Positions 1 to 64,000 of a stretch of 64,000 nt of DNA are shown here, in pieces. The notes beneath the pieces were generated by a model. The model did not search any database. It was not told the DNA's origin and saw nothing but the letters and a program-made list of their open reading frames with translations. Where the stretch lies: assembly GCA_037965595.1 (NCBI GenBank), contig CP150183.1, forward strand, positions 3,410,001-3,474,000. Reading direction: 5' to 3'. The first letter of the stretch is position 1. Every line of letters starts with the position of its first letter. Source of the DNA: Alkalihalobacillus sp. FSL W8-0930. Its GTDB lineage: Bacteria > Bacillota > Bacilli > Bacillales > Bacillaceae_D. Both the position numbers and the translations under genes were made by a program.

Positions 1-1097
1 ATCCCTTCTGGCGGAAGGCCAACAGATGTTAAGACCATCGCTAGCATGATCATCCCTACACCAGGTACTCCTGCTGTACCGATACTTGCTAAAGTGGCTG
101 TTAAGACAATGGTTAATAGGTCAGGCACATCTAATGTTATTCCATATACCTGAGCAATAAAAACGGTCGCAATTGCCTGCATAATAGCCGTTCCATCCAT
201 GTTGATGGTGGCTCCGAGTGGCTGTACAAAGCTTGATACCGTCTTTGATACACCTAGGTTTTCTTGTGCAGATTTCATAGATAGTGGTAGCGTCCCGTTA
301 CTACTAGATAAGCTGAAGCCCATCGCAATCGCCGGGAAGAATCCTTTGTAAAATTTAACAGGATTCATCTTACCGAAGACCGCTACTGCTCCTCCGTATG
401 TCACGATGCTATGAATAATTAAAGCTCCAATCACACAAAGCATATACATCGCGAGTGATCTCATTGCACCAATTCCCGCACTTCCTAATGCAGAGGCAAT
501 GAGTGCACCTGCGCCGTATGGAGCAACCTTCATAATGACTCCAACAAGGTACATCATAATCTCATTACCCTGTTCAAACAGCTTTGTTATTCCCTTTACC
601 TTATCTCCTAAGATCGCAAGCGCAATCCCCACGAATAGTGAGAAGGCGATAATTTGAAGCATCTCTCCAGAAGCCATTGCTTCAATTGGATTAGAAGGAA
701 TGATATTTGTGATCGTCTCCATAATCGGAGGCGCTTCTTCTGCCGTATAATTTTGATCTCCTTCGCCAAGCAACCCTTCATCACCTGGTTGAACAATTAA
801 TGCAATGGATAAACCAATGGCTAAAGCAATAGCAGTGGTAATTAAGAAAAATCCAACTGTTTTCCCACCGATTCTCCCAAGCTTCTTTGGATCACCCATT
901 CCAGCCGCTCCCAATGCAATGGAGAAAAATACGAGCGGAACAACAATCATCATAATCAAGTTAAGAAAAATCGTCCCAACTGGATCGAAAAAATATGTAT
1001 CCACATATTGAAAAGCATCAGGTGCAAAGATATTAAAAATAACACCAGTTACCGCACCAACTAAAAGACCAATTAATATTTTTACCGTTAAATTCAT
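1..1097 (-). CDS. Dicarboxylate/amino acid:cation symporter (DAACS family), partial
   Basis: Sodium- or proton-coupled uptake of glutamate, aspartate or C4-dicarboxylates across the cytoplasmic membrane. The frame is open from an ATG at 1097, preceded by AAGGGAG, to the window edge, giving 365 codons; the last 50-70 residues are outside. Family hallmarks are visible: the serine-rich re-entrant loop reads SSSNGTLP near residue 260, the substrate/cation motif NMDGT near residue 298, and GTAGVPG further on in hairpin 2. Hydrophobic segments run throughout. The usual SSSxxTLP is therefore kept, with Asn-Gly in the variable places. Glutamate and dicarboxylate subtypes cannot be separated here. It is transcribed divergently from lipL. 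Confidence 0.93.
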   Translation of the reverse strand, partial: MNLTVKILIGLLVGAVTGVIFNIFAPDAFQYVDTYFFDPVGTIFLNLIMMIVVPLVFFSIALGAAGMGDPKKLGRIGGKTVGFFLITTAIALAIGLSIALIVQPGDEGLLGEGDQNYTAEEAPPIMETITNIIPSNPIEAMASGEMLQIIAFSLFVGIALAILGDKVKGITKLFEQGNEIMMYLVGVIMKVAPYGAGALIASALGSAGIGAMRSLAMYMLCVIGALIIHSIVTYGGAVAVFGKMNPVKFYKGFFPAIAMGFSLSSSNGTLPLSMKSAQENLGVSKTVSSFVQPLGATINMDGTAIMQAIATVFIAQVYGITLDVPDLLTIVLTATLASIGTAGVPGVGMIMLAMVLTSVGLPPEG

Positions 1098-1206
1098 CTT
1101 TGTGCTCCCTTCACCAATGAATATTAATTCATTGATACCCTCTTAAAAGAAAATTGAAACATTTTTCCATCTGCGTTAAATATCTATTTATAAAAAGATA
1201 ATTGCC

Positions 1207-1236
1207 ATTGTATAACACACCTTCACAGTCAATCAA
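1207..1236 (-). promoter_or_regulatory. Possible SigA promoter of the DAACS gene
   Basis: On the minus strand TTGATT (1236-1231) and TACAAT (1212-1207) are separated by 18 bp, about 110 bp ahead of the symporter start. Matches are moderate and this is a pattern call only. Confidence 0.4.
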
Positions 1237-1260
1237 TGTAAAATAATCCCTATCAATCAT

Positions 1261-1289
1261 GTGATAGCCTGTTTGGAACATGGTATAAT
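1261..1289 (+). promoter_or_regulatory. SigA-type promoter of lipL
   Basis: GTGATA and a perfect TATAAT (1284-1289) with a 17-bp spacer lie 38 bp upstream of the lipL start codon, so the untranslated leader would be about 30 nt. Confidence 0.6.
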
Positions 1290-1326
1290 AGGCTAATGAC
1301 CGTAAGAGAAAAGGGAGAAATTTTTT

Positions 1327-2160
1327 ATGAATTCAGTCAGAAATCAGCAGGATTTTGTAAAAACCTGGCGATATTTTGATCATACTCAGAATGGTTCAGG
1401 CTATAGTGCGCTTGAATCCTTTGCCTTTGATGATATGTTATGTCAGTCCGTAGGAGACACTGGGGCCGCAGCGTTCAGGGCATGGGTACATTACGATACC
1501 GTTGTTCTTGGCACTCAAGACTCAAGGCTTCCATATATTCAAGAAGGAATTGATTTTCTATCTCCAGAATACCAGTCCATCGTCAGAAACTCCGGTGGAC
1601 TTGCTGTTATGCTGGACGAGGGTGTGCTTAATCTATCACTCATCTTTCAGGAAATGAAGGGCTGGTCGATTAATGCGGGGTACGACTTAATGCTTGAGCT
1701 CATTCGTTCAATGTTCCCAGCGTTTCGGGAAAAAATTGAGGCGCGTGAAATTGTTGGCTCTTATTGTCCGGGCAGTTACGATCTTAGTATCAACAATCAG
1801 AAATTTGCAGGCATCTCACAAAGGCGAACCCGAGGTGGTGTAGCCGTACAAATCTATCTATGCGTTACAGGAAGTGGATCTGATCGCGCTGAGGTGATCA
1901 GACAGTTCTATAAAGAGGCGTTAAAAAACGGTGACGCTCGCTATGAGGTACCAGACATTCGGCCAGAAACAATGGCCTCTCTTGAAGAATTGACGGTAGA
2001 AGCACTAACAGTGCCTTATGTGCTTGACCTTGCCAAACAAGCGATGGAGCAACTCGGAGCAACGATTAACCCTTCTGAACCAAGTGAAGACGAACAACGT
2101 GTATTTGAACAGCAGCTCGAACGCGTGACACAGCGTCACGAGCGTTGTCTCGCCCCATAG
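1327..2160 (+). CDS. lipL: Octanoyl-[GcvH]:protein N-octanoyltransferase LipL (YwfL)
   Basis: Moves octanoyl groups from GcvH to the E2 subunits of dehydrogenase complexes in the bacillar lipoate pathway. At 277 residues it has the family length. The biotin/lipoate-ligase-like core shows a Gly-Gly turn (RNSGG, 87-91), then SYCPGSYDL with Cys147 as the likely acyl-thioester nucleophile (the B. subtilis enzyme uses Cys150), and the INNQKFAGISQRR segment with Lys159. The ATG at 1327 follows AGGGAGA. In B. subtilis lipL (ywfL), pta and hemQ (ywfI) are also neighbours, which supports the call. It converges on pta and shares a bidirectional terminator with it. Confidence 0.93.
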   Translation: MNSVRNQQDFVKTWRYFDHTQNGSGYSALESFAFDDMLCQSVGDTGAAAFRAWVHYDTVVLGTQDSRLPYIQEGIDFLSPEYQSIVRNSGGLAVMLDEGVLNLSLIFQEMKGWSINAGYDLMLELIRSMFPAFREKIEAREIVGSYCPGSYDLSINNQKFAGISQRRTRGGVAVQIYLCVTGSGSDRAEVIRQFYKEALKNGDARYEVPDIRPETMASLEELTVEALTVPYVLDLAKQAMEQLGATINPSEPSEDEQRVFEQQLERVTQRHERCLAP

Positions 2161-2193
2161 AAAAAACGCAGCGATTAGATCGCTGCGTTTTTT
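2161..2193. terminator. Bidirectional terminator between lipL and pta
   Basis: A perfect 15-bp inverted repeat with a 3-nt loop (AAAAAACGCAGCGAT / ATCGCTGCGTTTTTT). A-runs and T-runs flank it, so it works for both convergent genes. Confidence 0.93.
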
Positions 2194-2202
2194 AGGTTCC
2201 TA

Positions 2203-3195
2203 TTAAACCGTGACACGTTGGTTGATTGCTTGCATCGCTGTGATTAAGCTTAATTTAAAGACATCATCAGCGTCACATCCACGTGAAAGATCGTTCACTG
2301 GTTTGTTTAACCCTTGTAGGATTGGTCCAATTGCATCGTATCCACCAAGACGTTGAGCAATTTTGTAACCTAGGTTACCTGACTCAAGGCTTGGGAAGAT
2401 GAATACATTTGCTTGTCCTTGAAGTGGTGAATTCGGAGCTTTCTTTTGAGCAACAGCTGGAACAAACGCTGCATCAAATTGGAATTCTCCATCAATCACT
2501 AAGTCAGGACGTGCTGCTTGAGCAATTTTTGTTGCTTCTGATACTTTTTGTGTCTCTTGTGAAGACGCAGATCCAAGTGTTGAGAAGCTAAGCATCGCTA
2601 CTTTTGGATCAATATCAAATAATTTAGCTGTTTCAGCTGTTGCAATGGCAATCTCAGAAAGCTCTTCTGCATTAGGAGCAATGTTAATCGCGCAATCACC
2701 GAATACAAACTTCTGATCTTCTTTCACCATGACAAATACTCCAGACGTACGCTTGATACCTGGTTGTGTTTTGATGATTTGAAGAGCAGGACGTACCGTG
2801 TCACCCGTTGAATGAGCTGCACCACTTACAAGTCCTTCTGCTTTATCCATATAGACAAGCATCGTTCCAAAGTAGTTCACATCAAGAAGGACCTTGCGTG
2901 CACTTTCTTCGGTTTCTTTTCCTTTGCGACGAGCAACAAATGCTTCTACCATCGCATCGAATTCTGCATAGTCTGCTGGGTTCTCTATTGTAATGTCTGA
3001 AGAAAGTTCAATTCCTTCTTTCGTTGCTACTTCTTTAATGGCTTCTGGCGCACCAATTAAAATTGGCTTTACTACACGCTCTTCTGTCAATCTGACAGCT
3101 GCCTTCAAAATACGTTCGTCTGTACCTTCTGGAAATACAATGGTTGGCTGATGTTGTTGGACCTGTTCTTTAATTTGAGTAAACAAATCGCTCAT
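2203..3195 (-). CDS. pta: Phosphate acetyltransferase
   Basis: Interconverts acetyl-CoA and acetyl phosphate in overflow metabolism. The 330 residues equal the short class I Pta, with no N-terminal regulatory domain. Typical PTA_PTB segments are visible: FPEGTDERILKAA near residue 21, the CoA/phosphate loop SGAAHSTGDTVRPAL (124-138), and LNKPVNDLSRG near the C-terminus. The ATG follows AAGGGGGG at good spacing. A catabolite-response-like element lies about 120 bp upstream, as expected if CcpA activates the gene as in B. subtilis; that part is inference. It is divergent from hemQ. Confidence 0.96.
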   Translation of the reverse strand: MSDLFTQIKEQVQQHQPTIVFPEGTDERILKAAVRLTEERVVKPILIGAPEAIKEVATKEGIELSSDITIENPADYAEFDAMVEAFVARRKGKETEESARKVLLDVNYFGTMLVYMDKAEGLVSGAAHSTGDTVRPALQIIKTQPGIKRTSGVFVMVKEDQKFVFGDCAINIAPNAEELSEIAIATAETAKLFDIDPKVAMLSFSTLGSASSQETQKVSEATKIAQAARPDLVIDGEFQFDAAFVPAVAQKKAPNSPLQGQANVFIFPSLESGNLGYKIAQRLGGYDAIGPILQGLNKPVNDLSRGCDADDVFKLSLITAMQAINQRVTV

Positions 3196-3313
3196 GCCAA
3201 ACCCCCCTTTACTTTATTCATACCCGTTATACCCTTAGCATACCCCTGTTTTCTTTAAAAAGGAACAGGCATACACAAGATTGTCATTTTTGCAACTTAA
3301 AAAAGCGAGAGAG

Positions 3314-3327
3314 GGAATACGCTTACA
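3314..3327 (-). promoter_or_regulatory. Candidate cre (CcpA) site upstream of pta
   Basis: The minus strand reads TGTAAGCGTATTCC, close to the cre consensus (TGNAARCGNWWWCA) with one clear mismatch at the end. A second TGTAAGCG core lies at 3351-3358 on the same strand. The distance to pta (about 120 bp) suits CcpA activation, known for B. subtilis pta, but the divergent hemQ promoter shares this region. Confidence 0.5.
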
Positions 3328-3479
3328 GTCATGCGGTATTTGGCATACATCGCTTACAATTATTTTTTTCGAAACAGCCCTTTTTTATGTGCGTTTCGTT
3401 TCAAAAGATGTATTCCCAATTGGAAATATGATAATGTAAGGATGGAATAGTCAGTGATTGGACTTAGGAGGTAAGTGAA

Positions 3480-4229
3480 ATGAACGAAGCAGCAAAGACA
3501 CTTGACGGTTGGTATGTTCTACATGATTTCCGAAGAATTGATTGGACTTCATGGAAACAGGTGCCAAGCGAAGAACGCGAACAAATCATTAGCGAACTGC
3601 AAACACTCCTTTCCAATTGGGAAGAAGCAATCTCAACAGATTCAGGAACACATACAGTGTACTCCATCCTCGGTCAAAAAGCTGACCTGATGATCATGCT
3701 TATGCGTCCAACGATGAAAGAACTAAATGAACTTGAAAACGCCTTTAATAAAACCAGATTTGCTGAGTTTACACTTCCATCGTATTCGTACGTATCGGTT
3801 GTAGAGCTTAGTAATTATCTTGCAGGTGACAGCGACGAGGATCCTTACCAAAACCCTCACGTTCGCTCAAGATTGTACCCTACATTAACAGATGCCCCTT
3901 ACGTATGCTTCTATCCAATGGATAAACGCCGCGACGGGAACGATAACTGGTATATGCTTGATATGGACGAGCGTCGCTCCCTTATGCGCAGTCACGGTAT
4001 GATTGGCCGAGGGTATGCAGGTAAAGTAAAACAAATCATCTCTGGCTCTGTCGGCTTTGACGATTGGGAATGGGGCGTTACACTATTTGCTGAAGATGTC
4101 CTTCAATTTAAAAAGCTTGTCTATGAAATGCGTTTTGACGAGGTATCGGCGCGATACGGAGAATTTGGATCGTTTTACGTAGGATCGTTACTTAAGAAAG
4201 AGCAGCTGTCCAAGTACCTTTATGTTTAA
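3480..4229 (+). CDS. hemQ: Coproheme decarboxylase HemQ
   Basis: Last enzyme of the coproporphyrin-dependent heme pathway of Gram-positive bacteria: it oxidatively decarboxylates two propionates of coproheme to give heme b. The 249-residue product fits the chlorite-dismutase-fold family. The reactive tyrosine is in YPMDKRRDG (Tyr145) and the proximal heme ligand in [13 protein letters not shown] (His172), the same numbers as in characterised Firmicutes enzymes. The conserved block [13 protein letters not shown] lies near the C-terminus. A strong AGGAGGT precedes the ATG. A G+C-rich hairpin terminator and a phased repeat array follow. Confidence 0.95.
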
Positions 4230-4249
4230 GGATTTGGGATAGAAATGAG

Positions 4250-4277
4250 AAAGCGAGCCGCGGGGCTCGCTTTTTTT
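4250..4277 (+). terminator. hemQ terminator
   Basis: AAAGCGAGCC (4250-4259) pairs perfectly with GGCTCGCTTT (4263-4272) over a 3-nt loop and is followed by a run of seven T. Confidence 0.93.
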
Positions 4278-4322
4278 GTGTGAGCTGGGTTTGAGTGTGG
4301 GAAGGTGCGGGCGGAATCCTTT

Positions 4323-4575
4323 TGCGCGAGATTGTGGCGGAAGTGCGCGAGGTTCTTTCTTTTTGCGCGACTTTGCGGCGTTCGTGCGCGACCTCCTCCC
4401 TTTCTGCGCGACTTTGCATGGGGAGTGCTCGACCTCCCTTCTTTTTGCGCGACTTTGTATGGACCGTGCTCGACCTCCCTTCTTTCTGCGCGACTTTGCG
4501 TGGAGAGTGCGCGACCCTCCCTCTTTCTGCGCGACTTCACATGCCTCACGCACGACACTCCCTAATCACGCACAA
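4323..4575 (+). repeat. Phased TGCGCGA tandem array (array 1)
   Basis: This gene-free stretch between convergent hemQ and yidC holds 12 copies of TGCGCGA or close variants (TGCTCGA, CGCACGA) starting at 4323, 4344, 4364, 4385, 4405, 4426, 4446, 4467, 4487, 4508, 4528 and 4549; a 13th degenerate copy is at 4569. Spacing alternates exactly 21, 20, 21, 20 bp, a 41-bp repeat made of two half-units. The spacers are pyrimidine-rich (CTCCCTTCTTTC type). All reading frames stay open because 41 is not a multiple of three, so the overlapping Arg/Ser/Cys-rich ORFs here are not taken as genes. Confidence 0.93.
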
Positions 4576-4606
4576 AAAAGACCACTGAGTTCCCCTCAGT
4601 GGTCTT
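4574..4606 (-). terminator. yidC terminator
   Basis: On the minus strand a 12-bp stem (AAGACCACTGAG / CTCAGTGGTCTT) with a 5-nt loop is followed by six T, directly after the yidC stop codon. Confidence 0.92.
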
Positions 4607-4611
4607 CATAC

Positions 4612-5397
4612 TTACTTCGTTTCTAACTCTGCAAGCTTTGCGTTCGGGCGAATGACTACAAAGTATGTTTGGATGATCATAAAGATGTTTCCGATTACCC
4701 AATAAAGGGAAAGGGCTGAAGGTAGCGTTACACCGGCAATGATGATCATAACTGGCATTACATACAGTAAGATGTTCATTGGGTTTGGCATACCTTCTAC
4801 TGTTGGCATTTGCTGCATTTGGCTCATCGACATTTTAAACTGGAAGAAAGTCGTGATTGCCGCAATAACCGGTAATACATAGTCAGGTTGTCCTAAGTTA
4901 AACCATAGGAACTCATGGGCTCTAATTTCTTCCGTACGAATAATCGCAAAGTAGAATGCCATGATGATTGGGAATTGTACAAGAATCGGTAAACATCCGG
5001 CTAATGGATTTACTCCATGCTTTTGATACAAGCCCATCATTTCTCTTTGAACTTCTTGCTGAGCTTTTGGATCTCCCTTTTTCTTTTTCATTCTTTCTTG
5101 AATTTCTTGCATTTCTGGGCGTAGCAACTGCATTTTACGTGTACTTTTTTGTTGCTTTAATACAAGTGGCAGTAACACACAACGGATCAAAATCGTTGTA
5201 ATGATAATGGATAGACCATAGTTGTTATTAAAGAATACGGCTACTGTTGTAATAAGCCAAGACATTGGGTATACAAAAAAGTGACTCCAAAATCCTTCTG
5301 TTTCAGCTGTAATTGGTGCTTGCTCCATAGGTGAACAAGCGGACAAGACAACCATTAATAAGGCCATTGTTAACATGATAATATGTGACTTCTTCAA
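4612..5397 (-). CDS. yidC: Membrane protein insertase YidC/OxaA (lipoprotein form)
   Basis: Inserts membrane proteins with or without SecYEG. The 261-residue product starts with a lipoprotein signal peptide ending LSAC (Cys21), followed by the conserved five-helix core; the cytoplasmic loop [17 protein letters not shown] sits between helices, and the conserved Arg of the hydrophilic groove is in [10 protein letters not shown] near residue 72. The start is a TTG at 5397, with AAGGAGG ending 10 nt upstream. No rnpA/rpmH lies nearby, so this is probably the second, non-oriC paralog (YqjG/YidC2 type). The preceding small ORF and an mRNA hairpin over the ribosome-binding site suggest MifM-like control (see that entry). 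Confidence 0.93.
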
Positions 5398-5406
5398 AAT
5401 GAAAAT

Positions 5407-5462
5407 TCCTCCTTGTTGGTTATACGCATTTTTGATTTTAAGCTGCTACCACAAGGGATGGA
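5407..5462 (-). promoter_or_regulatory. mRNA stem-loop sequestering the yidC ribosome-binding site
   Basis: In the leader-yidC transcript CCTTGTGGT (5456-5448, inside the last leader codons) pairs with ACCAACAAGG (5420-5411) with one bulged A, giving 9 bp that include AAGG of the yidC Shine-Dalgarno. After a small internal loop TCC (5462-5460) can pair with GGA (5409-5407), covering the rest. The 27-nt loop contains the leader stop codon. Translation of yidC would need this helix to be opened by a ribosome on the leader. Confidence 0.7.
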
Positions 5463-5707
5463 GCTTCATCATCAGAGCCATATTGATCATAAATCGACGG
5501 TATCTTCGGACGATAGGTGACCGACATAGGACAAACAGGTGGATCTACTCTAGAGCTATAGATCGTCACGAGTCGTTCTTTCAGTTGGTTCGATCTAATT
5601 TTGTGATGATTAAAAGCAAGATTAATTCTAGCGAACGCTGCCAGCATGTATAATCCAATTAATAAAATCGCACCAATCATCATCATCTCTAAAAGTAATT
5701 CAATCAC
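5438..5707 (-). CDS. Small membrane-anchored leader peptide, MifM-like candidate
   Basis: An 89-residue product with a GTG start at 5707 and a strong AGGAGG 9 nt upstream, ending 40 nt before yidC. Residues about 2-26 form one hydrophobic helix (rich in Leu/Met/Ile), followed by a basic stretch and a C-terminal tail with an acidic cluster, [14 protein letters not shown]. In B. subtilis MifM (95 residues, one N-terminal TM helix) stalls at an acidic DEEDAG stretch and so opens a hairpin over the yidC2 SD. Here the gene order, size, TM helix, acidic motif and SD-sequestering hairpin all match, although overall sequence similarity is not evident. The arrest function is inferred; coding status is well supported. 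Confidence 0.75.
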
Positions 5708-5742
5708 ACCTGCTCACCTCCTACCCTTTACGCAATAGTCTC

Positions 5743-5771
5743 ATCGTACCACACATGTCCTACGTTCTCAA
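5743..5771 (-). promoter_or_regulatory. SigA-type promoter of the leader-yidC transcript
   Basis: On the minus strand TTGAGA (5771-5766) and TACGAT (5748-5743) have a 17-bp spacer and lie 36 bp before the leader GTG, separating this transcript from the upstream ABC operon. Confidence 0.6.
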
Positions 5772-5791
5772 AATGCTTTTTTGGCTTTTGC

Positions 5792-7042
5792 TTATTTTTT
5801 TGAAAGCGATAACGCAGCTTTAATTCCTTTGAATAATGAATTGCTGCCATACATAATGACGCCACCTTTGTAAACGTTGGCTGCAAATAAGCTAAAGACG
5901 ATGATCGAAACAATCATCACTCCAAAGGAAAGAATGACTTCCCATAAAGGAATGGCTAGTAGACCTAAACGCAGGAACATGATAATCGGTGAGAAAAATG
6001 GTATCCATGAAGTAACCGTAACCAGCATTGACTCTGGATTGTTTAAGCCAAAGATCGCAATAAAGAATGCAATCATCACCATATAAATGAGTGGTTGAAT
6101 CAATGTGTTCACATCTTCTACACGGCTTACTAAAGAGCCAAGCATCGCTGCAATACTACCGTATAGTAAGAAGCCGAGAACTAAGAAAATGAGTGCATAA
6201 CCAACTAAGTCATATGGAATGTTCGATCCGAGAAGCTCTGATATAAAGCTATCTTCTGTTGAACCTCTGATTAAAAGACCTAGTCCCGCACCGATTAAAA
6301 GGATCACAAGTTGAAGTAAGGCTGTTAATCCAATCCCTACAATCTTCCCAAACATCTGCACGATTGGATGAACACTCGACACAAGAATCTCCATGACACG
6401 CGATGATTTTTCCGTTGCTACCTCCGTCGCAATCATCGTTCCATAGACAATGACTGCCAAATAAATAACGAATAGGAGTATATACACGATCGTCTGAGCT
6501 TGAGACGTTTCTTCTTCTGTACGATCAGGAGTGAGAGAAGACTCTGCAGATTCAGTATCAAAAGAGATTGGAGCATAAATGGAAGCCAACTGCGCTTCAT
6601 CAAGTCCTAGCTCTAGTGTTGCAACAGATTCTTTTACACGCTGCACCGTTGTTTCCACTTCGTTTGCCACACTTGTTGATACATCATTGGCATATAATAA
6701 GGCCGATAGTTGGCCGGACTCATCCGTTTGTAAGCTGAGTACATAATCTGATTCTGTTTCTTCAAGAACCTCGCTTGGCTCTCCCTGTTGCGCCGATTCA
6801 TTTGTCGCTTCGAATTCTTGAGCAGATAACTCTTGAGTCACAATTTCTGCAATTTCTTCTTGGTCACCAACAACAGCAATGGATTCTGCACCATCCCCTT
6901 CACCAGAGAACGCTTCAAAGATTCGATCAACATTTAAGAAACCTGCAATCACCAGAATCGTAATAATGGTAGTAATCATAAACGCTTTTGTCTTTAAACG
7001 GTTCGTAAACGTATGCATAGTGACTGTCCAAAAATTATTCAT
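5792..7042 (-). CDS. yhcI: ABC-2 type exporter permease (YhcI-like)
   Basis: Membrane subunit of an ABC exporter. One N-terminal TM helix (about 22-42) is followed by a large acidic extracytoplasmic domain of about 150 residues and then five or six TM helices, the NatB/YhaP/YhcI architecture. The start is taken at ATG 7042, which overlaps the end of the ATPase gene by 8 nt; a longer TTG start at 7063 has no separate RBS. It closes a five-gene operon in the same order as B. subtilis yhcE-yhcF-yhcG-yhcH-yhcI. The exported substrate is unknown. Confidence 0.85.
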   Translation of the reverse strand: MNNFWTVTMHTFTNRLKTKAFMITTIITILVIAGFLNVDRIFEAFSGEGDGAESIAVVGDQEEIAEIVTQELSAQEFEATNESAQQGEPSEVLEETESDYVLSLQTDESGQLSALLYANDVSTSVANEVETTVQRVKESVATLELGLDEAQLASIYAPISFDTESAESSLTPDRTEEETSQAQTIVYILLFVIYLAVIVYGTMIATEVATEKSSRVMEILVSSVHPIVQMFGKIVGIGLTALLQLVILLIGAGLGLLIRGSTEDSFISELLGSNIPYDLVGYALIFLVLGFLLYGSIAAMLGSLVSRVEDVNTLIQPLIYMVMIAFFIAIFGLNNPESMLVTVTSWIPFFSPIIMFLRLGLLAIPLWEVILSFGVMIVSIIVFSLFAANVYKGGVIMYGSNSLFKGIKAALSLSKK

Positions 7043-7934
7043 ATGAGGTCCCCACTTTCTCAACGAATATGTCGTGTAAGCTTGGTTCTTCTACTTCAAA
7101 GCGTTCAACAAATCCTTTTTGTGTGATTTGCTGAAACAATGATTTTGCCGCTTCCATCCCATCCACTTGAACACGTGCTCCATTTGGGAAGGCTTCAAAT
7201 TTCGTCACACCTGGTTGTTCCTGCAAGAAATCAAGCGAATAATCGGCGCGAATCAACACATTCTTCTTTCCGAAATCTTGTTTAATTTCTTTCAGCTTTC
7301 CATGAACAACTGGTTTTCCCTTATGCATGATACACAGATGTTCACATAACTCCTCTACATGCTCCATCCGGTGACTGGAAAAGATAATTGTTGAGCCTGC
7401 GTTTTTTAATTCGATGACGGCTTTTTTCAGAAGGTCGACATTTAAAGGATCTAATCCACTGAACGGCTCATCTAGAATGACCAATTCCGGATTATGCAGG
7501 ATTGCAGCGATGAATTGAATTTTTTGCTGATTCCCTTTTGAAAGCTCCTCAATCTTTTTGTTTTCATATTCTGGCACCTTAAAGGTCTCTAGCCACTGTT
7601 TGGTCGCTTTTAAGATGTCCGTCTTTTTCATTCCTTTTAATCGTCCCAGGTAAAGGAGCTGTTCCTTTACTGTTAGCTTTGGGTAAAGTCCTCGTTCTTC
7701 AGGTAAGTACCCCACTAAGCTAGTACGGCTATAATCGATCTTCTGACCATCCCAAGTAATCGTTCCATCTGATGGGTCCAGAAGCCCAAGAATCATTCGG
7801 AACGTTGTTGTTTTCCCCGCTCCATTTGCTCCGAGCATTCCAAAAATGTCACCTTTAGGTACATGAATCGAAATGTCTTTCACCGCTTGATGCTGACCGA
7901 ACTGCTTTGACACGTGATCAATGGATAAAGTCAT
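7035..7934 (-). CDS. yhcH: ABC transporter ATP-binding protein (YhcH-like)
   Basis: A 299-residue nucleotide-binding subunit with Walker A GANGAGKTT (about 34-42), an ABC signature reading LSKGNQQK, Walker B VILDEPFSGLD and the switch histidine in SSHRMEH, then a C-terminal extension of about 90 residues typical of NatA/YhaQ-type ATPases. The ATG at 7934 overlaps the stop of yhcG (ATGA) and is preceded by AAGGAG, so translation is coupled. It most likely pairs with the permease that follows. Confidence 0.9.
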   Translation of the reverse strand: MTLSIDHVSKQFGQHQAVKDISIHVPKGDIFGMLGANGAGKTTTFRMILGLLDPSDGTITWDGQKIDYSRTSLVGYLPEERGLYPKLTVKEQLLYLGRLKGMKKTDILKATKQWLETFKVPEYENKKIEELSKGNQQKIQFIAAILHNPELVILDEPFSGLDPLNVDLLKKAVIELKNAGSTIIFSSHRMEHVEELCEHLCIMHKGKPVVHGKLKEIKQDFGKKNVLIRADYSLDFLQEQPGVTKFEAFPNGARVQVDGMEAAKSLFQQITQKGFVERFEVEEPSLHDIFVEKVGTSYE

Positions 7935-8809
7935 ACGCTCACTCCTTCATTTCCTTCTAATTTTGCTCTTAAAATGTCAGTGATGTTAAGAGCTTGAACC
8001 TGTTGAACTTCATAGCGCGCTACTGCTAACGCTTCTTCTGTTGCAAAACGATCTTCCGTTAGAAGCATGGACGTGTTGCCGGTAGTCTGCACTCGCTTTA
8101 CTCCTGGAATGCTTGAAAGTCCTGGTGCGTGTTCGACCCAAATGTACGCATACTGTTCGCTGAGTGTGTCTTTTTCAAAAGGCCCCTCAAGCTCGCCCTT
8201 CTTCAGTACGTGAATATAGTCTGCCATCTCCCCGATCTCACTTGGCGTATGGGTAGAAAACAAGATCGTCCTCTCTTCATCTGCCTCTAGATAAGAAATC
8301 CACTCTCTCTTTAATTGCTCCTGCCCACTAATGTCGACACCTGCCAGTGGTTCATCCATAACTAATAGCTTCGAGGGCCTCGATAATGCTAATGCCGTCA
8401 TTGCTTTTTTTCGCATCCCGACAGAGAGCTTATCGAGCTTCTTCTTTAAAGGGAGGTCGAATTCGGTTACTAATCGGTTGAAGAGAACATGATCCCAACC
8501 TGTGTAGGCAATTTGTTCAAGATAAGCAAGTTCTTTTAACGAAAAGTAAGAATGCGGCCCTAACTCCTGTGGTATAAAAGCCAGTTTCTGTTTCCATTCT
8601 TCTTCCCAAGTAGTTTCTTTAAATCTATTTACGTTTCCGGAATCCACATTTACCAATCCTGTAAGAACATTTAAGAGCGTTGTTTTTCCAGATCCATTAT
8701 TTCCAACTAACGCATTGATACTTCCGGGTTCAAGTCCCATCGCTTGAATATTTAACACTTGTCGGTTTTCAATGCTCTTCTTTACGTTTGATAAAATAAT
8801 CGGTTTCAT
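7931..8809 (-). CDS. yhcG: ABC transporter ATP-binding protein (YhcG/YtrB-like)
   Basis: A second ATPase, 292 residues, with Walker A GNNGSGKTT, a degenerate signature (LSVGMRKK instead of LSGGQ), Walker B LLVMDEPLAGVD and the H-loop FSTHTPSE. The diverged signature is typical of YtrB-group ATPases, which work with small hydrophobic permeases such as the yhcE-type product of this operon. The start ATG follows AGGAGGGG. It lies 9 nt from the GntR gene. Confidence 0.88.
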   Translation of the reverse strand: MKPIILSNVKKSIENRQVLNIQAMGLEPGSINALVGNNGSGKTTLLNVLTGLVNVDSGNVNRFKETTWEEEWKQKLAFIPQELGPHSYFSLKELAYLEQIAYTGWDHVLFNRLVTEFDLPLKKKLDKLSVGMRKKAMTALALSRPSKLLVMDEPLAGVDISGQEQLKREWISYLEADEERTILFSTHTPSEIGEMADYIHVLKKGELEGPFEKDTLSEQYAYIWVEHAPGLSSIPGVKRVQTTGNTSMLLTEDRFATEEALAVARYEVQQVQALNITDILRAKLEGNEGVSV

Positions 8810-8818
8810 ATTCCCCTC

Positions 8819-9196
8819 CTATTTATTCAATAGTGTCTTGAACAAGCTTAATAGCTCAGTATCTGAATAATGGTGCTGTCTTCCTATACTAATGGCTTTC
8901 ATGAAACCCCGCTCAACTGTCTCAACCTTTTCTAACTGCTTCATCCCTGTATCTACTTCGGCAACAAAGGTTCCTTTTCCTTGCATGGTCCGGATCATCC
9001 CCTTCTCTTCAAGGTTGTGATACGCTCGTTTAGTTGTGATAACACTACAGGAAAGTTCTTTCGATAAAGCACGTATAGATGGAAGGCTTGCACCAGGTTC
9101 CAAATGACCTGAAATAATCAGAGCTTTGATTTGTTCTTCGATTTGATGATAAATGGGCGAACGGCTTGAATCTTCAATTTTAATTGGAAGTTTCAT
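8819..9196 (-). CDS. yhcF: GntR-family regulator, YtrA subfamily (YhcF-like)
   Basis: A 125-residue repressor with an N-terminal winged helix (PIYHQIEEQIKALIISGHL, then LPSIRALSKELSCSVITTKRAY as the HTH) and a short C-terminal dimerisation tail, the minimal YtrA architecture. Such proteins usually repress their own ABC operon. A near-perfect palindrome over the operon promoter (9958-9989) is the obvious operator. SD AAGGAGG. It is the second gene of the operon. Confidence 0.92.
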   Translation of the reverse strand: MKLPIKIEDSSRSPIYHQIEEQIKALIISGHLEPGASLPSIRALSKELSCSVITTKRAYHNLEEKGMIRTMQGKGTFVAEVDTGMKQLEKVETVERGFMKAISIGRQHHYSDTELLSLFKTLLNK

Positions 9197-9217
9197 ATGC
9201 TAACCTCCTTTGTATGA

Positions 9218-9934
9218 TCACACATGATAATCCACCTTACACATGTATTGTTTCATGTAATAAAACGCTAACAGAGTTGTGATAACGAGTACGATCAAAG
9301 CAATCACTGAGGCAGTCACTGGATGATATGCTGTGTAATAATAAATTTCAGACACGATACCAGAACCCAAGTACAATTGAACCAACCAATGTAGGGCAAA
9401 CAATAAAATGATGGTAATCACATTAAAAACAAAAAGGTACACTTTGGAATAACTTGCTCCTGCCTCTCCTATGACAATTGAACAAGCTATTACAATAGTT
9501 AGTACATTCCAAACAATAATCCAAGCGGGTAATGGAGTAAGCTCCTGAATAGTAGCAGGAAGTATCGTGAATAAAATAAGTACCAAAATGGTTTGAACTA
9601 TGATATTAAGAGATAGAAATAGAAACAATCTTGCTTTAATAATGGTGTTTATTGAAAAGGGCATTGTTCTCAAAATAATTTGTAAGGGAGTGGCATATAA
9701 GCTTCCCTTATTATAAGAAAGATAAAACGCCTTTCTTCTTACCCCCATATGGAGCACCCAACTTACCGGAATAATTAAGAAATCTAATGCCCACATAGAA
9801 CCGGGAGTTTCAAAAACAACCTTTAAGAAAGTTAACGATAACCCCATATATAATACGAATTTCAGCAATTGAGTTGGTTTAAAATTTCTAATCTCAAACA
9901 TCATCAACTTCCAAACCTGCTGCCTCTCTGACAT
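9218..9934 (-). CDS. yhcE: ABC-2-like membrane protein (YhcE-like), first gene of the operon
   Basis: A 238-residue hydrophobic protein with about six TM helices and no catalytic motif; probably the permease partner of the YhcG-like ATPase. The start is set at ATG 9934, which follows AGGAGG by 6 nt; the upstream in-frame ATG at 9940 touches the SD, and a still longer reading would begin upstream of the -10 element. The position ahead of the GntR gene matches yhcE in B. subtilis; sequence identity itself I cannot verify. Confidence 0.8.
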   Translation of the reverse strand: MSERQQVWKLMMFEIRNFKPTQLLKFVLYMGLSLTFLKVVFETPGSMWALDFLIIPVSWVLHMGVRRKAFYLSYNKGSLYATPLQIILRTMPFSINTIIKARLFLFLSLNIIVQTILVLILFTILPATIQELTPLPAWIIVWNVLTIVIACSIVIGEAGASYSKVYLFVFNVITIILLFALHWLVQLYLGSGIVSEIYYYTAYHPVTASVIALIVLVITTLLAFYYMKQYMCKVDYHV

Positions 9935-9957
9935 AGCCATCCTCCTAATATTTAGTG

Positions 9958-10012
9958 TTATAGTGTGTATATCTTTATATACACTATAACAGTGTGTATA
10001 TAAAATGTGCAA
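9958..10012 (-). promoter_or_regulatory. Promoter and palindromic operator of the yhcEFGHI-like operon
   Basis: On the minus strand TTGCAC (10012-10007) and TATAGT (9988-9983) have an 18-bp spacer. Immediately downstream and over the -10 lies an inverted repeat, TTATAGTGTGTATA (9958-9971) against TATATACACTATAA (9976-9989), 13 of 14 matching. A third half-site copy (AGTGTGTATATA) lies at 9991-10002 inside the spacer. The layout fits autorepression by the GntR/YtrA-type product. Confidence 0.8.
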
Positions 10013-10039
10013 GGGTCTTTTTTTATTTTTTTGAACAAT

Positions 10040-10068
10040 TCATATTTTCATCCTTTCATTCATACAGT
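10040..10068 (+). promoter_or_regulatory. SigE-type sporulation promoter of cwlJ
   Basis: TCATATT (10040-10046) and CATACAGT (10061-10068) are 14 bp apart and match the mother-cell SigE consensus. B. subtilis cwlJ is known to be SigE-dependent. The position is 38 bp before the cwlJ start. Confidence 0.7.
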
Positions 10069-10106
10069 TAGAGGGATGTTGATTTAAAGTCATACGGAGG
10101 TGTGAG

Positions 10107-10538
10107 ATGGCTGTTATTAAGGCATCTTCAAGTGATATTGATGTGTTGGCTCGTCTAATGAGAGCAGAGGCTGAGGGTGAAGGCGAACAGGGAATGTTGA
10201 TGGCAGGGAATGTGATGGTAAACCGGGCACGAGTGAGTTGTTCGGATTTTGGCAATGTCAACACGATTCCTCAGGTTGCTTTTCAGTCACCTGGTGGCTT
10301 TGAGGCTGTTCAAAAAGGGTACTTCTATCAACGTGCAAGAGAACGCGACAAACGATTGGCAAGGCGGTTAATCAATGGAGAACGCTTTTATCCTGCTGAC
10401 AATGCATTATGGTTTTTTAAGCCTGCAGGTGATTGTCCAGCCACATGGTATGGTCAGGTGAATTCGGGAAGGTATAAGTCGCACTGTTTTTACATTCCTA
10501 CTCAGGCTGAATGCGCTGAGGTCTTTTCCACTTTTTAA
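10107..10538 (+). CDS. cwlJ: Spore cortex-lytic enzyme CwlJ
   Basis: Cell-wall hydrolase needed for cortex breakdown in Ca-dipicolinate-triggered germination; located in the spore coat through GerQ. The 143-residue product is one hydrolase_2 domain without a signal peptide, as expected for a mother-cell-made coat protein. The motif RAEAEGEGEQGM carries the likely catalytic Glu21, followed by AGNVMVNRA; conserved aromatic segments include ALWFFKPAG. The start codon follows GGAGG. gerQ begins 20 bp downstream, the same order as in B. subtilis (cwlJ-ywdL). Confidence 0.95.
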   Translation: MAVIKASSSDIDVLARLMRAEAEGEGEQGMLMAGNVMVNRARVSCSDFGNVNTIPQVAFQSPGGFEAVQKGYFYQRARERDKRLARRLINGERFYPADNALWFFKPAGDCPATWYGQVNSGRYKSHCFYIPTQAECAEVFSTF

Positions 10539-10558
10539 ATACTTAAGGAGGCATGTGT

Positions 10559-11032
10559 ATGTATCAGCAACCTTGGAATTACCAGAATGGGTACTATGAT
10601 CAAGGATATTATCGTCAACAACCACAGCAGGGTCAGCAAGGCCAACAGGGTCCTGAGCCGTATTTCTCAGCACAGAACTACCAAACACCAGGCTTTGCCC
10701 AACAAGCTCAGGCGGGAGCTACGCCGGCAGAGGGCGGAGCATCACTTCCAATTGAACAGTCGTTTATCGAGAATATACTCCGCTTAAATCGTGGAAAAAA
10801 TGTGGTTGTTCATCAGACATTTGAGAACAATGATGAGTGGAATGCGCGTGTATTCCGCGGGCGATTAGAAGAAGCCGGCCGAGATCACATTATTGTTAGT
10901 AACCCTGAAACGGGAGAGAGCTACCTTCTTCTGATGGTTAACTTAGATTGGGTGACGTTTGATGAACCGATTACGTATTCGTATCCTTTTGGCCAACAGA
11001 GCTCAGACATCGGTACGTATTCTCCTCGGTAA
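10559..11032 (+). CDS. gerQ: Spore coat protein GerQ (YwdL)
   Basis: Coat protein that anchors CwlJ and is cross-linked by transglutaminase. The N-terminal 50 residues are rich in Gln, Tyr and Gly; the conserved C-terminal domain starts near LPIEQSFIENILRLNRGK and includes NDEWNARVFRGRLEEAGRDH. The start is placed at ATG 10559 because AAGGAGG ends 7 nt before it; the in-frame ATG at 10553 is only one base from the SD. The product is 157 residues. Co-transcribed with cwlJ, with a strong terminator downstream. Confidence 0.93.
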   Translation: MYQQPWNYQNGYYDQGYYRQQPQQGQQGQQGPEPYFSAQNYQTPGFAQQAQAGATPAEGGASLPIEQSFIENILRLNRGKNVVVHQTFENNDEWNARVFRGRLEEAGRDHIIVSNPETGESYLLLMVNLDWVTFDEPITYSYPFGQQSSDIGTYSPR

Positions 11033-11037
11033 CATAC

Positions 11038-11081
11038 AAAAATAGCGAACGTTCCATTATAGTGGAAGGTTCGCTATTTTT
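11038..11081. terminator. Bidirectional terminator between gerQ and ywdK
   Basis: AAAAATAGCGAAC pairs with GTTCGCTATTTTT, enclosing a further imperfect GTTCCA/TGGAA stem; A- and T-runs on both sides serve both convergent genes. Confidence 0.93.
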
Positions 11082-11086
11082 ATTTG

Positions 11087-11461
11087 TTATAGAGAGCGCA
11101 CGGCAAACGTACCAATTAAAATCCAGCCTATGATAAAAGCAAGACCTCCAATCGGTGTGATCGCTCCAAGCTTTGTAATGCCTGTCAGCGCCATAGCATA
11201 TAGACTACCTGAGAAAAAGATAATTCCAATTACAAATGCCCATCCGGCTCCCGTTAAAAGGGCAGATGACGTCATTTTCATTCCTGCTAGTGCAACGGCG
11301 ATGATACCTAAGCCGTGAATCATATGATATTGAACACCGGTCTGGTAGTTTTTTAGCATTCGTTCTGAAATTCTCGGCTCAAGTCCGTGGGCACCAAACG
11401 CTCCGATCCCAACTCCAAGTGCCATCACAATACTTCCAATTAGTAAAAATAACTTAACCAT
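11087..11461 (-). CDS. ywdK: DUF423 membrane protein YwdK
   Basis: A 124-residue integral membrane protein with four predicted TM helices and the family segment GAFGAHGLEPRISERMLKNYQTGVQYHMIHGL. The function of DUF423 is unknown. In B. subtilis ywdK sits beside ywdL (gerQ) and cwlJ, as here. It is convergent with gerQ. Confidence 0.92.
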   Translation of the reverse strand: MVKLFLLIGSIVMALGVGIGAFGAHGLEPRISERMLKNYQTGVQYHMIHGLGIIAVALAGMKMTSSALLTGAGWAFVIGIIFFSGSLYAMALTGITKLGAITPIGGLAFIIGWILIGTFAVRSL

Positions 11462-11589
11462 TCACAATCGTCCTCTCTCGTCTTTCCTTTAAGATTACCA
11501 TACCTTTTATCCAAAGAATTTCATTCCATCAAACTGTCATTGAATGCTCATTTCTATTAGTATAAAAGAATGGAGGTGTTTGCATACAT

Positions 11590-12204
11590 ATGAAAAATGT
11601 CCGTGTACGACCTTATACAATGGCTGATTACCCCTCGTTACGAACGATCCAAGAAAAAGCCTTTCCTCCTCCATTTCCTGAGGAGCTATGGTGGCAAAAG
11701 GATCACATTCAAAGCCATACTGATACCTTTCCTGGAGGAGGGTTGATTGCGGAAGTAGAAGGCGTCCCGGCCGGCTCCGCCACTTCGCTTATCGTCACTT
11801 TTGACGGCAAGCCCCATACGTGGGAAGAGATATCTGATTCCGGTTACATACAAGGAAGTCATAATCCGAATGGAGACACCTTGTACGGCATTGATTTATG
11901 TGTAAGACCAAGTATGCGCGGGAGTGGCGTGGCTCAAGCCCTATATGCAGCACGTAAACAAACCGTTCGTGAGCTTGGCCTTAAACGATTTGTGGCTGCT
12001 TGTCGTATCCCTGGCTTCCATCAATGCTCACACACGCTTTCAGTTGAAGAATATGTTCAAGCGGTCGTGTCGGGTGAACGCACCGATCTAGTCCTTACAT
12101 TTATGTTAAAGCAAGGGTTACGTCCCATCTCAATTTTACCAAACTATGTAAAGGACGAAGAGTCGCATGACTATGCAGTCTTAGTGGAGTGGCTCCCCTT
12201 ATAA
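11590..12204 (+). CDS. GNAT-family N-acetyltransferase
   Basis: A 204-residue protein with a GNAT fold: an N-terminal VRVRPYTMADYPSLRTIQEKAF strand-helix, a central GIDLCVRPSMRGSGVAQALYAAR segment (acetyl-CoA pyrophosphate loop, R-G-S-G-V-A, about 109-114) and VAACRIPGF after it. The substrate is unknown. SD GGAGGT is 12 nt from the ATG. Its stop overlaps the stop codon of putR by 6 bp, tail to tail, with no room for a terminator between them. Confidence 0.85.
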   Translation: MKNVRVRPYTMADYPSLRTIQEKAFPPPFPEELWWQKDHIQSHTDTFPGGGLIAEVEGVPAGSATSLIVTFDGKPHTWEEISDSGYIQGSHNPNGDTLYGIDLCVRPSMRGSGVAQALYAARKQTVRELGLKRFVAACRIPGFHQCSHTLSVEEYVQAVVSGERTDLVLTFMLKQGLRPISILPNYVKDEESHDYAVLVEWLPL

Positions 12205-13422
12205 ACTTTGATCTCTGCGTCTTTTTTTCATGACCATGATATCAATTAAGAGCTGGCAGTTCAGATTAAACTGATCAAATCGGATGGCAGTCAGCTCTTG
12301 AATTTGCTTTAAACGATATGATAACGTATTTGGGTGAATAAACAACTGCTCCGATGTTGCCTTCACCCGACAGTTATTCAATAAATAGAGTTCGATCGTT
12401 TTGATAAATTCAGTTTGACTGCTTGAGTCTTTGCGTTCAAGAATGACCAAATCAGGATTTTGATACTTTGTTTCCTCCTGAGCACCCGCCAGCACGTCGA
12501 TATAGCGAAGCATCCCTAGCTGCGCAAACTCACGACGGTCCACGGGCTGCTCTCCCAATAGATCTGCAACCTTCGTCACTTGAAGGGCTTCGTCATAGCC
12601 TCTTGCTAATTCACTTACATTTAAACAGGACCTGCTAATTCCCATCCACATATTCGAATAGGCCTCGTCCGTCATTTCTTGTTTCAGAGCATTTAGCATA
12701 CTGATGATCGTAAAAGGTGTTGGCTGCTCTCCTGTTAAGATAATCACATGCCCGTTGAAGCTTAAAACATAACTGTTTGGCAACGCGAGTTTTCTAAGTG
12801 CCTCCACTCTTTTTGAGAGAGGTGCGCCTTCTTCTTGAACAAAAATGGTTACCACCTGAAGTCGTGTATACGGAATCCCTTCTCTATACGCTCGTTCCTG
12901 TAACGTTCGTTTGGAAGTGACTCTTCCACTTAAGGCTGCTTGATAGACATCATCCACTGATTTACTCTTAGAGAGCTTAATCACCTGATTCTCGTGCATC
13001 GTCTTTGCAAGATGATTGATGGCCGCTTCAAAAAAAGTAAGCTCATTTTCTGTTAAAGGGTTTTGATATTCTTGGAGCCAAATATAGCCTTGGATTTCAT
13101 TCTGATAGCGAATGGTCTTAACAATTCTTGTGTTTAATCCAATCTCTTCAATCGGGCCAACTGTAAAACGATCCTTGCTCTCCTGAAGCTTCTCAATAAT
13201 CCCTCTTTCAAGGAAGGTATCATAAATATGCTGTGGACACTTTTTTGAGAAAATCGTTTGTTGGTTTGCGAGATCAAATTGATTAATATGATAGGAATGA
13301 TAGGCAGCTAATGAAAAGTCTGAGCTTTCAAGAACGATCGGTCGTTTTAATTCTTTGCTTGTGAAATCAATAATATCGCTCATTTCAGTTAATGACTCAA
13401 GCTGATTTAGAGACTTGTCCAT
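12199..13422 (-). CDS. putR: PucR/CdaR-type proline utilisation activator PutR
   Basis: A 407-residue regulator with a C-terminal PucR-type HTH (TSEQLFIHPNTLSYRLKQIQ, about 356-375) and a GGDEF-like middle region typical of CdaR proteins. It lies directly after putB-putC-putP, the B. subtilis gene order, where PutR activates the put operon in response to proline. A TTTGTGG-N5-CCACAAT dyad upstream of putB is a likely binding site. putR has its own upstream region with a cre-like element and is separated from putP by a terminator. Confidence 0.9.
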   Translation of the reverse strand: MDKSLNQLESLTEMSDIIDFTSKELKRPIVLESSDFSLAAYHSYHINQFDLANQQTIFSKKCPQHIYDTFLERGIIEKLQESKDRFTVGPIEEIGLNTRIVKTIRYQNEIQGYIWLQEYQNPLTENELTFFEAAINHLAKTMHENQVIKLSKSKSVDDVYQAALSGRVTSKRTLQERAYREGIPYTRLQVVTIFVQEEGAPLSKRVEALRKLALPNSYVLSFNGHVIILTGEQPTPFTIISMLNALKQEMTDEAYSNMWMGISRSCLNVSELARGYDEALQVTKVADLLGEQPVDRREFAQLGMLRYIDVLAGAQEETKYQNPDLVILERKDSSSQTEFIKTIELYLLNNCRVKATSEQLFIHPNTLSYRLKQIQELTAIRFDQFNLNCQLLIDIMVMKKRRRDQSL

Positions 13423-13486
13423 CCCACGATCCCCCTACATCACGTTTACCTTCATCATACGTTGATTGATTCTTGTTGTATAGAGG

Positions 13487-13500
13487 ATGAAAGCGCTCGT
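13487..13500. promoter_or_regulatory. Candidate cre site upstream of putR
   Basis: ATGAAAGCGCTCGT matches the cre consensus (WTGAAARCGYTTWN) except at two positions near the 3' side. It lies 65 bp upstream of the putR start and suggests carbon catabolite control. Confidence 0.5.
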
Positions 13501-13534
13501 CTATACAAAAAAGCCTGGGATAAAACTAAAAATC

Positions 13535-13576
13535 AATGAAAAATGGCGAATGATTCTACAATCGAATCATTCGCCA
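13535..13576 (-). terminator. Terminator of the putBCP operon
   Basis: A perfect 13-bp stem, TGGCGAATGATTC (13544-13556) with GAATCATTCGCCA (13564-13576), 7-nt loop. On the minus strand it is followed by a short T-run (TTTTTC). Confidence 0.8.
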
Positions 13577-13680
13577 TCGGTGTTTTTATTTGAACAAGCG
13601 GAGGGATTCTCCTGTAGCGGATTTGGTGCTACGTTCGTGCTTTACTTGCTACATTCATGTTATGTCCCGGCCTTTTTTCG

Positions 13681-15144
13681 CTAAGAAGACAATCGTTTTA
13701 CTTCATCAAATTGCTTTACAACCTTTGATGATGGTGCTGCTGTTATTAAACTAACGACATAAATCATCAGCACACTAACAGCAAATCCAGGAATAATTTC
13801 ATATAGAACGTCACCTAAACCAAATTCCGACCAAAGAACAACAGTAACTGCGCCAGATATCATCCCAGTGAGTGCTCCCCATGTGTTCATTCTGCGCCAG
13901 AACAAGCTTAGTAGCACAACCGGCCCGAATGATGCACCAAACCCTGCCCACGCGTAGGCCACCATATCAAGGATCGTATCAGGCTGGACCCAAGCAATAC
14001 TTAATGAACAGCCTGTGACGATAAACACAGCTAAGCGACCCACAAAGATTAATTCTTTTTCAGAGGCTGAGCGTTTAAAGAATGTTTTGTACAAATCGTC
14101 CGTGAGAGAGCTTGATGTTACGAGTAATTGTGAAGAAATCGTACTCATAACCGCTGCCAGTAGCGCAGATAAGATGAAGCCTGTGATTATTGGATGAAAT
14201 AAAATTGTGCCGAGTTGAATAAAGATTGTTTCCGAGTCAGCAATCGTCATGCCTTGCTGGCTGTAATAAGCCAATCCAATGAGTCCAGTAAACACTGCTC
14301 CCAGCAAGGAAATAATCATCCAGCTCATTCCAATATGCCTTGCCTTTTTTGCTCCCTTTGATGAAGATAATGCCATAAACCGGACAATAATGTGTGGCTG
14401 GCCAAAGTAGCCTAGCCCCCATCCAAGAAAGGAAATAATCCCTACTGCGCTTGCTCCGGTAAACAGATTAAGCATACTCGGGTCAATCGTACGAACTTCA
14501 GTTACAACCTCAGTTGGTCCACCAATGGTTATGAGGGTGACAAGCGGTACGAGAACGAGTGCCGTCATCATAATCATCCCTTGCACTACATCAGTCCAGC
14601 TCGCAGCCAGAAATCCACCAATCAACGTATAGATCAGTGTCACGCCAACTAATACAAGGACACCTGTTGAATAGCTAAAGCCTAGAACCTCGTTAAAAAT
14701 CACGCCCCCAGCTACCATTCCTGAGGCAATATAGAAGATAAAAAAGATTAAAATGACAAGACTTGAAAAGATCCGGAGCACTCTCGTCCGATCTCCAAAT
14801 CGATTTTCAAAATAACCAGGTATGGTAATTGAGTTATTCGCCACTTCCGTAAAGGTTCGGAGTCTCGGCGCGACATACAACCAGTTAATGTAGGCACCAA
14901 GTGTTAAACCTATTGCAATCCATGCTGCACGAAATCCTTGATCAAAAATCGCTCCAGGTAACCCCATTAGGAGCCACCCGCTCATATCGGATGCTCCTGC
15001 ACTAAGTGCGGCAACACCAGGCGATAGCCCTCTGCCACCAAGCATGTAGTCTGAATGGGACGTTGTACGTTTGTATGCATAATACCCAATGAGAATCATG
15101 GCCACCATGTATATAATAATCGAACTTATTAAATATGAATTCAC
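13681..15144 (-). CDS. putP: Proline:sodium symporter PutP
   Basis: Sodium-coupled proline uptake; a sodium:solute symporter with about 13 TM helices. Family residues are visible: SDMSGWLLMGLPGAIF (Na+ site region, TM2), FGQPHIIVRFMAL, and SSQLLVTSSSLTDDLYK. The start is set at GTG 15144 because GGAGGGG lies just upstream; a TTG at 15171 would place the SD inside the gene. The product is then 487 residues, normal for PutP. It is the third gene of putB-putC-putP. Confidence 0.94.
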   Translation of the reverse strand: MNSYLISSIIIYMVAMILIGYYAYKRTTSHSDYMLGGRGLSPGVAALSAGASDMSGWLLMGLPGAIFDQGFRAAWIAIGLTLGAYINWLYVAPRLRTFTEVANNSITIPGYFENRFGDRTRVLRIFSSLVILIFFIFYIASGMVAGGVIFNEVLGFSYSTGVLVLVGVTLIYTLIGGFLAASWTDVVQGMIMMTALVLVPLVTLITIGGPTEVVTEVRTIDPSMLNLFTGASAVGIISFLGWGLGYFGQPHIIVRFMALSSSKGAKKARHIGMSWMIISLLGAVFTGLIGLAYYSQQGMTIADSETIFIQLGTILFHPIITGFILSALLAAVMSTISSQLLVTSSSLTDDLYKTFFKRSASEKELIFVGRLAVFIVTGCSLSIAWVQPDTILDMVAYAWAGFGASFGPVVLLSLFWRRMNTWGALTGMISGAVTVVLWSEFGLGDVLYEIIPGFAVSVLMIYVVSLITAAPSSKVVKQFDEVKRLSS

Positions 15145-15184
15145 AGAACCCCTCCAGTTAAACAATCTCAACTAGTATACCAAA

Positions 15185-15216
15185 AGAACGAGACGGAATA
15201 AATCCGACTCGTTCTT
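15185..15216 (-). terminator. Hairpin between putC and putP (attenuator or processing site)
   Basis: AAGAACGAG-A-CGGA pairs with TCCG-A-CTCGTTCTT, about 13 bp with an A-A mismatch and 5-nt loop. On the minus strand only four T follow, so partial termination or 3' end protection of putBC mRNA is more likely than full stop. Confidence 0.55.
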
Positions 15217-15231
15217 CGTATTTAGATTGAC

Positions 15232-16782
15232 TTAGTAGGTTTCACTTACTGTTTTAGCGTTCATGTGTAGTGTTAGATAATCTGGTCCGCCTGCCTTAGA
15301 ATCTGTACCAGACATCTTGAAACCACCAAATGGATGGTATCCAACAATCGCACCTGTGCAATTGCGGTTAAAATACAGATTCCCTACATGGAATTCCTGC
15401 TTTGCACGCTCAATATGCGAACGATTATTTGTAATGACCGCACCTGTTAAGCCGTATTCTGTATTATTTGCTACCTGAAGCGCCTCATCAAAGCTCGCAA
15501 CCTTTGAAAACGCTAGAACGGGTCCAAAGATCTCTTCTTGCATGATCTTTGCTTCTGCATCAACATCTGCAAAGATGGTTGGCTGGATGAAGAATCCTTT
15601 TGAATCATCACCTGTTCCGCCACTTACGAGACGACCTTCTTCTTTTCCAATCTCAATGTAACCCATGATTTTTTCATAGGAAGCCGCATCGATAACCGGC
15701 CCCATATACGTAGAATGACTCTCAGGGTTACCCGTAATTTGTTCTTCTGTAATCTCAACAACACGCTCAACAACCGCATCATATACGTCTTCGTGTACAA
15801 CGGCTCTTGAACCAGCTGAACATTTCTGACCAGCAAAGCCAAAGGCAGACGTAAAGATCGACTGTGCAGCAAGCTCCACATCCCCGTCTTTGTCCACAAT
15901 GATCGTATCTTTTCCACCCATCTCTGCAATCACTTGCTTTAGGTGTTGCTGTCCAGGCTGCACGACGGCTGCACGTTCAAAAATACGTGTACCGACTTCA
16001 CGAGATCCTGTAAACGTAATAATGCTTGTTTTTGGATGATCAACAAGCGTATCTCCTACCTCAGATCCACTTCCAGGTACAAAGTTAATGACACCCTTTG
16101 GTACGCCTGCTTCTTCTAAGACTTCAACAAAACGAGCTGCAATGATTGGTGTCGCACTCGCAGGCTTTAGGACAACCGTGTTCCCAGAAACAAGTGGAGC
16201 CACTGTAATCCCGGCCATAATGGCAAATAAGAAGTTCCAAGGTGGAATAGATACCGTCACACCCGTTGGCGTATAGATGTACTGGTTGTACTCCCCTTCG
16301 CGACTATTAATCGGTTTGCCATTTGCAATCTCAATCATTTGTCTTGCGTAGTACTCAAGGAAATCAATCGCCTCTGCTGTATCTGCATCAGCCTCTTTCC
16401 AAGGCTTACCCGCTTCTTTCACAAGCAATGCTGAGAACTCATGCTTCTTGCGACGAATACTAGCTGCAGCACGAAACAGGATATTGGCACGTTCTTCCGC
16501 TTTTGTATATCTCCACGTTTCAAATGCCGTTGCCGCTGCCTCAATCGCTTTCTCCGCCAGCTCCTTTGTTGCCTTTGAAACACTGCCGATCACTTCATCC
16601 TTTTTCGCCGGATTGTATGAAACGATCTTCGCATCTGTCGTAATACGCTCACCGTTAATAATGAGTGGGTACTCTTTTCCTAGCCATTCTTGATTCACTG
16701 TTTGAAGAGCCTTTTCAAAAGCCTCTTGATTTTCTTTCTGGCTGAAATCTGTAAATGGTTCGTGTCTATAAGGTGTAGTCAT
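15232..16782 (-). CDS. putC: 1-pyrroline-5-carboxylate dehydrogenase (PutC/RocA type)
   Basis: NAD-dependent oxidation of glutamate semialdehyde/P5C to glutamate, second step of proline breakdown. The 516 residues equal RocA-type P5C dehydrogenase. Aldehyde dehydrogenase landmarks: [13 protein letters not shown] (NAD-binding), TFTGSREVG, the general base in AEMGGKD (Glu near 288) and the nucleophile in [14 protein letters not shown] (Cys near 322), then EIFGPVLAF and [18 protein letters not shown]. The ATG follows AAGGAG. It is 16 bp downstream of putB. Confidence 0.95.
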
Positions 16783-16798
16783 GTGATCGTCTCCTTAC

Positions 16799-17716
16799 TT
16801 ATTTTTTCGTTAGTCCTTTTAACGCAAAGCTGATATTAGACGGTTTTTCTGCAAGCCGTCTCATGAAATAGCCATACCAGTCATCGCCATAAGGCATGTA
16901 AATGCGAACGTTATATCCTTCATCTTTGAGTTCTTGTTGTGTCTTCGTCCGCATTCCGTATAACATTTGAAATTCAAATTGATCCTTAGGTATTCCCTGA
17001 CTCTCAACAAATTCCTTTGTGAAGTCGACCATGTGATCGTCATGCGTAGCAACAGCAGTGTAATGACCACTTGTCAGCTGTCTTTTGATCAATTGTTTGA
17101 AATTTTCTCGAATATCGGCCTTCTCCGTATGGGCCACTTGAGCAGATTCCTTATATGCTCCTTTAACCAAGCGAATAAAAGGCGAGAGATCATCTAACCG
17201 CGCTAGATCTTCCTCTGACCGGTACAGATAGGCTTGAATCACTGTTCCTACAGAATCGTATGTCTCTTTTAATTCACGGAACAACTCAAGCGTGGCTTCG
17301 CATCTTGACTCATTTTCCATATCAATTGTGACTAGAACCTGATGCTTTGAAGCTACCTCTAAAATCTTTTGCATGTTCTCACGAGCCAAGTCCTGACTAA
17401 TATCCAGTCCGAGCGACGTGAGCTTAACCGATACTTGTGTTTGGATGGTATTCGTCGCAATCGTCTGGATCGTACGAATACATTCCTGCGTGCGTTCACG
17501 TGCAACGGCCTCGTCCATGACAAACTCACCTAAATGATCAACAGTTACCTGAATGCCTTTTTTATTTAACTGCTCGATGTGCGGGATACATGACTCAAAA
17601 TCAATTCCACCAATAATATTACCGGTGGCGAGAGATTTCCCCCACCTTTTTGCCATGAAATTCAACCCTCGATTTTTAGATAAAAACAGGAAAAAATCTC
17701 TACTCAAAGCGTCCAT
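16799..17716 (-). CDS. putB: Proline dehydrogenase PutB
   Basis: FAD-dependent oxidation of proline to P5C, monofunctional TIM-barrel type. 305 residues from the ATG at 17716, which is preceded by GAGGTG at 7 nt; an ATG at 17731 abuts the purine tract and is less likely. Motifs: MDALSRDFFLFLS at the N-terminus, VSVKLTSLGLDIS, RLVKGAYKE, the FAD/substrate region VATHD, FEFQMLYGMR and, at the end, YMPYGDDWYGYFMRRLAEKPSN with the conserved arginines. First gene of the operon. Confidence 0.95.
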   Translation of the reverse strand: MDALSRDFFLFLSKNRGLNFMAKRWGKSLATGNIIGGIDFESCIPHIEQLNKKGIQVTVDHLGEFVMDEAVARERTQECIRTIQTIATNTIQTQVSVKLTSLGLDISQDLARENMQKILEVASKHQVLVTIDMENESRCEATLELFRELKETYDSVGTVIQAYLYRSEEDLARLDDLSPFIRLVKGAYKESAQVAHTEKADIRENFKQLIKRQLTSGHYTAVATHDDHMVDFTKEFVESQGIPKDQFEFQMLYGMRTKTQQELKDEGYNVRIYMPYGDDWYGYFMRRLAEKPSNISFALKGLTKK

Positions 17717-17751
17717 CTGCGAACACCTCATCCTTCTCCGTTACTGCTTTC

Positions 17752-17781
17752 ATTGTATAAGAAAGCGCTATAACGTAACAA
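17752..17781 (-). promoter_or_regulatory. put operon promoter with embedded cre
   Basis: On the minus strand TTGTTA (17781-17776) and TACAAT (17757-17752) with an 18-bp spacer. The spacer holds AAGAAAGCGCTATAA (17759-17773), a close cre match, so CcpA binding would block polymerase: a layout for glucose repression of proline use. Confidence 0.6.
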
Positions 17782-17812
17782 TATTCGCACAATACAACGT
17801 TTTCAAAGATAT

Positions 17813-17831
17813 TTTGTGGTTTAGCCACAAT
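17813..17831. promoter_or_regulatory. Candidate PutR operator
   Basis: TTTGTGG-N5-CCACAAT dyad centred about 75-80 bp upstream of the predicted putB transcription start, the distance expected for an activator. From memory, the B. subtilis PutR site has the same GTGG-N5-CCAC form; this should be checked. Confidence 0.6.
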
Positions 17832-17884
17832 CATTCAATTTTATGAGAGATTGCCTGACATGATGTGTTGAAAAAGGAGGGAAA

Positions 17885-17930
17885 CAAAAAAAGACTAATG
17901 ACTCTGTTTACAAAAGAAGTCATTAGTCTT
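17885..17930 (-). terminator. ywdI terminator
   Basis: Stem AAGACTAATGACT / AGTCATTAGTCTT (13 bp, 14-nt loop) followed on the minus strand by a run of seven T. Confidence 0.88.
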
Positions 17931-17947
17931 AGTTAATTTAAATTTAA

Positions 17948-18232
17948 TTAGAAATCAAAAAGGCTCCCTGGTTTTTGATCAGTTGTAGGGGACGGGGATG
18001 CAGGTTGGACTGGCATTACAGGTTGTGAAGGTACTGACTGTGCCTCTAGTTGCGGAGGGGCTGCCTTACTTCCTTGAGTTGTGTTAGGTTGTTCCTTTAA
18101 TAATTGGCAATATCCTTCTATGACGGATGTATATTCACGTACTGCTTGTTGGTCATTTTGATTAACTGCCGTTCGAAGCAAAGCCAGCTGTTCTTCCATT
18201 TTTGCGATCACTCGGTTGGCTGAAATGTTCAT
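17948..18232 (-). CDS. ywdI: YwdI-family protein
   Basis: A 94-residue protein of unknown function. The N-terminal 55 residues (ISANRVIAKMEEQLALL and onward) are predicted helical and match the YwdI family; the rest is a Pro/Gln/Ser-rich low-complexity linker ending GSLFDF. The ATG at 18232 follows AGAGGTGA; upstream in-frame codons lack an RBS. In B. subtilis ywdI is near ung, cwlJ and gerQ, and those genes are all in this window, but split apart here. Confidence 0.8.
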   Translation of the reverse strand: MNISANRVIAKMEEQLALLRTAVNQNDQQAVREYTSVIEGYCQLLKEQPNTTQGSKAAPPQLEAQSVPSQPVMPVQPASPSPTTDQKPGSLFDF

Positions 18233-18265
18233 ACGTCTCACCTCTTTCCTTGTTAGTGTAGCACA

Positions 18266-18297
18266 CAAAAAGGACCGCCCAAAGAATTGGACAATCC
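18266..18297 (-). terminator. Terminator of the amtB operon
   Basis: On the minus strand GGATTGTCCAA pairs with TTGGGCGGTCC (11 bp including G-U pairs, 4-nt loop), followed by five T. It ends the operon after the MerR-type gene and separates it from ywdI. Confidence 0.75.
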
Positions 18298-18302
18298 GTC
18301 AT

Positions 18303-18548
18303 TCAACCGTCTGAAGACAAGATCGCTTTAATGCCTGCGATGTTAATTCCTTTTTGAATATAAGCCTTTACCGTATTCAATCGCTCAATATCAAATAATG
18401 AAAACATACGCTGGTTTCCTTCGTTACGATCCGGCTTTACAAGCCCCTGCTCCTCATAGTATCGAATTTGACGTGCGGATAAATCAGTCATCTCCATCAC
18501 AACTCGAATGGGGAAGCACGCTTGTCTAGGCGGGATGTCATGATTCAC
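18303..18548 (-). CDS. GlnR/TnrA-type MerR-family regulator lacking the C-terminal tail
   Basis: An 81-residue protein consisting only of the winged-helix DNA-binding domain. The text FPIRVVMEMTDLSARQIRYY, then EEQGLVKPDRNEGNQRMFS, and NIAGIKAIL closely follows GlnR. GlnR (about 135 residues) and TnrA (about 110) have a C-terminal region that senses feedback-inhibited glutamine synthetase; here the protein stops right after the dimer helix begins. The start is GTG 18548 with GGAGG 8 nt upstream. Last gene of the amtB operon. It may bind TGTNAN7TNACA sites constitutively or compete with GlnR/TnrA (inference). Confidence 0.85.
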   Translation of the reverse strand: MNHDIPPRQACFPIRVVMEMTDLSARQIRYYEEQGLVKPDRNEGNQRMFSLFDIERLNTVKAYIQKGINIAGIKAILSSDG

Positions 18549-18575
18549 AACCCTTTCCTCCTCTATCTATTTACT

Positions 18576-19307
18576 TTATTTACTCTTAGCCAGATGAACA
18601 TAAATATCTCGCAAAGAGGTAAATCCCATTTCGTTTGCTTTTAACACATTTTCACGCCAAAGCTTTGCTGCAAGAACGGCATCCGACATCGCATGGTGAC
18701 GATTCGAGGTCTCGATTTGGTAAAATGCGCAGCACTCATCAAGCGTAACCAATTCTTCGTTAGGTGCGACCACACGAGTTAAAAAAGATGTGTCGACAAG
18801 CCGGTGCTGAAATGTCAGACGTAACGATTGCCATGTTGCATGAGACATAAACCGCTTCTCATGACTGGCATGATGAGCAACAAGTGTGGCATCACCCACA
18901 AATTGATAAAAGGACACTAACACATCAGCAAGCGCAGGAGATGTTTCTAGCTCTTCCATCGTTAATCCAGTTAAAGCAAGGATCTCGTCAGACGGTTGTT
19001 TTTTAGGTTGGATTGTTGAGTAAAAGGTAGACTCTTCTATGATCGTGGGGCCCTTCATTTTGACCGCACCGATCGATAAGATACTATCTCCCACATCGGG
19101 ATTAAATCCGCTTGTTTCAAGGTCAAACACGACAAATGGCAGGTTCATGAGTGGATTATCTAGTACATCATGTTGTTTTAATTGTCGCTGAATCTCGCGA
19201 ACATGAGCCAATTGATTCGCTGCTGATTGCTGCTGAGAAGACGTATAGATGCCAGGACTTAATTTAGTCGATAGCTGCTTCACAAGCTGAATCATATTAT
19301 TCATCAT
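18576..19307 (-). CDS. DEDDh-type 3'-5' exonuclease domain protein
   Basis: A 243-residue DnaQ/PolC-like exonuclease. Exo I is VVFDLETSGFNP (Asp62, Glu64); Exo II reads VAHHASHEKRFM, where the usual Asp of HNAxFD is Glu150; Exo III is HHAMSDAVLAA (His205, Asp209). An N-terminal helical region of about 50 residues precedes the domain. The ATG overlaps the stop of the DUF294 gene (ATGA). The pairing with a DUF294 nucleotidyltransferase recurs in other bacteria to my knowledge, but the substrate is unknown. The Asp-to-Glu change may alter activity. Confidence 0.88.
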   Translation of the reverse strand: MMNNMIQLVKQLSTKLSPGIYTSSQQQSAANQLAHVREIQRQLKQHDVLDNPLMNLPFVVFDLETSGFNPDVGDSILSIGAVKMKGPTIIEESTFYSTIQPKKQPSDEILALTGLTMEELETSPALADVLVSFYQFVGDATLVAHHASHEKRFMSHATWQSLRLTFQHRLVDTSFLTRVVAPNEELVTLDECCAFYQIETSNRHHAMSDAVLAAKLWRENVLKANEMGFTSLRDIYVHLAKSK

Positions 19308-20323
19308 AATGAATGACTACTCCCTACTATTTTTTCGACCATGTGATAAAGCTCTCGCCCTTCCTTAATCCACTCTTTAAGCTGCTTTTTATCCTGGGTA
19401 TCAAGTTGACTTACATCAACATGATGAATCTTGTCGTAGTCCTGAATCGTTGATTGCCACACCATACGTTTTTCTAGAAGTCTCCGATAGGATGATTGAT
19501 AGTTCTGGATGTCGGAATGCTGATCTGGCAACTCTTCAAATCGTTTTAGTGTTTCAGATGCCATAATCTCTTCTTGAATAGCAAGAAGTCGTAATCCATT
19601 CACATAAGGAAATAACGCTAATTGCTTTAAGTCAAAGGTACCCTTGTGATCACCTTCTGTTTCAGTCAATAGTTGACCAAATAAACCTATTCCATTACGC
19701 ATACGACCAGTATTATTCTTAAAGCGTTGAAGTAGCTGTTTGTTTTGTGTAACTTCATTAAAAATGATTTCCTTTAAACCGCTTAGAATATGACCAGGAC
19801 CAAGTATGGTTCTTCCATCAAAAAACGTTAACACATACCGCATATGTTCCCAGGTATCTTCTCTTAACCATCCCTCTAGTTGTTCGCGAAAGTCCTCTTT
19901 TGATTTACACCACTTACGATTTGAAGCCATTACATTCCCATCACAGCGTTCATACCCCACACTTTCTAACGCTTCCACAATTTCTTCTCCAAGCTTTAAA
20001 AAATACGCTTGATTCTCTTCCTTTGTTGCCGCGTCCTCTTGCTCAAAGATGATGGCATGATCTTGATCACTCCATTGAAGCTGCTCTGCTCGACCCGCAC
20101 TCCCCATTACAAAGAAAGTAAAGTGAGCAGGAACCTTGCCCTGCTCACTTTCTGTTTTTTCAATGGCAATTTGAATCGTTTCTCGCATTAACTTTTCATG
20201 GAGCCCATGAAGATTTTCTACTGACAGATCCAGTTGTTTCATATCTGCCAGTCGTTTACGATACAATTCGTCTAAACGACGTTGCCATTTGTTATGATCA
20301 TCATGAATTGGTTGCCCAGTCAT
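19304..20323 (-). CDS. DUF294 nucleotidyltransferase-like protein (GlnD-like fold)
   Basis: A 339-residue soluble protein. The nucleotidyltransferase signature is GSAGRAEQLQWSDQDHAIIF (74-93) with metal-binding Asp86 and Asp88, the form found in GlnD and DUF294 proteins; the C-terminal half matches the DUF294_C substrate-binding helical domain. Unlike most DUF294 proteins there is no N-terminal cyclic-nucleotide or CBS domain, only about 60 residues of helix. It follows amtB by 10 nt with AAGGAG. It may add a nucleotide to a partner, such as a transporter tail or regulator; no GlnK/PII gene is present here. Confidence 0.85.
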   Translation of the reverse strand: MTGQPIHDDHNKWQRRLDELYRKRLADMKQLDLSVENLHGLHEKLMRETIQIAIEKTESEQGKVPAHFTFFVMGSAGRAEQLQWSDQDHAIIFEQEDAATKEENQAYFLKLGEEIVEALESVGYERCDGNVMASNRKWCKSKEDFREQLEGWLREDTWEHMRYVLTFFDGRTILGPGHILSGLKEIIFNEVTQNKQLLQRFKNNTGRMRNGIGLFGQLLTETEGDHKGTFDLKQLALFPYVNGLRLLAIQEEIMASETLKRFEELPDQHSDIQNYQSSYRRLLEKRMVWQSTIQDYDKIHHVDVSQLDTQDKKQLKEWIKEGRELYHMVEKIVGSSHSL

Positions 20324-20333
20324 TCAGAACTCC

Positions 20334-21623
20334 TTATGCACCTGTTTTTTTCTTATCAAGTTGCTCTTGCATGCTTTCAGGATAACCGTAGCTTCCATGC
20401 TCACTAATATCAAGTCCCATGATCTCTTCTTCTTCTGTTACACGAAGTCCACCAAGAACAGCTTTGATTCCAAGAAGAATGACATATGAAGCAATAAAAG
20501 CAAAGGCACCACAAGCGGCTACGCTGATTACTTGAACACCTAGCTGAGAGAAACCTCCACCGTAGAATAAACCAGCCGAACCACCATTCATATCTGCAAG
20601 CTCAGGTGTAGCGAAGAATCCAGTAGAGATCGTTCCCCATACACCAGCAACCCCGTGTACAGATAAAGCAAAGATCGGATCATCAATTCGAGCCTTATCA
20701 AACATTTTCATACTGAAGAATACGATTAATCCACCAATAATCCCAATGATAACCGCTGCCCAAGGAGCAACAAAGGCACAAGATGCTGTGATGGCTACAA
20801 GACCTGCAAGCGCACCATTTAACATCGTTGGAACATCTGACTTACCAGTAACTGCGTAAACAATGAAGAAGGCAGCAATTGCACCCGCACCAGCTGCAAG
20901 CTGAGTGTTTAATGCAACGTATCCGAAGAATCCGTCGGCTACTCCACCTGTGCTTCCTGCGTTAAAACCAAACCAGCCTACCCAAAGAATCAGTACACCT
21001 AGTGCCGTAAACACCTGGTTATGTCCGTAAATTTCATTTGGCGAACCGTCTTTGTTAAAGCGACCAAGACGTGGTTTTAGTAAAATGGTTGCAGCTAGTG
21101 CCGCCATCGCACCTGTTAAGTGAACCACCGTTGATCCTGCAAAGTCTTGCTTACCTAGTTCAGATAACCAACCTTGCTCACTCCAAATCCAATGTGCAAC
21201 GATTGGATAGACAAGGGCTGAGAAAAGAACAGCGAACAGTACATATGCTGCTAGCTTTCCACGTTCAGCAAATCCACCAAATGCAATCGTTAATGCGATT
21301 GCTGCAAATGTTAGCTGGAAGAAGAAATCAACTGCACCAGTCGTCCCTTCTGCATCGAAGCTAGTAAAATCTCCAAAGAAAAAGTTAGATAAACCAATAA
21401 TGGCATTTCCATCTCCGTATATAAATCCATATCCAACAGCCCAAAAGACTAAAGAAGCAATACCGACTGTAAAAATGGTTTTTCCAGCAATATGACCTGC
21501 ATTCTTCATTCGTGTTGAACCTGCTTCAAGTAAGATAAATCCACCTTGCATAAAAAGGACTAAAATTGCAGCAACCGTTAACCAAACATTATTCATCAGA
21601 AAAATTGGATCGTTCAAATTCAT
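20334..21623 (-). CDS. amtB: Ammonium transporter AmtB/NrgA
   Basis: Ammonium channel/transporter of 429 residues with 11 TM helices. The twin histidines are in AGSTVVHLTGA (near 168) and ALSVHGVAGVWG (near 316), and the gate aromatics lie in FFFQLTFAA. The cytoplasmic C-terminal tail (EEEEIMGLDISEHGSYGY) is the element that PII proteins usually contact. In B. subtilis amtB is followed by glnK; here the next genes are a DUF294 nucleotidyltransferase, an exonuclease and a GlnR-like regulator. Confidence 0.96.
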   Translation of the reverse strand: MNLNDPIFLMNNVWLTVAAILVLFMQGGFILLEAGSTRMKNAGHIAGKTIFTVGIASLVFWAVGYGFIYGDGNAIIGLSNFFFGDFTSFDAEGTTGAVDFFFQLTFAAIALTIAFGGFAERGKLAAYVLFAVLFSALVYPIVAHWIWSEQGWLSELGKQDFAGSTVVHLTGAMAALAATILLKPRLGRFNKDGSPNEIYGHNQVFTALGVLILWVGWFGFNAGSTGGVADGFFGYVALNTQLAAGAGAIAAFFIVYAVTGKSDVPTMLNGALAGLVAITASCAFVAPWAAVIIGIIGGLIVFFSMKMFDKARIDDPIFALSVHGVAGVWGTISTGFFATPELADMNGGSAGLFYGGGFSQLGVQVISVAACGAFAFIASYVILLGIKAVLGGLRVTEEEEIMGLDISEHGSYGYPESMQEQLDKKKTGA

Positions 21624-21647
21624 TCTCCCCCTTCAATCGTTTACTTG

Positions 21648-21686
21648 CGTAAAGATAGTTAACATCTCTTGTTACCCCTAATTATA
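21648..21686 (-). promoter_or_regulatory. amtB control region: -10 box and GlnR/TnrA-like site
   Basis: On the minus strand a perfect TATAAT (21686-21681) lacks a good -35. Just downstream, TGTTAACTATCTTTACG (21664-21648) matches the GlnR/TnrA box TGTNAN7TNACA at all fixed positions but the last. It lies after the likely start site, a position suited to repression. Confidence 0.5.
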
Positions 21687-21892
21687 CGTGTCCGTTAAGC
21701 AATGGCTACTTAGTTGGAAGATAACCTTACATTATTTCTATTCTTCTGAAATAACTGACTAATCAGGTTTTGTTGATAGATAGCACTCGTATCCGCTTAC
21801 ATTTTTGCAAAAATAAACAGGTATGGTTCACGCTATTTTAAGCCACATTAAATGATGGATCGCATGGGTCCTATCAAAAGGAGGCGCACACA

Positions 21893-22543
21893 ATGAATAG
21901 CTTACCGAATCAAAACCAGCCAAACCAAATGCAATCTGAACAGATTCCACCACAACTGAATCATGGAGGTCACGAACTTTTTGACAGCCATGAAATCATT
22001 GCCGGGATGATCAACGTGCTTGACCAATTTATGATCTTTCGTTCGTTCATGAAGGACCAAACATTGGTAGACATCCTTGATCGTCAGTACACTTTCATCG
22101 AGAGCCAATACAATCTAATTGTAGAAGCATTCCGTACAGGGCAGAAGCCTTCAGGTTCAACTGGCGTCTATAAAATGACTCAAACACATGATGTTGTTTA
22201 TGGACTTACGCCTTCGCAACCAAAAAAGCCGAACCAGTCCTTACAAGATGTAAAGGAAACCGGATTATCTGCTCATATGCTAGGTTTGCTTAAATCGGAA
22301 GCGTCCTTGATGGGAATGGCGGCCACAGAGATCACAAACCCCGTCGTTCGCCGCGTCATTGCTGATTCAATCCCGAACTTTATTGAAATGGCCTATGAAG
22401 TGTTCCTATATCAGAACAAGCATGGCTACTATCAAGTGCCACAACTAGCGGCAAAAGATGCCCAAGCCATGACTCAGGCCTATGCACCCGCTACACAGCC
22501 CGTGCAAATGCCTACTCCAAAGTCCAGCCAAATGCTTCAATAA
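21893..22543 (+). CDS. yhcQ: Spore coat protein of the CotF/YhcQ family
   Basis: A 216-residue protein with the CotF-like helical domain: NHGGHELFDSHEIIAGMINV near residue 24, then LDRQYTFIESQYNLIVEAF and the strongly conserved C-terminal EITNPVVRRVIADSIPNFIE. The N-terminus is Asn/Gln/Pro-rich and the C-terminus Pro/Gln-rich, as in YhcQ (217 residues in B. subtilis). The start follows AGGAGG. Expected to be made during sporulation. A strong terminator and a phased repeat array follow. Confidence 0.85.
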   Translation: MNSLPNQNQPNQMQSEQIPPQLNHGGHELFDSHEIIAGMINVLDQFMIFRSFMKDQTLVDILDRQYTFIESQYNLIVEAFRTGQKPSGSTGVYKMTQTHDVVYGLTPSQPKKPNQSLQDVKETGLSAHMLGLLKSEASLMGMAATEITNPVVRRVIADSIPNFIEMAYEVFLYQNKHGYYQVPQLAAKDAQAMTQAYAPATQPVQMPTPKSSQMLQ

Positions 22544-22552
22544 AGGGAATCG

Positions 22553-22580
22553 AAAAAACGAGCCTGTGGCTCGTTTTTTT
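22553..22580 (+). terminator. yhcQ terminator
   Basis: AAAAAACGAGCC pairs with GGCTCGTTTTTT over a 3-nt loop. The form, CGAGCC/GGCTCG plus T7 then GTGTG, resembles the hemQ terminator beside array 1. Confidence 0.93.
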
Positions 22581-22642
22581 GTGTGGGGAGGATGGGGTGA
22601 GGCGTGTGTTCTTATGTATTCTTTTGCGAACATGTGTCCCGG

Positions 22643-22929
22643 ACTCGCGCATTCTGGCACCGGCTCGCGCACTCATGTCCAGATCTCGCGCAGTTCGGCT
22701 TCCTCCCGCGCACTCATATCCCAATCTCGCGCAGTTCGGCTTCCTTCCGAGCACCCATGTCCCAATCTCGCGCAGTTCGGCTTCCTTCCGCGCACCCATG
22801 TCCAGATCTCGCGCATTTCAGCTTCCTCCCGCGCACTCATGTCCCAATCTCGCGCATTTCAGCTTCCTCCCGCGCACTCATGTCCCAATCTCGCGCAGTT
22901 CGGCTTCCTTCCGCGCACCCTGGTCCTCT
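22643..22929 (-). repeat. Phased TGCGCGA tandem array (array 2), minus orientation
   Basis: Seven units of exactly 41 bp (unit starts 22643, 22684, 22725, 22766, 22807, 22848, 22889). Each holds TCGCGCA and CCGCGCA on the plus strand, i.e. TGCGCGA and TGCGCGG on the minus strand. The 14 heptamers start at 22645, 22665, 22686, 22706, 22727, 22747, 22768, 22788, 22809, 22829, 22850, 22870, 22891 and 22911: spacing alternates 20 and 21 bp. The spacers differ from array 1, but heptamer and phase are the same in inverted orientation. It lies between convergent genes, as array 1 does. Confidence 0.95.
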
Positions 22930-23174
22930 CCAGCGCCTTCTTCTTGATTCCAATCCAATTATTCTTACTCCCCTATCAAAACGTCTTGCTAATCTAGATC
23001 GAGTTCTTGGTAACAGCTTGTCATTCTTGCATAAATGACGTTTCTCCTTGGTATCGACGCCTACTTCTGAGTGAAGGTATCGATTTTCTTACTAAACAAT
23101 TCATTCCTCTTGCTTAGGCCCCTCGGCTCTTGATTATTTTCCATAAGTCCTTGCTACTCACCAGCTTCTTCTTG
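22930..23174. other. Gene-free stretch after array 2
   Basis: Together with array 2 this makes more than 600 bp without a gene. Reading frames that cross it start inside the repeats. I see no clear terminator for the convergent AbrB-type gene and no other structure. Confidence 0.6.
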
Positions 23175-24224
23175 CTAATGAACCTCACTACTCGCTTCGG
23201 GCTTCTTCGCGAACCATTTGATTAAAAATGGCAAAGCGGCGAATAGGCAGAGTACGCGGAGCATTTGTAGTGTGGCAACAAGGGTTGAGTCTAGATTTAG
23301 TGAGAGTGCAGTTGCTGCCATTTCTGCAGCTCCGGCTGGCACGATGCCTAAGAGTGATTCGTTAAAGGACGTGGTCGTTAGGGCGAAAAATAAGCCTGCC
23401 AGTACAATGCTTGCACCAAAGTAAATGGTTAGAGCTAGTGCACTTACTTTACCTATTCTCTTCAACTCGCGTGCGGTCTCACGGTCAAAACGAGCACCTA
23501 ATATGGCTCCCATTAAGCCTTGTGCCACTCCTGGAATGACCGAGGGCATGGATATGTCAGGTAAGATGAACGTGTGAGCGACAAAGCCGAGCCCGATGCT
23601 GACAAAAACGATGGCCCCCGGAAATGGAATTCGCGCTCCGACCCATGTGGATGCTAAAGCAACTACAAGAACACAAAGCAGGACGGAAGCAAAGCTTAAA
23701 CCGGAAATAGTGTTAGGTGGTTGGGCGAAGATCTGTTTTTCTACATCCGTTAATAATCCTGCAAAAAAGGGGATCGCAAGCACAAACAGCGTAATTCGCG
23801 TTGTATGGAAGGCAGCGACAATGCGCTGGTCTGCTCCGTATTCATCACTTATGGCAATGACTTCTGATGCACCACCGGGCAAGCAACAAAAGAACGCTGT
23901 ATTTTTATCAAGACCAGACCACTTATGAAAATAGCGGCCTAGTACTACACCAAACATGATCGTGAGTAAGATGGATAGGAGTAATGGCAGAATGAGTTGT
24001 TTGTAGGTGACAAATCGTTCGAGAATAACGGTAAATCCGATGTTGGTTCCAATAATGGCGATAATATATGAGAAATAGTGCTTTGAAAAGGTGATTTTGG
24101 CTCCTGCTAGTGACCAGATGATACCACATACTAAAGCTCCAAGTAACCAGCCTGCGGGGACAGATAGGGCATTAAAGATGCCCCCGACCAGGATAGCTAC
24201 TACGATGTAAATTCCTTTTAACAT
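23175..24224 (-). CDS. AbrB-family membrane protein (PF05145-type)
   Basis: A 349-residue integral membrane protein with two homologous halves, each with GxxxG-rich helices: PAGWLLGALVCGIIWS near the N-terminus and PGAIVFVSIGLGF / GIVPAGAAEMAATALSL in the second half. FCCLPGGASEVIAISDEYGAD is the family's best conserved loop. Members are annotated as putative ammonia monooxygenase or AbrB duplication; the true role (probably transport) is unknown. It is 15 bp downstream of ung, likely co-transcribed. Confidence 0.85.
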   Translation of the reverse strand: MLKGIYIVVAILVGGIFNALSVPAGWLLGALVCGIIWSLAGAKITFSKHYFSYIIAIIGTNIGFTVILERFVTYKQLILPLLLSILLTIMFGVVLGRYFHKWSGLDKNTAFFCCLPGGASEVIAISDEYGADQRIVAAFHTTRITLFVLAIPFFAGLLTDVEKQIFAQPPNTISGLSFASVLLCVLVVALASTWVGARIPFPGAIVFVSIGLGFVAHTFILPDISMPSVIPGVAQGLMGAILGARFDRETARELKRIGKVSALALTIYFGASIVLAGLFFALTTTSFNESLLGIVPAGAAEMAATALSLNLDSTLVATLQMLRVLCLFAALPFLIKWFAKKPEASSEVH

Positions 24225-24239
24225 GATGCCCCCTCCCTT

Positions 24240-24905
24240 CTACAGCTCCCAGTCAATTGGCTGTTTGCCTTGGTCTTTTAACCATAGATTGATTTTGGAG
24301 AAGGGCTGGCTTCCAAAGAAACCTCGTCGGGCTGAGAAAGGACTTGGATGAGGTGAAGTGAGGATGTAATGCTTGGGGTCCTTTATTCTCTCCCCTTTTA
24401 CTTGTGCGTGTTTCCCCCAAAGGACAAAACAGACTGGTTCCTCTCTCTGATCTAATGCATCAATGACGGCATCGGTAAATTGTTCCCATCCATGTCCTTT
24501 GTGAGAGGCAGGCTCTCCACGTCGAACGGTCAAAACGTTGTTCAACATCAGCACGCCTTGTTCTGCCCATGAGGTTAAGGTTCCATGGGGTGGTGGCTCA
24601 ATAGCTAGGTCACTTTGAAGCTCTTTGTAGATATTTTTTAAGGATGGTGGAATGGGGACTTCTGGTTTGACAGAGAAGCTTAGCCCATGCGCCTGGTTTG
24701 GACCATGATAAGGATCTTGTCCGATTATGACTACTTTTACATCTGGGAAATCGGTTAGATGCAGGGCGTTAAAGATTTCATCCATCGGCGGGTAAATGGT
24801 CTGTGTTTGATATTCTTCTTTTAGGAATTCTCGTAATTGATGATAATAGTCTTTTTCAAATTCGGATGCGACTTGTTCTTGCCAACCGTTCTGTAGGATC
24901 TTCAT
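24240..24905 (-). CDS. ung: Uracil-DNA glycosylase
   Basis: Removes uracil from DNA in base-excision repair. The water-activating loop GQDPYHGPNQAHGLSFSV carries the catalytic Asp (near 65), and the minor-groove loop reads HPSPFSARRGFFGSQPF with the catalytic His near 186. The ATG at 24905 follows AGAGGTG at 9 nt; the upstream GTG lies inside that SD. The product is 221 residues, standard for family 1 UDG. Confidence 0.96.
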   Translation of the reverse strand: MKILQNGWQEQVASEFEKDYYHQLREFLKEEYQTQTIYPPMDEIFNALHLTDFPDVKVVIIGQDPYHGPNQAHGLSFSVKPEVPIPPSLKNIYKELQSDLAIEPPPHGTLTSWAEQGVLMLNNVLTVRRGEPASHKGHGWEQFTDAVIDALDQREEPVCFVLWGKHAQVKGERIKDPKHYILTSPHPSPFSARRGFFGSQPFSKINLWLKDQGKQPIDWEL

Positions 24906-24963
24906 GTTGTGCTGCACCTCTTTTTCTACTCTTTCTTTTATTGTATCACGAGAATGAAAGCAT

Positions 24964-25003
24964 CAAAAAACGCAGCAGACATCATGCGATATCTGCTGCG
25001 TTT
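24964..25003 (-). terminator. Terminator of the YjiH-type gene
   Basis: Stem AAACGCAGCAGA / TCTGCTGCGTTT (12 bp, 12-nt loop), followed on the minus strand by six T. Confidence 0.9.
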
Positions 25004-25012
25004 GGTTTGTTT

Positions 25013-26374
25013 TTAAAAGAATAAATGTGCCATTAAAACAATGACTGGTAAGGTAACGATGGTACGAACAAGGAAAATTAAAACCAAGTCCAAAAAGTTT
25101 ACTGGTAGCTTTGATGCTAAAAGTAAGCCACCCGTTTCAGAAAGATAAATTAATTGTGTAACAGACAAACAAGCAATAATAAAACGTGTCATTTCACTTT
25201 CAATTCCACCTGCAAGTAGCGCTGGTAGCAGCATGTCTGCAAAACCGATAACCATTGTTTGTCCTGCAGCTGCGGCTTCAGGAACCTGCATCCACTGAAG
25301 GACAGGAACAAAAGGTGCGCCTAGCCATGTGAAGACCGGAGTGAGTTCTGCAACAATGAGTGCTAGTGTCCCAACGGCCATAACGACTGGGATTACACCT
25401 AACCACATATCCAATACATTTTGAAAGCCACTTTTTGCATGCTCAGACAACTTTGGTGTACGATCAGCAACACCCATCGCACGGTTGAATCCGACAGCAA
25501 ACAGGTTTGTTCCCTTAGGAAATACTTCATCCTCAGATTCACTACCATCAATATACGTATCAGCTTTACGTGATAATGGTGGAATACGTGGAGTGATAAT
25601 TGCGGCTGCTAGACCAGCAACAACAATCGTTAGATAGTACTGCCAAAACATGTGCGATAGATTGACGTATTCTAAAATCACAATTGTAAACGTGATTGAT
25701 ACGACAGAGAATGTAGTTGATACAATCGCCGCTTCTCGTTTTGTATAATGCCCTTGCTCATACTGTTGGTTACTTAATAGAACACCAACGGTACCATCAC
25801 CCATCCAGGAAGCTAGGCAATCCACTGACGAACGACCAGGTAAACGGAATAACGGACGCATTAATTTGTTTAAAAGTGCACCAAGCATTTCAAGTAATCC
25901 AAAGTTTAAAAGCAATGGCAACAATAGACCCGCAAAGAAAAAGACTGCAAACAAAACTGGAAGTAAGTCACCGAATACGACCATTCCTGTATTTTCACTC
26001 CATACAGCTTCTGGTCCAAATTCGAAGTATGTCATGACTCCAAAGATAGCTCCTAATATACGAATAACAAACCAAAACGGTCCGACAACAAACAATCTCT
26101 TCAGGAAATCATTTTCCGTAAATGTTTTTGGCTTTAAAAGCGAAACATAAATCGTCATGATCACAGAGATTAATAACACAGCCAAAACAATGGTAGACAT
26201 CGCTGCGCCTAACACGTCTGAAAGAAGACCTGCCATATAGGCTACAGGAAGTGTAATCTCTCCATCACTATTTTCAAGCGGAATCATGAATAAGAAGATC
26301 CCGAGCAAAGAAGGAATGAGGAAGATCAATAGATTACGTATCGAAAAGTAATTCTTTGAATCCAATGAATTCAT
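25013..26374 (-). CDS. YjiH-family membrane protein with nucleoside-recognition (GATE) domains
   Basis: A 453-residue polytopic membrane protein. The conserved segment RLPGRSSVDCLASWMGDGTVGVLLSNQQYEQG and the later GQTMVIGFADMLLPALLAGGIESEMTRF region are typical of YjiH and related Gate-domain proteins; function is unknown, with transport likely. The ATG at 26374 has AAGGGG upstream; the longer reading to 26446 lacks an RBS. It appears monocistronic with its own terminator. Confidence 0.85.
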   Translation of the reverse strand: MNSLDSKNYFSIRNLLIFLIPSLLGIFLFMIPLENSDGEITLPVAYMAGLLSDVLGAAMSTIVLAVLLISVIMTIYVSLLKPKTFTENDFLKRLFVVGPFWFVIRILGAIFGVMTYFEFGPEAVWSENTGMVVFGDLLPVLFAVFFFAGLLLPLLLNFGLLEMLGALLNKLMRPLFRLPGRSSVDCLASWMGDGTVGVLLSNQQYEQGHYTKREAAIVSTTFSVVSITFTIVILEYVNLSHMFWQYYLTIVVAGLAAAIITPRIPPLSRKADTYIDGSESEDEVFPKGTNLFAVGFNRAMGVADRTPKLSEHAKSGFQNVLDMWLGVIPVVMAVGTLALIVAELTPVFTWLGAPFVPVLQWMQVPEAAAAGQTMVIGFADMLLPALLAGGIESEMTRFIIACLSVTQLIYLSETGGLLLASKLPVNFLDLVLIFLVRTIVTLPVIVLMAHLFF

Positions 26375-26505
26375 ATATATAAACCCCTTATCGTATAATA
26401 GCGGTGAACTGTTAGGTTTTCTACCTACGTTTCTAACGTCCCTCAATAATTATACATACAAATTAATATTTAGCCAGTCTTTTTGCTAAAAAAATTCGTT
26501 CAAAG

Positions 26506-28188
26506 TTATGGTAATTTAAAAATGGATAGCTCTTCCTCAAGCCCTTTTGTCTTTTCAGCAAGATCATAGGCCAGATCCTTTATATCTTGAGTGGAAGATA
26601 ATTGTTTTTCAGTTTGTCTCGTTGCATCCTCTGTACGTCGAACATGTTCACGTGAGGCATCACTTACGTCCTGGATGTGGCGATGTAGATCTCGAATATC
26701 AGAGGATATCGAACGAGTGGAATCAGATACCCCTTCCATTTCTGTATACACTTTTTGAACCGATGCACTAATCTTTTTAAATGATTGAACCACTTGATTC
26801 ATACGTGAGGTGCCTTCAATCACTTCCGCTCTTCCAATTGAAATCTCTTTAACCGCTTGATCTGTTTCCTCTTGAATGGTGTGAACCATTGCGCTTATTT
26901 GTTTTGCTGCTTCCTTTGATTTGATTGATAGCTTTTGCACTTCTGAAGCAACTACGGCAAAGCCCTGCCCATGACTCCCTGCTCTAGCTGCTTCAATGGA
27001 AGCATTCAAAGCGAGAAGCTGCGTTTGCTCAGAGACTTCAGTCAGAACGGCAACCATCTGATTAATTCTTCCGGTATTCTTGTGAAGACGCTCCATCACA
27101 TTGGCTGTTTGAAAAACGGTTTGTTCAATTTTAGCGGTTTGGTGCATAGCTTCAGCAATTTGCTTTTGACCCTCTTTGGCTTGTTGATCCATGTGGTGTG
27201 AGGTGTCTGTTGCCGAGGTTGTTGCTCGGTCAATTGTCGCCACCGTTCTTTTCATACCTTCCGCTTTCTCTAAGCTTTGGATTGTTAACACAGAGTTGGA
27301 CTCAGACATAGCTGCTAGTGTTTGTAGATAGGAGGTCATCGTATGTGCGGAATGTTCAGTCTCATCTGAGCTATTTGAAAGGTTATTGGCCGCTACGGTC
27401 ACTGTTTTGCCGAGGGCCGTTGTTGTTCCAATCACGTTCTTTAATGCCTCTCTCATCTGATTAAATGCCGTTGTGACCACACCAATCTCGTCAGATGAAA
27501 TCTTCGTTACTTCACTCCCCCTGAGATCTCCAGCTGCTATGAGGTTCGCAACACTTGCCAGTCTTCGGAGCGGAGTTGATATCATATTAGATACCTTAAA
27601 AAACAACCAGACAAACAGAAGGATCATTACACATGCGAGAATAAGAGTGATCCACTGCAGTCTCTCTCCAAACGCCACAATGCTCTCCATACTTTGATCA
27701 ATACTTGCTCGTTCTTCTGCTGCTAGTTTTTGAAAGGTAGCAACCATTTCTTCAGCTATTGGAGTCGAACGTTCATTCATATTCCTTGCTGCAAGGTCAA
27801 ACTCACCATCAGCCATCAACCCAAACACCTGAAAGTTTAGGACATCTTCCCACTCCTGCGCTTGAGTAATTGCCTCGATGAATGATTCTTCGTGTGTATT
27901 TTGTAAAATTTGTTCCTCAAGCTGATGATTACCCTCACTTACCTCCTTAAACTCATTTCTATACGTTTCGTCATCAAATAGAAGATATCCTCTCGATAAA
28001 GCCAAACGATCGGCGATGTTATACGTCATTTGTTCTTTTGCTGAAAGTAAAGGTAGCTGATTGGTTCGAATGTCTTCAATCTTTTGATTGGCTTGGTATG
28101 TATTCCAGCTACTATATACTGCAAATGTCATAAACAGCCCGGTAATGAGCATGAAGACCGCTAGTAATTTCCCTCGTACACTTTTCAT
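26506..28188 (-). CDS. Methyl-accepting chemotaxis protein with divergent signalling tip (MCP 1)
   Basis: A 560-residue chemoreceptor-like protein: TM1 (about 10-30), a helical-bundle sensor with [22 protein letters not shown]2 (about 180-200), HAMP, then a long coiled coil. The tip reads [21 protein letters not shown], then [17 protein letters not shown], where most receptors have QTN, NAA and AGEHGKG. It may signal weakly or to another CheW/CheA set. The ATG at 28188 follows AAGGGG. It lies downstream of the close paralog MCP 2, after a terminator. Confidence 0.92.
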
Positions 28189-28295
28189 CCAATCTTCCCC
28201 TTTCATTATTAATACCCACTATAAGCATAGGTAATTAGACCCTGTTGATCTAGTTGCTCATTGTTAAGAATTAGTAAAGGTCACGTAAAGACATC

Positions 28296-28333
28296 AAAAA
28301 ACCTGAGGCAAATACACGCTCCTCAGGTTTTTT
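28296..28333 (-). terminator. Terminator of MCP 2
   Basis: Perfect 13-bp stem AAAAAACCTGAGG / CCTCAGGTTTTTT with a 12-nt loop; T-run on the minus strand. Confidence 0.93.
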
Positions 28334-28335
28334 GG

Positions 28336-30144
28336 TTATGAAGTTTTTCGATTCAGAAGTTCATCGGCTTCTTCGTCTTTTTCGTCTTCCACTTCTATCT
28401 CATCATCAAGCTGATCTTCTTCTTCCTCTGGACCACGCTGCTGTTTAAATGATGAAGTGTTTGATAGGTTAAATGTTGAAATCTCTTCTAGTAAGCTGTT
28501 TGCAAGCTCCGTTAGAACCTCAGCTGAGGAGGCCACTTCCTGCATAGCTGCTAACTGTTCTTCTGTAGATGCTGCAGCTTCCTCCGTACTTTCAAGGTTT
28601 TCTTTAGCCTGTATATCAATCGTTGTCATATATTCATTTAATTTCATTGTTTGCTGAGCAATACCTTGAGTGGCTGACGATACCGCCATCATTTGGCTAT
28701 TAACTTCATTAATAGATTCAGATATGTGTTCAAATGAAGTACCTACTTCGTCCATTAATTGTGTTCCTTGCGAGACTTCCTCTGTACCTTTTTGCATTTC
28801 TGTTGTCGCTGTTTTGGCGTCTCGCTGGATCGCATGAATCATCTGCTCAATTTGACTAGCTGAGTTTTTAGATTCTTCAGCGAGCTTTCGTACTTCATCA
28901 GCTACTACGGCAAATCCTTTTCCGTGCTCTCCAGCTCTTGCCGCTTCAATGGCTGCATTTAAAGCTAGCAGGTTTGTTTGTTCAGATATAGAGGTGATTA
29001 ACTCTAAAATATCACCAATTTCTTTTGATCTTCTATCTAATTCTCCCATGACTTTAGCCGACTTTTCCACTGTGAGCTGAATATCTTTGATTTGGCCGAC
29101 CGCTTGTACAATGAGCTCTCTTCCGGATGTGGAACGCTCTTCCATTTTCATAGATGCTTCAATGGCCGTTGCAGTAGCAAACGTAATTTGTTCCACACTT
29201 TCCGTCATTGCACTTGCTGCCTGAAGGCTGTTTCTTGAAGTCTCGGAATTTGATTCAGCGGAGCTATTAAGCGCTTGAACCGTACTAGCTATTTGATTGG
29301 TTGCAGCTGATGTTTCTTCAGAGCTTGCAGATAACTGTTCTGCTGTAGCAGCTACATTTTCCGACATACTTGCCGTCGTCCCTATTAGACCACGTAATGA
29401 GTCCCTCATTTTATTAAAAGATTGCGCCAAAGTTGCAAATTCATCCTTCGTTTTGACTGTGATTGGCTCACCTGTTAAGTCACCTACGCTAATTGAATCT
29501 GCCTCTTTCACCAGCTGTTTAAGTGGAGAGGAGATCGTTGAAGAAATACGCAAAGCAAGAACGATCATGGTCACCGTTAAAGCGACCGCAATGATTAACA
29601 CTATGAGTTGGAGCTGTTCTCCGGCACGCTGCGTTTCATTGATACTTGCAGCCATAGCGTTACGTTCATTCTCTGACATTTCTTGAAACTGATTCGTTAA
29701 ATTTCTAGCAATTGGTGTTGAACGCAGATTCATCATTGATTCTGCTAGATCCGCATTCCCATTCTGATACATCGGGAAGACTTCTCCGGTCAGTACACCT
29801 TCCCACGCATGAGTGTAGGTTAACGTATCAACGAGTGATTCATCGTCTCCTGCCAGGTTCATCAGCTGTTCTTCAATAACAGCCGCTTCTTCACTTAGCT
29901 CATCAAACTGTTCGAGATATTCATCATAACCGAAAAGAAGGTAGCCTCTTGAAGCTGCCAGCCGCTCCGTAATGTTGAAAGCCATTTGTTCTTTAGCAAG
30001 TAATAGTGGGAACTCTTCTTCTCCCATGTTGTGTAACCTTTCGTTTGATACATAAAGTGTACTCACACTGTAGATAGAGAAAGCTAAAAACAATACGATA
30101 ATAATTGAAAAAATCCGTAAAAGCCTACCTTTAACACTTTTCAA
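28336..30144 (-). CDS. Methyl-accepting chemotaxis protein, canonical tip (MCP 2)
   Basis: A 602-residue chemoreceptor with TM1, a helical-bundle sensor containing [20 protein letters not shown] (shared with MCP 1), TM2, HAMP and the canonical signalling tip [20 protein letters not shown] followed by [18 protein letters not shown]. The C-terminus is an unusual acidic tail of about 40 residues ([16 protein letters not shown]), without a CheR tether motif that I recognise. I place the start at TTG 30144 (SD AGGGAG, aligned with the MCP 1 start); an ATG at 30204 overlaps the predicted SigD promoter and is excluded. Confidence 0.92.
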
Positions 30145-30202
30145 CGATCTCACACTCCCTAACATCATTAGCCTATTTATAAAACGTTTACACCTTTTAA
30201 TC

Positions 30203-30229
30203 ATATCGGCTAAAAGTCCTACGTTTTTG
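30203..30229 (-). promoter_or_regulatory. SigD (motility sigma factor) promoter of MCP 2
   Basis: The minus strand has CAAA (30229-30226), a 15-bp spacer and a perfect GCCGATAT (30210-30203), matching the SigD consensus TAAA-N15-GCCGATAT with one change. Chemoreceptor genes of B. subtilis are SigD-dependent. Confidence 0.8.
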
Positions 30230-30357
30230 AGCTTTTTATCCTTATTTTTTCAATTATAATGGGAGTGTGAAGAATTAATTGTCCAGTTCCTTTTCATTCA
30301 TGGTTGTACTTTAGTATAATGAAGGTAGTTCTATAGGATAAGGGGAGTTTACGCGAT

Positions 30358-31170
30358 ATGAAACGGTATAAAGCATTAACCATTGCCGGCTCTGATACAA
30401 GTGGCGGAGCAGGAATTCAAGCTGATCTTAAAACATTTCAGGAACTAGGTGTTTATGGGATGAATGCACTGACAACCATCGTTGCTCAAAACCCGCATTC
30501 AGGCTGGGCTCATGAAGTCTTCCCAATTGACCCTGCTGTCACTGAAAAACAAATAGAAACAGTTCTAGCAGGTATTGGTATTGATGCAGCTAAGACAGGT
30601 ATGCTTGGTTCAATTAAGATTATTGAGCTAGTTGCTAAAAAGGTAGAGCAGTACAACATTACAAACTTAGTAGTGGATCCAGTAATGGTATGCAAAGGTG
30701 CAGATGAGGCCTTGAACCCTGAAACGGATTCGTGCTTACGTGAGGTACTTGTTCCAAAAGCCTTTGTGGTGACTCCTAATTTATTTGAAGCATCACAGCT
30801 TACAGGAAACGGACCGATTACAACCGTTGATCAAATGAAGGAAGCTGCTGCTGCGATTTATGAGCTGGGTGCTAAAAATGTTGTCATCAAAGGCGGAAGC
30901 AAGCTAGATCACTCAGGCGCAGTTGACGTATTTTATGATGGAAATGAAATGCAGCTGCTTGAATCAGATGAAATTAGTACAACCTATACGCATGGGGCAG
31001 GCTGTACATTTGCTGCAGCAATTACGGCTGAGCTTGCAAAAGGGGCATCTGTTCAAGAAGCCGTTTATAAAGCTAAAGGGTTTATTACAGCTGCCATCAA
31101 ACATGGTGTAGAGCTGAATCAATATGTAGGGTCTGTGAGCCACGGGGCATTTAACGGAACATACACTTGA
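30358..31170 (+). CDS. pdxK: Pyridoxine/pyridoxal kinase PdxK (ThiD-like, dual-cysteine type)
   Basis: Phosphorylates B6 vitamers for the PLP salvage pathway. A 270-residue ribokinase-family enzyme with AGSDTSGGAGIQADLKTF at the N-terminus. Two cysteines mark the Gram-positive dual-Cys pyridoxal kinases: Cys112 in VMVCKGADEAL (lid) and Cys216 in the anion-hole motif HGAGCTFAAAI, where HMP kinases normally have a different lid. This favours PdxK (YwdB type) over a true ThiD. It starts after AGGGGAG and stands alone. Confidence 0.9.
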   Translation: MKRYKALTIAGSDTSGGAGIQADLKTFQELGVYGMNALTTIVAQNPHSGWAHEVFPIDPAVTEKQIETVLAGIGIDAAKTGMLGSIKIIELVAKKVEQYNITNLVVDPVMVCKGADEALNPETDSCLREVLVPKAFVVTPNLFEASQLTGNGPITTVDQMKEAAAAIYELGAKNVVIKGGSKLDHSGAVDVFYDGNEMQLLESDEISTTYTHGAGCTFAAAITAELAKGASVQEAVYKAKGFITAAIKHGVELNQYVGSVSHGAFNGTYT

Positions 31171-31184
31171 TGAAACGTATGAAA

Positions 31185-31230
31185 AACACCTCCGATCTCC
31201 TTTTAAAAGGATGATCGGAGGTGTTTCTTT
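31185..31230. terminator. Terminator between pdxK and copA
   Basis: AACACCTCCGATC pairs with GATCGGAGGTGTT; the loop holds a second small stem (TCCTTTTAAAAGGA). T-run on the plus strand and A-rich side for the convergent copA. Confidence 0.9.
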
Positions 31231-31243
31231 ATGGTTTATATTG

Positions 31244-33652
31244 TTATAGCTTTATTCGTTGCAGACGTAAGGCATTTAATACAACAGACACCGAGCTAAA
31301 AGCCATAGCGGCTCCTGCAAGCCACGGCGCTAGGAACCCTGCTGCTGCAATAGGAATGCCTACACTGTTATACGCTAAAGCCCAGAATAAGTTTTGGCGA
31401 ATATTACGGATAGTACCTTTGCTAACAACAATGGTATCGGCTACACGCTGCAGATCTCCTCGGACAAATGTGATATCTGCCGCTTCCATTGCAACATCTG
31501 TCCCTGTTCCAATGGCGATTCCCGTATCTGCAGTTGCTAAGGCCGGTGCATCATTTATCCCATCACCAACCATCACTACTTTTTTTCCTTGCTTTTGTAG
31601 TTGCTTCACAGCATCGGCTTTTTCCTCGGGCAATACTTCAGCAATTACCTGATCAATACCCGCCTCGTTTGCAATGGCTGTGGCCGTCTGTTTGTTGTCG
31701 CCTGTAACCATGTAGACATCAAGACCCATCTCTTTTAATCTGCGAATGGCCGCAGTCGATGTATCCTTTATTGTATCAGCAACAGCAAGCACACCAGCAA
31801 GGGTACCATCTATGGCCACCAGCATCGCTGTTTTCCCAGCTGCTTCAAGTGAATTCATCAAATCCATCGTCTCACTCGTTTGCACATGATACTGATCCAT
31901 TAATCTGCGAGTACCTATTAGAACGTTGCGACCAGACACTTCCGCTTCCACACCAAATCCAGTAATTGCTTTGAAGTGGTTTACCTTAAGGAGTGTGAGC
32001 CCTCGTTCCTCAGCCCCTGTTACAATGGCTGTAGCTAACGGGTGCTCCGAATGAGTTTCAACAGAGGCCGCGAGTTGCAGAAGATGATCCTCTGATTCAT
32101 CTCCAAACGAGTCAACATCTGTTAGTTTAGGTAAACCATTTGTGATGGTTCCTGTCTTATCAAGAAGGATGGTATCAGCAAGGTAAGCTGTCTCCAGCTG
32201 CTCTCCTCCTCTAAATAGAATGCCATATTCTGCCGCTCTACCCGATCCCGCCATAATGGACGTAGGCGTAGCGAGTCCAAGCGCACACGGGCACGCGATA
32301 ACAAGAACGGAGATAAACACTTCCAGAGCCGTACCAAATTCTCCAGGCCTGTAGGCAACGTACCAGATTAAGAATGTAAATATAGCAATCGCTACAACAA
32401 TTGGAACAAATACGCCTGAAATTCGGTCAGCCATTCGCTGAATTGGTGCTTTGGATGTTTGCGCTTGCTCAACAATCTGGACGATTTGAGACAAGACGGT
32501 TTCTTTGCCGACTTGCTCTGCCTTCACTTGAAGCGATCCATTCGAATTAAGAGTTGAGCCTAATACTTTTTCTCCTATTCCCTTATCAACCGGAACACTT
32601 TCTCCCGTCAACATGGACTCATCAATCGCAGCATGTCCCTCGGTAATGGTGCCGTCTACAGGGATCTTTTCACCAGGCTTCACAGAAATAAGATCGCCTA
32701 CATTGACCTCCTGCAACGGAACAATCATTTCAACGCCATCCCTTTGCACACGCGCTGTTTTCGCTTGTAGCCCTAAGAGTTTTTTAATCGCATCTGAGGA
32801 GCGTCCCTTTGCTTTTGCCTCAAATAACTTCCCCAATATAATCAATGTAATTAAAACGGCACTTGTCTCAAAGTAAAGGTCGACCATGTGATGATTCGAA
32901 CCGATCGATTGAAAGGCTAGATAGACACTATAAAAATATGCCGCCGATGTTCCCATCGCGACTAGGACATCCATGTTTGCACTCCCACTTCGTAAAGCTT
33001 TATACGCACCTTTGTAAAAGGGATAGCCAATCACAAATTGAACAGGAGTAGCTAATACAAGCTGAAACCACGGGTTCATAAATAAGTCAGGTAACCAAAT
33101 AATTGAAGTCCAAGTAAAGTGACTCACCATCGCCCATAAAAGCGGGAATGATAGTACTGCAGACACCCAGAACCGGGTCGCTTGTTTTTTAATCTCTTGT
33201 TGTTTATGATCTGGGGCGTCCGCGTCATCTTCTTTTTGCTTTAATGTAAATCCAAGCTTTTGAATAGCCTGCTGCATGTCAGGTATAGAGATTTGTCCAG
33301 ACTGATATCGAACGGTAGCCGTCTCCATAGCAAGATTAACTGTGGCCGTATTTATTCCTTCAAGACGTGACAACCGCTTCTCAATTCGAGTTGAACATGC
33401 CGCGCATGACATGCCAATGACCTCAAATTCTGCTGTTTCTTCTACAGCCTCATATCCTAAGGAGTGGAGTTTTTGAAAGAGATCATTTGGCTCAACCTTT
33501 GAATCATCGTAAGATACGTGAGCTACCTCCAGGGTACTATTTACCTGTACCTCTTCCACGCCATCCATTCTCTTTAATCCTTTTTCAATCCGATTGGCAC
33601 ATGCAGCACAGGTCATCCCCGACACTTGAATGGTTAGATTTTTTTGGTGCAT
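31244..33652 (-). CDS. copA: Copper-exporting P1B-type ATPase CopA
   Basis: Exports Cu(I) across the membrane. The 802 residues contain two N-terminal heavy-metal domains with GMTCAAC (about 13-19) and GMSCAAC (about 80-86), eight TM helices with the transport motif CPC in ACPCALGLATPT, the actuator TGES, the phosphorylation site DKTGTIT, SEHPLA (the P1B HP motif) and GDGINDAPAL. All key residues are intact. SD AAGGGGTGG. It is 52 bp downstream of copZ with a weak terminator in between. Confidence 0.97.
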   Translation of the reverse strand: MHQKNLTIQVSGMTCAACANRIEKGLKRMDGVEEVQVNSTLEVAHVSYDDSKVEPNDLFQKLHSLGYEAVEETAEFEVIGMSCAACSTRIEKRLSRLEGINTATVNLAMETATVRYQSGQISIPDMQQAIQKLGFTLKQKEDDADAPDHKQQEIKKQATRFWVSAVLSFPLLWAMVSHFTWTSIIWLPDLFMNPWFQLVLATPVQFVIGYPFYKGAYKALRSGSANMDVLVAMGTSAAYFYSVYLAFQSIGSNHHMVDLYFETSAVLITLIILGKLFEAKAKGRSSDAIKKLLGLQAKTARVQRDGVEMIVPLQEVNVGDLISVKPGEKIPVDGTITEGHAAIDESMLTGESVPVDKGIGEKVLGSTLNSNGSLQVKAEQVGKETVLSQIVQIVEQAQTSKAPIQRMADRISGVFVPIVVAIAIFTFLIWYVAYRPGEFGTALEVFISVLVIACPCALGLATPTSIMAGSGRAAEYGILFRGGEQLETAYLADTILLDKTGTITNGLPKLTDVDSFGDESEDHLLQLAASVETHSEHPLATAIVTGAEERGLTLLKVNHFKAITGFGVEAEVSGRNVLIGTRRLMDQYHVQTSETMDLMNSLEAAGKTAMLVAIDGTLAGVLAVADTIKDTSTAAIRRLKEMGLDVYMVTGDNKQTATAIANEAGIDQVIAEVLPEEKADAVKQLQKQGKKVVMVGDGINDAPALATADTGIAIGTGTDVAMEAADITFVRGDLQRVADTIVVSKGTIRNIRQNLFWALAYNSVGIPIAAAGFLAPWLAGAAMAFSSVSVVLNALRLQRIKL

Positions 33653-33668
33653 TCCGCCACCCCTTTAT

Positions 33669-33696
33669 AAAAAAAGAGCCGCATGTATGACGACTC
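33669..33696 (-). terminator. Weak terminator/attenuator between copZ and copA
   Basis: On the minus strand GAGTCG pairs with CGGCTC (6 bp with one G-U, 9-nt loop) followed by seven T. The short stem predicts partial termination, so the chaperone would be made in excess over the pump. Confidence 0.6.
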
Positions 33697-33704
33697 CATT
33701 GTTT

Positions 33705-33914
33705 TTACTTTGTTACATCGTATCCCTGGTCTTCAATTGTTTCAATAATTTTGGTAAGAGGCGCTTTCGCTTGATCAAATTCCACATCGACCAACGCATC
33801 CGATAAATGAACGGTTACAGAAGATACGCCATCAAGTTGTCCTACATTTTCCTCTACAGCCTTTACACAGTGGTTACAAGACATACCTTGTACGTGGAGT
33901 GTTTGAGTTTCCAT
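33705..33914 (-). CDS. copZ: Copper chaperone CopZ
   Basis: A 69-residue heavy-metal-associated domain with the copper-binding motif GMSCNHC (residues 10-16) near the N-terminus, delivering Cu(I) to CopA. The size and the YDVTK end match bacillar CopZ. A GGAGGA SD precedes the ATG. First gene of copZA, with a CsoR-type operator directly upstream. Confidence 0.96.
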   Translation of the reverse strand: METQTLHVQGMSCNHCVKAVEENVGQLDGVSSVTVHLSDALVDVEFDQAKAPLTKIIETIEDQGYDVTK

Positions 33915-33953
33915 TTAAGTTCCTCCTCATCGTTGATTACTGCTAGTTTACTA

Positions 33954-33968
33954 TACCCTATGGGGGTA
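33954..33968 (-). promoter_or_regulatory. CsoR-type operator at copZA
   Basis: TACCCTATGGGGGTA differs by one central base from the TACCCTACGGGGGTA core of the B. subtilis copZA operator as I recall it. On the minus strand it overlaps a TATAGT -10 (33955-33950), so copper-free CsoR would block transcription. The csoR gene is not in the window. Confidence 0.85.
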
Positions 33969-33984
33969 ATCAAGCGTTCTGCAC

Positions 33985-34020
33985 AAAAAAAGCTAATGAT
34001 TCTATTTCAGAATCATTAGC
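33985..34020 (-). terminator. glnA terminator
   Basis: Perfect 12-bp stem GCTAATGATTCT / AGAATCATTAGC, 5-nt loop, followed by seven T on the minus strand. Confidence 0.93.
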
Positions 34021-34053
34021 CTCTTGTTTCATTATTAAATATTCATTTAGCAA

Positions 34054-35412
34054 TTAGAATTTTGACTGGTACGTAGAGATTTCCCAATCATGAACAGTCA
34101 TGCGGAACTCATCCCACTCGCCTCGCTTAAGTTCGAGATACTCGTTAAATGCGTGCTCACCCAACGTTTTTTGACCAATACTACCCGTTTCAAAACGATC
34201 AAGTGCTTGCTCAAGGCTTGATGGAAGATTATCAATACCACGGTCTTCGAGTTCTGCAGGTGTCATGCTAAAGATATCCGCATCAACAGAAGCAGGAGCT
34301 GCTAGCTCACGATCGATACCATCCAAACCAGCAGATGCAATGACAGCAAAAGCAAGGTAAGGGTTAGCAGACGGATCTGGACAACGGATTTCAACGCGTG
34401 TTCCTGCTCCACGAGTAGCTGGAATACGGATTAACGCTGAACGGTTTGAAGCTGACCAAGCGATATAACATGGTGCTTCATATCCAGGAACTAAACGCTT
34501 GTAAGAGTTAACAAGTGGATTAGTTACCGCAACAAAGTCTTTTACATTATCAATCAAGCCAGCAATAAAGCTGTACGCTGTTGATGAAAGACCTAGCTTA
34601 TTTGTATCATCATAGAATGAATTTTCTTGCTTTTCATCGTCGAAAAGAGAAATATTTACGTGCATTCCGTTACCGTTTGCTCCAGCAACTGGTTTCGGCA
34701 TGAATGTTGCATGCAATCCGAATTGCTTAGCAACGGTTTTTACTACCCATTTGTATGTTGTCGCTGCATCAGCTGAAGCTAGAGCATCGGCATATTTAAA
34801 GTTAATTTCATGTTGACCTTCTGCAACCTCATGGTGAGAAGCTTCAATCGTGAATCCAAGCATTTTCAACGCTTTATAGATCGCAAGGCGAACTTTTTCT
34901 CCGTCATCCTTAGGAGACGGCTCAAAGTAACCACCCACGTCTTGTGTGCGTTGAGTGGGCAAACCATACTCATCCGTTTCAAATAAGAAGAATTCAAGTT
35001 CAGGTCCAACACTGATAGAGAAACCTTTATCTTTTGCTCTCTTCACTGTCTTTTTTAATACGTTACGAGGATCTCCCTCAAAATCGGACCCGTCAGGCTT
35101 TTTTACACTACATAGGAAGCGTGCTTCAGAATATCCTTCCTCCTCTGTCCAAGGTAAGACAGCAAAAGTTGTGATATCCGGTACTAGATACAAGTCAGAT
35201 TGGTTGATAGGTGTGAATCCTGTGATTGAAGACCCATCAAACATTGTTTGTCCGTTCACTGCTTGATCAAGTTGTCTCGCTGTAATGGTTACGTGTTTTA
35301 ATGTACCTTCTAAGTCAACAAACTGCATGTGTAAAAGTTCTACACTTTTCTTCTCAATTGTTTCCTTGATTGTTTCCAAGATGCTTTCTCTAGTTGGTGC
35401 ATTTACCGACAT
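34054..35412 (-). CDS. glnA: Glutamine synthetase, GS-I type
   Basis: ATP-dependent synthesis of glutamine from glutamate and ammonium. 452 residues with all GS-I landmarks: MFDGSSITGF, GPELEFFLF, the ATP/glutamate loop ASHHEVAEGQHEINF, KPVAGANGNGMHVNISL, NSYKRLVPGYEAPCYIAWS and the TRGAGTRVEIRCPDPSANPYLA region. There is no adenylylation-type NLYDLPPEE tail. Unlike B. subtilis it is not preceded by glnR, so it may be a second glutamine synthetase. The ATG at 35412 has AAGGAAG upstream. Two perfect GlnR/TnrA boxes flank its promoter. Confidence 0.93.
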   Translation of the reverse strand: MSVNAPTRESILETIKETIEKKSVELLHMQFVDLEGTLKHVTITARQLDQAVNGQTMFDGSSITGFTPINQSDLYLVPDITTFAVLPWTEEEGYSEARFLCSVKKPDGSDFEGDPRNVLKKTVKRAKDKGFSISVGPELEFFLFETDEYGLPTQRTQDVGGYFEPSPKDDGEKVRLAIYKALKMLGFTIEASHHEVAEGQHEINFKYADALASADAATTYKWVVKTVAKQFGLHATFMPKPVAGANGNGMHVNISLFDDEKQENSFYDDTNKLGLSSTAYSFIAGLIDNVKDFVAVTNPLVNSYKRLVPGYEAPCYIAWSASNRSALIRIPATRGAGTRVEIRCPDPSANPYLAFAVIASAGLDGIDRELAAPASVDADIFSMTPAELEDRGIDNLPSSLEQALDRFETGSIGQKTLGEHAFNEYLELKRGEWDEFRMTVHDWEISTYQSKF

Positions 35413-35432
35413 CCCCACACACTTCCTTTTCA

Positions 35433-35449
35433 TGTAATCTTTTATAACA
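35433..35449. promoter_or_regulatory. GlnR/TnrA box, promoter-proximal, at glnA
   Basis: TGTAATCTTTTATAACA fits TGTNAN7TNACA at every fixed position. It lies downstream of the predicted promoter and only about 20 bp before the glnA start, a repressor position. Confidence 0.8.
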
Positions 35450-35466
35450 CATTCTTGTTATCTTTT

Positions 35467-35495
35467 ACTTTATGATCGAAAAGCCTTCAATGCAA
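35467..35495 (-). promoter_or_regulatory. Possible SigA promoter of glnA
   Basis: TTGCAT (35495-35490) and TAAAGT (35472-35467) with a 17-bp spacer, between the two GlnR/TnrA boxes. Weak hexamers. Confidence 0.45.
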
Positions 35496-35501
35496 TTGAT
35501 A

Positions 35502-35518
35502 TGTCAGATTATCTTACA
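35502..35518. promoter_or_regulatory. GlnR/TnrA box, promoter-distal, at glnA
   Basis: TGTCAGATTATCTTACA fits TGTNAN7TNACA perfectly and lies just upstream of the predicted -35, 69 bp from the proximal box. Confidence 0.8.
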
Positions 35519-35645
35519 AGGAAATCTTTTGGTAAAATCCAGCAAACACTTGCTATACCAGCGAGTAAGCGCTTTATCAGTCTAATTTAAACTTTCTAAA
35601 TATTCCTTAGAAAGGGAATCCGCAAGCGAATTCCCTTTAAAGTGT

Positions 35646-36080
35646 TTATACCGTTTCATAAGGTTCTGTCGTTGTCGGAGCTTTACGTACTAATGCCATA
35701 ATTCCAGCAATGACATAAAGAATCGCAGGAATGATTGAAGCTATACCAACTACCCCACCTACAATAAAGAGGATTCCAGAGAGTTTGGTTTTTTTCTTAA
35801 CAAAGATCGTTGCAATAATTCCGAGGATCCCTGCAATGACCCAAGAAATCGTCACTGCTACTGTAAATGACCCTAAAGCCCCAAAAATCTCTGTGGCAGC
35901 TTCCATTTCTGCATCACTAATTGCAGGATCGTTCTGTAATTCTTGGGCAAAATCTTCTTGGAACTGATTGTTAAATTCATCGCTCCCAAATACAGTACTA
36001 AAAGAAAAGCCTATAAGGATTCCAATTAATAAAAGAACACTACCGATAATCCCCATAACTAATTCGCCTGTTCGTTTCAT
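35646..36080 (-). CDS. DUF4064 membrane protein, copy 1
   Basis: A 144-residue membrane protein with four TM helices; the N-terminus MKRTGELVMGIIGSVLLLIG and the loop between TM1 and TM2 (acidic, about 35 residues, extracytoplasmic) match DUF4064. Function unknown. SD AGGAGTGA. It is the downstream one of two tandem paralogs, 26 bp apart, and is probably co-transcribed with it. A short imperfect hairpin at 35611-35639 may end the transcript. Confidence 0.8.
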   Translation of the reverse strand: MKRTGELVMGIIGSVLLLIGILIGFSFSTVFGSDEFNNQFQEDFAQELQNDPAISDAEMEAATEIFGALGSFTVAVTISWVIAGILGIIATIFVKKKTKLSGILFIVGGVVGIASIIPAILYVIAGIMALVRKAPTTTEPYETV

Positions 36081-36106
36081 CTTCTCACTCCTATTATTTA
36101 ATAAAT

Positions 36107-36538
36107 TTAATATACGATCGGACTCTCTTCCTTTGGTTTACGTACAAATGCCAAAATTCCCGCTATAAAGAATAAGATTGCTGGAATAAAAATCAAGTAC
36201 CAAATAGCTATGAGACTTATAATAGCTGCTAACACCCACATGATTCCTGATACAATCGGCATCTTTTTTACAAACACTGTCGCTAAAATTCCTAAGATCA
36301 CTGAAACTAGAAGAGCCATTACAATAATCCATCCAGTTGAGACAAAGAAATTCACCAGTTCATCCGCCCCTATATCAGCACCCGTTGGATTGATTTCCGG
36401 ATCCTGTAGCATTTCCTCTAATTGAGCTTGGCCCTCGGGCGAAGAAATAACAAATGTGGTTAAAGTGAAAAGGATGAATCCTATTCCCATCATAATGCTT
36501 CCAATAATACCCAATACTCGTTCTGCTGTTCTTTTCAC
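36107..36538 (-). CDS. DUF4064 membrane protein, copy 2
   Basis: A 143-residue paralog of the preceding protein: MKRTAERVLGIIGSIMMGIG at the N-terminus, four TM helices, VSVILGILATVFVKKMPIVSGI corresponding to the copy 1 segment AGILGIIATIFVKKKTKLSGI. GTG start with AAAGGAG. The loop between TM1 and TM2 has diverged most, which suggests that ligand or partner contacts differ. Function unknown. Confidence 0.8.
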   Translation of the reverse strand: MKRTAERVLGIIGSIMMGIGFILFTLTTFVISSPEGQAQLEEMLQDPEINPTGADIGADELVNFFVSTGWIIVMALLVSVILGILATVFVKKMPIVSGIMWVLAAIISLIAIWYLIFIPAILFFIAGILAFVRKPKEESPIVY

Positions 36539-36643
36539 GACTTGCTCCTTTCTGTACTTTTATGTACACATCATTTCCATTGTATTACATCACGTAATTA
36601 TTCGTAAACGATTAAGAGTAGAATGAGTACCTATTCGATTATG

Positions 36644-36679
36644 AAAAAAGCCTCTTCAGGAACAAAGTCCTAAAGAGGC
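36644..36679 (-). terminator. cshA terminator
   Basis: GCCTCTT pairs with AAGAGGC with an inner AGGA/TCCT stem, followed on the minus strand by six T. Confidence 0.88.
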
Positions 36680-36688
36680 GATTCAACC

Positions 36689-38212
36689 TTACTTATTATA
36701 TGCGTGTTTCTTTGGCTTACGGCTTTGACCTTGGCTCGAGCTATTGCTATTGCTTCCACCACGATATTCGCGACGACCGCCACTTCCACCACGGTTGTCA
36801 CCACCACGACCACCTTGACGACGACGATCATCTTGACGGTAACGTGATCTTCCACCACTACCGCCACCATCGCGACGAGGTTTTTTCGAACGAAGTGGTG
36901 CTTCATCTGTTAGACGAACAGGTGTAGCATCTGGTTCTTTTGTTAATAGTTTTAATGCTGCAGACAATGCAGTTGTAGCATCTGTATCTTTTAATAGCTC
37001 TTCAGCTGCCTCGCGGTAAGACTCTGAGCTATTTTCAACTTCAGTTAATGCACGTAATTGCTCAAGTGCAAGCTTTTGTTGACCTTCGATTGCTTGTTGA
37101 AGAGTTGGGGCACTGTGGCGAACCATTTTCTTCTTAGACAAACGCTCGATTGCTTTGATGTGGTCTCTTTCACGTGGTGTACCAAACGTAACAGCGATAC
37201 CTGAACGTCCTGCACGACCTGTACGACCAATACGGTGTACGTAGCTTTCAGGATCTTGTGGAAGATCAAAGTTGTATACATGAGATACTCCACTGATATC
37301 TAAACCACGAGCAGCTACATCTGTAGCAACAAGAACATCAATTAGTCCTGTTTTAAATTTACGAAGAACGCTATCACGCTTCGCTTGGTTTAAGTCACCG
37401 TGAATTCCTTCTGCACGGTATCCACGTTTAATTAACGCTTCAGACAATTCGTCTACACGACGTTTTGTACGTCCGAACACAATGGCAAGCTCTGGAACTT
37501 GAATGTCAATTAGACGAGTTAGGGCATCAAACTTATCACGCTCATACAATTCAATGTATTGCTGTTCGATGTTTTCCATCGTTACTTCTTTTGATTTCAC
37601 TGCAATAACTTCAGGGGAATCCATGAAAGTAGTAGCTAGCTTTTCAATACGCTTAGGCATTGTAGCTGAGAATAAAAGTGTTTGACGTTCAGATGGTGTT
37701 TCTTTCAAGATGGTCTCAATATCTTCAATGAATCCCATGTTTAGCATTTCATCTGCTTCATCAAGTACAACTGTGTCAACTTGATCAAGAAGAATCGTTT
37801 TGCGGCGCATATGGTCCATTAGACGACCTGGTGTCGCTACGACAATGTGAGGGTTTTGTTTTAAGTCACGAATTTGCTTACGCATATCTTGACCACCGTA
37901 AACGGTAACTGTACGTACACCTTTTTTACGGCCAAACTTGATTAGCGATTCAGCTACTTGGTTAGCAAGTTCTCTTGTTGGAGCAATAACTAGCCCTTGA
38001 ACTTCACGCTTCTCCGTATTAATTCTTTCTACTAGAGGAACACCAAATGCTCCTGTTTTACCAGTTCCTGTTTGTGCTTGACCAATAATATCTTTTCCAA
38101 GTAATGCTGTTGGAATCGTTGCTTCTTGGATTGGTGTAGCCTGGTCAAATCCCATACCTGTAACTGCCTGAACAACTTGCTCGCTCAGATTAAAATCATA
38201 AAATGTTGCCAA
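36689..38212 (-). CDS. cshA: DEAD-box ATP-dependent RNA helicase CshA
   Basis: RNA helicase of ribosome assembly, cold adaptation and the RNA degradosome. 507 residues: Q motif [14 protein letters not shown], Walker [27 protein letters not shown], and helicase C-domain motifs ARGLD and [11 protein letters not shown]. The C-terminal 60 residues are Arg/Gly/Ser-rich ([14 protein letters not shown] repeats), the RNA-binding tail of CshA. The start is TTG 38212 with AGGAG 9 nt upstream. It is preceded by a structured leader of about 180 nt, suggesting post-transcriptional control. Confidence 0.95.
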
Positions 38213-38390
38213 ATGACAAATCTCCTTTTGGGCACCCTTCCGATGGTGACACGTTAGTCAGCCTTTCATCTCTACTTAGAGACGCGTAATCTATAACGCA
38301 GAAAGACCATACCCCTTAACAACCTGGATATGGTCGTCTGCCTGAATATATGTGTCGCCTACATCCTAAGGCGCTTGTAGTTTTTTTTCC
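38213..38390 (-). ncRNA. Structured 5' leader of cshA mRNA
   Basis: About 180 untranslated nt. On the minus strand, in order: CTACA...TGTAG with CGC/GCG in an interleaved, pseudoknot-capable arrangement (38380-38354), GACCATA...TATGGTC (38335-38305), GCGT...ACGC (38299-38284) and TCTCT-AAGT-AGAGA (38282-38269), then the AGGAG. I do not recognise a known riboswitch, T-box or Rfam class. Cold- or helicase-dependent folding is plausible, as for other DEAD-box genes. Confidence 0.55.
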
Positions 38391-38397
38391 ATACATA

Positions 38398-38426
38398 ATC
38401 ATATCACGGGTGTTTAGTTAAATCAA
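38398..38426 (-). promoter_or_regulatory. SigA promoter of cshA
   Basis: TTGATT (38426-38421), 17-bp spacer, TATGAT with a TG-like upstream context (38403-38398). Strong match; it defines the long leader. Confidence 0.75.
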
Positions 38427-38518
38427 TGGCACTTCAAGATTAGAAGAGCCAATTTACCTCATGTAAATGCATTCATTTCTAGCATAGCCTAAAGAAAAAA
38501 GAAATATTCGGGTTGTTC

Positions 38519-38554
38519 AAAAAAGCCGAATGCCTACTCTCTGAGGCACCCGAC
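38519..38554 (-). terminator. Terminator of the bdbC operon
   Basis: On the minus strand an 11-bp stem GTCGGGTGCCT / AGGCATTCGGC (with G-U pairs) and 8-nt loop, followed by six T. Confidence 0.85.
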
Positions 38555-38566
38555 ATGTAAAAATGA

Positions 38567-39046
38567 TTATTCAGATGGGAACGTCGTTAAAAATTGTTCA
38601 AATACTTCATTTTCAGCCGCACCGACTAGCCGTTGTTCTTCTACCCCATCCTTAAAGTGTACTAAAGTTGGTGTTGATTGAATGTTGTAGTCATCCCATC
38701 CTTGCTCGAATTCGCGTAGGTTGTATTGAGGAATATCCTCACCCAATTCGTCTGCAATTTCATTCAGTCTTGGCGTAGCTTCACGACAATGCGGGCATTC
38801 TGACGCATAGAAATAAACCGTAAACGTTTCTTCATTATTTAAGCGCTCTTCAAGCTCATCCGGCAGAATCGCGTTTTGATAGTTCGGATCATCTACAATT
38901 TCCATTGTTGCAGGCAATAGCTCGTCTTTACCGAACTGATTTTCACCTACAGATTCCATCTTTTGCTTATTAGCTGTCACTGTTAATATGGCGAGCAAGG
39001 CAAATATCACAACGATAATGCCTCCAAAAATTGCGATCTTTTTCAT
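38567..39046 (-). CDS. Membrane-anchored thioredoxin-like thiol oxidoreductase
   Basis: A 159-residue protein with one N-terminal TM helix (about 5-25) and an extracytoplasmic thioredoxin fold. The active site is YASECPHCREATPRL (Cys-Pro-His-Cys, the oxidising DsbA-like form, near residues 84-87) and the cis-proline lies in QSTPTLVHF. It begins 4 bp after the bdbC stop. The pair therefore forms a disulfide-bond system: this protein as oxidase and BdbC as its quinone-linked partner (BdbA/BdbD-type role, inferred). Confidence 0.88.
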   Translation of the reverse strand: MKKIAIFGGIIVVIFALLAILTVTANKQKMESVGENQFGKDELLPATMEIVDDPNYQNAILPDELEERLNNEETFTVYFYASECPHCREATPRLNEIADELGEDIPQYNLREFEQGWDDYNIQSTPTLVHFKDGVEEQRLVGAAENEVFEQFLTTFPSE

Positions 39047-39050
39047 TTCA

Positions 39051-39470
39051 TCAACTCCTAGATTTCTTTAAAATGGTCACACTTGTGACAAGAATGATTA
39101 AAAATGCAGTTCCCGCAAGAAATGGGATCGTAACAAAGCCAAACCAATTAATATATTCTCCTGTACATGGAACTCGTCCACATCCCGGACCAGATCCAAC
39201 TGTATCAGGTAGCTTTTGAAGGGTGTAATGATAAATCGAAATACATAACCCTATACCGGATAAGACGGCTGCATAAATAGCTGAACTTGCTTCTTTTCGA
39301 ATCACACCAATCAATAGGATAATGACTAATGGATACATTAAGATGCGCTGGTACCAGCATAACGTACATGGTTCAAAATGACGAATCTCCGAAAAATACA
39401 ATGAACCCAAAGTAGCTATAAAGGATGTTCCCCATGCAAATAACATCAGATTCTCAACAGCTTTTTTCAT
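39051..39470 (-). CDS. bdbC: Disulfide bond formation protein BdbC (DsbB-like)
   Basis: Quinone reductase that reoxidises the thiol oxidase. 139 residues from the ATG at 39470, four TM helices, the CxxC in EPCTLCWYQRILMYP and a second cysteine pair in GPGCGRVPCTGEYINW in the second external loop, as in BdbC/BdbB. The position directly ahead of a CPHC thioredoxin-like protein supports the call. Confidence 0.93.
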   Translation of the reverse strand: MKKAVENLMLFAWGTSFIATLGSLYFSEIRHFEPCTLCWYQRILMYPLVIILLIGVIRKEASSAIYAAVLSGIGLCISIYHYTLQKLPDTVGSGPGCGRVPCTGEYINWFGFVTIPFLAGTAFLIILVTSVTILKKSRS

Positions 39471-39644
39471 CTCGTACCCTCTCACCTAATTCATATTAAA
39501 ATCACTCTTAACAATTTATCAATTTCCAATGAACTTGTCACTACATTTGTTACAAGTTTAACAAAAATGAAATGATTCTTTATACATGTTTTTGTCACAT
39601 TTAGCCAAACTATCCCTAGACATGACAATAGGAGGCTACTAGAA

Positions 39645-41183
39645 ATGAGCGACTTACCTAAACAACCGCTTGAAAACACTTATTGGCGAAAAGACGTTAC
39701 AATACCTGAATTCCCATCCTTATCAGAGAGTATAACTGTCGATGTCGCCATTATTGGTGGAGGGATCTCAGGGTTAACAACCGCATACTTGTTAAGCAAA
39801 GAAGGTAAGAAAGTGGCTCTTCTTGAAGCCGATCGACTTTGCGAAGGAACAACCGGTCATACAACGGCTAAAATAACCGCACAGCACGGAGCCATTTACG
39901 ATGAATTTGTGAATCACCTTGGTATAAGTGGGGCAAAAACCTATTATGAAGCAAATCAGCGTGCCGTTGAGTTTGTTCGTACTCTTGTAAAGGAAAACGA
40001 CATCCCATGTCAATTTGATATGGAGGATGCTTATCTTTACGCAACTACAGATCAAGGAGTAGAAAAGCTCCGCAAGGAAAAAGAAGCCTATGAGGCACTT
40101 GATATTCCTCATGAATGGCTTGAGTCCATTCCTTTAAACATTCCGGTAAAAGCAGCGCTTGTTATGAAGGAGCAGGCACAGTTTCATCCCTTAAAGTATA
40201 TGGCTTTTTTAGCAAATGAAATCGTTAAAAATGGTGGAAAAATCTTTGAACATACGATTGCGCTTGATGTGAATCATGACGCAAAACCGACAATTTTAAC
40301 GAAAAATGGCTTTCCCGTCACCGCGTCTTCCATTGTTGCTGCCTCTCACTTCCCTTTTATTGATAAAGGAGGATTGTATTTCACACGGATGAAAGCAGAC
40401 CGGTCGTACATTGTATCTGGTGTCACAAAAGAGGAATGGCCAGGTGGGATGTATTTACATGTAGACCGTCCAAGTCGTTCGATACGAGCCTGTACAAACG
40501 AGGAAGGTGAAACAACGATCCTGATCGGCGGAGAGCATCATAAAGCCGGACAAGGTGGAGATACGAGACCTTATTACGAGGCGCTTGAATCGTATGCAAA
40601 AACCCACTTCGATTCCTTTGATCTCACATACGAGTGGTCAGCACAGGATTTGCAGACTTTGGATAAAGTCCCTTATGTCGGTCGCCTGTCACCGGTTCAC
40701 ACGGATCTATTTGTTGCCACAGGGTACCGGAAATGGGGTATGACAGGGGGCACAAATGCCGCCATCATCCTCGCGAACGTCATTGCTCATGGTTCTGATA
40801 AGTATGAAGAGATCTTTTTACCGAGTCGTGTTCATGCGGACCCGAGTATTCGTCACTTCTTAAAGGAGAATTTGAATGTTGCAGCAGAGCTTATAAAAGG
40901 AAAAGTGAGCCCAGACGAGCAAAGCATTGAGAGCTTAAGAAACGGTGAAGGGGCTGCCGTTCACTACAAGGGACAAAAAGCTGGTGCATGCAGAACGAGT
41001 GATGGTGAGCTTTATATTGTAGACACTACCTGTACACATATTGGATGTGAAGTTGGTTGGAACAAGGCCGATCAGACATGGGATTGCCCTTGTCACGGGT
41101 CTCGGTTCTCTCACTCAGGAGATGTGATTGAAGGTCCAGCTAAAAAGCCACTTACCCTCCTCTCATCTAAAAAATCCTCATAA
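39645..41183 (+). CDS. yhfW: FAD-dependent oxidoreductase with C-terminal Rieske domain (YhfW-like)
   Basis: A 512-residue two-domain protein. The N-terminal DAO-type FAD domain has VAIIGGGISGLTTAYLL (about 34-50) and a late GYRKWGMTGGTNAA segment. The C-terminal Rieske [2Fe-2S] domain has CTHIGC (463-468) and CPCHGS (481-486). This is the YhfW architecture; substrate unknown. Strong SD (GGAGG) and its own terminator. Confidence 0.9.
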   Translation: MSDLPKQPLENTYWRKDVTIPEFPSLSESITVDVAIIGGGISGLTTAYLLSKEGKKVALLEADRLCEGTTGHTTAKITAQHGAIYDEFVNHLGISGAKTYYEANQRAVEFVRTLVKENDIPCQFDMEDAYLYATTDQGVEKLRKEKEAYEALDIPHEWLESIPLNIPVKAALVMKEQAQFHPLKYMAFLANEIVKNGGKIFEHTIALDVNHDAKPTILTKNGFPVTASSIVAASHFPFIDKGGLYFTRMKADRSYIVSGVTKEEWPGGMYLHVDRPSRSIRACTNEEGETTILIGGEHHKAGQGGDTRPYYEALESYAKTHFDSFDLTYEWSAQDLQTLDKVPYVGRLSPVHTDLFVATGYRKWGMTGGTNAAIILANVIAHGSDKYEEIFLPSRVHADPSIRHFLKENLNVAAELIKGKVSPDEQSIESLRNGEGAAVHYKGQKAGACRTSDGELYIVDTTCTHIGCEVGWNKADQTWDCPCHGSRFSHSGDVIEGPAKKPLTLLSSKKSS

Positions 41184-41191
41184 TTTAACCC

Positions 41192-41227
41192 GCTAGCTAG
41201 TGATCCATATCATAGCTAGCCTTTTTC
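41192..41227 (+). terminator. yhfW terminator
   Basis: GCTAGCTA...TAGCTAGC outer stem with an inner TGATCCATATCA stem, then CTTTTT. Confidence 0.88.
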
Positions 41228-41279
41228 ATGTAAAATAACATGTAGTTTTATAATTTATACTGATAAGGAGTGGCCATAT

Positions 41280-41474
41280 ATGGATGGTAAAAAACGAGCA
41301 AACATTCAAGCCGGCTTACGTGTTGAAATTGTTCTTAAACAAGACCAACGCACAGGCAAACGAACAGAAGGAGTGGTGAAGGACATTCTAACAAACTCAC
41401 CCTCCCACCCGCACGGCATAAAAGTCCGCTTAGCAGATGGACAAGTTGGAAGAGTACAAGCGATTCTAGGTTAA
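41280..41474 (+). CDS. ywbE: YwbE-family protein (DUF2196)
   Basis: A 64-residue protein with the family text GLRVEIVLKQDQRTGKRTEG and SPSHPHGIKVRL; a small beta-rich fold of unknown function. SD AAGGAGTGG, start ATG 41280. It converges with the LacI-type gene, only 8 bp apart, with no terminator between. Confidence 0.92.
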   Translation: MDGKKRANIQAGLRVEIVLKQDQRTGKRTEGVVKDILTNSPSHPHGIKVRLADGQVGRVQAILG

Positions 41475-41482
41475 TCGGTTTA

Positions 41483-42460
41483 CTAGCGAACTTTTTCGGA
41501 GGATCGTCTCACAACAAGCTCTGGTACGAGTTCACACCCGCTTTGCTTCTGTTCCGGATTCTCTATTAATTGAACAAGTTCGTCTACCAAGGTTTTTGCC
41601 AGTCGTTCAACGGGAACACCGACTGCAGAGATTGGAACGTCTGTTTCTTCGAATTGCGGGATATTGTCATAGGAAATAAGAGATACGTCGTCTGGGACCT
41701 TAAGTCCAGATTGATGCAACGCTCGATAGGTTCCTATGGCAATATCATAACTTGAGCAAATCATCGCATCTGGTATCGGCTGTTCTTTAAGATACTTCTT
41801 CACTTCCCTCAACGCGTCTCCTACATCCAACCCATTTGTTTGAATAAACAACGGCTCCATCGAGTTCTTTTCCATTGCTCGTGCGAACCCTTCTTCTTTC
41901 GCCTGTTGTCTCCGGCCTGAACCTCCAATCACACCAACATAGGCAATGGATTGATTTTGGCAGCGTACAAGTTCCTGAACAGCAAGCTCCATAGCCAATT
42001 CATGTTTAACTCCAATCGTTGGAAATTGATTAACACTTGGCACGCCATATGATAGTAACGGGACATCGAGTGTTTTTGGAAGCTGGTCTTGAGGAAGATC
42101 CTCCTCAAACAACAACATCCCGTCTACTCTCATTTTTGAGAAAAGGTCAATTGAATCTAATGCATCATTAATTGATAGCAGCATTTGTTTATGTTGTTTT
42201 TTCATTTGTACGTTTACCTGACTAGCAAGCTCCGATAATGCTAAGCGGTTAATTTCCGGCCAGACAAGACCAATCGTGTTTGTCCGCTTAGTTACAAGAT
42301 GTTTCGCTGAATAATTCGGAGTGTATCCTAACTCATCTGCCTTTTCTAAAATAAACTGTTTAGTGTCTGGTTTTACTAAAGGGCTATCATTCAATGCTTT
42401 TGAAACAGTTGAATAACTAACATTGGTTGCTTTTGCTATATCTTTTATCGTTATTTTCAT
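41483..42460 (-). CDS. LacI-family transcriptional regulator of the TRAP/GH31 cluster
   Basis: A 325-residue repressor: N-terminal HTH and hinge (MKITIKDIAKATNVSYSTVS, NDSPLVKPDTKQFILEKADELGY) and a periplasmic-binding-protein-like sensor domain (GLVWPEIN..., DAMICSSYDIAIG, PDDVSLISYDNIPQF). The start is set at ATG 42460 with AAGGCGG upstream; earlier in-frame ATGs lie in the operator region and have no RBS. It is divergent from the TRAP genes, and three operator-like palindromes lie between them. Confidence 0.92.
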   Translation of the reverse strand: MKITIKDIAKATNVSYSTVSKALNDSPLVKPDTKQFILEKADELGYTPNYSAKHLVTKRTNTIGLVWPEINRLALSELASQVNVQMKKQHKQMLLSINDALDSIDLFSKMRVDGMLLFEEDLPQDQLPKTLDVPLLSYGVPSVNQFPTIGVKHELAMELAVQELVRCQNQSIAYVGVIGGSGRRQQAKEEGFARAMEKNSMEPLFIQTNGLDVGDALREVKKYLKEQPIPDAMICSSYDIAIGTYRALHQSGLKVPDDVSLISYDNIPQFEETDVPISAVGVPVERLAKTLVDELVQLIENPEQKQSGCELVPELVVRRSSEKVR

Positions 42461-42519
42461 CTGTTCAATCCGCCTTTTTTCAACAAGTTCTCTCCCCATT
42501 CTATTAAATTCACGAAAAA

Positions 42520-42580
42520 ATAACAACGTTTTCATTGATTTTGATAACGCTTTCTCTTATGCTGATAACAACGTTGTTAT
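42520..42580. promoter_or_regulatory. LacI-type operators between the regulator and the TRAP genes
   Basis: Three related sites: ATAACAACGTTTTCAT (42520-42535), TGATAACGCTTTC (42542-42554) and the perfect 16-bp palindrome ATAACAACGTTGTTAT (42565-42580). The central CG and AACG-N-type half-sites are typical of LacI-family operators. They would control both directions. Confidence 0.8.
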
Positions 42581-42603
42581 TTGACTTAGGAGGAGAAAGT
42601 GAC

Positions 42604-43611
42604 ATGAAAAGCCGTACTGTACTTTTTGTTGTAAGCGCTCTACCTGTTTTACTAACAGCTTGTTCAAGCCCTGTAGCGCAGTCCACGGATACAACTGTAT
42701 TACGTCTGGCTCACAATATGAACCAATCGCATCCTATCCATCAATCACTAACTCACTTTGCAGAAATTGCTGAGGAGAAAAGTAATGGATCATTGGTTTT
42801 TGAGTTCTATCCAAATGAACAGCTTGGATCAGAACGTGAAGCGATTGAATTAACTCAAACCGGCGCAGTTGACGTAACCAAGGTAAGTGCTACTGCACTT
42901 GAGTCCTTTTCACCCGTATATGCGCTTTTCAGTATCCCTTATTTGTTTGAAGATCAAGATCATTACTATGAAGTGATGGAAAGTGAAATTGCGACTGATA
43001 TTTATGACTCTACATCAGAAAACGGATTTTTCGGATTAACATTCTATGATTCTGGTGTCAGAAACATGTATACCGTGAATCAACCGATCAAAGAGCCTGA
43101 GGATTTGGCTGGCCTTAAAATACGTGTTCAGCCTAGTGAAACAGCGATTCAGATGACGAGATTAATGGGTGGAGCCCCTACTCCAATGGGCTTTGGAGAA
43201 GTGTACACAGCTCTTCAACAAGGAGTGATTGACGGAACTGAGAATAACGAAACCGCATTAATTTCAACAAACCATGGAGAAGTTGCTAAGGAATACTCGT
43301 ATACAGAGCACGCCATTGTCCCTGATCTTCTCATCTTTAGTAAAAACCGTTGGGATAGTTTTACAGAAGAAGAACAACACATCCTAAGAGAAGCTGCTGT
43401 TGAATCCTCTCAGTTTCATAAAGAGCTTTGGGCCGAGGAGATTAACACATCGATTGAAGCCGCAAAAGAACTAGGTGTTACTTTTCACGAGGATGTAAAT
43501 AAAGATGCATTTCGTGAATTAGTTGAACCCATGCACGAACAGGTTCGTAATAATCCAGATCTGACTTCTTTTTATGACAGGATTCAAAAAATGAGTGGAG
43601 GAAGTGAATGA
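42604..43611 (+). CDS. dctP: TRAP transporter solute-binding lipoprotein (DctP family)
   Basis: Extracellular substrate-binding protein, 335 residues. The signal peptide ends LLTAC (lipobox, Cys at about 20), so it is lipid-anchored. DctP landmarks: FYPNEQLGSEREAIELTQTG, IPYLF, then DLAGLKIRVQPSETAIQM with the conserved arginine that binds the ligand carboxylate, and GEVYTALQQGVIDGTEN. Start ATG 42604 with AGGAGGAG. Ligand unknown; an anionic sugar is suggested by the GH31 gene downstream. Confidence 0.92.
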   Translation: MKSRTVLFVVSALPVLLTACSSPVAQSTDTTVLRLAHNMNQSHPIHQSLTHFAEIAEEKSNGSLVFEFYPNEQLGSEREAIELTQTGAVDVTKVSATALESFSPVYALFSIPYLFEDQDHYYEVMESEIATDIYDSTSENGFFGLTFYDSGVRNMYTVNQPIKEPEDLAGLKIRVQPSETAIQMTRLMGGAPTPMGFGEVYTALQQGVIDGTENNETALISTNHGEVAKEYSYTEHAIVPDLLIFSKNRWDSFTEEEQHILREAAVESSQFHKELWAEEINTSIEAAKELGVTFHEDVNKDAFRELVEPMHEQVRNNPDLTSFYDRIQKMSGGSE

Positions 43612-44120
43612 ACATGATTAATTCTATCAATAAAGTTCTTGGTAAAGTCATCATCTTCCTATCCTCAACCATGTTTGGGGTCATGGTACTCGTAGCTGTA
43701 TGGCAGGTTGTCAGTCGCTACCTTTTAAATTCACCTAGTACATTCTCAGAAGAATTCCTACGCTATTCACTCATTTGGGTCACGATGATCGGGGGAGCCT
43801 ATGCCTTCCATATAAAGAAACACATTGCGATTGAAATGTTTGTTGAACGATTTTCTACAGGAATTCAGAAACGTATTCGGCAGTTTGCTCTCGTTTTTCT
43901 AGTCCTCTTTGCACTTGTTGTGATGGTGTATGGCGGGATTCAAATTGTTTCACTAACGATGACGCAACAAACGGTTTCCCTTGGTATACCCATGGGCTAT
44001 GTGTATCTATCACTACCAGTCTCTGGAGTGCTCATTACATGGTTCACGTTAGTAGAACTTATAACCGGTTCTAACGGTGCAAGACATGAGAGTATCGAAG
44101 AAGATTTGTCCATTCACTAA
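43608..44120 (+). CDS. dctQ: TRAP transporter small permease (DctQ family)
   Basis: A 170-residue membrane subunit with four TM helices. AVWQVVSRYLLNSPSTFSEE and LIWVTMIGGAYAFHIKKHIA are the typical DctQ segments. Start ATG 43608 overlaps the dctP stop (ATGA) with GGAGG upstream, so translation is coupled. Confidence 0.92.
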   Translation: MNMINSINKVLGKVIIFLSSTMFGVMVLVAVWQVVSRYLLNSPSTFSEEFLRYSLIWVTMIGGAYAFHIKKHIAIEMFVERFSTGIQKRIRQFALVFLVLFALVVMVYGGIQIVSLTMTQQTVSLGIPMGYVYLSLPVSGVLITWFTLVELITGSNGARHESIEEDLSIH

Positions 44121-44148
44121 CAATACATATTAGATAAGGATGATCAAC

Positions 44149-45447
44149 ATGGCTCTTCTAGCAGGCATTAGTCTAGTGGTTGTGTTTATACTACTACTTC
44201 TTATTGGTGTTCCCATTGCGATTAGTATTGCAGGGGCATCCATTGTCACGATGTTTTTGATTGCACCATTTGATGTGGCTATCTTCACATCAGCACAAAA
44301 ACTAGTGACTGGAATTGATAGTTTTACATTACTTGCGGTTCCGTTCTTTTTGCTCACTGGTATTATCATGAACCAGGGCGGAATTGCCCTTCGGTTGGTT
44401 AACGTTGCAAAGCTACTTACTGGTAAACTTCCAGGTTCGCTTGCTCAAACAAATATTGTCGGTAATATGCTGTTTGGCTCCATTGCTGGTTCATCTGTTG
44501 CCTCAGCCGCTGCAATTGGAAAGGTCATGAATCCCTTACAAGCGAAAGAAGGATATGATCGCAAATTCTCAGCTGCAGTAAATATTGCTTCTGCTCCTGT
44601 GGGATTAATCATACCCCCTACCGGTTTATTTATTATCTATTCTTTAGTCAGCGGAGGCACATCTATTGCAGCCCTATTCCTAGCTGGATATCTACCAGGC
44701 ATACTATGGGGCCTTGCTATCATGCTCGTCGCCTTTATTATCGCCAAGAAAAAAGGCTACATCGCTTCAGCAGCAACAAAAGTTGATTCTCCGTTAAAAG
44801 TCATTTGGGATGCGATTCCAAGTTTGTTTCTGATCTTCATTATCATTGGAGGTATCATTGCGGGGATTTTCACAGCGACTGAAGCCTCGGCTATCTCCAT
44901 TGTTTACTCACTCATTCTTTCTTTTATCTATAAAGGAATTACGATTAAACAATTACCAGGCATTTTTAGAGAAGCTGTTGAGCTTACGGTTGTCATTATG
45001 TTTTTGATCGGTACTTCTGCCATGTTGTCTCTTGTCATGGCTTTCACAGGCATTCCGGATGCATTAAGTTCATCTATTTTAACGTTAACTGAGAATCCAA
45101 TTCTCATCTTGTTGTTAATCAATCTCATTCTATTACTGATTGGTACAGTGATGGACGTAACGCCAGCTATTTTAATTTTCACACCGATTTTCTTACCGGT
45201 TGTAACAGAATTCGGAATGGATCCAGTCCATTTTGGTGTCATTCTTATCTTTAACTTATGTATCGGTAACATTACTCCACCAAGTGGTAGCGCATTGTTT
45301 GTTGGAAGTACGGTTGGTCGTGTCAAAATTGAAGAAGTTGTTCGACCACTTGTACCATTTTATATTGCCGTCATTTGTGTATTAATGATTGTGACAATGA
45401 TTCCTGCGATCAGCACATGGTTACCTGAGCTTTTCGGTTTAATGTAA
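44149..45447 (+). CDS. dctM: TRAP transporter large permease (DctM family)
   Basis: The ion-coupled transport subunit, 432 residues, about 12 TM helices in two inverted halves. Conserved segments: GIPMNQGGIALRLVNVAK-type loop after TM3, GSIAGSSVASAAAIGKVMNP, IPPTGLFIIYS and the mirrored NLCIGNITPPSGSALFVG near the C-terminus. The start is placed at ATG 44149, 9 nt after AAGG; the ATG at 44140 is adjacent to the SD. Confidence 0.92.
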   Translation: MALLAGISLVVVFILLLLIGVPIAISIAGASIVTMFLIAPFDVAIFTSAQKLVTGIDSFTLLAVPFFLLTGIIMNQGGIALRLVNVAKLLTGKLPGSLAQTNIVGNMLFGSIAGSSVASAAAIGKVMNPLQAKEGYDRKFSAAVNIASAPVGLIIPPTGLFIIYSLVSGGTSIAALFLAGYLPGILWGLAIMLVAFIIAKKKGYIASAATKVDSPLKVIWDAIPSLFLIFIIIGGIIAGIFTATEASAISIVYSLILSFIYKGITIKQLPGIFREAVELTVVIMFLIGTSAMLSLVMAFTGIPDALSSSILTLTENPILILLLINLILLLIGTVMDVTPAILIFTPIFLPVVTEFGMDPVHFGVILIFNLCIGNITPPSGSALFVGSTVGRVKIEEVVRPLVPFYIAVICVLMIVTMIPAISTWLPELFGLM

Positions 45448-45472
45448 CATTTACTAAAAGGAGAGAATTCAT

Positions 45473-47863
45473 ATGAATATTCAGCACGCTTACCAGTTTG
45501 CCCTAAAAGAGAAAAATGAGGCTTATGTAACGTTTTACAATGAAGAATCCCAATTGTTTGCCCATATTTATGTGCTAGAGCAAGACCTGTTCCGAGTGCT
45601 TTTTGAGAAACAAGAAGGACTTGAGCTTCCTACTACATGGAGTATTGCTCCTGGTGAATCCGATGTCGAGCTTACCGGGCGCCCTCGTAAAGCAACGGCT
45701 GGGTTTTCATGCCCAACCTATTCGTTCCATGAAACGGAATCAACTTTTGAAGTGAGCACTGAAACGTTAAAAGCCACTATAGAAAAGGAAGGCTTTAAAA
45801 TTACATGGTCAAGAAAAGATGCTGATCAATGGATTGTTTTTGCGGAGGATCGAGAAACTCAGGCGTATAACTATAATGGGGAGCTTGGGTCCACCATTAA
45901 ACATTATTTACGCAGAGAGATTACAGAGCAATACTTCGGACTAGGCGAGCGTACCGGTTCCCTAAATCGTCATCATGGTCGGTTCCGGAATATTACGATT
46001 GACGCAATGGGGTACGATGCCCAGTTCTCCGATCCCTTGTACAAGCATATTCCGTTTTACGTTACACGTAATCCAAAAACCGGCTTCTCATATGGATTGT
46101 TTTACGATAATCTTGCGCCGGGATACTTTGATTTAGGTCGAGAACTTGATAATTATCACTCCTTGTATCGTTACTTTGAAGCCGAAAGTGGCGACTTGGA
46201 TTACTACATGCTCGCTGGTCCAACGGTACGTGACGTTGTCCAAACCTACACTTGGATGACAGGTATAACCGCGATGCCTCCTAAATGGAGCCTTGGCTAT
46301 TCTGGTTCAACAATGAGTTATACCGATGCACCGAATGCCCAGGAGCAGTTGCAGCAGTTCATTAAACACTGCGAGGAACACGACATTCTATGTGACTCTT
46401 TTCAGCTTTCATCCGGCTACACATCCATTGATGACAAGCGCTATGTGTTTCATTGGAATAAAGAAAAGTTCCCAGATGCCAAAAAACTTGCTGCAGACTT
46501 TAAAGCCAAAGGGCTAAGACTTGCGGCAAATATTAAACCCGCATTCCTACGAAGTCATCCAAAGTATGATGAACTAGAAAAACAACAATTCTTCATTCAA
46601 AATGAGCACGGTGAAACAGAACTCGCTCAGTTCTGGGATGGTGGTGGAGCGTATCTTGATTTCACAAATCCTGATGCATTTAACTGGTGGAAGGATCAAG
46701 TAAAGGAACAATTGCTTTCTTATGGCATTGAGTCCACCTGGAATGATAACAATGAATACGAAATTTGGAATCATGGTGCCAGCGTCCACGGTTTTGGCGA
46801 CCGACAAGACTTCCAAACAATCCGAGCCGTGTTCCCGCTTCTCATGATGAAGGCTTCGTTTGAAGCACAGGAGGAGCATGATAGTAATCAGCGTCCATTC
46901 CTCATCTCTCGATCAGGCGCACCAGGAATGCAACGATATGTTCAGACATGGACTGGAGATAACCGGACAGAATGGAAAACCATTCGCTATAATATTAAAA
47001 CAGGTCTCGGTTTAACCTTGTCCGGCATCCATAACATTGGTCATGACGTAGGTGGCTTCGCTGGCCCGAAACCTGATGAAGAGCTATTTGTACGCTGGGT
47101 TCAAAACGGCGTCTTCCACCCACGATTTACGATTCATTCATGGAATGAGGACGAGACTGTTAATGAACCGTGGATGTATAAAGAAGCTACACCTGCGATC
47201 AGAAAATTGATTCAGTTACGATCCATGCTAACACCTTACTGGTACACAGCTTTTTATCAGTCTCACACTGAGCATGAGCCTATCATGAAACCAACCTTCC
47301 TAGATTTTGAGGACGACCAAAAGACTTGGGAAGAAAATGATGATTTCTTAGTAGGACCTTCTTTACTTGTTGCATCTGTTGTCGAGCCCGGTGTAACAGA
47401 GAGAAGAGTCTACGCACCAGATCATATAGGTGGATGGTTTGACTTCTATCGCGGAACACATGTAGAAGGTGGTACGTACGCAACATTACCTGCACCTCTT
47501 GACGAAACGCCTTTACTTGTTAAAGCTGGAGCTATTATTCCGATTAATGAGGCTCCACGGACATTTAAGGAGAAGGATAAAGATGAACGTGCCTTCTTCT
47601 TATATCCATCTAAAGAGAATACGCAAGTTCGTTACACTCTTTACGAGGATGACGGGGTTTCACGTCATGTAAAAGAGTCTCATGCAACAGTTACAGTGAC
47701 AATGGAAACAACGGACGAGTCTATATTAATAACGACTGACGTTGCTGAAACGGGCTACAGCCTACCTTATACAAAAGCAAGCTTCAACGTCAAAACAGGT
47801 GATACGCGTGAGCTTTACGTAAATGGTCAGTTAATTAAAAACAACGAACAAGTATCGATTTAA
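45473..47863 (+). CDS. Glycoside hydrolase family 31 enzyme
   Basis: A 796-residue intracellular alpha-glycosidase (no signal peptide). Order: N-terminal beta domain, TIM barrel, C-terminal beta domains. The nucleophile motif is WNDNNE with Asp425 (most alpha-glucosidases have W-x-D-M-N-E), and the acid/base is Asp496 in TWTGDN. GIHNIGHDVGGF and HSWNEDETVNEPW are further GH31 blocks. The WNDNNE variant means that substrate preference cannot be read as simple maltose. It follows dctM by 25 bp with AAAGGAGA and is probably co-transcribed with the TRAP genes. Confidence 0.88.
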   Translation: MNIQHAYQFALKEKNEAYVTFYNEESQLFAHIYVLEQDLFRVLFEKQEGLELPTTWSIAPGESDVELTGRPRKATAGFSCPTYSFHETESTFEVSTETLKATIEKEGFKITWSRKDADQWIVFAEDRETQAYNYNGELGSTIKHYLRREITEQYFGLGERTGSLNRHHGRFRNITIDAMGYDAQFSDPLYKHIPFYVTRNPKTGFSYGLFYDNLAPGYFDLGRELDNYHSLYRYFEAESGDLDYYMLAGPTVRDVVQTYTWMTGITAMPPKWSLGYSGSTMSYTDAPNAQEQLQQFIKHCEEHDILCDSFQLSSGYTSIDDKRYVFHWNKEKFPDAKKLAADFKAKGLRLAANIKPAFLRSHPKYDELEKQQFFIQNEHGETELAQFWDGGGAYLDFTNPDAFNWWKDQVKEQLLSYGIESTWNDNNEYEIWNHGASVHGFGDRQDFQTIRAVFPLLMMKASFEAQEEHDSNQRPFLISRSGAPGMQRYVQTWTGDNRTEWKTIRYNIKTGLGLTLSGIHNIGHDVGGFAGPKPDEELFVRWVQNGVFHPRFTIHSWNEDETVNEPWMYKEATPAIRKLIQLRSMLTPYWYTAFYQSHTEHEPIMKPTFLDFEDDQKTWEENDDFLVGPSLLVASVVEPGVTERRVYAPDHIGGWFDFYRGTHVEGGTYATLPAPLDETPLLVKAGAIIPINEAPRTFKEKDKDERAFFLYPSKENTQVRYTLYEDDGVSRHVKESHATVTVTMETTDESILITTDVAETGYSLPYTKASFNVKTGDTRELYVNGQLIKNNEQVSI

Positions 47864-47877
47864 GCTGTTATCAATTG

Positions 47878-47905
47878 AGTCCGGGGATCATCCTCGGACT
47901 TTTTT
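47878..47905 (+). terminator. Terminator of the TRAP/GH31 operon
   Basis: AGTCCGGGGA pairs with TCCTCGGACT (one G-T pair), 3-nt loop, then TTTTTT. Confidence 0.92.
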
Positions 47906-47925
47906 CTCATAAACTTTTCAATTTG

Positions 47926-47951
47926 TGCAACCTTTCTCTGGCTACTCCGTA
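47926..47951 (+). promoter_or_regulatory. SigW-type ECF promoter of the nfeD-flotillin operon
   Basis: TGCAAC (47926-47931), 16-bp spacer, CGTA (47948-47951, CGTATA). Close to the SigW consensus TGAAAC-N16-CGTA; the yuaFG operon of B. subtilis is in the SigW regulon. Confidence 0.8.
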
Positions 47952-48008
47952 TATTCAGACATAAGACCTACACATTAGACATTTCTATATAAAGGAAGGA
48001 GTGATACT

Positions 48009-48068
48009 ATGGAAAGGGATGGAATTATATCTCTTTCATTTTACTGGGACATCGTAAGGGGGGATTAG
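48009..48068 (+). CDS. 19-residue leader peptide upstream of nfeD
   Basis: ATG 48009 follows a strong AAGGAAGGAG and opens a 20-codon frame that ends in TAG one base before the nfeD ATG. The peptide reads MERDGIISLSFYWDIVRGD. The nfeD SD (AAGGGGGG) lies inside its last codons, so translation of the two would be coupled. It could be a regulatory leader or a genuine small protein; I do not recognise it. Confidence 0.5.
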   Translation: MERDGIISLSFYWDIVRGD

Positions 48069-48069
48069 C

Positions 48070-48597
48070 ATGGAGAACATTGAACAAATTTACTTATACG
48101 GGTTAATCGCAGGTGGTGTCTTAACACTCGTTTACATCTTAGTAAGCGACATCCTAGATGGCTTGTTCGAATTTATCCCAGACGGTTGGTTTAACCCTAC
48201 TTTACTTCTTTCGTTTGTCACGTTTGTAAGTGCCGGTGGGTATCTTCTTGAAACGTTGACTTCGATCAATAGTGTCGTCATCTTGATTTTGTCAGCCCTT
48301 GTCTCATTGGTTCTTGTCTTACTACTTAACATTTTTGTTTTAATTCCATTATCTAACGCAGAAGAGTCAAATGCTTACACAGAAGATGACTTGATCGGCC
48401 GACCAGGGCATGTGATTGTCTCCATTCCTCAAGATGGATTTGGAGAAGTGATCCTCTATGATTCGGGAGGAAATGTCTCTAAAACGGCTAAATCCTTTGA
48501 CGACGTGGAGATTGCATCTGGCACGGACATCTTTGTGATTGACATTAAAGAAGGCGTTGCGTACGTATCAGTCAAAGAGAAAGAGCTATTATTTTAA
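48070..48597 (+). CDS. nfeD2: NfeD-like membrane protein (NfeD2/YuaF)
   Basis: A 175-residue partner of flotillin in membrane microdomains. Three TM helices in the first 105 residues, then a cytoplasmic OB-fold domain starting at LIGRPGHVIVSIPQDGFGEV and ending AYVSVKEKELLF. No protease domain is present, so it is the short NfeD form. It precedes the flotillin gene by 21 bp. Confidence 0.9.
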   Translation: MENIEQIYLYGLIAGGVLTLVYILVSDILDGLFEFIPDGWFNPTLLLSFVTFVSAGGYLLETLTSINSVVILILSALVSLVLVLLLNIFVLIPLSNAEESNAYTEDDLIGRPGHVIVSIPQDGFGEVILYDSGGNVSKTAKSFDDVEIASGTDIFVIDIKEGVAYVSVKEKELLF

Positions 48598-48618
48598 TTT
48601 AACTTAGGAGGAATTTTA

Positions 48619-50190
48619 TTGGATACTTTTATTAGTCCGACCATTATTGTTATTGCAGCAGCTGCTGCTATTGTTCTTGCATTAATCGGGGTATTTGTGA
48701 CAAAGTACCGTACAGCAGGCCCAGATGAGGCGTTAATTGTTACAGGTAGTTATTTAGGTGGAAAAAACGTAAACATCGACGGATCTGGGAATCGTATTAA
48801 AATTGTTCGTGGTGGCGGTACGTTTGTTATGCCTGTTTTCCAACAAGCGAAACCTCTTAGTCTACTTTCTAGTAAACTAGATGTTCAAACACCTGAGGTC
48901 TACACAGAGCAAGGTGTACCCGTTATCGCTGACGGTACAGCGATTATTAAAATCGGTGGTTCCATTAGTGAAATCGCAACAGCTGCTGAGCAGTTCCTAG
49001 GAAAAACGCGTGAAGATCGTGAAACGGAAGCAAAAGAAGTTTTAGAAGGTCATTTACGTTCAATCTTAGGTTCAATGACTGTAGAAGAAATCTACAAAAA
49101 CAGAGAGCGCTTCTCACAGGAAGTACAAAAAGTTGCTTCACAGGATCTCGCAAAAATGGGATTAGTGATTGTTTCATTTACGATTAAAGATCTTAGAGAT
49201 ACAAATGGATACTTAGAATCATTAGGGAAGCCAAGAATCGCCCAAGTCAAACGTGATGCCGATATCGCAACGGCTGACGCTATAATGGAAACACGTATTA
49301 AGCAAGCGGAAGCAAATAAGCTAGCCCAGCGTTCTGAGCTTGAGCGTGCAACGGAAATTGCCGAAGCCGAAAAAGACAACCAACTAAAAGTGGCTGAATA
49401 TCGTACGGAGCAAGAAAAAGCGAAAGCCCTTGCTGACCAATCTTACCACTTACAAGAAGCACGCTCGAAGCAAGAAGTAACCGAGCAGCAAATGCAAATT
49501 CAAATCATTGAGCGTCAAAAGCAAATTGAACTAGAAGAGAAAGAGATTCTAAGACGTGAGCGTCAGTATGATTCAGAAGTGAAGAAAAAAGCCGATGCCG
49601 ATCGTTATTCGGTTGAGCAAGCTGCAGAGGCTGCGAAAAGTAAGCAATTAGCTGAAGCCGATGCAGATAAGTACCGTGTTGAAGCGATGGCAAAAGCCGA
49701 CGCTGAAAAAGTTCGTGTAGATGGTTTAGCGCGTGCGGAAGCAGATCGTGCACAAGGGGAAGCGGAAGCCGAGGTTATTCGTCTGAAAGGTCTTGCCGAA
49801 GCCGAAGCGAAAGAAAAAATTGCAGAAGCCTTCGAAGGATACGGTCAGGCTGCTATGCTTGATATGATCGTAAACATGCTTCCTGATTATGCGAAACAAG
49901 TGGCAGCTCCACTTTCTAACATTGATCAAATTACAGTTGTAGACACGGGTGGCAATGGCGAAAACAGTGGTGCCAACAAAGTCACTGGATACGCTACAGA
50001 CTTGATGAGTACACTACAACATTCCTTAAAAGCTTCTTCTGGCATTGATATGAAAGAGCTAATTGAGAACTTCTCAGGCAAAGGAAATGTGCGCTCTTCT
50101 ATTGAAGAACTAACAAACGAAGTCAAACGCTCAAAGCCGAGCGAAGAGACAGAAGCACAAACGAGTGAAGATGTAACTGAAGAGAAATAA
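48619..50190 (+). CDS. floT: Flotillin FloT (YuaG)
   Basis: Scaffold protein of functional membrane microdomains, 523 residues. An N-terminal membrane-inserted hairpin (about 7-27), the SPFH domain (about 30-200, with TPEVYTEQGVPVIADGTAIIKI) and a long coiled coil rich in Glu-Ala repeats (AEADKYRVEAMAKADAEKVR type, about 220-420), then a GYGQAAMLDMIVNMLPDYAKQV segment. Start TTG 48619 with AGGAGGA. Last gene of the SigW-type operon. Confidence 0.95.
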   Translation: MDTFISPTIIVIAAAAAIVLALIGVFVTKYRTAGPDEALIVTGSYLGGKNVNIDGSGNRIKIVRGGGTFVMPVFQQAKPLSLLSSKLDVQTPEVYTEQGVPVIADGTAIIKIGGSISEIATAAEQFLGKTREDRETEAKEVLEGHLRSILGSMTVEEIYKNRERFSQEVQKVASQDLAKMGLVIVSFTIKDLRDTNGYLESLGKPRIAQVKRDADIATADAIMETRIKQAEANKLAQRSELERATEIAEAEKDNQLKVAEYRTEQEKAKALADQSYHLQEARSKQEVTEQQMQIQIIERQKQIELEEKEILRRERQYDSEVKKKADADRYSVEQAAEAAKSKQLAEADADKYRVEAMAKADAEKVRVDGLARAEADRAQGEAEAEVIRLKGLAEAEAKEKIAEAFEGYGQAAMLDMIVNMLPDYAKQVAAPLSNIDQITVVDTGGNGENSGANKVTGYATDLMSTLQHSLKASSGIDMKELIENFSGKGNVRSSIEELTNEVKRSKPSEETEAQTSEDVTEEK

Positions 50191-50200
50191 AAATGCAGTA

Positions 50201-50234
50201 GAGCGAGCATCTTGGATGATGTTCGCTCTTTTTT
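50201..50234 (+). terminator. floT terminator
   Basis: GAGCGAGCATC pairs with GATGTTCGCTC (one G-T pair), 6-nt loop, T6. The right arm is also the first part of repeat copy A. Confidence 0.88.
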
Positions 50235-50378
50235 GGTATGTGGAGTGGTAGAATGTCGCTACCGTGATGGCCGGCAAGTCTCGCCGGGAGGGCGGTGAAC
50301 TAATCCTGGCTGCGCCAAGGATCATTTCACCCCTGCCCTTTTCTCCCTCAGGAGTCGGCCTGCCATCTCGTCCGCTTG
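50224..50378 (+). repeat. Structured intergenic repeat, copy A
   Basis: About 155 bp, roughly 85% like copy B by eye. The core can fold into one long hairpin: outer stem GATGGC (50266-50271) with GCCATC (50362-50367), middle GGTGAA/TTTCACC, apex ATCCT-GGC-TGC-GCC-A-AGGAT. The region 50191-50934 holds no convincing gene; ORFs in it are formed by the repeats. Confidence 0.85.
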
Positions 50379-50473
50379 AACTCGTGCTAAAGCTTTTTAT
50401 TGCTAACCCGTTCCTTAAAGACGAGTGACTTCTATTGATAAATTAGCTTAGTAAGTTGCTAGCGGGTAATTAT

Positions 50474-50626
50474 GCGCTCTTTTTGATGTGTAGTGGAATA
50501 ACCTCGCTACCGAGATGGCTGGCAAGTCTCGCCGGGAGGGCGGTGAACTAATCTTGGCTGCGCCAAGGCTCATTTCACCCCTGCCCTTTTCTCCCTTAGG
50601 AGTCGGCCTGCCATCTCGTCCGCTTG
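50474..50626 (+). repeat. Structured intergenic repeat, copy B
   Basis: Direct copy of A, 250 bp downstream, starting with the same CGCTCTTTTT. Differences keep the fold: the apex is CTTGGC-TGC-GCCAAG and the outer stem GATGGC/GCCATC is retained. About 100 bp of unrelated A+T-rich sequence separates A and B. Confidence 0.85.
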
Positions 50627-50742
50627 GATTTGCTCATCTAACTTTTTGATCTGTTATTTCGTTGAGTTGTATTAATGAAATTTAAAACCTGTCTTGGCCT
50701 TTTGATTAAGTTTAACAATGTAATTAGATCACTTCCACAACC

Positions 50743-50885
50743 CTAGCGGACGGAATGGCCGACCGACTCCTGTGGGGTGCAAAGGCGAGATTGAAATAAC
50801 ACTGGCGTTAGCCAGTTTAGTTCAATGCCCCCCGGCGAGACTTGTCGGCCATTCAGGGAGCGGCATTCTACCACACACCTTTCCT
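50743..50885 (-). repeat. Structured intergenic repeat, copy C (inverted)
   Basis: Inverted and more diverged copy. On the minus strand it starts GTGTGTGGTAGAATG (copy A: GTGGAGTGGTAGAATG) and shares CAAGTCTCGCCGGG, AGGAGTCGG and CGTCCGCT with A. Stem changes are compensated: outer stem GAATGGCC/GGCCATTC, middle ATTGAA/TTTCAAT, apex ACTGGC-TAAC-GCCAGT. Confidence 0.82.
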
Positions 50886-50892
50886 CTTCACA

Positions 50893-50929
50893 CGAAAAAG
50901 GCGAACATCCAAAGTGTCCGCCTTTTTCG
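50893..50929. terminator. ywbD terminator
   Basis: CGAAAAAGGCG...CGCCTTTTTCG inverted repeat with an inner GACA/TGTT-like pairing; T-runs on both strands. It ends the minus-strand methyltransferase gene. Confidence 0.88.
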
Positions 50930-50934
50930 TGTTA

Positions 50935-52143
50935 TTAATCCTCCCGCTGGATAAACAACACCTTCAAATAGTTACTTTCCTTATACTGATTTAGATACGG
51001 ATAATCCACTGGCACTGTAAATTCTTCGAGGATCGTGTAACTGACCTTTTGGCTTTTGAATGCCTGCTCCACAAACGTTTTAAACTTACGCATACCGAGT
51101 ACACTGTTATTCGTTGACGCCACAATGACCCCGTTTTCCTCTGTGATCGCAATCGCTTGACTGAGCAATGATGGATAGTCCTTTGCCACGCTGAACGTCT
51201 GCTTTTTTGATCTAGCAAAGCTCGGTGGATCTAGCACAACTAAATCAAACGCAAGGCTCTTCTTTTGTGCGTACTTAAAATAATCAAAGACATCCATCAC
51301 ATGAATGCGCTGCTCTTCCGGGTCCACTTCGTTCATCTGAAACTGCTCAATCGTCCGCTCTTTACTTCTAGAAGCCAGATCAACACTTGTTGTCTCAATT
51401 GCCCCTCCCGTTGCAGCAGCTACCGAGAACGCACCCGTATAAGAAAATGTGTTAAGCACGGTTTTTCCCTTTGCATAATGCTCGTGGATTCGCTTCCGCA
51501 CTTCACGTTGATCTAAGAAAATACCTGTCATCGGTCCATCGTTTAAATAAACCGCATAGCTGATTCCATTTTCTACGATCGCTAGTGGTTCTGGCGCTTC
51601 TTCCCCACTGACAAAGTCATCGTCTTCTACATACGTTCCTTTATTAGCAAAACGCTTTTTCTCGTAGATTCCGACAAATGGATACGTACGCTCTACAGCC
51701 TCCATCACCCATTCCTTCATGGAATAAATGCCTTCGCTGTAATACGTAATCACACCAAATTCAGCGTAAAAGTCGATCGTGATCCCACCAATACCGTCTC
51801 CTTCTCCATTAAAAAGACGAAAGGCATTAGTTTTCTCATCTGCAAAAAGCTGTCCACGTTTGGCCACTGCTTTTTGAATCCGTTGCATAAAAAGAGATGC
51901 ATTAATCTCTTCTTGTTTTTTTGTGCTTAAGACCCATCCGCGTCCTTTATTTTGCTGTCCGTAGTAGCCTTTCGCGACAAACTCTCCACGTTCATCCTCA
52001 ATCGTGAGAAGGTCTCCTTCTTGCAATGGCTCTTCGGACTGATCAACCAGTTCTTGTTCAATTAATGGGAAGCCTTTTTTATACAAAGCCGCTAACCGAC
52101 TGTCTGCTTGAAGTGTTACATTTAATCTATCCAAGGTACTCAT
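50935..52143 (-). CDS. ywbD: Class I SAM-dependent 23S rRNA methyltransferase (RlmI/RlmQ-like, YwbD)
   Basis: A 402-residue enzyme with an N-terminal PUA domain (about 1-80, GDLLTIEDERGEFVAKGYY) and a Rossmann methyltransferase: SAM loop NTFSYTGAFSVAAATGGA, acidic SVDLASRS, and the catalytic-region motif VVLDPPSFARSK. The architecture matches E. coli RlmI (m5C1962) and bacillar YwbD, for which an m7G role has been reported as I recall; base and position cannot be read from the sequence. ATG 52143 follows AAGGATAGG. Confidence 0.88.
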   Translation of the reverse strand: MSTLDRLNVTLQADSRLAALYKKGFPLIEQELVDQSEEPLQEGDLLTIEDERGEFVAKGYYGQQNKGRGWVLSTKKQEEINASLFMQRIQKAVAKRGQLFADEKTNAFRLFNGEGDGIGGITIDFYAEFGVITYYSEGIYSMKEWVMEAVERTYPFVGIYEKKRFANKGTYVEDDDFVSGEEAPEPLAIVENGISYAVYLNDGPMTGIFLDQREVRKRIHEHYAKGKTVLNTFSYTGAFSVAAATGGAIETTSVDLASRSKERTIEQFQMNEVDPEEQRIHVMDVFDYFKYAQKKSLAFDLVVLDPPSFARSKKQTFSVAKDYPSLLSQAIAITEENGVIVASTNNSVLGMRKFKTFVEQAFKSQKVSYTILEEFTVPVDYPYLNQYKESNYLKVLFIQRED

Positions 52144-52191
52144 CCTATCCTTCTCCAACGTTTAAAACCAATTATAACACGAGCAACAAGG

Positions 52192-52665
52192 CTACAACGT
52201 AAATGACTGAATCGTGCGCTTCTCATGATCCTCTAATTGCTCGTAATCTCCGTTTGTATACTCGTCAATGACACGATTCCAAAATGCTTGAGCGGGTTTG
52301 TTTTCTTTTAATTGAGCGACAACCCAGTTGCCGTGCCAGCGTTTAAATATGTCAAAGGCTGCTTTTTTACCTACACCTTTTCGTTTGTATGGTTTCAATA
52401 CAAAGAATTCATTTACTGAATTAGGCGATGAATCAGGTGTGGCTTCAATCAGAACAAAACCAGCCAGCTGATCATCCACTTTAATAAACAATGGATGAAG
52501 ATGTGGCTCAATCCAGTAGCCATCTAATTTAAATGGCTCAAATCGACCGTCCTCTTCAAGCCTTATATCATGTAAGTATTCGCTAAATTCGTAAATATAA
52601 TATTGCATAAGATTATGCAGGATAGGAGCCTCCTCTTGCTTAACCGGTACAATCTGTACATCCAC
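52192..52665 (-). CDS. GNAT-family acetyltransferase
   Basis: A 157-residue single-domain GNAT: N-terminal LHNLMQYYIYEFSEYL helix, FIKVDDQLAGFVLIEA strand, and the acetyl-CoA loop FFVLKPYKRKGVGKKAAF (R/K-K-G-V-G-K). NKPAQAFWNRVI is the typical C-terminal helix. GTG start with AGGAGG 8 nt upstream. Substrate unknown. It is 49 bp upstream of ywbD and may be co-transcribed. Confidence 0.88.
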   Translation of the reverse strand: MDVQIVPVKQEEAPILHNLMQYYIYEFSEYLHDIRLEEDGRFEPFKLDGYWIEPHLHPLFIKVDDQLAGFVLIEATPDSSPNSVNEFFVLKPYKRKGVGKKAAFDIFKRWHGNWVVAQLKENKPAQAFWNRVIDEYTNGDYEQLEDHEKRTIQSFTL

Positions 52666-52762
52666 AGGAAAATCCTCCTCTTATTCGGCTCATCATCTAC
52701 ATTCTTTTATTATGCAGAATATCCCTTTAAAAAAACAAGGATTAATACATTTTTATCCCATT

Positions 52763-52797
52763 AAAAAGTGCCTGTGATTCATGGATTCACAGGCACT
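52763..52797 (-). terminator. aldA terminator
   Basis: AGTGCCTGTGATTC / GATTCACAGGCACT near-perfect stem with a 3-nt loop; five T follow on the minus strand. Confidence 0.9.
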
Positions 52798-52807
52798 CAC
52801 GTTCAGT

Positions 52808-54250
52808 TTAGTCTTGTTTAAATTGCATGTATACCGTGTGTGTAACAAGGAAGTCACCTATACCATGCTTTCCATCTGTTCCGCCTAGTCCCGATTGGCG
52901 TAACCCTGCATGATATCCCTGAATGGCTTCAAAGTTCTCACGATTTACAAAGGTTTCTCCATACAATAGCTCATCCGCAGCACGCATCGCTTCGTGGACA
53001 TTTTCCGTATAGATAGAAGAGGATAAACCATACTTGGAATCATTTGCCCATTCAATTGCTTGATCAAAGGATTGATATGTCATGATTGGAAGGACGGGTC
53101 CAAAGATCTCTTCCTGGATGATTTCTGAGTCCTGCTGAACATTCATAAGTAAAGTTGGTTCGTAAAAGAATCCTTTATCTGATTCGGCAGGCTGGCCTCC
53201 GGTTAAAAGCTCTGCTCCCGATTCGAGTGCACGTTGAACCATGTCATGTACGCCTTCAAGGTGGTCTTTACTAATCAACGGACCGATATCTGCCTTTTTG
53301 TTCTCGAGTGGATTGCCGTATGTTTTTTCGTTAAACGCTTTTTTCAGCTTTTCAATAAACTCTTCTGACACATCCTCATGAACATAGACACGCTCAGCAT
53401 TGGTACAAGCCTGACCATTGTTTGTTAGGCGTGATTCAGTAATGCTTTCAACAGCGAGATCAATGTCTGCATGCTTTGTGACAATGGCAGGTGCTTTTCC
53501 ACCCAGTTCAAGGTTTACTTTTGTCATATTTTGAGCAGCCGCTTCCATTACTTTTGTACCTGCTCCAACGCTTCCAGTCATTGTAACCATCGCCACCTTA
53601 GGATGACTAGCTAGCACGTTTCCAACAGATGAACCTTTTCCTGTGACAAGGTTATAAACCCCTGCAGGCAACTCTGATTCATCAACAAGCTTCGTGAATG
53701 CAACAGCTGTATTTGGCGTTTGTTGACTTGGTTTAAGAACAATTGTACATCCGGTAATTAAGGCCGTTGCTACCTTTCTGGCCAGAATAAATACCGGGAA
53801 GTTCCAAGGGACAATCCCCCCGACCACTCCAATCGGCTTACGTTGCATGTAGATTTGTTCATTTGGACGATCACTAGGAACGATTTCACCTTCAATACGT
53901 CTAGCCCACTCAGACATATAATAAAAATAGTCTATGGCTGTTTGTACTTCACCATTGGCAAGCTCGTAATCTTTTCCTTGTTCTTCAATTAGAAGTTCAA
54001 CAAAATGCTGTTTATTTGCTTCAAGGCGCTGACCAAGATCTCGTACAAGCTTGCCTCGTTCAACCTGTGTTTTTTTCGCCCAAGCTTTTTGCGCTTCATA
54101 AGCGGCTTCAATGGCTTGATTGGTTTCCTCTTCAGTCGCATTCGCGATTTTTGAAATGACCTCTTCTGTAGATGGATTCACCACCTCAATGATTTCATCT
54201 GATTTTGATTTCATGTACGATCCATTAATATATAATTGGTGAATATCCAT
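52808..54250 (-). CDS. aldA: NAD-dependent aldehyde dehydrogenase, AldA (lactaldehyde/glycolaldehyde) type
   Basis: A 480-residue aldehyde dehydrogenase with VPWNFPVFILARK, MTGSVGAG, the general base in LELGGKAPA and the nucleophile in NNGQACTNAERV. The C-terminal NRENFEAIQGYHAGLRQSGL followed by GGTDGKHG is characteristic of the AldA subgroup that oxidises lactaldehyde and glycolaldehyde. The start ATG 54250 follows AGGAGTG; the GTG at 54259 lies inside that SD. The substrate in this organism is inferred from subgroup only. Confidence 0.88.
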   Translation of the reverse strand: MDIHQLYINGSYMKSKSDEIIEVVNPSTEEVISKIANATEEETNQAIEAAYEAQKAWAKKTQVERGKLVRDLGQRLEANKQHFVELLIEEQGKDYELANGEVQTAIDYFYYMSEWARRIEGEIVPSDRPNEQIYMQRKPIGVVGGIVPWNFPVFILARKVATALITGCTIVLKPSQQTPNTAVAFTKLVDESELPAGVYNLVTGKGSSVGNVLASHPKVAMVTMTGSVGAGTKVMEAAAQNMTKVNLELGGKAPAIVTKHADIDLAVESITESRLTNNGQACTNAERVYVHEDVSEEFIEKLKKAFNEKTYGNPLENKKADIGPLISKDHLEGVHDMVQRALESGAELLTGGQPAESDKGFFYEPTLLMNVQQDSEIIQEEIFGPVLPIMTYQSFDQAIEWANDSKYGLSSSIYTENVHEAMRAADELLYGETFVNRENFEAIQGYHAGLRQSGLGGTDGKHGIGDFLVTHTVYMQFKQD

Positions 54251-54267
54251 CCAAATCACTCCTATCC

Positions 54268-54555
54268 CTATTCTTCTTTATCTAATAGTGACACGCCACT
54301 TGGTCTATAATGAATTTTCACCGTTGAATGAACTTCACTAGCTCCAAGCGCAATGCTTTTTTCTTGTGCTGTTTTAATAACTTCGAATACCGAGTCTAGT
54401 TCACCTTCAATGACAGTCTCCATCGGACCTACTTTATAAGGTAATCCAGAATCCTTTATCACTTGTACAATCTCCGTAAGATCACCATGAGTCCCGTCAT
54501 CCTTGCCATTCGGTAAGATTTGAATGCCTGCCGTTACTGTAGACAACATCATCAC
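54268..54555 (-). CDS. yqgV: Thiamine-binding protein of the MTH1187/YkoF (DUF77) family
   Basis: A 95-residue protein with the ferredoxin-like DUF77 fold: VTAGIQILPNGKDDGTHGDL, SGLPYKVGPMETVIEGE and the mirrored second half. Family members bind thiamine or HMP-like ligands in the cytoplasm. The upstream AAGGAG can serve the second ATG or the TTG of codon 4, so the exact start is uncertain. It is 17 bp upstream of aldA and probably co-transcribed, with no obvious metabolic link. Confidence 0.85.
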   Translation of the reverse strand: MMMLSTVTAGIQILPNGKDDGTHGDLTEIVQVIKDSGLPYKVGPMETVIEGELDSVFEVIKTAQEKSIALGASEVHSTVKIHYRPSGVSLLDKEE

Positions 54556-54712
54556 TCCTTGATAGTAGATTGTAGAGAATGTGTACCCTTTGAATCTTTG
54601 GACAAACCTTTTAGTTGTTCTTTCACAAAAAATTCATGAGCCAGGACGTATTCTTGTCCGGTAGAGTAGTACAATAGAAGATATAGGCATTTTATAAAGG
54701 AGGACTTTACAC

Positions 54713-55012
54713 ATGAAGGACCCCATTAAACAATTTAAAGTAATCGGTTATTTAGAAGGAATGTCATTTTTACTATTGCTTGGCCTAGCTATGCCCCTTA
54801 AATACGGACTCGGAATGGATATGGCTGTAACAATTGTTGGATCTGCACATGGCGCTTTGTTTGTGTTATACATTGCAGCTATTTTCTATATGATGGTGCG
54901 TGTTAGATGGTCACTATTCACAGCATTACTCGCGTTTATCGCATCGATTGTTCCATTTGGACCTTTCATCTTTGATGCTAAGGTATTAAAGCAACAGGAA
55001 ACGACTGTTTAA
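54713..55012 (+). CDS. DUF3817 membrane protein (YdzA-like)
   Basis: A 99-residue membrane protein with three TM helices; FKVIGYLEGMSFLLLLGLAMPLKY and GSAHGALFVLYIA and GPFIFDAKVLK are the DUF3817 signature segments. Often annotated as an integral membrane protein of unknown function. Strong SD (AGGAGG), monocistronic, with a bidirectional terminator shared with mhqO. Confidence 0.9.
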   Translation: MKDPIKQFKVIGYLEGMSFLLLLGLAMPLKYGLGMDMAVTIVGSAHGALFVLYIAAIFYMMVRVRWSLFTALLAFIASIVPFGPFIFDAKVLKQQETTV

Positions 55013-55033
55013 ATTTACTCATGTGGGTAACGT

Positions 55034-55079
55034 AAAATAGTGGGTACGATCAACGTTAATGATCGTACCCACTATTTTT
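55034..55079. terminator. Bidirectional terminator between DUF3817 gene and mhqO
   Basis: A perfect 19-bp stem (AAATAGTGGGTACGATCA arm and its complement) with a short loop, A- and T-runs at the two ends. Confidence 0.94.
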
Positions 55080-55102
55080 AGTTCCATTCTTCACTAAATA
55101 GG

Positions 55103-56041
55103 TTAGTCTAGGCTTCTTACTTCAAACGGTAATACAAGAGATTCAATCTTCTTACGGCTCTCCTCGTATTGTGCCGGAAGCATTAAATGACTTCCCATTG
55201 TTTCTTGTGACTCGTCATGAGCAAACCCTGGAGGATCTGTTGCAATCTCAAAGAGAATCCCTCCATATTCTTTAAAGTAAATAGCATTAAAATAATTTCG
55301 ATCTTGAACCGGAGTTACACGTAAGCCTGATTGTTCAACATGTGCCTTCCAATCAAGCTGATCTGTGTCATCTTTCGCTCTCCATGCGATGTGGTGAACA
55401 GTCCCTACACCCATTGATCCATTTCCAGTAGTTGATGTTTTTAAATCAATTACATTACCGATATCTGAACTTGAATGAAAACGAATGTAGTCTCCGGATT
55501 CCGCCACTTTCTCCAGCCCCATCGTTTGCCTAAGAACGGTAGCCGTTTCTTTTGGAGAAGCTGAGAATAGAGTTGCCCCACCAAATCCTTTAATAGCAAC
55601 CTCAGGTCTCACCTCACCAAATTCCCAAGTATTTAACTCTCCTTCTTCTCTTTCTACGATCTCTAAATGCAGACCGTGCGGGTCATCAAACGTAAGATAT
55701 GTTTCTCCAAAACGTTCTGATTTAATAAAAGGAATATTGAATTTCTCTAATCTATTTATCCAGAATTCCATTGCACCAACTGGAACAACATATGAGGTTA
55801 CTCCAACCTGACCATCACCAATTACACCTTTATACGCATTGGCCCACGGGAAGAAAGTAATAATCGTACCAGGTTTTCCACCTTCATCTCCGAAGTACAA
55901 ATGATACGTTCCAGGGTCATCAAAGTTTACAGTTTTTTTAACTAAACGTAAGCCCAGTACTCCTGCATAGAAGTCTACGTTTTCTTGAGGGTGTCCAACA
56001 ATTGCCGTAAGATGATGAATTCCCATTGTTTTCTTGGTCAT
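55103..56041 (-). CDS. mhqO: Ring-cleaving dioxygenase MhqO-like (glyoxalase fold)
   Basis: A 312-residue extradiol-dioxygenase-like protein made of two vicinal-oxygen-chelate repeats. Metal ligands are visible: IHHLTAIVG (His near 9), VHHIAWRA, and the late GGILFEIATDPPGF (Glu). It detoxifies quinones/hydroquinones in the MhqR regulon of Bacillus. The start at ATG 56041 follows AGGAGTGA; a longer frame to 56152 has no RBS. A MhqR-like box lies upstream and mhqR is the next gene. Confidence 0.9.
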   Translation of the reverse strand: MTKKTMGIHHLTAIVGHPQENVDFYAGVLGLRLVKKTVNFDDPGTYHLYFGDEGGKPGTIITFFPWANAYKGVIGDGQVGVTSYVVPVGAMEFWINRLEKFNIPFIKSERFGETYLTFDDPHGLHLEIVEREEGELNTWEFGEVRPEVAIKGFGGATLFSASPKETATVLRQTMGLEKVAESGDYIRFHSSSDIGNVIDLKTSTTGNGSMGVGTVHHIAWRAKDDTDQLDWKAHVEQSGLRVTPVQDRNYFNAIYFKEYGGILFEIATDPPGFAHDESQETMGSHLMLPAQYEESRKKIESLVLPFEVRSLD

Positions 56042-56166
56042 TTGAATCACTCCTAATTTTATTTGATTGTCTGATATGACTATCCCTAATGGTTCCCCGC
56101 TTGTTCTTTTCTCTTCACTGAGTCTGTCGTATCTGCCTATTTCTATACACATTTGTTTCGAATAAA

Positions 56167-56186
56167 TATATTACGAATTCGAGATA
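56167..56186. promoter_or_regulatory. MhqR-type operator upstream of mhqO
   Basis: ATATTACGAATTCGAGATAT, an inverted repeat centred on GAATTC, resembling the known MhqR box (TATCTCGAATTCGAGATA). Confidence 0.8.
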
Positions 56187-56198
56187 TAGGATAAAAAA

Positions 56199-56651
56199 TT
56201 AGGCCTCTGCGTGATAACCTAGTTTTTTTAATTGCTCAATTAATGATTGTTTTTCATCCTTGCTGAGTCCTCCACAAATATTGTTTATGGCTTCTCGGTG
56301 CTTTGGAAACACTTCATCCATAAATTGTGTTCCTTTTTCCGTTATCACCGCATAAGTGGACCGGCGATCTTCTGGCGATGGCATTCTTTTAAGTAGTTCC
56401 TTCTTTTCTAGTTTATCTACAACGTACGTAATACTGCTACTAGCAATCAGCACTTTTTCACCAATCTTTTGAATTGGTTGATCCCCTTTGTTATAGACTA
56501 ACTCAAGTACAGCAAATTCAGTTGGATTCAATCCCATTCCTTTGATATCTTCTTCAACTTTCTTTTTTACTGATTGGATTGCTCTTGTTAAAACTACGAA
56601 GAGCTTTAATGACAAATCCTCATCATGTTTATTTACTGATTCTTTATTCAT
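56199..56651 (-). CDS. mhqR: MarR-family repressor MhqR
   Basis: A 150-residue MarR protein: GLNPTEFAVLELVYNKGDQP (helices 1-2), IASSSITYVVDKLEKKELL (recognition helix) and the wing PSPEDRRSTYAVITEKG. The text closely follows B. subtilis MhqR (YkvE), which senses quinones and catechol. SD AGAGGAG. It lies directly upstream of mhqO in the same direction; both genes have a MhqR-like box, so autoregulation is likely. Confidence 0.9.
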   Translation of the reverse strand: MNKESVNKHDEDLSLKLFVVLTRAIQSVKKKVEEDIKGMGLNPTEFAVLELVYNKGDQPIQKIGEKVLIASSSITYVVDKLEKKELLKRMPSPEDRRSTYAVITEKGTQFMDEVFPKHREAINNICGGLSKDEKQSLIEQLKKLGYHAEA

Positions 56652-56669
56652 AAATACTCCTCTTTAGTA

Positions 56670-56687
56670 TATCTTTAATTCGAGATA
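56670..56687. promoter_or_regulatory. MhqR-type operator upstream of mhqR
   Basis: TATCTTTAATTCGAGATA, 18 bp, differs from the MhqR consensus TATCTCGAATTCGAGATA at three positions, and lies 19 bp before the mhqR start. Confidence 0.78.
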
Positions 56688-56823
56688 AATATACCTCGAT
56701 CTCATTTTGTTGTCAAGTGATTTAAGCAAGGTTCGCTTAACTCTTTTTATCTGCTCAATGTTTAGTTTCAAAAACAATCCATAAGCTTTCGTCATTTTTA
56801 CACCATAAAACCACAATTTGAAT

Positions 56824-56848
56824 GTTTTAATGGTGGTCCACCGGGTAC
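56824..56848 (+). promoter_or_regulatory. SigB-type general-stress promoter
   Basis: GTTTTA (56824-56829), 13-bp spacer, GGGTAC (56843-56848), close to the SigB consensus GTTTAA-N13-15-GGGTAT, 26 bp before the start of the stress protein gene. Confidence 0.75.
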
Positions 56849-56874
56849 ACATACAGTACAGGAGGCGATACATT

Positions 56875-57219
56875 ATGAAACCAGTTTATAAAGAATTTAA
56901 AAATGACGAAGAAGTAGTAAGTGCAGTGAATTCTCTTAAAACACAAGGTGTTCATGAGGACAACATTTATGTAATCACTCATGACGATGACCGTACAAAC
57001 CGCGTTGCTGACAACGCAGATGCTAATACGGTTGGTGTAAGTGAGACTGGATTAGGTACGTCTATCAAAAACGTGTTCCGTAAAAAAGGTGATGAGCTTC
57101 GCGCGAAGTTCGAAGAACTAGGCTTCAGCCATGAAGAAGCAGGGTTACTTGAAGACAAGCTTGACCAAGGGAAAATTATTCTTGCTATCAAAGATGCTCC
57201 AGAAACTGTAACAATCTAA
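56875..57219 (+). CDS. General stress protein, YflT domain
   Basis: A 114-residue soluble protein with the YflT pattern: KPVYKEFKNDEEVVSAVNSL, IYVITHDDDRTNRVADNADANTVG, then a helical RAKFEELGFSHEEAGLLEDKLDQGKIILAI end. Members are SigB-dependent general stress proteins of unknown biochemical role. The ATG at 56875 follows AGGAGG; the longer reading to 56818 overlaps the promoter. A SigB-type promoter lies just upstream. Confidence 0.88.
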   Translation: MKPVYKEFKNDEEVVSAVNSLKTQGVHEDNIYVITHDDDRTNRVADNADANTVGVSETGLGTSIKNVFRKKGDELRAKFEELGFSHEEAGLLEDKLDQGKIILAIKDAPETVTI

Positions 57220-57246
57220 GATTTCCCCCTTGAAATCCATAGAATA

Positions 57247-57290
57247 AAATAAGCCTGCGAGGAATCATTCTCGCAGGCTTATTTCTTTTT
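57247..57290. terminator. Bidirectional terminator between the stress protein and the EAL gene
   Basis: Perfect 15-bp stem AAATAAGCCTGCGAG / CTCGCAGGCTTATTT, 8-nt loop, T-rich tail on the plus strand. Confidence 0.92.
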
Positions 57291-57292
57291 CT

Positions 57293-58951
57293 TTACTGTA
57301 CAAAGCTAGCCATTTCTTCTCTAATTGAAGCAGTGACCCCAGCAAGAGATTCAATCGGTACCGGTTTGCTAAAATAGAAACCTTGTATTTCATCACAATT
57401 CATCTTTTGTAGCATATCAACCTGTTCTTCGGTTTCAACACCTTCTGCTGTCACCGTCATTCCGAGCTTCTGAGCAAGCGCAATAATTGACGTTACAATA
57501 TGATAGTCTTTTGAACCCGTGGTTACGTTTTGAATAAATACTTTATCAATCTTTATTTTATTTGCTGGCAGAAGGCGCAAATAATTGAGTGATGCATGGC
57601 TCACACCAAAGTCATCAATCGCAATTTGAAAGCCAGCCTGGCGTAACCGTTTCAATTTATCGATTGTCGCTGCTTCATTTTTTAAAATGGAATGCTCCGT
57701 AATTTCAAGCGCAATATGACGAGGGTCTACATTATGTTTTTTTGTTGTATGTAAAAGTAGAGCCTCTAGTCGATCGGATTCAAGTGTTTTTGTAGAAAGA
57801 TTAACAGACACTCTTATTTCGTCCCGATGAATGGACCGTATCTGTTGGCAGACACGGTCAACAACCCACTCATCAATCATTTCAATTAATCCACACTCTT
57901 CAGCGACCAAAATAAATTGGTCAGGAGAGATGAATCCAAGCTTTGGACTCACCCAACGAATAAGTGCCTCATAATGAATGACCTGAGAAGATAATTGAAT
58001 GATTGGCTGATAATATAATGTGAACTCTTGATTTTCAATCGCACTTTTCAGCTCACGTTCAAGCATATTTCGGTCAAGCTCATTACCTGTTCGATTAGAG
58101 CATTCATCAAAGTGTTTGACCTTATTGCCACCCAGCTGTTTCGCTTCAAACATCGCACGATAGGCCTGCATAATAAATTGATCCACAGTATCCGACGAAT
58201 TTGCTGCTGTAGCCATCCCCATGCTGGCTGTCACATAAATCTCTAGTTCATTCATCTTGAACGGTGCGGACAAACTTGATTGTAGGTTAGTGGCACAATC
58301 AAAAGATGCCTCACGGTCTACGAGAATGATTAATTCATCGCCTGTTACTCGAGACATCATTGAATACTCGGGCAGGATCAATTTTAGACGAGCAGCGATA
58401 TCAATCACCATCTGTTCAATGCGTGCGTGCCCAATTCGATCAATAATTGTACTAAACTGATCTATGTTTATATAAATGAGAGATAACGATTGGTTGTCTT
58501 GTAAATCTTTTAGCTTCTGTTGGACGGATTCTCTAAAATAATCAAAACTGGGTAAACCTGATCTTGCCTCAAATGTTTCTTCTCTTATACTTACTAATCG
58601 TTTTGAATAAACGAGTATATATGGATGTTCTTGATCTTTGAGAGGTAGTGGAACACACATCATTCGTTCAAAATCAGCAGCATTCAGACGCTCAGTATAT
58701 TGTAGGGCCTTTTGCTCTTCCACAGTCCTCATTAGTAACGAAGTAATCTTCTGTGTGCGATAACTTGGAATCACATCCTCCACGTACTTCCCAATTGATT
58801 CTTCTGTTAGATAAGTAGATTCATTCTCGTTGACACTAATGTATTCATATTGAAACCGACCACCCACATACTTCAGTATATACACGGAATCATATGCATT
58901 TTGTAGTGCATCGACTAGTTTTTCTAATTGAATATTAGCTTGTATAGTCAA
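57293..58951 (-). CDS. GGDEF-EAL protein, probably a cyclic-di-GMP phosphodiesterase
   Basis: A 552-residue soluble protein: PAS-like N-terminus (about 1-125), GGDEF domain (about 130-285) and EAL domain (about 295-545). The cyclase signature is degraded to RVTGDEL, so synthesis is unlikely. The EAL domain keeps YEALIRW, NLS, the second Glu region (LEITEHS), IDDFG (DDFGVSHASL), KIDK and EGVET, then QGFYFSKP, so it is probably active; the degenerate GGDEF may bind GTP as an activator. TTG start with AAGGAG 13 nt upstream, no better alternative. No TM helix. Confidence 0.9.
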   Translation of the reverse strand: MTIQANIQLEKLVDALQNAYDSVYILKYVGGRFQYEYISVNENESTYLTEESIGKYVEDVIPSYRTQKITSLLMRTVEEQKALQYTERLNAADFERMMCVPLPLKDQEHPYILVYSKRLVSIREETFEARSGLPSFDYFRESVQQKLKDLQDNQSLSLIYINIDQFSTIIDRIGHARIEQMVIDIAARLKLILPEYSMMSRVTGDELIILVDREASFDCATNLQSSLSAPFKMNELEIYVTASMGMATAANSSDTVDQFIMQAYRAMFEAKQLGGNKVKHFDECSNRTGNELDRNMLERELKSAIENQEFTLYYQPIIQLSSQVIHYEALIRWVSPKLGFISPDQFILVAEECGLIEMIDEWVVDRVCQQIRSIHRDEIRVSVNLSTKTLESDRLEALLLHTTKKHNVDPRHIALEITEHSILKNEAATIDKLKRLRQAGFQIAIDDFGVSHASLNYLRLLPANKIKIDKVFIQNVTTGSKDYHIVTSIIALAQKLGMTVTAEGVETEEQVDMLQKMNCDEIQGFYFSKPVPIESLAGVTASIREEMASFVQ

Positions 58952-59051
58952 GGTCGATTACTGACTCCTTTCTTCTGCGCCCACAGAAGTCCCTACCTAT
59001 ATATCGTAAAATCACGTTGAATTTTAAAGTTTTTCGTTCCAATGAAATGAA

Positions 59052-59174
59052 TTATTTCCTTTTTTGAGTACCATTAAATTCACTCTGTTTTTTCTTACGA
59101 TCCCTTAGTATCTTACGTACAACTGGATAAAGGACAGGTCCCCATCTTAGTGCAAGTCTTATAATTCTTGGCAT
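59052..59174 (-). CDS. Small basic protein, 40 residues
   Basis: An ATG at 59174 preceded by AGGTGGGAG opens a 41-codon frame ending in TAA. The product starts MPRIIRLALRWGPVLYPVVR and ends KKKQSEFNGTQKRK: an amphipathic, hydrophobic N-terminal half and a strongly basic tail (pI very high). It lies alone in the 350-bp gap between the EAL gene and ypiB. I do not recognise the family; similar short basic ORFs are often missed by gene callers. Confidence 0.6.
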   Translation of the reverse strand: MPRIIRLALRWGPVLYPVVRKILRDRKKKQSEFNGTQKRK

Positions 59175-59303
59175 GCTCCCACCTACCTTCTTCTTTGTAG
59201 GGTTTCGTATTCCCCTAATAAGGAAAATAGAAACATAATCAAACGATTTGAGGTATGATTAAAAGAAACATACTCGTAATCTTGAAAATTGGTAGGTGAT
59301 CAC

Positions 59304-59858
59304 ATGAATAGATGGGTGTCTACGTCAGAGAAAGCCGCATTCTTACATTGGTTCCTTAAGAACCACCGATTAAAAAGCAGAGAAGCCAAAACTATACTTG
59401 ATTATTTAGTTAATCATTTACATGTTCTTGAACATATCACGTTTACATCTACACTACCTGCAAATGGAAAAACCATTGTCATTTCCAGTATGCAATCCGA
59501 TGAGCCTGGCTTTGTCTATTATGATCAAGCTAAAAAAAGCGAAGACCCTTCAAAAGTACTTGGAGAATTTATGGCTCATCCTACAACCAAACGTTATTTG
59601 ATGATTCATTTTTATGGAAGTCACATCCACACTTCCTACCAGCAGCTTATTCAAACTCCCATCAAGGAACAATTTCAAAACTACAAACGATTTAAGGGAT
59701 ACGAACAGGTCACACAAAAAGTACTTGAAAACGTTCAAAAGCAAACAGACAGAGCGACCCTGCTTTCTCAAATTGATCAGGCGCTTGATGAACGGAACGA
59801 AGCAAAATTTAAAGAGTTGACTCTACAATTAAAAGAGATGGACCAATCATCAAACTGA
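59304..59858 (+). CDS. ypiB: YpiB family protein (UPF0302) with IDEAL domain
   Basis: A 184-residue protein. The N-terminal UPF0302 domain starts MNRWVSTSEKAAFLHWFLKN as in YpiB; the C-terminal ATLLSQIDQALDERNEAKF segment is an IDEAL domain (short helical motif with I-D-x-A-L). Function is unknown. ATG 59304 with GGTAGGTGA; an upstream TTG at 59289 is less likely. The end overlaps the end of the RocB-like gene by 9 bp. Confidence 0.88.
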   Translation: MNRWVSTSEKAAFLHWFLKNHRLKSREAKTILDYLVNHLHVLEHITFTSTLPANGKTIVISSMQSDEPGFVYYDQAKKSEDPSKVLGEFMAHPTTKRYLMIHFYGSHIHTSYQQLIQTPIKEQFQNYKRFKGYEQVTQKVLENVQKQTDRATLLSQIDQALDERNEAKFKELTLQLKEMDQSSN

Positions 59859-61507
59859 TTGGTTCATCCGATTAATAGATTCTAGAGCATGTGTGAGGAG
59901 CAATGGGGCCACTTTTGTAGAGTATGAAAGCTGTAACCGTTCTGAACGTTTATGTGCGTCCTTCCCAAATGGGCCAATATTCAGTGTGGGCACATCTAAT
60001 TCGTTGATTTGTTTTAGAGGAAGGTCATAACCATTCTTGTATAAAGGCATGTGGCGTAAAAGCGACTGATATGCCTGCGTGTCTCCACTGTTTTTGCAGT
60101 AGCTTACGTCAGATAGACCTGGAAAAAATGTCTTGATCGCAATCGTCTCTTCAAACTCCTCTTGCGCAAATGTAGCCAGTCGCTCAACCATTTGGACAAG
60201 CTCTGCATCTTTGGTCAAATCTAAGCTTACATGAGGGTAATAAGGCGGTTGGAGCATCACTAAATAAAATGGTGCCAGGTCAAGAAAATAAGTTGAGAGA
60301 TTGCGAGCAATGGCAAGTGTTGCCTCAGAATAATCTTCTGTATCCTTCTGTTCTAGCAGAATCGTTTGATACATTCGGTCAAACTCCTGACCGTATTTAC
60401 GTATACCCATTTGGTACATTTCTTCTAATGTGAACACCTTAGGTTCTGGCGTTCCACCCTCTAGATCGGTTGACACATGTGTTTGGATTGAACGAAGGTG
60501 CAAAAGACGTTGATAGATTTGTACGCTTGAATGCTTGCAAGCTTCAACCATTTTCTCCATCACTTCTTCGGGCTGTGTAGATAATGTTAGTACGTTATAA
60601 AGTAAATATGCCTCGTTTGGTGTCTGCACATCATAACTGTCCTTTAAGTCACGAATTCTAAGACACGTTGGTGATGGTGATTTTTCGCCTAGTGCCTGAT
60701 CGGCAAAAACCTCTGACCACTCCATTTCAACTGCCAGTTGAGCTGCCATCACTGATGCATTAATCCCCTCAAGCGGTTGACCCACATGCGTTTCTCTGCC
60801 TAGACAATAGATAAAGGGTAAAAGTTTACCTGTTGAACCTGTGTAAACATACTTTTGATAATCATTTGGATAGGCTGAGAAGTTGGGCTCACTGCAAATA
60901 CATGCATCAAATTCCCATCCCTTTTGTTTCATTTGATAAAGTTCGCCTACTGCCGCAAACATTCCCTTTGATAGCTTTTCTTCATCCGGCACAGCTACAA
61001 GTACAAGGTTTTGGGTGATTCCCTTCGCCTCACTTAAATCCTGAAGAACTGAAAGCTGCATCGCAAGTCCTGCCTTCATATCCATTGTGCCCCGACCAAA
61101 TAAATAATCACCAGAATGAAGATCTTCCTTTGCATCGGCATTTAAGTACCCTTCTTGCTCGTTTTTGATCGCTTGTTCCAGTTGGCAAACGACTTATACT
61201 GACCAAAATCGTCTACACCTACAACATCAAAGTGACTTAATAAAAGGGTGGCGTGATGTGATTCCGGATTTCCCTCCATTAACGCAATGACCGCTTCACG
61301 TTTTTGTGGATCTCCTGGAATTGGCACCTTCACAATTTGTTCAGGGTGCTCTTTGAAATAGTCCAAGCGCTTGAGGATCTTCACAATGACATCAGCCATC
61401 TCGCGTTCGCCTTCTGTACCTGAAATACTTGGCTGGTTCACGAGTTCAATCGTTAATTCTTTGATCCGTTCTGCATGCTTATAGTACTTCATTGTTTTGT
61501 GCCCCAA
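59850..61507 (-). pseudogene. RocB-like M20 peptidase, frameshifted
   Basis: A zinc-peptidase-like protein of the RocB family (about 550 residues when whole) split in two frames. The first part (start TTG 61507, SD GGGGGAG) runs through LVNQPSISGTEGE and LLSHFDVVGVDDFGQYKSF, then a frame change near 61180-61185 brings a stop at 61142. In the other frame the text continues LEQAIKNEQEGYLNADAKED then LFGRGTMDMKAGLAMQ to 59850, with GTGSTGK-type and metal-site segments intact. A single-base loss (or sequencing error) explains it. The rest is well conserved, so the event is recent or an artefact. Confidence 0.8.
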
Positions 61508-61699
61508 GCTATCTCCCCCTCATTTTTTCCCTATGCGTGGCAGGTTGTTATGACTCAACGTATGCACAATTCTTCGAGTTTGCTTCATCTAAATATAACT
61601 GTTTGTCCCATCATACCAAGATTGACGAAACGTGACGATTCATTTTCACAATTTTTATACAATTTATGTGAGGTTATCTTCTGTATCAAACACTCTTTG

Positions 61700-61745
61700 T
61701 TGACAAATTTGCAGTTGACTATTAAAGTTTACTTAACGCAACTTT
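61700..61745 (+). promoter_or_regulatory. mnt operon promoter and candidate MntR operator
   Basis: TTGACA (61700-61705), 17-bp spacer, TAAAGT (61723-61728). Over the -10 lies an imperfect palindrome at 61724-61745: AAAGTT at the left end, AACTTT at the right end and TTAA in the middle. It loosely resembles an MntR box (TTTGCCTTAAGG-type), so a manganese repressor may act here. Confidence 0.5.
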
Positions 61746-61800
61746 TAGTCGCTTGTCATACTTTTTTAAACGAAGCAAGGTTTATGACAAAAGGAGATGT

Positions 61801-62730
61801 ATGATGCAACCTAGAGGAAAATGGATCTACTATATAATATTTTTCATACTGGTCTTAACAGGCTGTCAGTCTAATGAGTTTAAAGATGATGACACCCTTT
61901 CTGTTGTCACAACAACTGCACAAATTGCCGACCCTCTGCGTATAATTGGGGGCGACCGCATTCATGTTGAGAGCCTAATGGGGACAGGGGTTGACCCTCA
62001 CTTATACGAGGCTTCACAAGGAGATATTAGTAAACTGGAACAAGCAGATATCCTTTTTTATAACGGTATTCATCTTGAAGCGAATATGAGCGAGGTCTTT
62101 GAACATACCTCGGTTCCTACTCTTGCTTTTGGAAGTGCTGCAGATCCCAATGACTTACTTGAAGATCCGGCGTCAAAGGGCTCACCCGATCCTCATATCT
62201 GGTTTGATATCGATATTTGGGAAGAAGGGATTATCGCTGCAGTTGAAAAGTTAAAAGAACTTTCTCCTGATGATGCCGAGTATTTTGAAGCAAACAAACA
62301 AGAATACCTTTTAGAGTTAGAGGAATTAAAGTCGTATTCTAAGAATAAACTTGGCTCCATCGATAAAGAAAAACGTGTGCTGGTCACCGCACATGATGCC
62401 TTTCAATACTTTGCACGAATGAACGATCTTGAGGTCGTTGCACTGCAAGGATTAAGTACAGAATCAGAGATTGGTATTTCAGATGTTCAATCAACCGTTC
62501 AAACAATTGTTGATCAAGGTATCCCTTCCGTATTTGTTGAATCCAGCGTGAACAAAGCAGCCATTAAATCTGTTATAGAAGGCGTTAATCGAACAGGCCA
62601 CGACGTTTCGCTTGGAGGAGAGCTTTATTCCGATGCGATGGGAGAAGAAGGCACAGAGTCAGGCACATATATAGGGATGTATCGCTATAATGTAGATACT
62701 ATATACGATGCTCTTTCAGGAGGGACATAA
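61801..62730 (+). CDS. mntA: Manganese/zinc ABC transporter substrate-binding lipoprotein (MntA-like)
   Basis: Metal-binding lipoprotein of cluster A-I, about 309 residues. The signal peptide ends LVLTGC (lipobox). Metal ligands: His in GVDPHLYEA (near 65), His in SPDPHIWFDI (near 130), then VTAHDAFQYF (His near 196, often the third ligand) and the C-terminal Asp near LYSDAMG. There is no His-rich loop, which favours Mn over Zn. AAGGAG serves the ATG at 61801 or 61804. First of a three-or-more-gene operon. Confidence 0.9.
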   Translation: MMQPRGKWIYYIIFFILVLTGCQSNEFKDDDTLSVVTTTAQIADPLRIIGGDRIHVESLMGTGVDPHLYEASQGDISKLEQADILFYNGIHLEANMSEVFEHTSVPTLAFGSAADPNDLLEDPASKGSPDPHIWFDIDIWEEGIIAAVEKLKELSPDDAEYFEANKQEYLLELEELKSYSKNKLGSIDKEKRVLVTAHDAFQYFARMNDLEVVALQGLSTESEIGISDVQSTVQTIVDQGIPSVFVESSVNKAAIKSVIEGVNRTGHDVSLGGELYSDAMGEEGTESGTYIGMYRYNVDTIYDALSGGT

Positions 62731-62732
62731 GC

Positions 62733-63491
62733 ATGTCGCATGTATTAGAAGTAGATAACGTAAGCGCCGCATATCGCAAAAACAAGGTGTTGGACCAGGT
62801 TTCATTTGCTGTGGAGCAGGGGACTTTAACTGGTATTGTTGGTCCAAATGGTGCTGGTAAATCAACCTTAATTAAAACCTTATTACAGCTCCACCCTTCT
62901 TTAGGTGGGAACGTTTCGTTTTTCGGACATTCATTAAAAGCCGAGAAAACACGAGTAGGCTATGTTCCACAAAGAGGGTCCGTTGATTGGGATTTCCCGA
63001 CAAATGCTCTGGATGTTGTCATGATGGGTTTATATCAGAAAATTGGCTGGTTCAGATGGCCGGTGCGTCGTCACAAAGAGAAAGCCTTTGAAGCCTTAGA
63101 CAAGGTTGGCATGGGTGCCTATGCGGAGAGACAAATTAGCCAGCTTTCTGGCGGACAGCAGCAACGAGTCTTTCTTGCTCGGGCGCTAATTCAAGAAGCG
63201 GATCTTTATTTTATGGATGAACCGTTTGCCGGGGTTGATGCGTCAACAGAGAAAGCGATTATGACGATTCTGAAGGAACTGAAGAACAATGGCAAAACGG
63301 TTCTTGTTGTTCACCACGATCTTCAGACCGTTCAAGACTATTTTGATCAGGTTCTTTTATTAAACAAATCCGTCATTGCTCACGGTCCAACACAGCAGGT
63401 GTTTAACGCGGAAACCATTGCGAATGCATATGGTGGTGCAGTTCGTTGGATGAAGGAGGGAATAAACAATGGCCATCCTTCTCTCCAGTAA
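62733..63491 (+). CDS. mntB: Manganese ABC transporter ATP-binding protein (MntB-like)
   Basis: A 252-residue ATPase with Walker A GPNGAGKST (36-44), Q-loop VPQRGSVDWDFP, signature LSGGQQQR, Walker B LYFMDEPFAGVD and H-loop VVHHDL. The VDWDFP segment is typical of Mn/Zn/Fe transporters. It starts 2 bp after the mntA stop, with AGGAGG inside the end of mntA. Confidence 0.94.
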   Translation: MSHVLEVDNVSAAYRKNKVLDQVSFAVEQGTLTGIVGPNGAGKSTLIKTLLQLHPSLGGNVSFFGHSLKAEKTRVGYVPQRGSVDWDFPTNALDVVMMGLYQKIGWFRWPVRRHKEKAFEALDKVGMGAYAERQISQLSGGQQQRVFLARALIQEADLYFMDEPFAGVDASTEKAIMTILKELKNNGKTVLVVHHDLQTVQDYFDQVLLLNKSVIAHGPTQQVFNAETIANAYGGAVRWMKEGINNGHPSLQ

Positions 63492-64000
63492 CTTTCAGTG
63501 GGTTCTACTAAGCACAACACTGCTTGGAATTGCTGCTGGGATGTTTGGGACATTGGCTTACTGGCGGAAACAAAGCTTAATGAGTGATGCTCTTTCACAC
63601 GCGGCTCTTCCAGGTGTTGTGATTGCCTTTATGATTATGAATGAAAAGAACCTTCCATTTTTAATACTTGGTGCGGGTATAAGCGCCTTACTTGGTGCCT
63701 TTTTCATTCAGGCCATTAAAACCTCGACCCGCATTAAAGAAGATACCGCAATGGGTATGATTCTCTCTGTTTTCTTTGGTGGGGGCATTATGCTTTTAAC
63801 CATCGCAAACCGTTCTGGTGGCGGAAACCAAAGCGGACTCGACAGCTTTATCTTTGGTCAGGCGGCCACTATGGTTCAATCGGACGTCTATATGATGGCT
63901 GGGCTTGCCGGGCTCGTCATTTTAATCATTATTGTTGCCTTTAAAGAGTGGAAGCTCTTTTTATTTGATCCCGATTTTGCAAAAGGTCTCGGCTATTCAC
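63469..64000 (+). CDS. mntC: Manganese ABC transporter permease (MntC-like), partial
   Basis: ABC-3 family permease. The ATG at 63469 follows AAGGAGGGA and overlaps the mntB end by 23 bp; the frame is open to the window edge (177 codons). Visible: GTLAYWRKQSLMSDALSHAALPGVVIAF, with the family's SDALSHAALPG motif, RIKEDTAMGMILSVFFGGGI and GLDSFIFGQAATM. It lacks its C-terminal third. Confidence 0.92.
   Translation, partial: MAILLSSNFQWVLLSTTLLGIAAGMFGTLAYWRKQSLMSDALSHAALPGVVIAFMIMNEKNLPFLILGAGISALLGAFFIQAIKTSTRIKEDTAMGMILSVFFGGGIMLLTIANRSGGGNQSGLDSFIFGQAATMVQSDVYMMAGLAGLVILIIIVAFKEWKLFLFDPDFAKGLGYS

Follow-up and report, generated by a model that had tools for sequence, protein, structure and literature searches.

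The second yidC gene of the window (by which we mean the whole 64,000-nucleotide stretch of DNA that was analysed) is preceded by an 89-codon leader that very probably encodes a MifM-type, YidC-monitoring arrest peptide; its arrest motif has been rewritten and is longer-spaced, and the stalling is predicted. The leader is a coding sequence, it is conserved throughout its family, its motif keeps a fixed spacing and it ends in a covarying hairpin that occupies the Shine–Dalgarno (SD) sequence of yidC. The elements of this system, in the direction of transcription, are as follows.

5743..5771, minus strand: promoter-like site TTGAGA-17-TACGAT, with TG before the -10 (consensus scan)
5717..5722, minus strand: leader SD, AGGAGG (sequence)
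5438..5707, minus strand: leader ORF, 89 codons, GTG start, predicted MifM-type arrest peptide (homologs before yidC; dN/dS)
5630..5686, minus strand: hydrophobic helix, residues ~8–26 (sequence by eye; hydropathy and first-charged-residue rule in 30 distinct leaders)
5498..5512, minus strand: conserved motif RPKIP, residues 66–70 (P67 and K68 invariant in the 22 rows of alignment A1)
5465..5473, minus strand: acidic cluster D79-D80-E81 (alignment; placed like the acidic run of published MifM-class leaders)
5460..5462, minus strand: 3-bp extension of the hairpin, 5' side, UCC (folding)
5448..5456, minus strand: hairpin 5' arm, CCUUGUGGU, in the last leader codons S84–V87 (folding, family covariation)
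5411..5420, minus strand: hairpin 3' arm, ACC(A)ACAAGG, running into the yidC SD (folding, family covariation)
5408..5414, minus strand: yidC SD, AAGGAGG (sequence)
5407..5409, minus strand: 3-bp extension of the hairpin, 3' side, GGA (folding)
4612..5397, minus strand: second yidC copy (TTG start, 261 aa), grouping on the YidC2 side when the tree has an outgroup (PF02096, E 3.9e-53; trees; best PDB match 3WO7)

The original prediction had described an 89-codon ORF with a strong SD, ending 40 nt before yidC, with a promoter of its own and a single N-terminal transmembrane (TM) helix, and each of these elements was recovered. The ORF runs from 5707 to 5438, 9 nt lie between the end of AGGAGG and the GTG, and 40 nt separate the leader stop from the TTG of yidC at 5397. 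The consensus scan that yielded the promoter-like site is weak alone (6 sites found vs 4.0 expected), but 33 of 34 family loci have a TG-N-TANNNT element in the 90 nt preceding the leader, compared with 18% of base-shuffled upstream stretches. At about residues 8–26 the peptide is hydrophobic, the 19-residue hydropathy maximum covering residues 1–19, and hydropathy predicts one TM helix in all 30 distinct leaders. The charges that flank the helix of the window leader (E3 and E7 before it; R27, K36 and R38 after it) suggest an N-out/C-in orientation, which the sequences of many other leaders are likewise predicted to favour. The automated charge count for the window leader is low, (0,0) before the helix and (1,0) after it, because the hydropathy window begins at residue 1. 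Compared with Pfam and NCBIfam, the leader gave no match up to E 1.

How widely is the leader distributed? Of the 36 genomes sampled from the family of the window, 34 have a homologous leader ahead of the second yidC; 28 of these were found by sequence search, with the loci checked, and six by reading the DNA upstream of yidC. The search covered 60 relatives and returned 30 hits: 28 proved to be leaders immediately ahead of a second yidC, and the other two (L028, L030) were rejected, there being no yidC in the locus. Eight family genomes had no search hit, and reading revealed the leader in six of them (L073, L074, L075, L077, L078 and L079). Relatives lacking the leader had been named as evidence that would count against the original prediction; this applies to one genome of the 36. 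In that genome (G015, 2.6 Mb; locus L072) a family-type yidC2 is present and the leader absent, and this is a natural deletion of the control element. The other exception (G026; locus L076) has a leader of another class, TWLTCLTKRKESPEDDGD / KRKESPEDDGD, before a yqjG-type yidC, and leader and gene look as if they had been replaced together. Beyond the family, searching 298 genomes of the order with a profile produced 22 hits: ten in the window's own family, nine further leaders before yidC outside it (L038–L045 and L047), and three (L046, L048 and L049) that were set aside, not being leaders before yidC.

Among named relatives, the leader is 94% identical in Alkalicoccobacillus gibsonii and 63% in A. 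murimartini. Within the genus its third codon positions change most often, and dN/dS lies between 0.09 and 0.23 (10 pairs of 5 genus sequences). The leader peptide is under purifying selection.

Which parts of the peptide are held constant? An alignment of 22 leaders shows no variation at P67 and K68 and very little at P70, D74 and D79, while the middle of the peptide drifts. The 17 rows from outside the genus are only 21–36% identical to the window leader; the TM helix, PKIP and the acidic cluster persist in them, some rows varying the motif (HPKVH, for example). The alignment in relatives that had been proposed as a check thus came out as predicted, with TM helix, acidic motif and SD pairing kept and the rest drifting. 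Judged by this alignment, the conserved element extends upstream of the acidic codons to take in RPKIP (66–70) and D74, a refinement of the original prediction. RPKIP would lie inside the exit tunnel, near the constriction, and D79-D80-E81 is the predicted stalling region at the peptidyl transferase centre (PTC).

The spacing of these elements is also constrained. In 27 of 30 distinct leaders the acidic cluster opens 12 residues downstream of the P of PKIP; in the others the figure is 10, 11 or 13. The stretch between the TM helix and the last residue of the acidic cluster, which is the point measured to and not a known P site, spans 49–64 residues (median 57) in the 30 leaders by a 19-residue hydropathy window, and 44–58 (median 55) by the first-charged-residue rule, which gives 55 for the window leader. 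The published TM-to-arrest median for MifM is 54, and in the leaders of secA and secDF (most Sec monitors) the spacer is typically longer and more variable (PMC10987492). The tail that follows the acidic cluster varies in length from 5 to 13 residues. Outside the family the motif becomes RKIPS...DDE. In several families the uORFs before yqjG-type genes read, by eye, W-(I/L/M)-x4-(K/R)-R-K/M-...-P-DD (L076, L092, L093, L097, L098 and L099); other uORFs of the order, such as L096 and L087, are without this pattern.

Does the hairpin amount to more than chance? Folding confirmed the structure that had been proposed, a 9-bp hairpin (CCUUGUGGU with ACC(A)ACAAGG) and a 3-bp extension (UCC with GGA), in which the last leader codons pair with the yidC SD. 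The minimum free energy (MFE) is -18.1 kcal/mol (z -2.61), with 1 of 200 shuffles as good, and the pairing of the yidC SD ranks second among 50 mechanically listed SD-bearing ORFs of the window. The MFE fold also pairs the codons of D80–E81 with bases just before the yidC start, a feature absent from the original prediction. Taken alone the window hairpin is unusual, not extraordinary, and its evidence is modest; we regard it as more than chance because it is conserved and covaries across the family.

The evidence from the family comes from 34 loci, or 29 distinct loci after removal of 5 duplicates. Each has a stem of 8–18 pairs in which 2–5 bases of GGAGG are paired, and nearly all the 5' partners lie inside the ORF. 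The mean duplex energy is -15.4 kcal/mol with native arms and -11.4 kcal/mol with swapped ones; in 20,000 permutations the native pairing was never equalled, and the same held for a diverse subset of 17 loci. At only 10 of the 29 loci do the native arms beat every swap, because relatives often share identical arms; 3 of 28 swaps are as good in the window, and 24 of 28 at L004. In an alignment of 19 of the 29 loci, 8 of 11 stem pairs have changed on both sides and 89% of the cells pair; none of 500 shuffles reached any of five covariation measures, and sliding the partners by 1–3 columns lowers every one of them. These values are to be read with the structure drawn after the alignment had been seen, with one row (L073) out of register, and with ten loci left out as near copies or for a shifted register (L006, L017 and L018 among them) or a changed frame. 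We conclude that the SD stem is kept by compensatory change.

The rnpA-linked yidC1 genes served as a control and gave no native-arm effect (14 of 16 loci usable, with crude SD calls; the two without a call were dropped). In one family locus (L015) the SD pairing is not in the MFE fold, and the stems of L075, L078 and L079 take in just 2 of the 5 GGAGG bases. The advantage of native arms over swaps recurs in a mixed set of 25 other leaders of the order (0 of 10,000 as good). Three rows of this set are discounted, the SD called for L052 and for L098 being apparently within yidC and the call for L047 doubtful; L095 and L087 are roughly level with their mean swap, and L039 falls below it.

A natural experiment bears on the same question. 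Three loci, L075, L078 and L079, share a genus group (g7) with L077 and L020 and have a different reading frame across the stem. Their peptides end DDDGPYPCCMHQ, with PCC in place of LVV, the corresponding stretch of L020 being DDDDPLLVV; the RNA stem CCUUGUUG and its partner CAACAAAGG are retained in all three. The frame change is probably one shared event. Since the stem was kept despite the changed frame, it has been selected as RNA, and the freedom of the peptide to change after the acidic cluster is as expected if its message is read out before that point. A covarying stem together with a natural change of frame gives good grounds for thinking that selection acts on the RNA switch itself.

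How might leader and hairpin act together? The N-terminal helix of the leader would be a substrate of the cell's own YidC insertase. If insertion were prompt, it would pull on the nascent chain, and the ribosome would pass the acidic cluster and finish the leader; the last codons would then refold as the hairpin, burying the yidC2 SD, and little YidC2 would be made. If insertion were slow, contacts of the nascent chain, with PKIP in the tunnel and DDE, a fixed 12 residues on, at the PTC, would hold the ribosome at about codons 79–83. The parked ribosome would cover the foot of the hairpin, the SD would be open and YidC2 would be made. The stall, its site, its release by insertion and the resulting induction of yidC2 are thus the predicted steps. 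The footprint of a ribosome on mRNA reaches to about +15. With the last acidic codon in the P site and this reach, 5–12 stem pairs would be covered at all 29 distinct loci; in the window, with E81 in the P site, the ribosome would cover 5 of the 9 pairs, including two that reach into GGAGG. The geometry is therefore in keeping with the earlier proposal that a ribosome stopped on the acidic codons covers the foot of the hairpin.

Could a simpler arrangement account for these observations? The leader might be an ordinary small membrane protein, the hairpin being opened by plain translational coupling with no regulated arrest. The hairpin lies within the last codons, so any translating ribosome would melt it briefly. 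However, a tail that changes frame (L075, L078 and L079) and varies from 5 to 13 residues is unlike the end of a functional protein, the PKIP-to-acid spacing is fixed in 27 of 30 leaders and the TM-to-acid distance matches that of YidC monitors; we consider plain coupling highly unlikely. To suppose that the hairpin acts alone, as an RNA thermometer or a constitutive repressor, with the ORF incidental, would fit how strongly it is kept as RNA. But the ORF is under purifying selection, its peptide motif is kept far upstream of the stem, and an Rfam scan of the window found no family at gathering thresholds, so that we give this explanation next to no credence.

A regulated arrest might also respond to some signal other than YidC insertion, such as membrane potential, sodium or pH. 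The genus is Alkalicoccobacillus, and this genus and its family are largely alkaliphilic, which lends the idea some appeal. Against it, the gene downstream is yidC2, the leader is built like an insertion monitor, and MifM and CliM both sense insertion. We think such a signal highly unlikely, though the two ideas overlap, because insertion may itself depend on membrane potential. The MifM-type arrest peptide that monitors YidC is the explanation we prefer.

Which YidC lies downstream of the leader? The window genome has two YidCs, and the rnpA-linked copy and the leadered copy form separate groups in the trees; the possibility that the leadered gene is a recent copy of the local yidC1 was accordingly rejected. 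In a tree of 51 rows, 11 of them outgroup rows from other orders of the class, chosen from 20 loci, the second copies of the order stand opposite YidC1 and the outgroup with support of 98/99. This side holds the yqjG, family and RKIPS types alike. Support for joining the family rows with the RKIPS rows is 85/97, below what the tool marks with a star, and L088, L089 and L090 are on long or unsure branches. A midpoint-drawn tree without the outgroup placed the leadered family nearer YidC1/SpoIIIJ, and a SpoIIIJ-type assignment was rejected since the outgroup tree places the second copies opposite YidC1. That the leadered yidC belongs with YidC2/yqjG, a further refinement of the original prediction, is supported by the outgroup, on which the assignment rests. 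As all the leadered types lie opposite YidC1 and the outgroup, a single old yidC2 with a leader would be the simplest history.

The best PDB match of the leadered YidC is 3WO7, 'YidC 2', at 353.5 bits; the genome's own YidC1, with a 240-residue piece as the query, reaches 255 bits vs 353 for the leadered copy. We take 3WO6 and 3WO7 to be YidC2 of Bacillus halodurans. The Bacillus halodurans YidC2 is treated in PMC6783614.

How close is the leader to MifM of B. subtilis? In both, a uORF immediately precedes the second yidC, a single N-terminal TM helix is followed after about 55 residues by the arrest region (a predicted one in the window leader), an acidic run is near the C-terminus and a stem that sequesters the SD lies in the end of the leader. 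In both, the gene that follows groups with YidC2 when the tree includes the outgroup, and the arrangement therefore corresponds to mifM-yidC2 in B. subtilis. The arrest motif of B. subtilis MifM is RIxxWIxxxxxMNxxxxDEED (PMC7897499). By contrast, the window leader is without RIxxWIxxxxxMN and has YRPKIPSxxD followed by the acidic cluster, only the acidic run being shared. In models of MifM, R79–N81 make contact at the constriction and E87/D89 near the PTC (PMC6037786, PMC4423224). R79–N81 are 5–7 residues before the acidic run, whereas PKIP begins 12 before it in the window leader.

Comparisons of profiles and motifs gave a mixed picture, any homology to MifM sequences being weak. By hhalign the wider alignment (A2) reached 70.8% against one B. 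subtilis-type leader and 57.9% against five, and the family alignment (A1) 6.5% against MifM sequences. The family profile did not find MifM among PDB chains, and none of 398 genomes contains the strict B. subtilis motif when it is written as a DNA pattern. When a 23-residue stretch of MifM was compared with 298 genomes from the order, 26 had matches at E up to 1. Seven of the loci, which belong to a single family (f43, L052–L058), are leaders before yidC; six weaker matches that were looked at are not. The B. subtilis-type leader of L052 reads RITTWIRKVFRMNSPVNDDED. The earlier phrase 'functionally equivalent but sequence-diverged' fits these results, the B. subtilis arrest motif being absent outside the acidic run. 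The case that the leader works like MifM is strong; we do not claim that it is MifM in the strict sense.

Has the class been described before? The survey of Fujiwara et al. (2024) collected 572 MifM-class uORFs from 592 genomes by requiring an N-terminal TM segment, a soluble part of more than 30 residues and a charge limit of -0.3 in a 5-residue window within residues 70–100 (PMC10987492). The window leader passes the filters that we compared: it has the TM segment and the soluble part, and by hand count a charge of -0.6 at D79-D80-E81. The 572 may include the leader's family, which would count as a member under these broad criteria provided that it belongs to the survey's sequence cluster. 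Neither PKIP nor KIPS appears in the main text of PMC10987492. RPKIP was not met in the open literature searched (full text and, elsewhere, titles and the starts of abstracts), subscription papers and supplements being outside the scope.

Two other classes invite comparison. CliM of the Clostridia (uC_KYxIW) is a uORF of yidC with a TM helix, an arrest released by insertion and a stem-loop over the yidC start, an architecture that has been tested experimentally (PMC13183943). The window leader resembles it in being a yidC uORF with a TM helix and a stem-loop near the yidC start, insertion-released arrest being only predicted here; it differs in that KYxIW near the C-terminus is absent, as read by eye, and in belonging to another bacterial class. 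ApcA and its RAPP-type relatives are uORFs of yidC, secA or secDF with a C-terminal arrest sequence (PMC10987492, PMC7897499), the motif of ApcA, ApdA, ApdP and RQH being defined as R/Q/H-A/G/D-P/G/S-P/G (PMC10987492). Here too the leader is alike in being a yidC uORF with a C-terminal arrest sequence, predicted in this case. It contains no RAPP, RAPG or RGPP; DEAPS has an AP, but the R is missing and the surroundings are acidic.

Some features of the neighbourhood may be recorded. ABC exporter genes (an ABC-2 permease and an ATPase, 5792–7934) lie just upstream of the leader on the same strand, a scan of the window found no terminator between the permease and the leader, and a same-strand permease match was seen in the flanks of 19 of 28 leader loci (30 loci searched). 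Between hemQ and the end of yidC is a tandem array of a 41-bp unit in 4.4 copies (4357–4537); its core, TGCGCGACTTTGC, occurs exactly four times in the genome, three of them within the array.

What emerges is, very probably, a known circuit with a rewritten arrest motif. We put forward tentatively, as an idea that falls a little short of probable, that a clade of the Bacillales rewrote the MifM arrest code and kept the circuit, giving a long-spaced class [R/P]KIPSxxDx(2-5)DDE. The codes set against it are the W-(I/L)-x4-(K/R)RKESPxDD-like ends of several families and the RIxxWI...MN...DEED of B. subtilis. If the idea is true, the contact in the tunnel would be some 5 residues further from the PTC than in B. 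subtilis, so the nascent chain would have to be more compact or use another site of contact. Leader and yidC would also behave as one exchangeable cassette, L076 carrying the other class with a yqjG-type yidC.

The leadered YidC is nearer to the crystallised YidC 2 (3WO6/3WO7) than is the genome's other YidC, and control, structure and function could therefore be studied on one group of proteins. These leaders form a natural series in which seemingly one feedback circuit, from YidC activity to yidC2 translation, is run with different arrest sequences on related ribosomes. Such a series lets one ask which contacts stalling needs, and by what route an arrest code may be altered while the regulation that it serves is kept.
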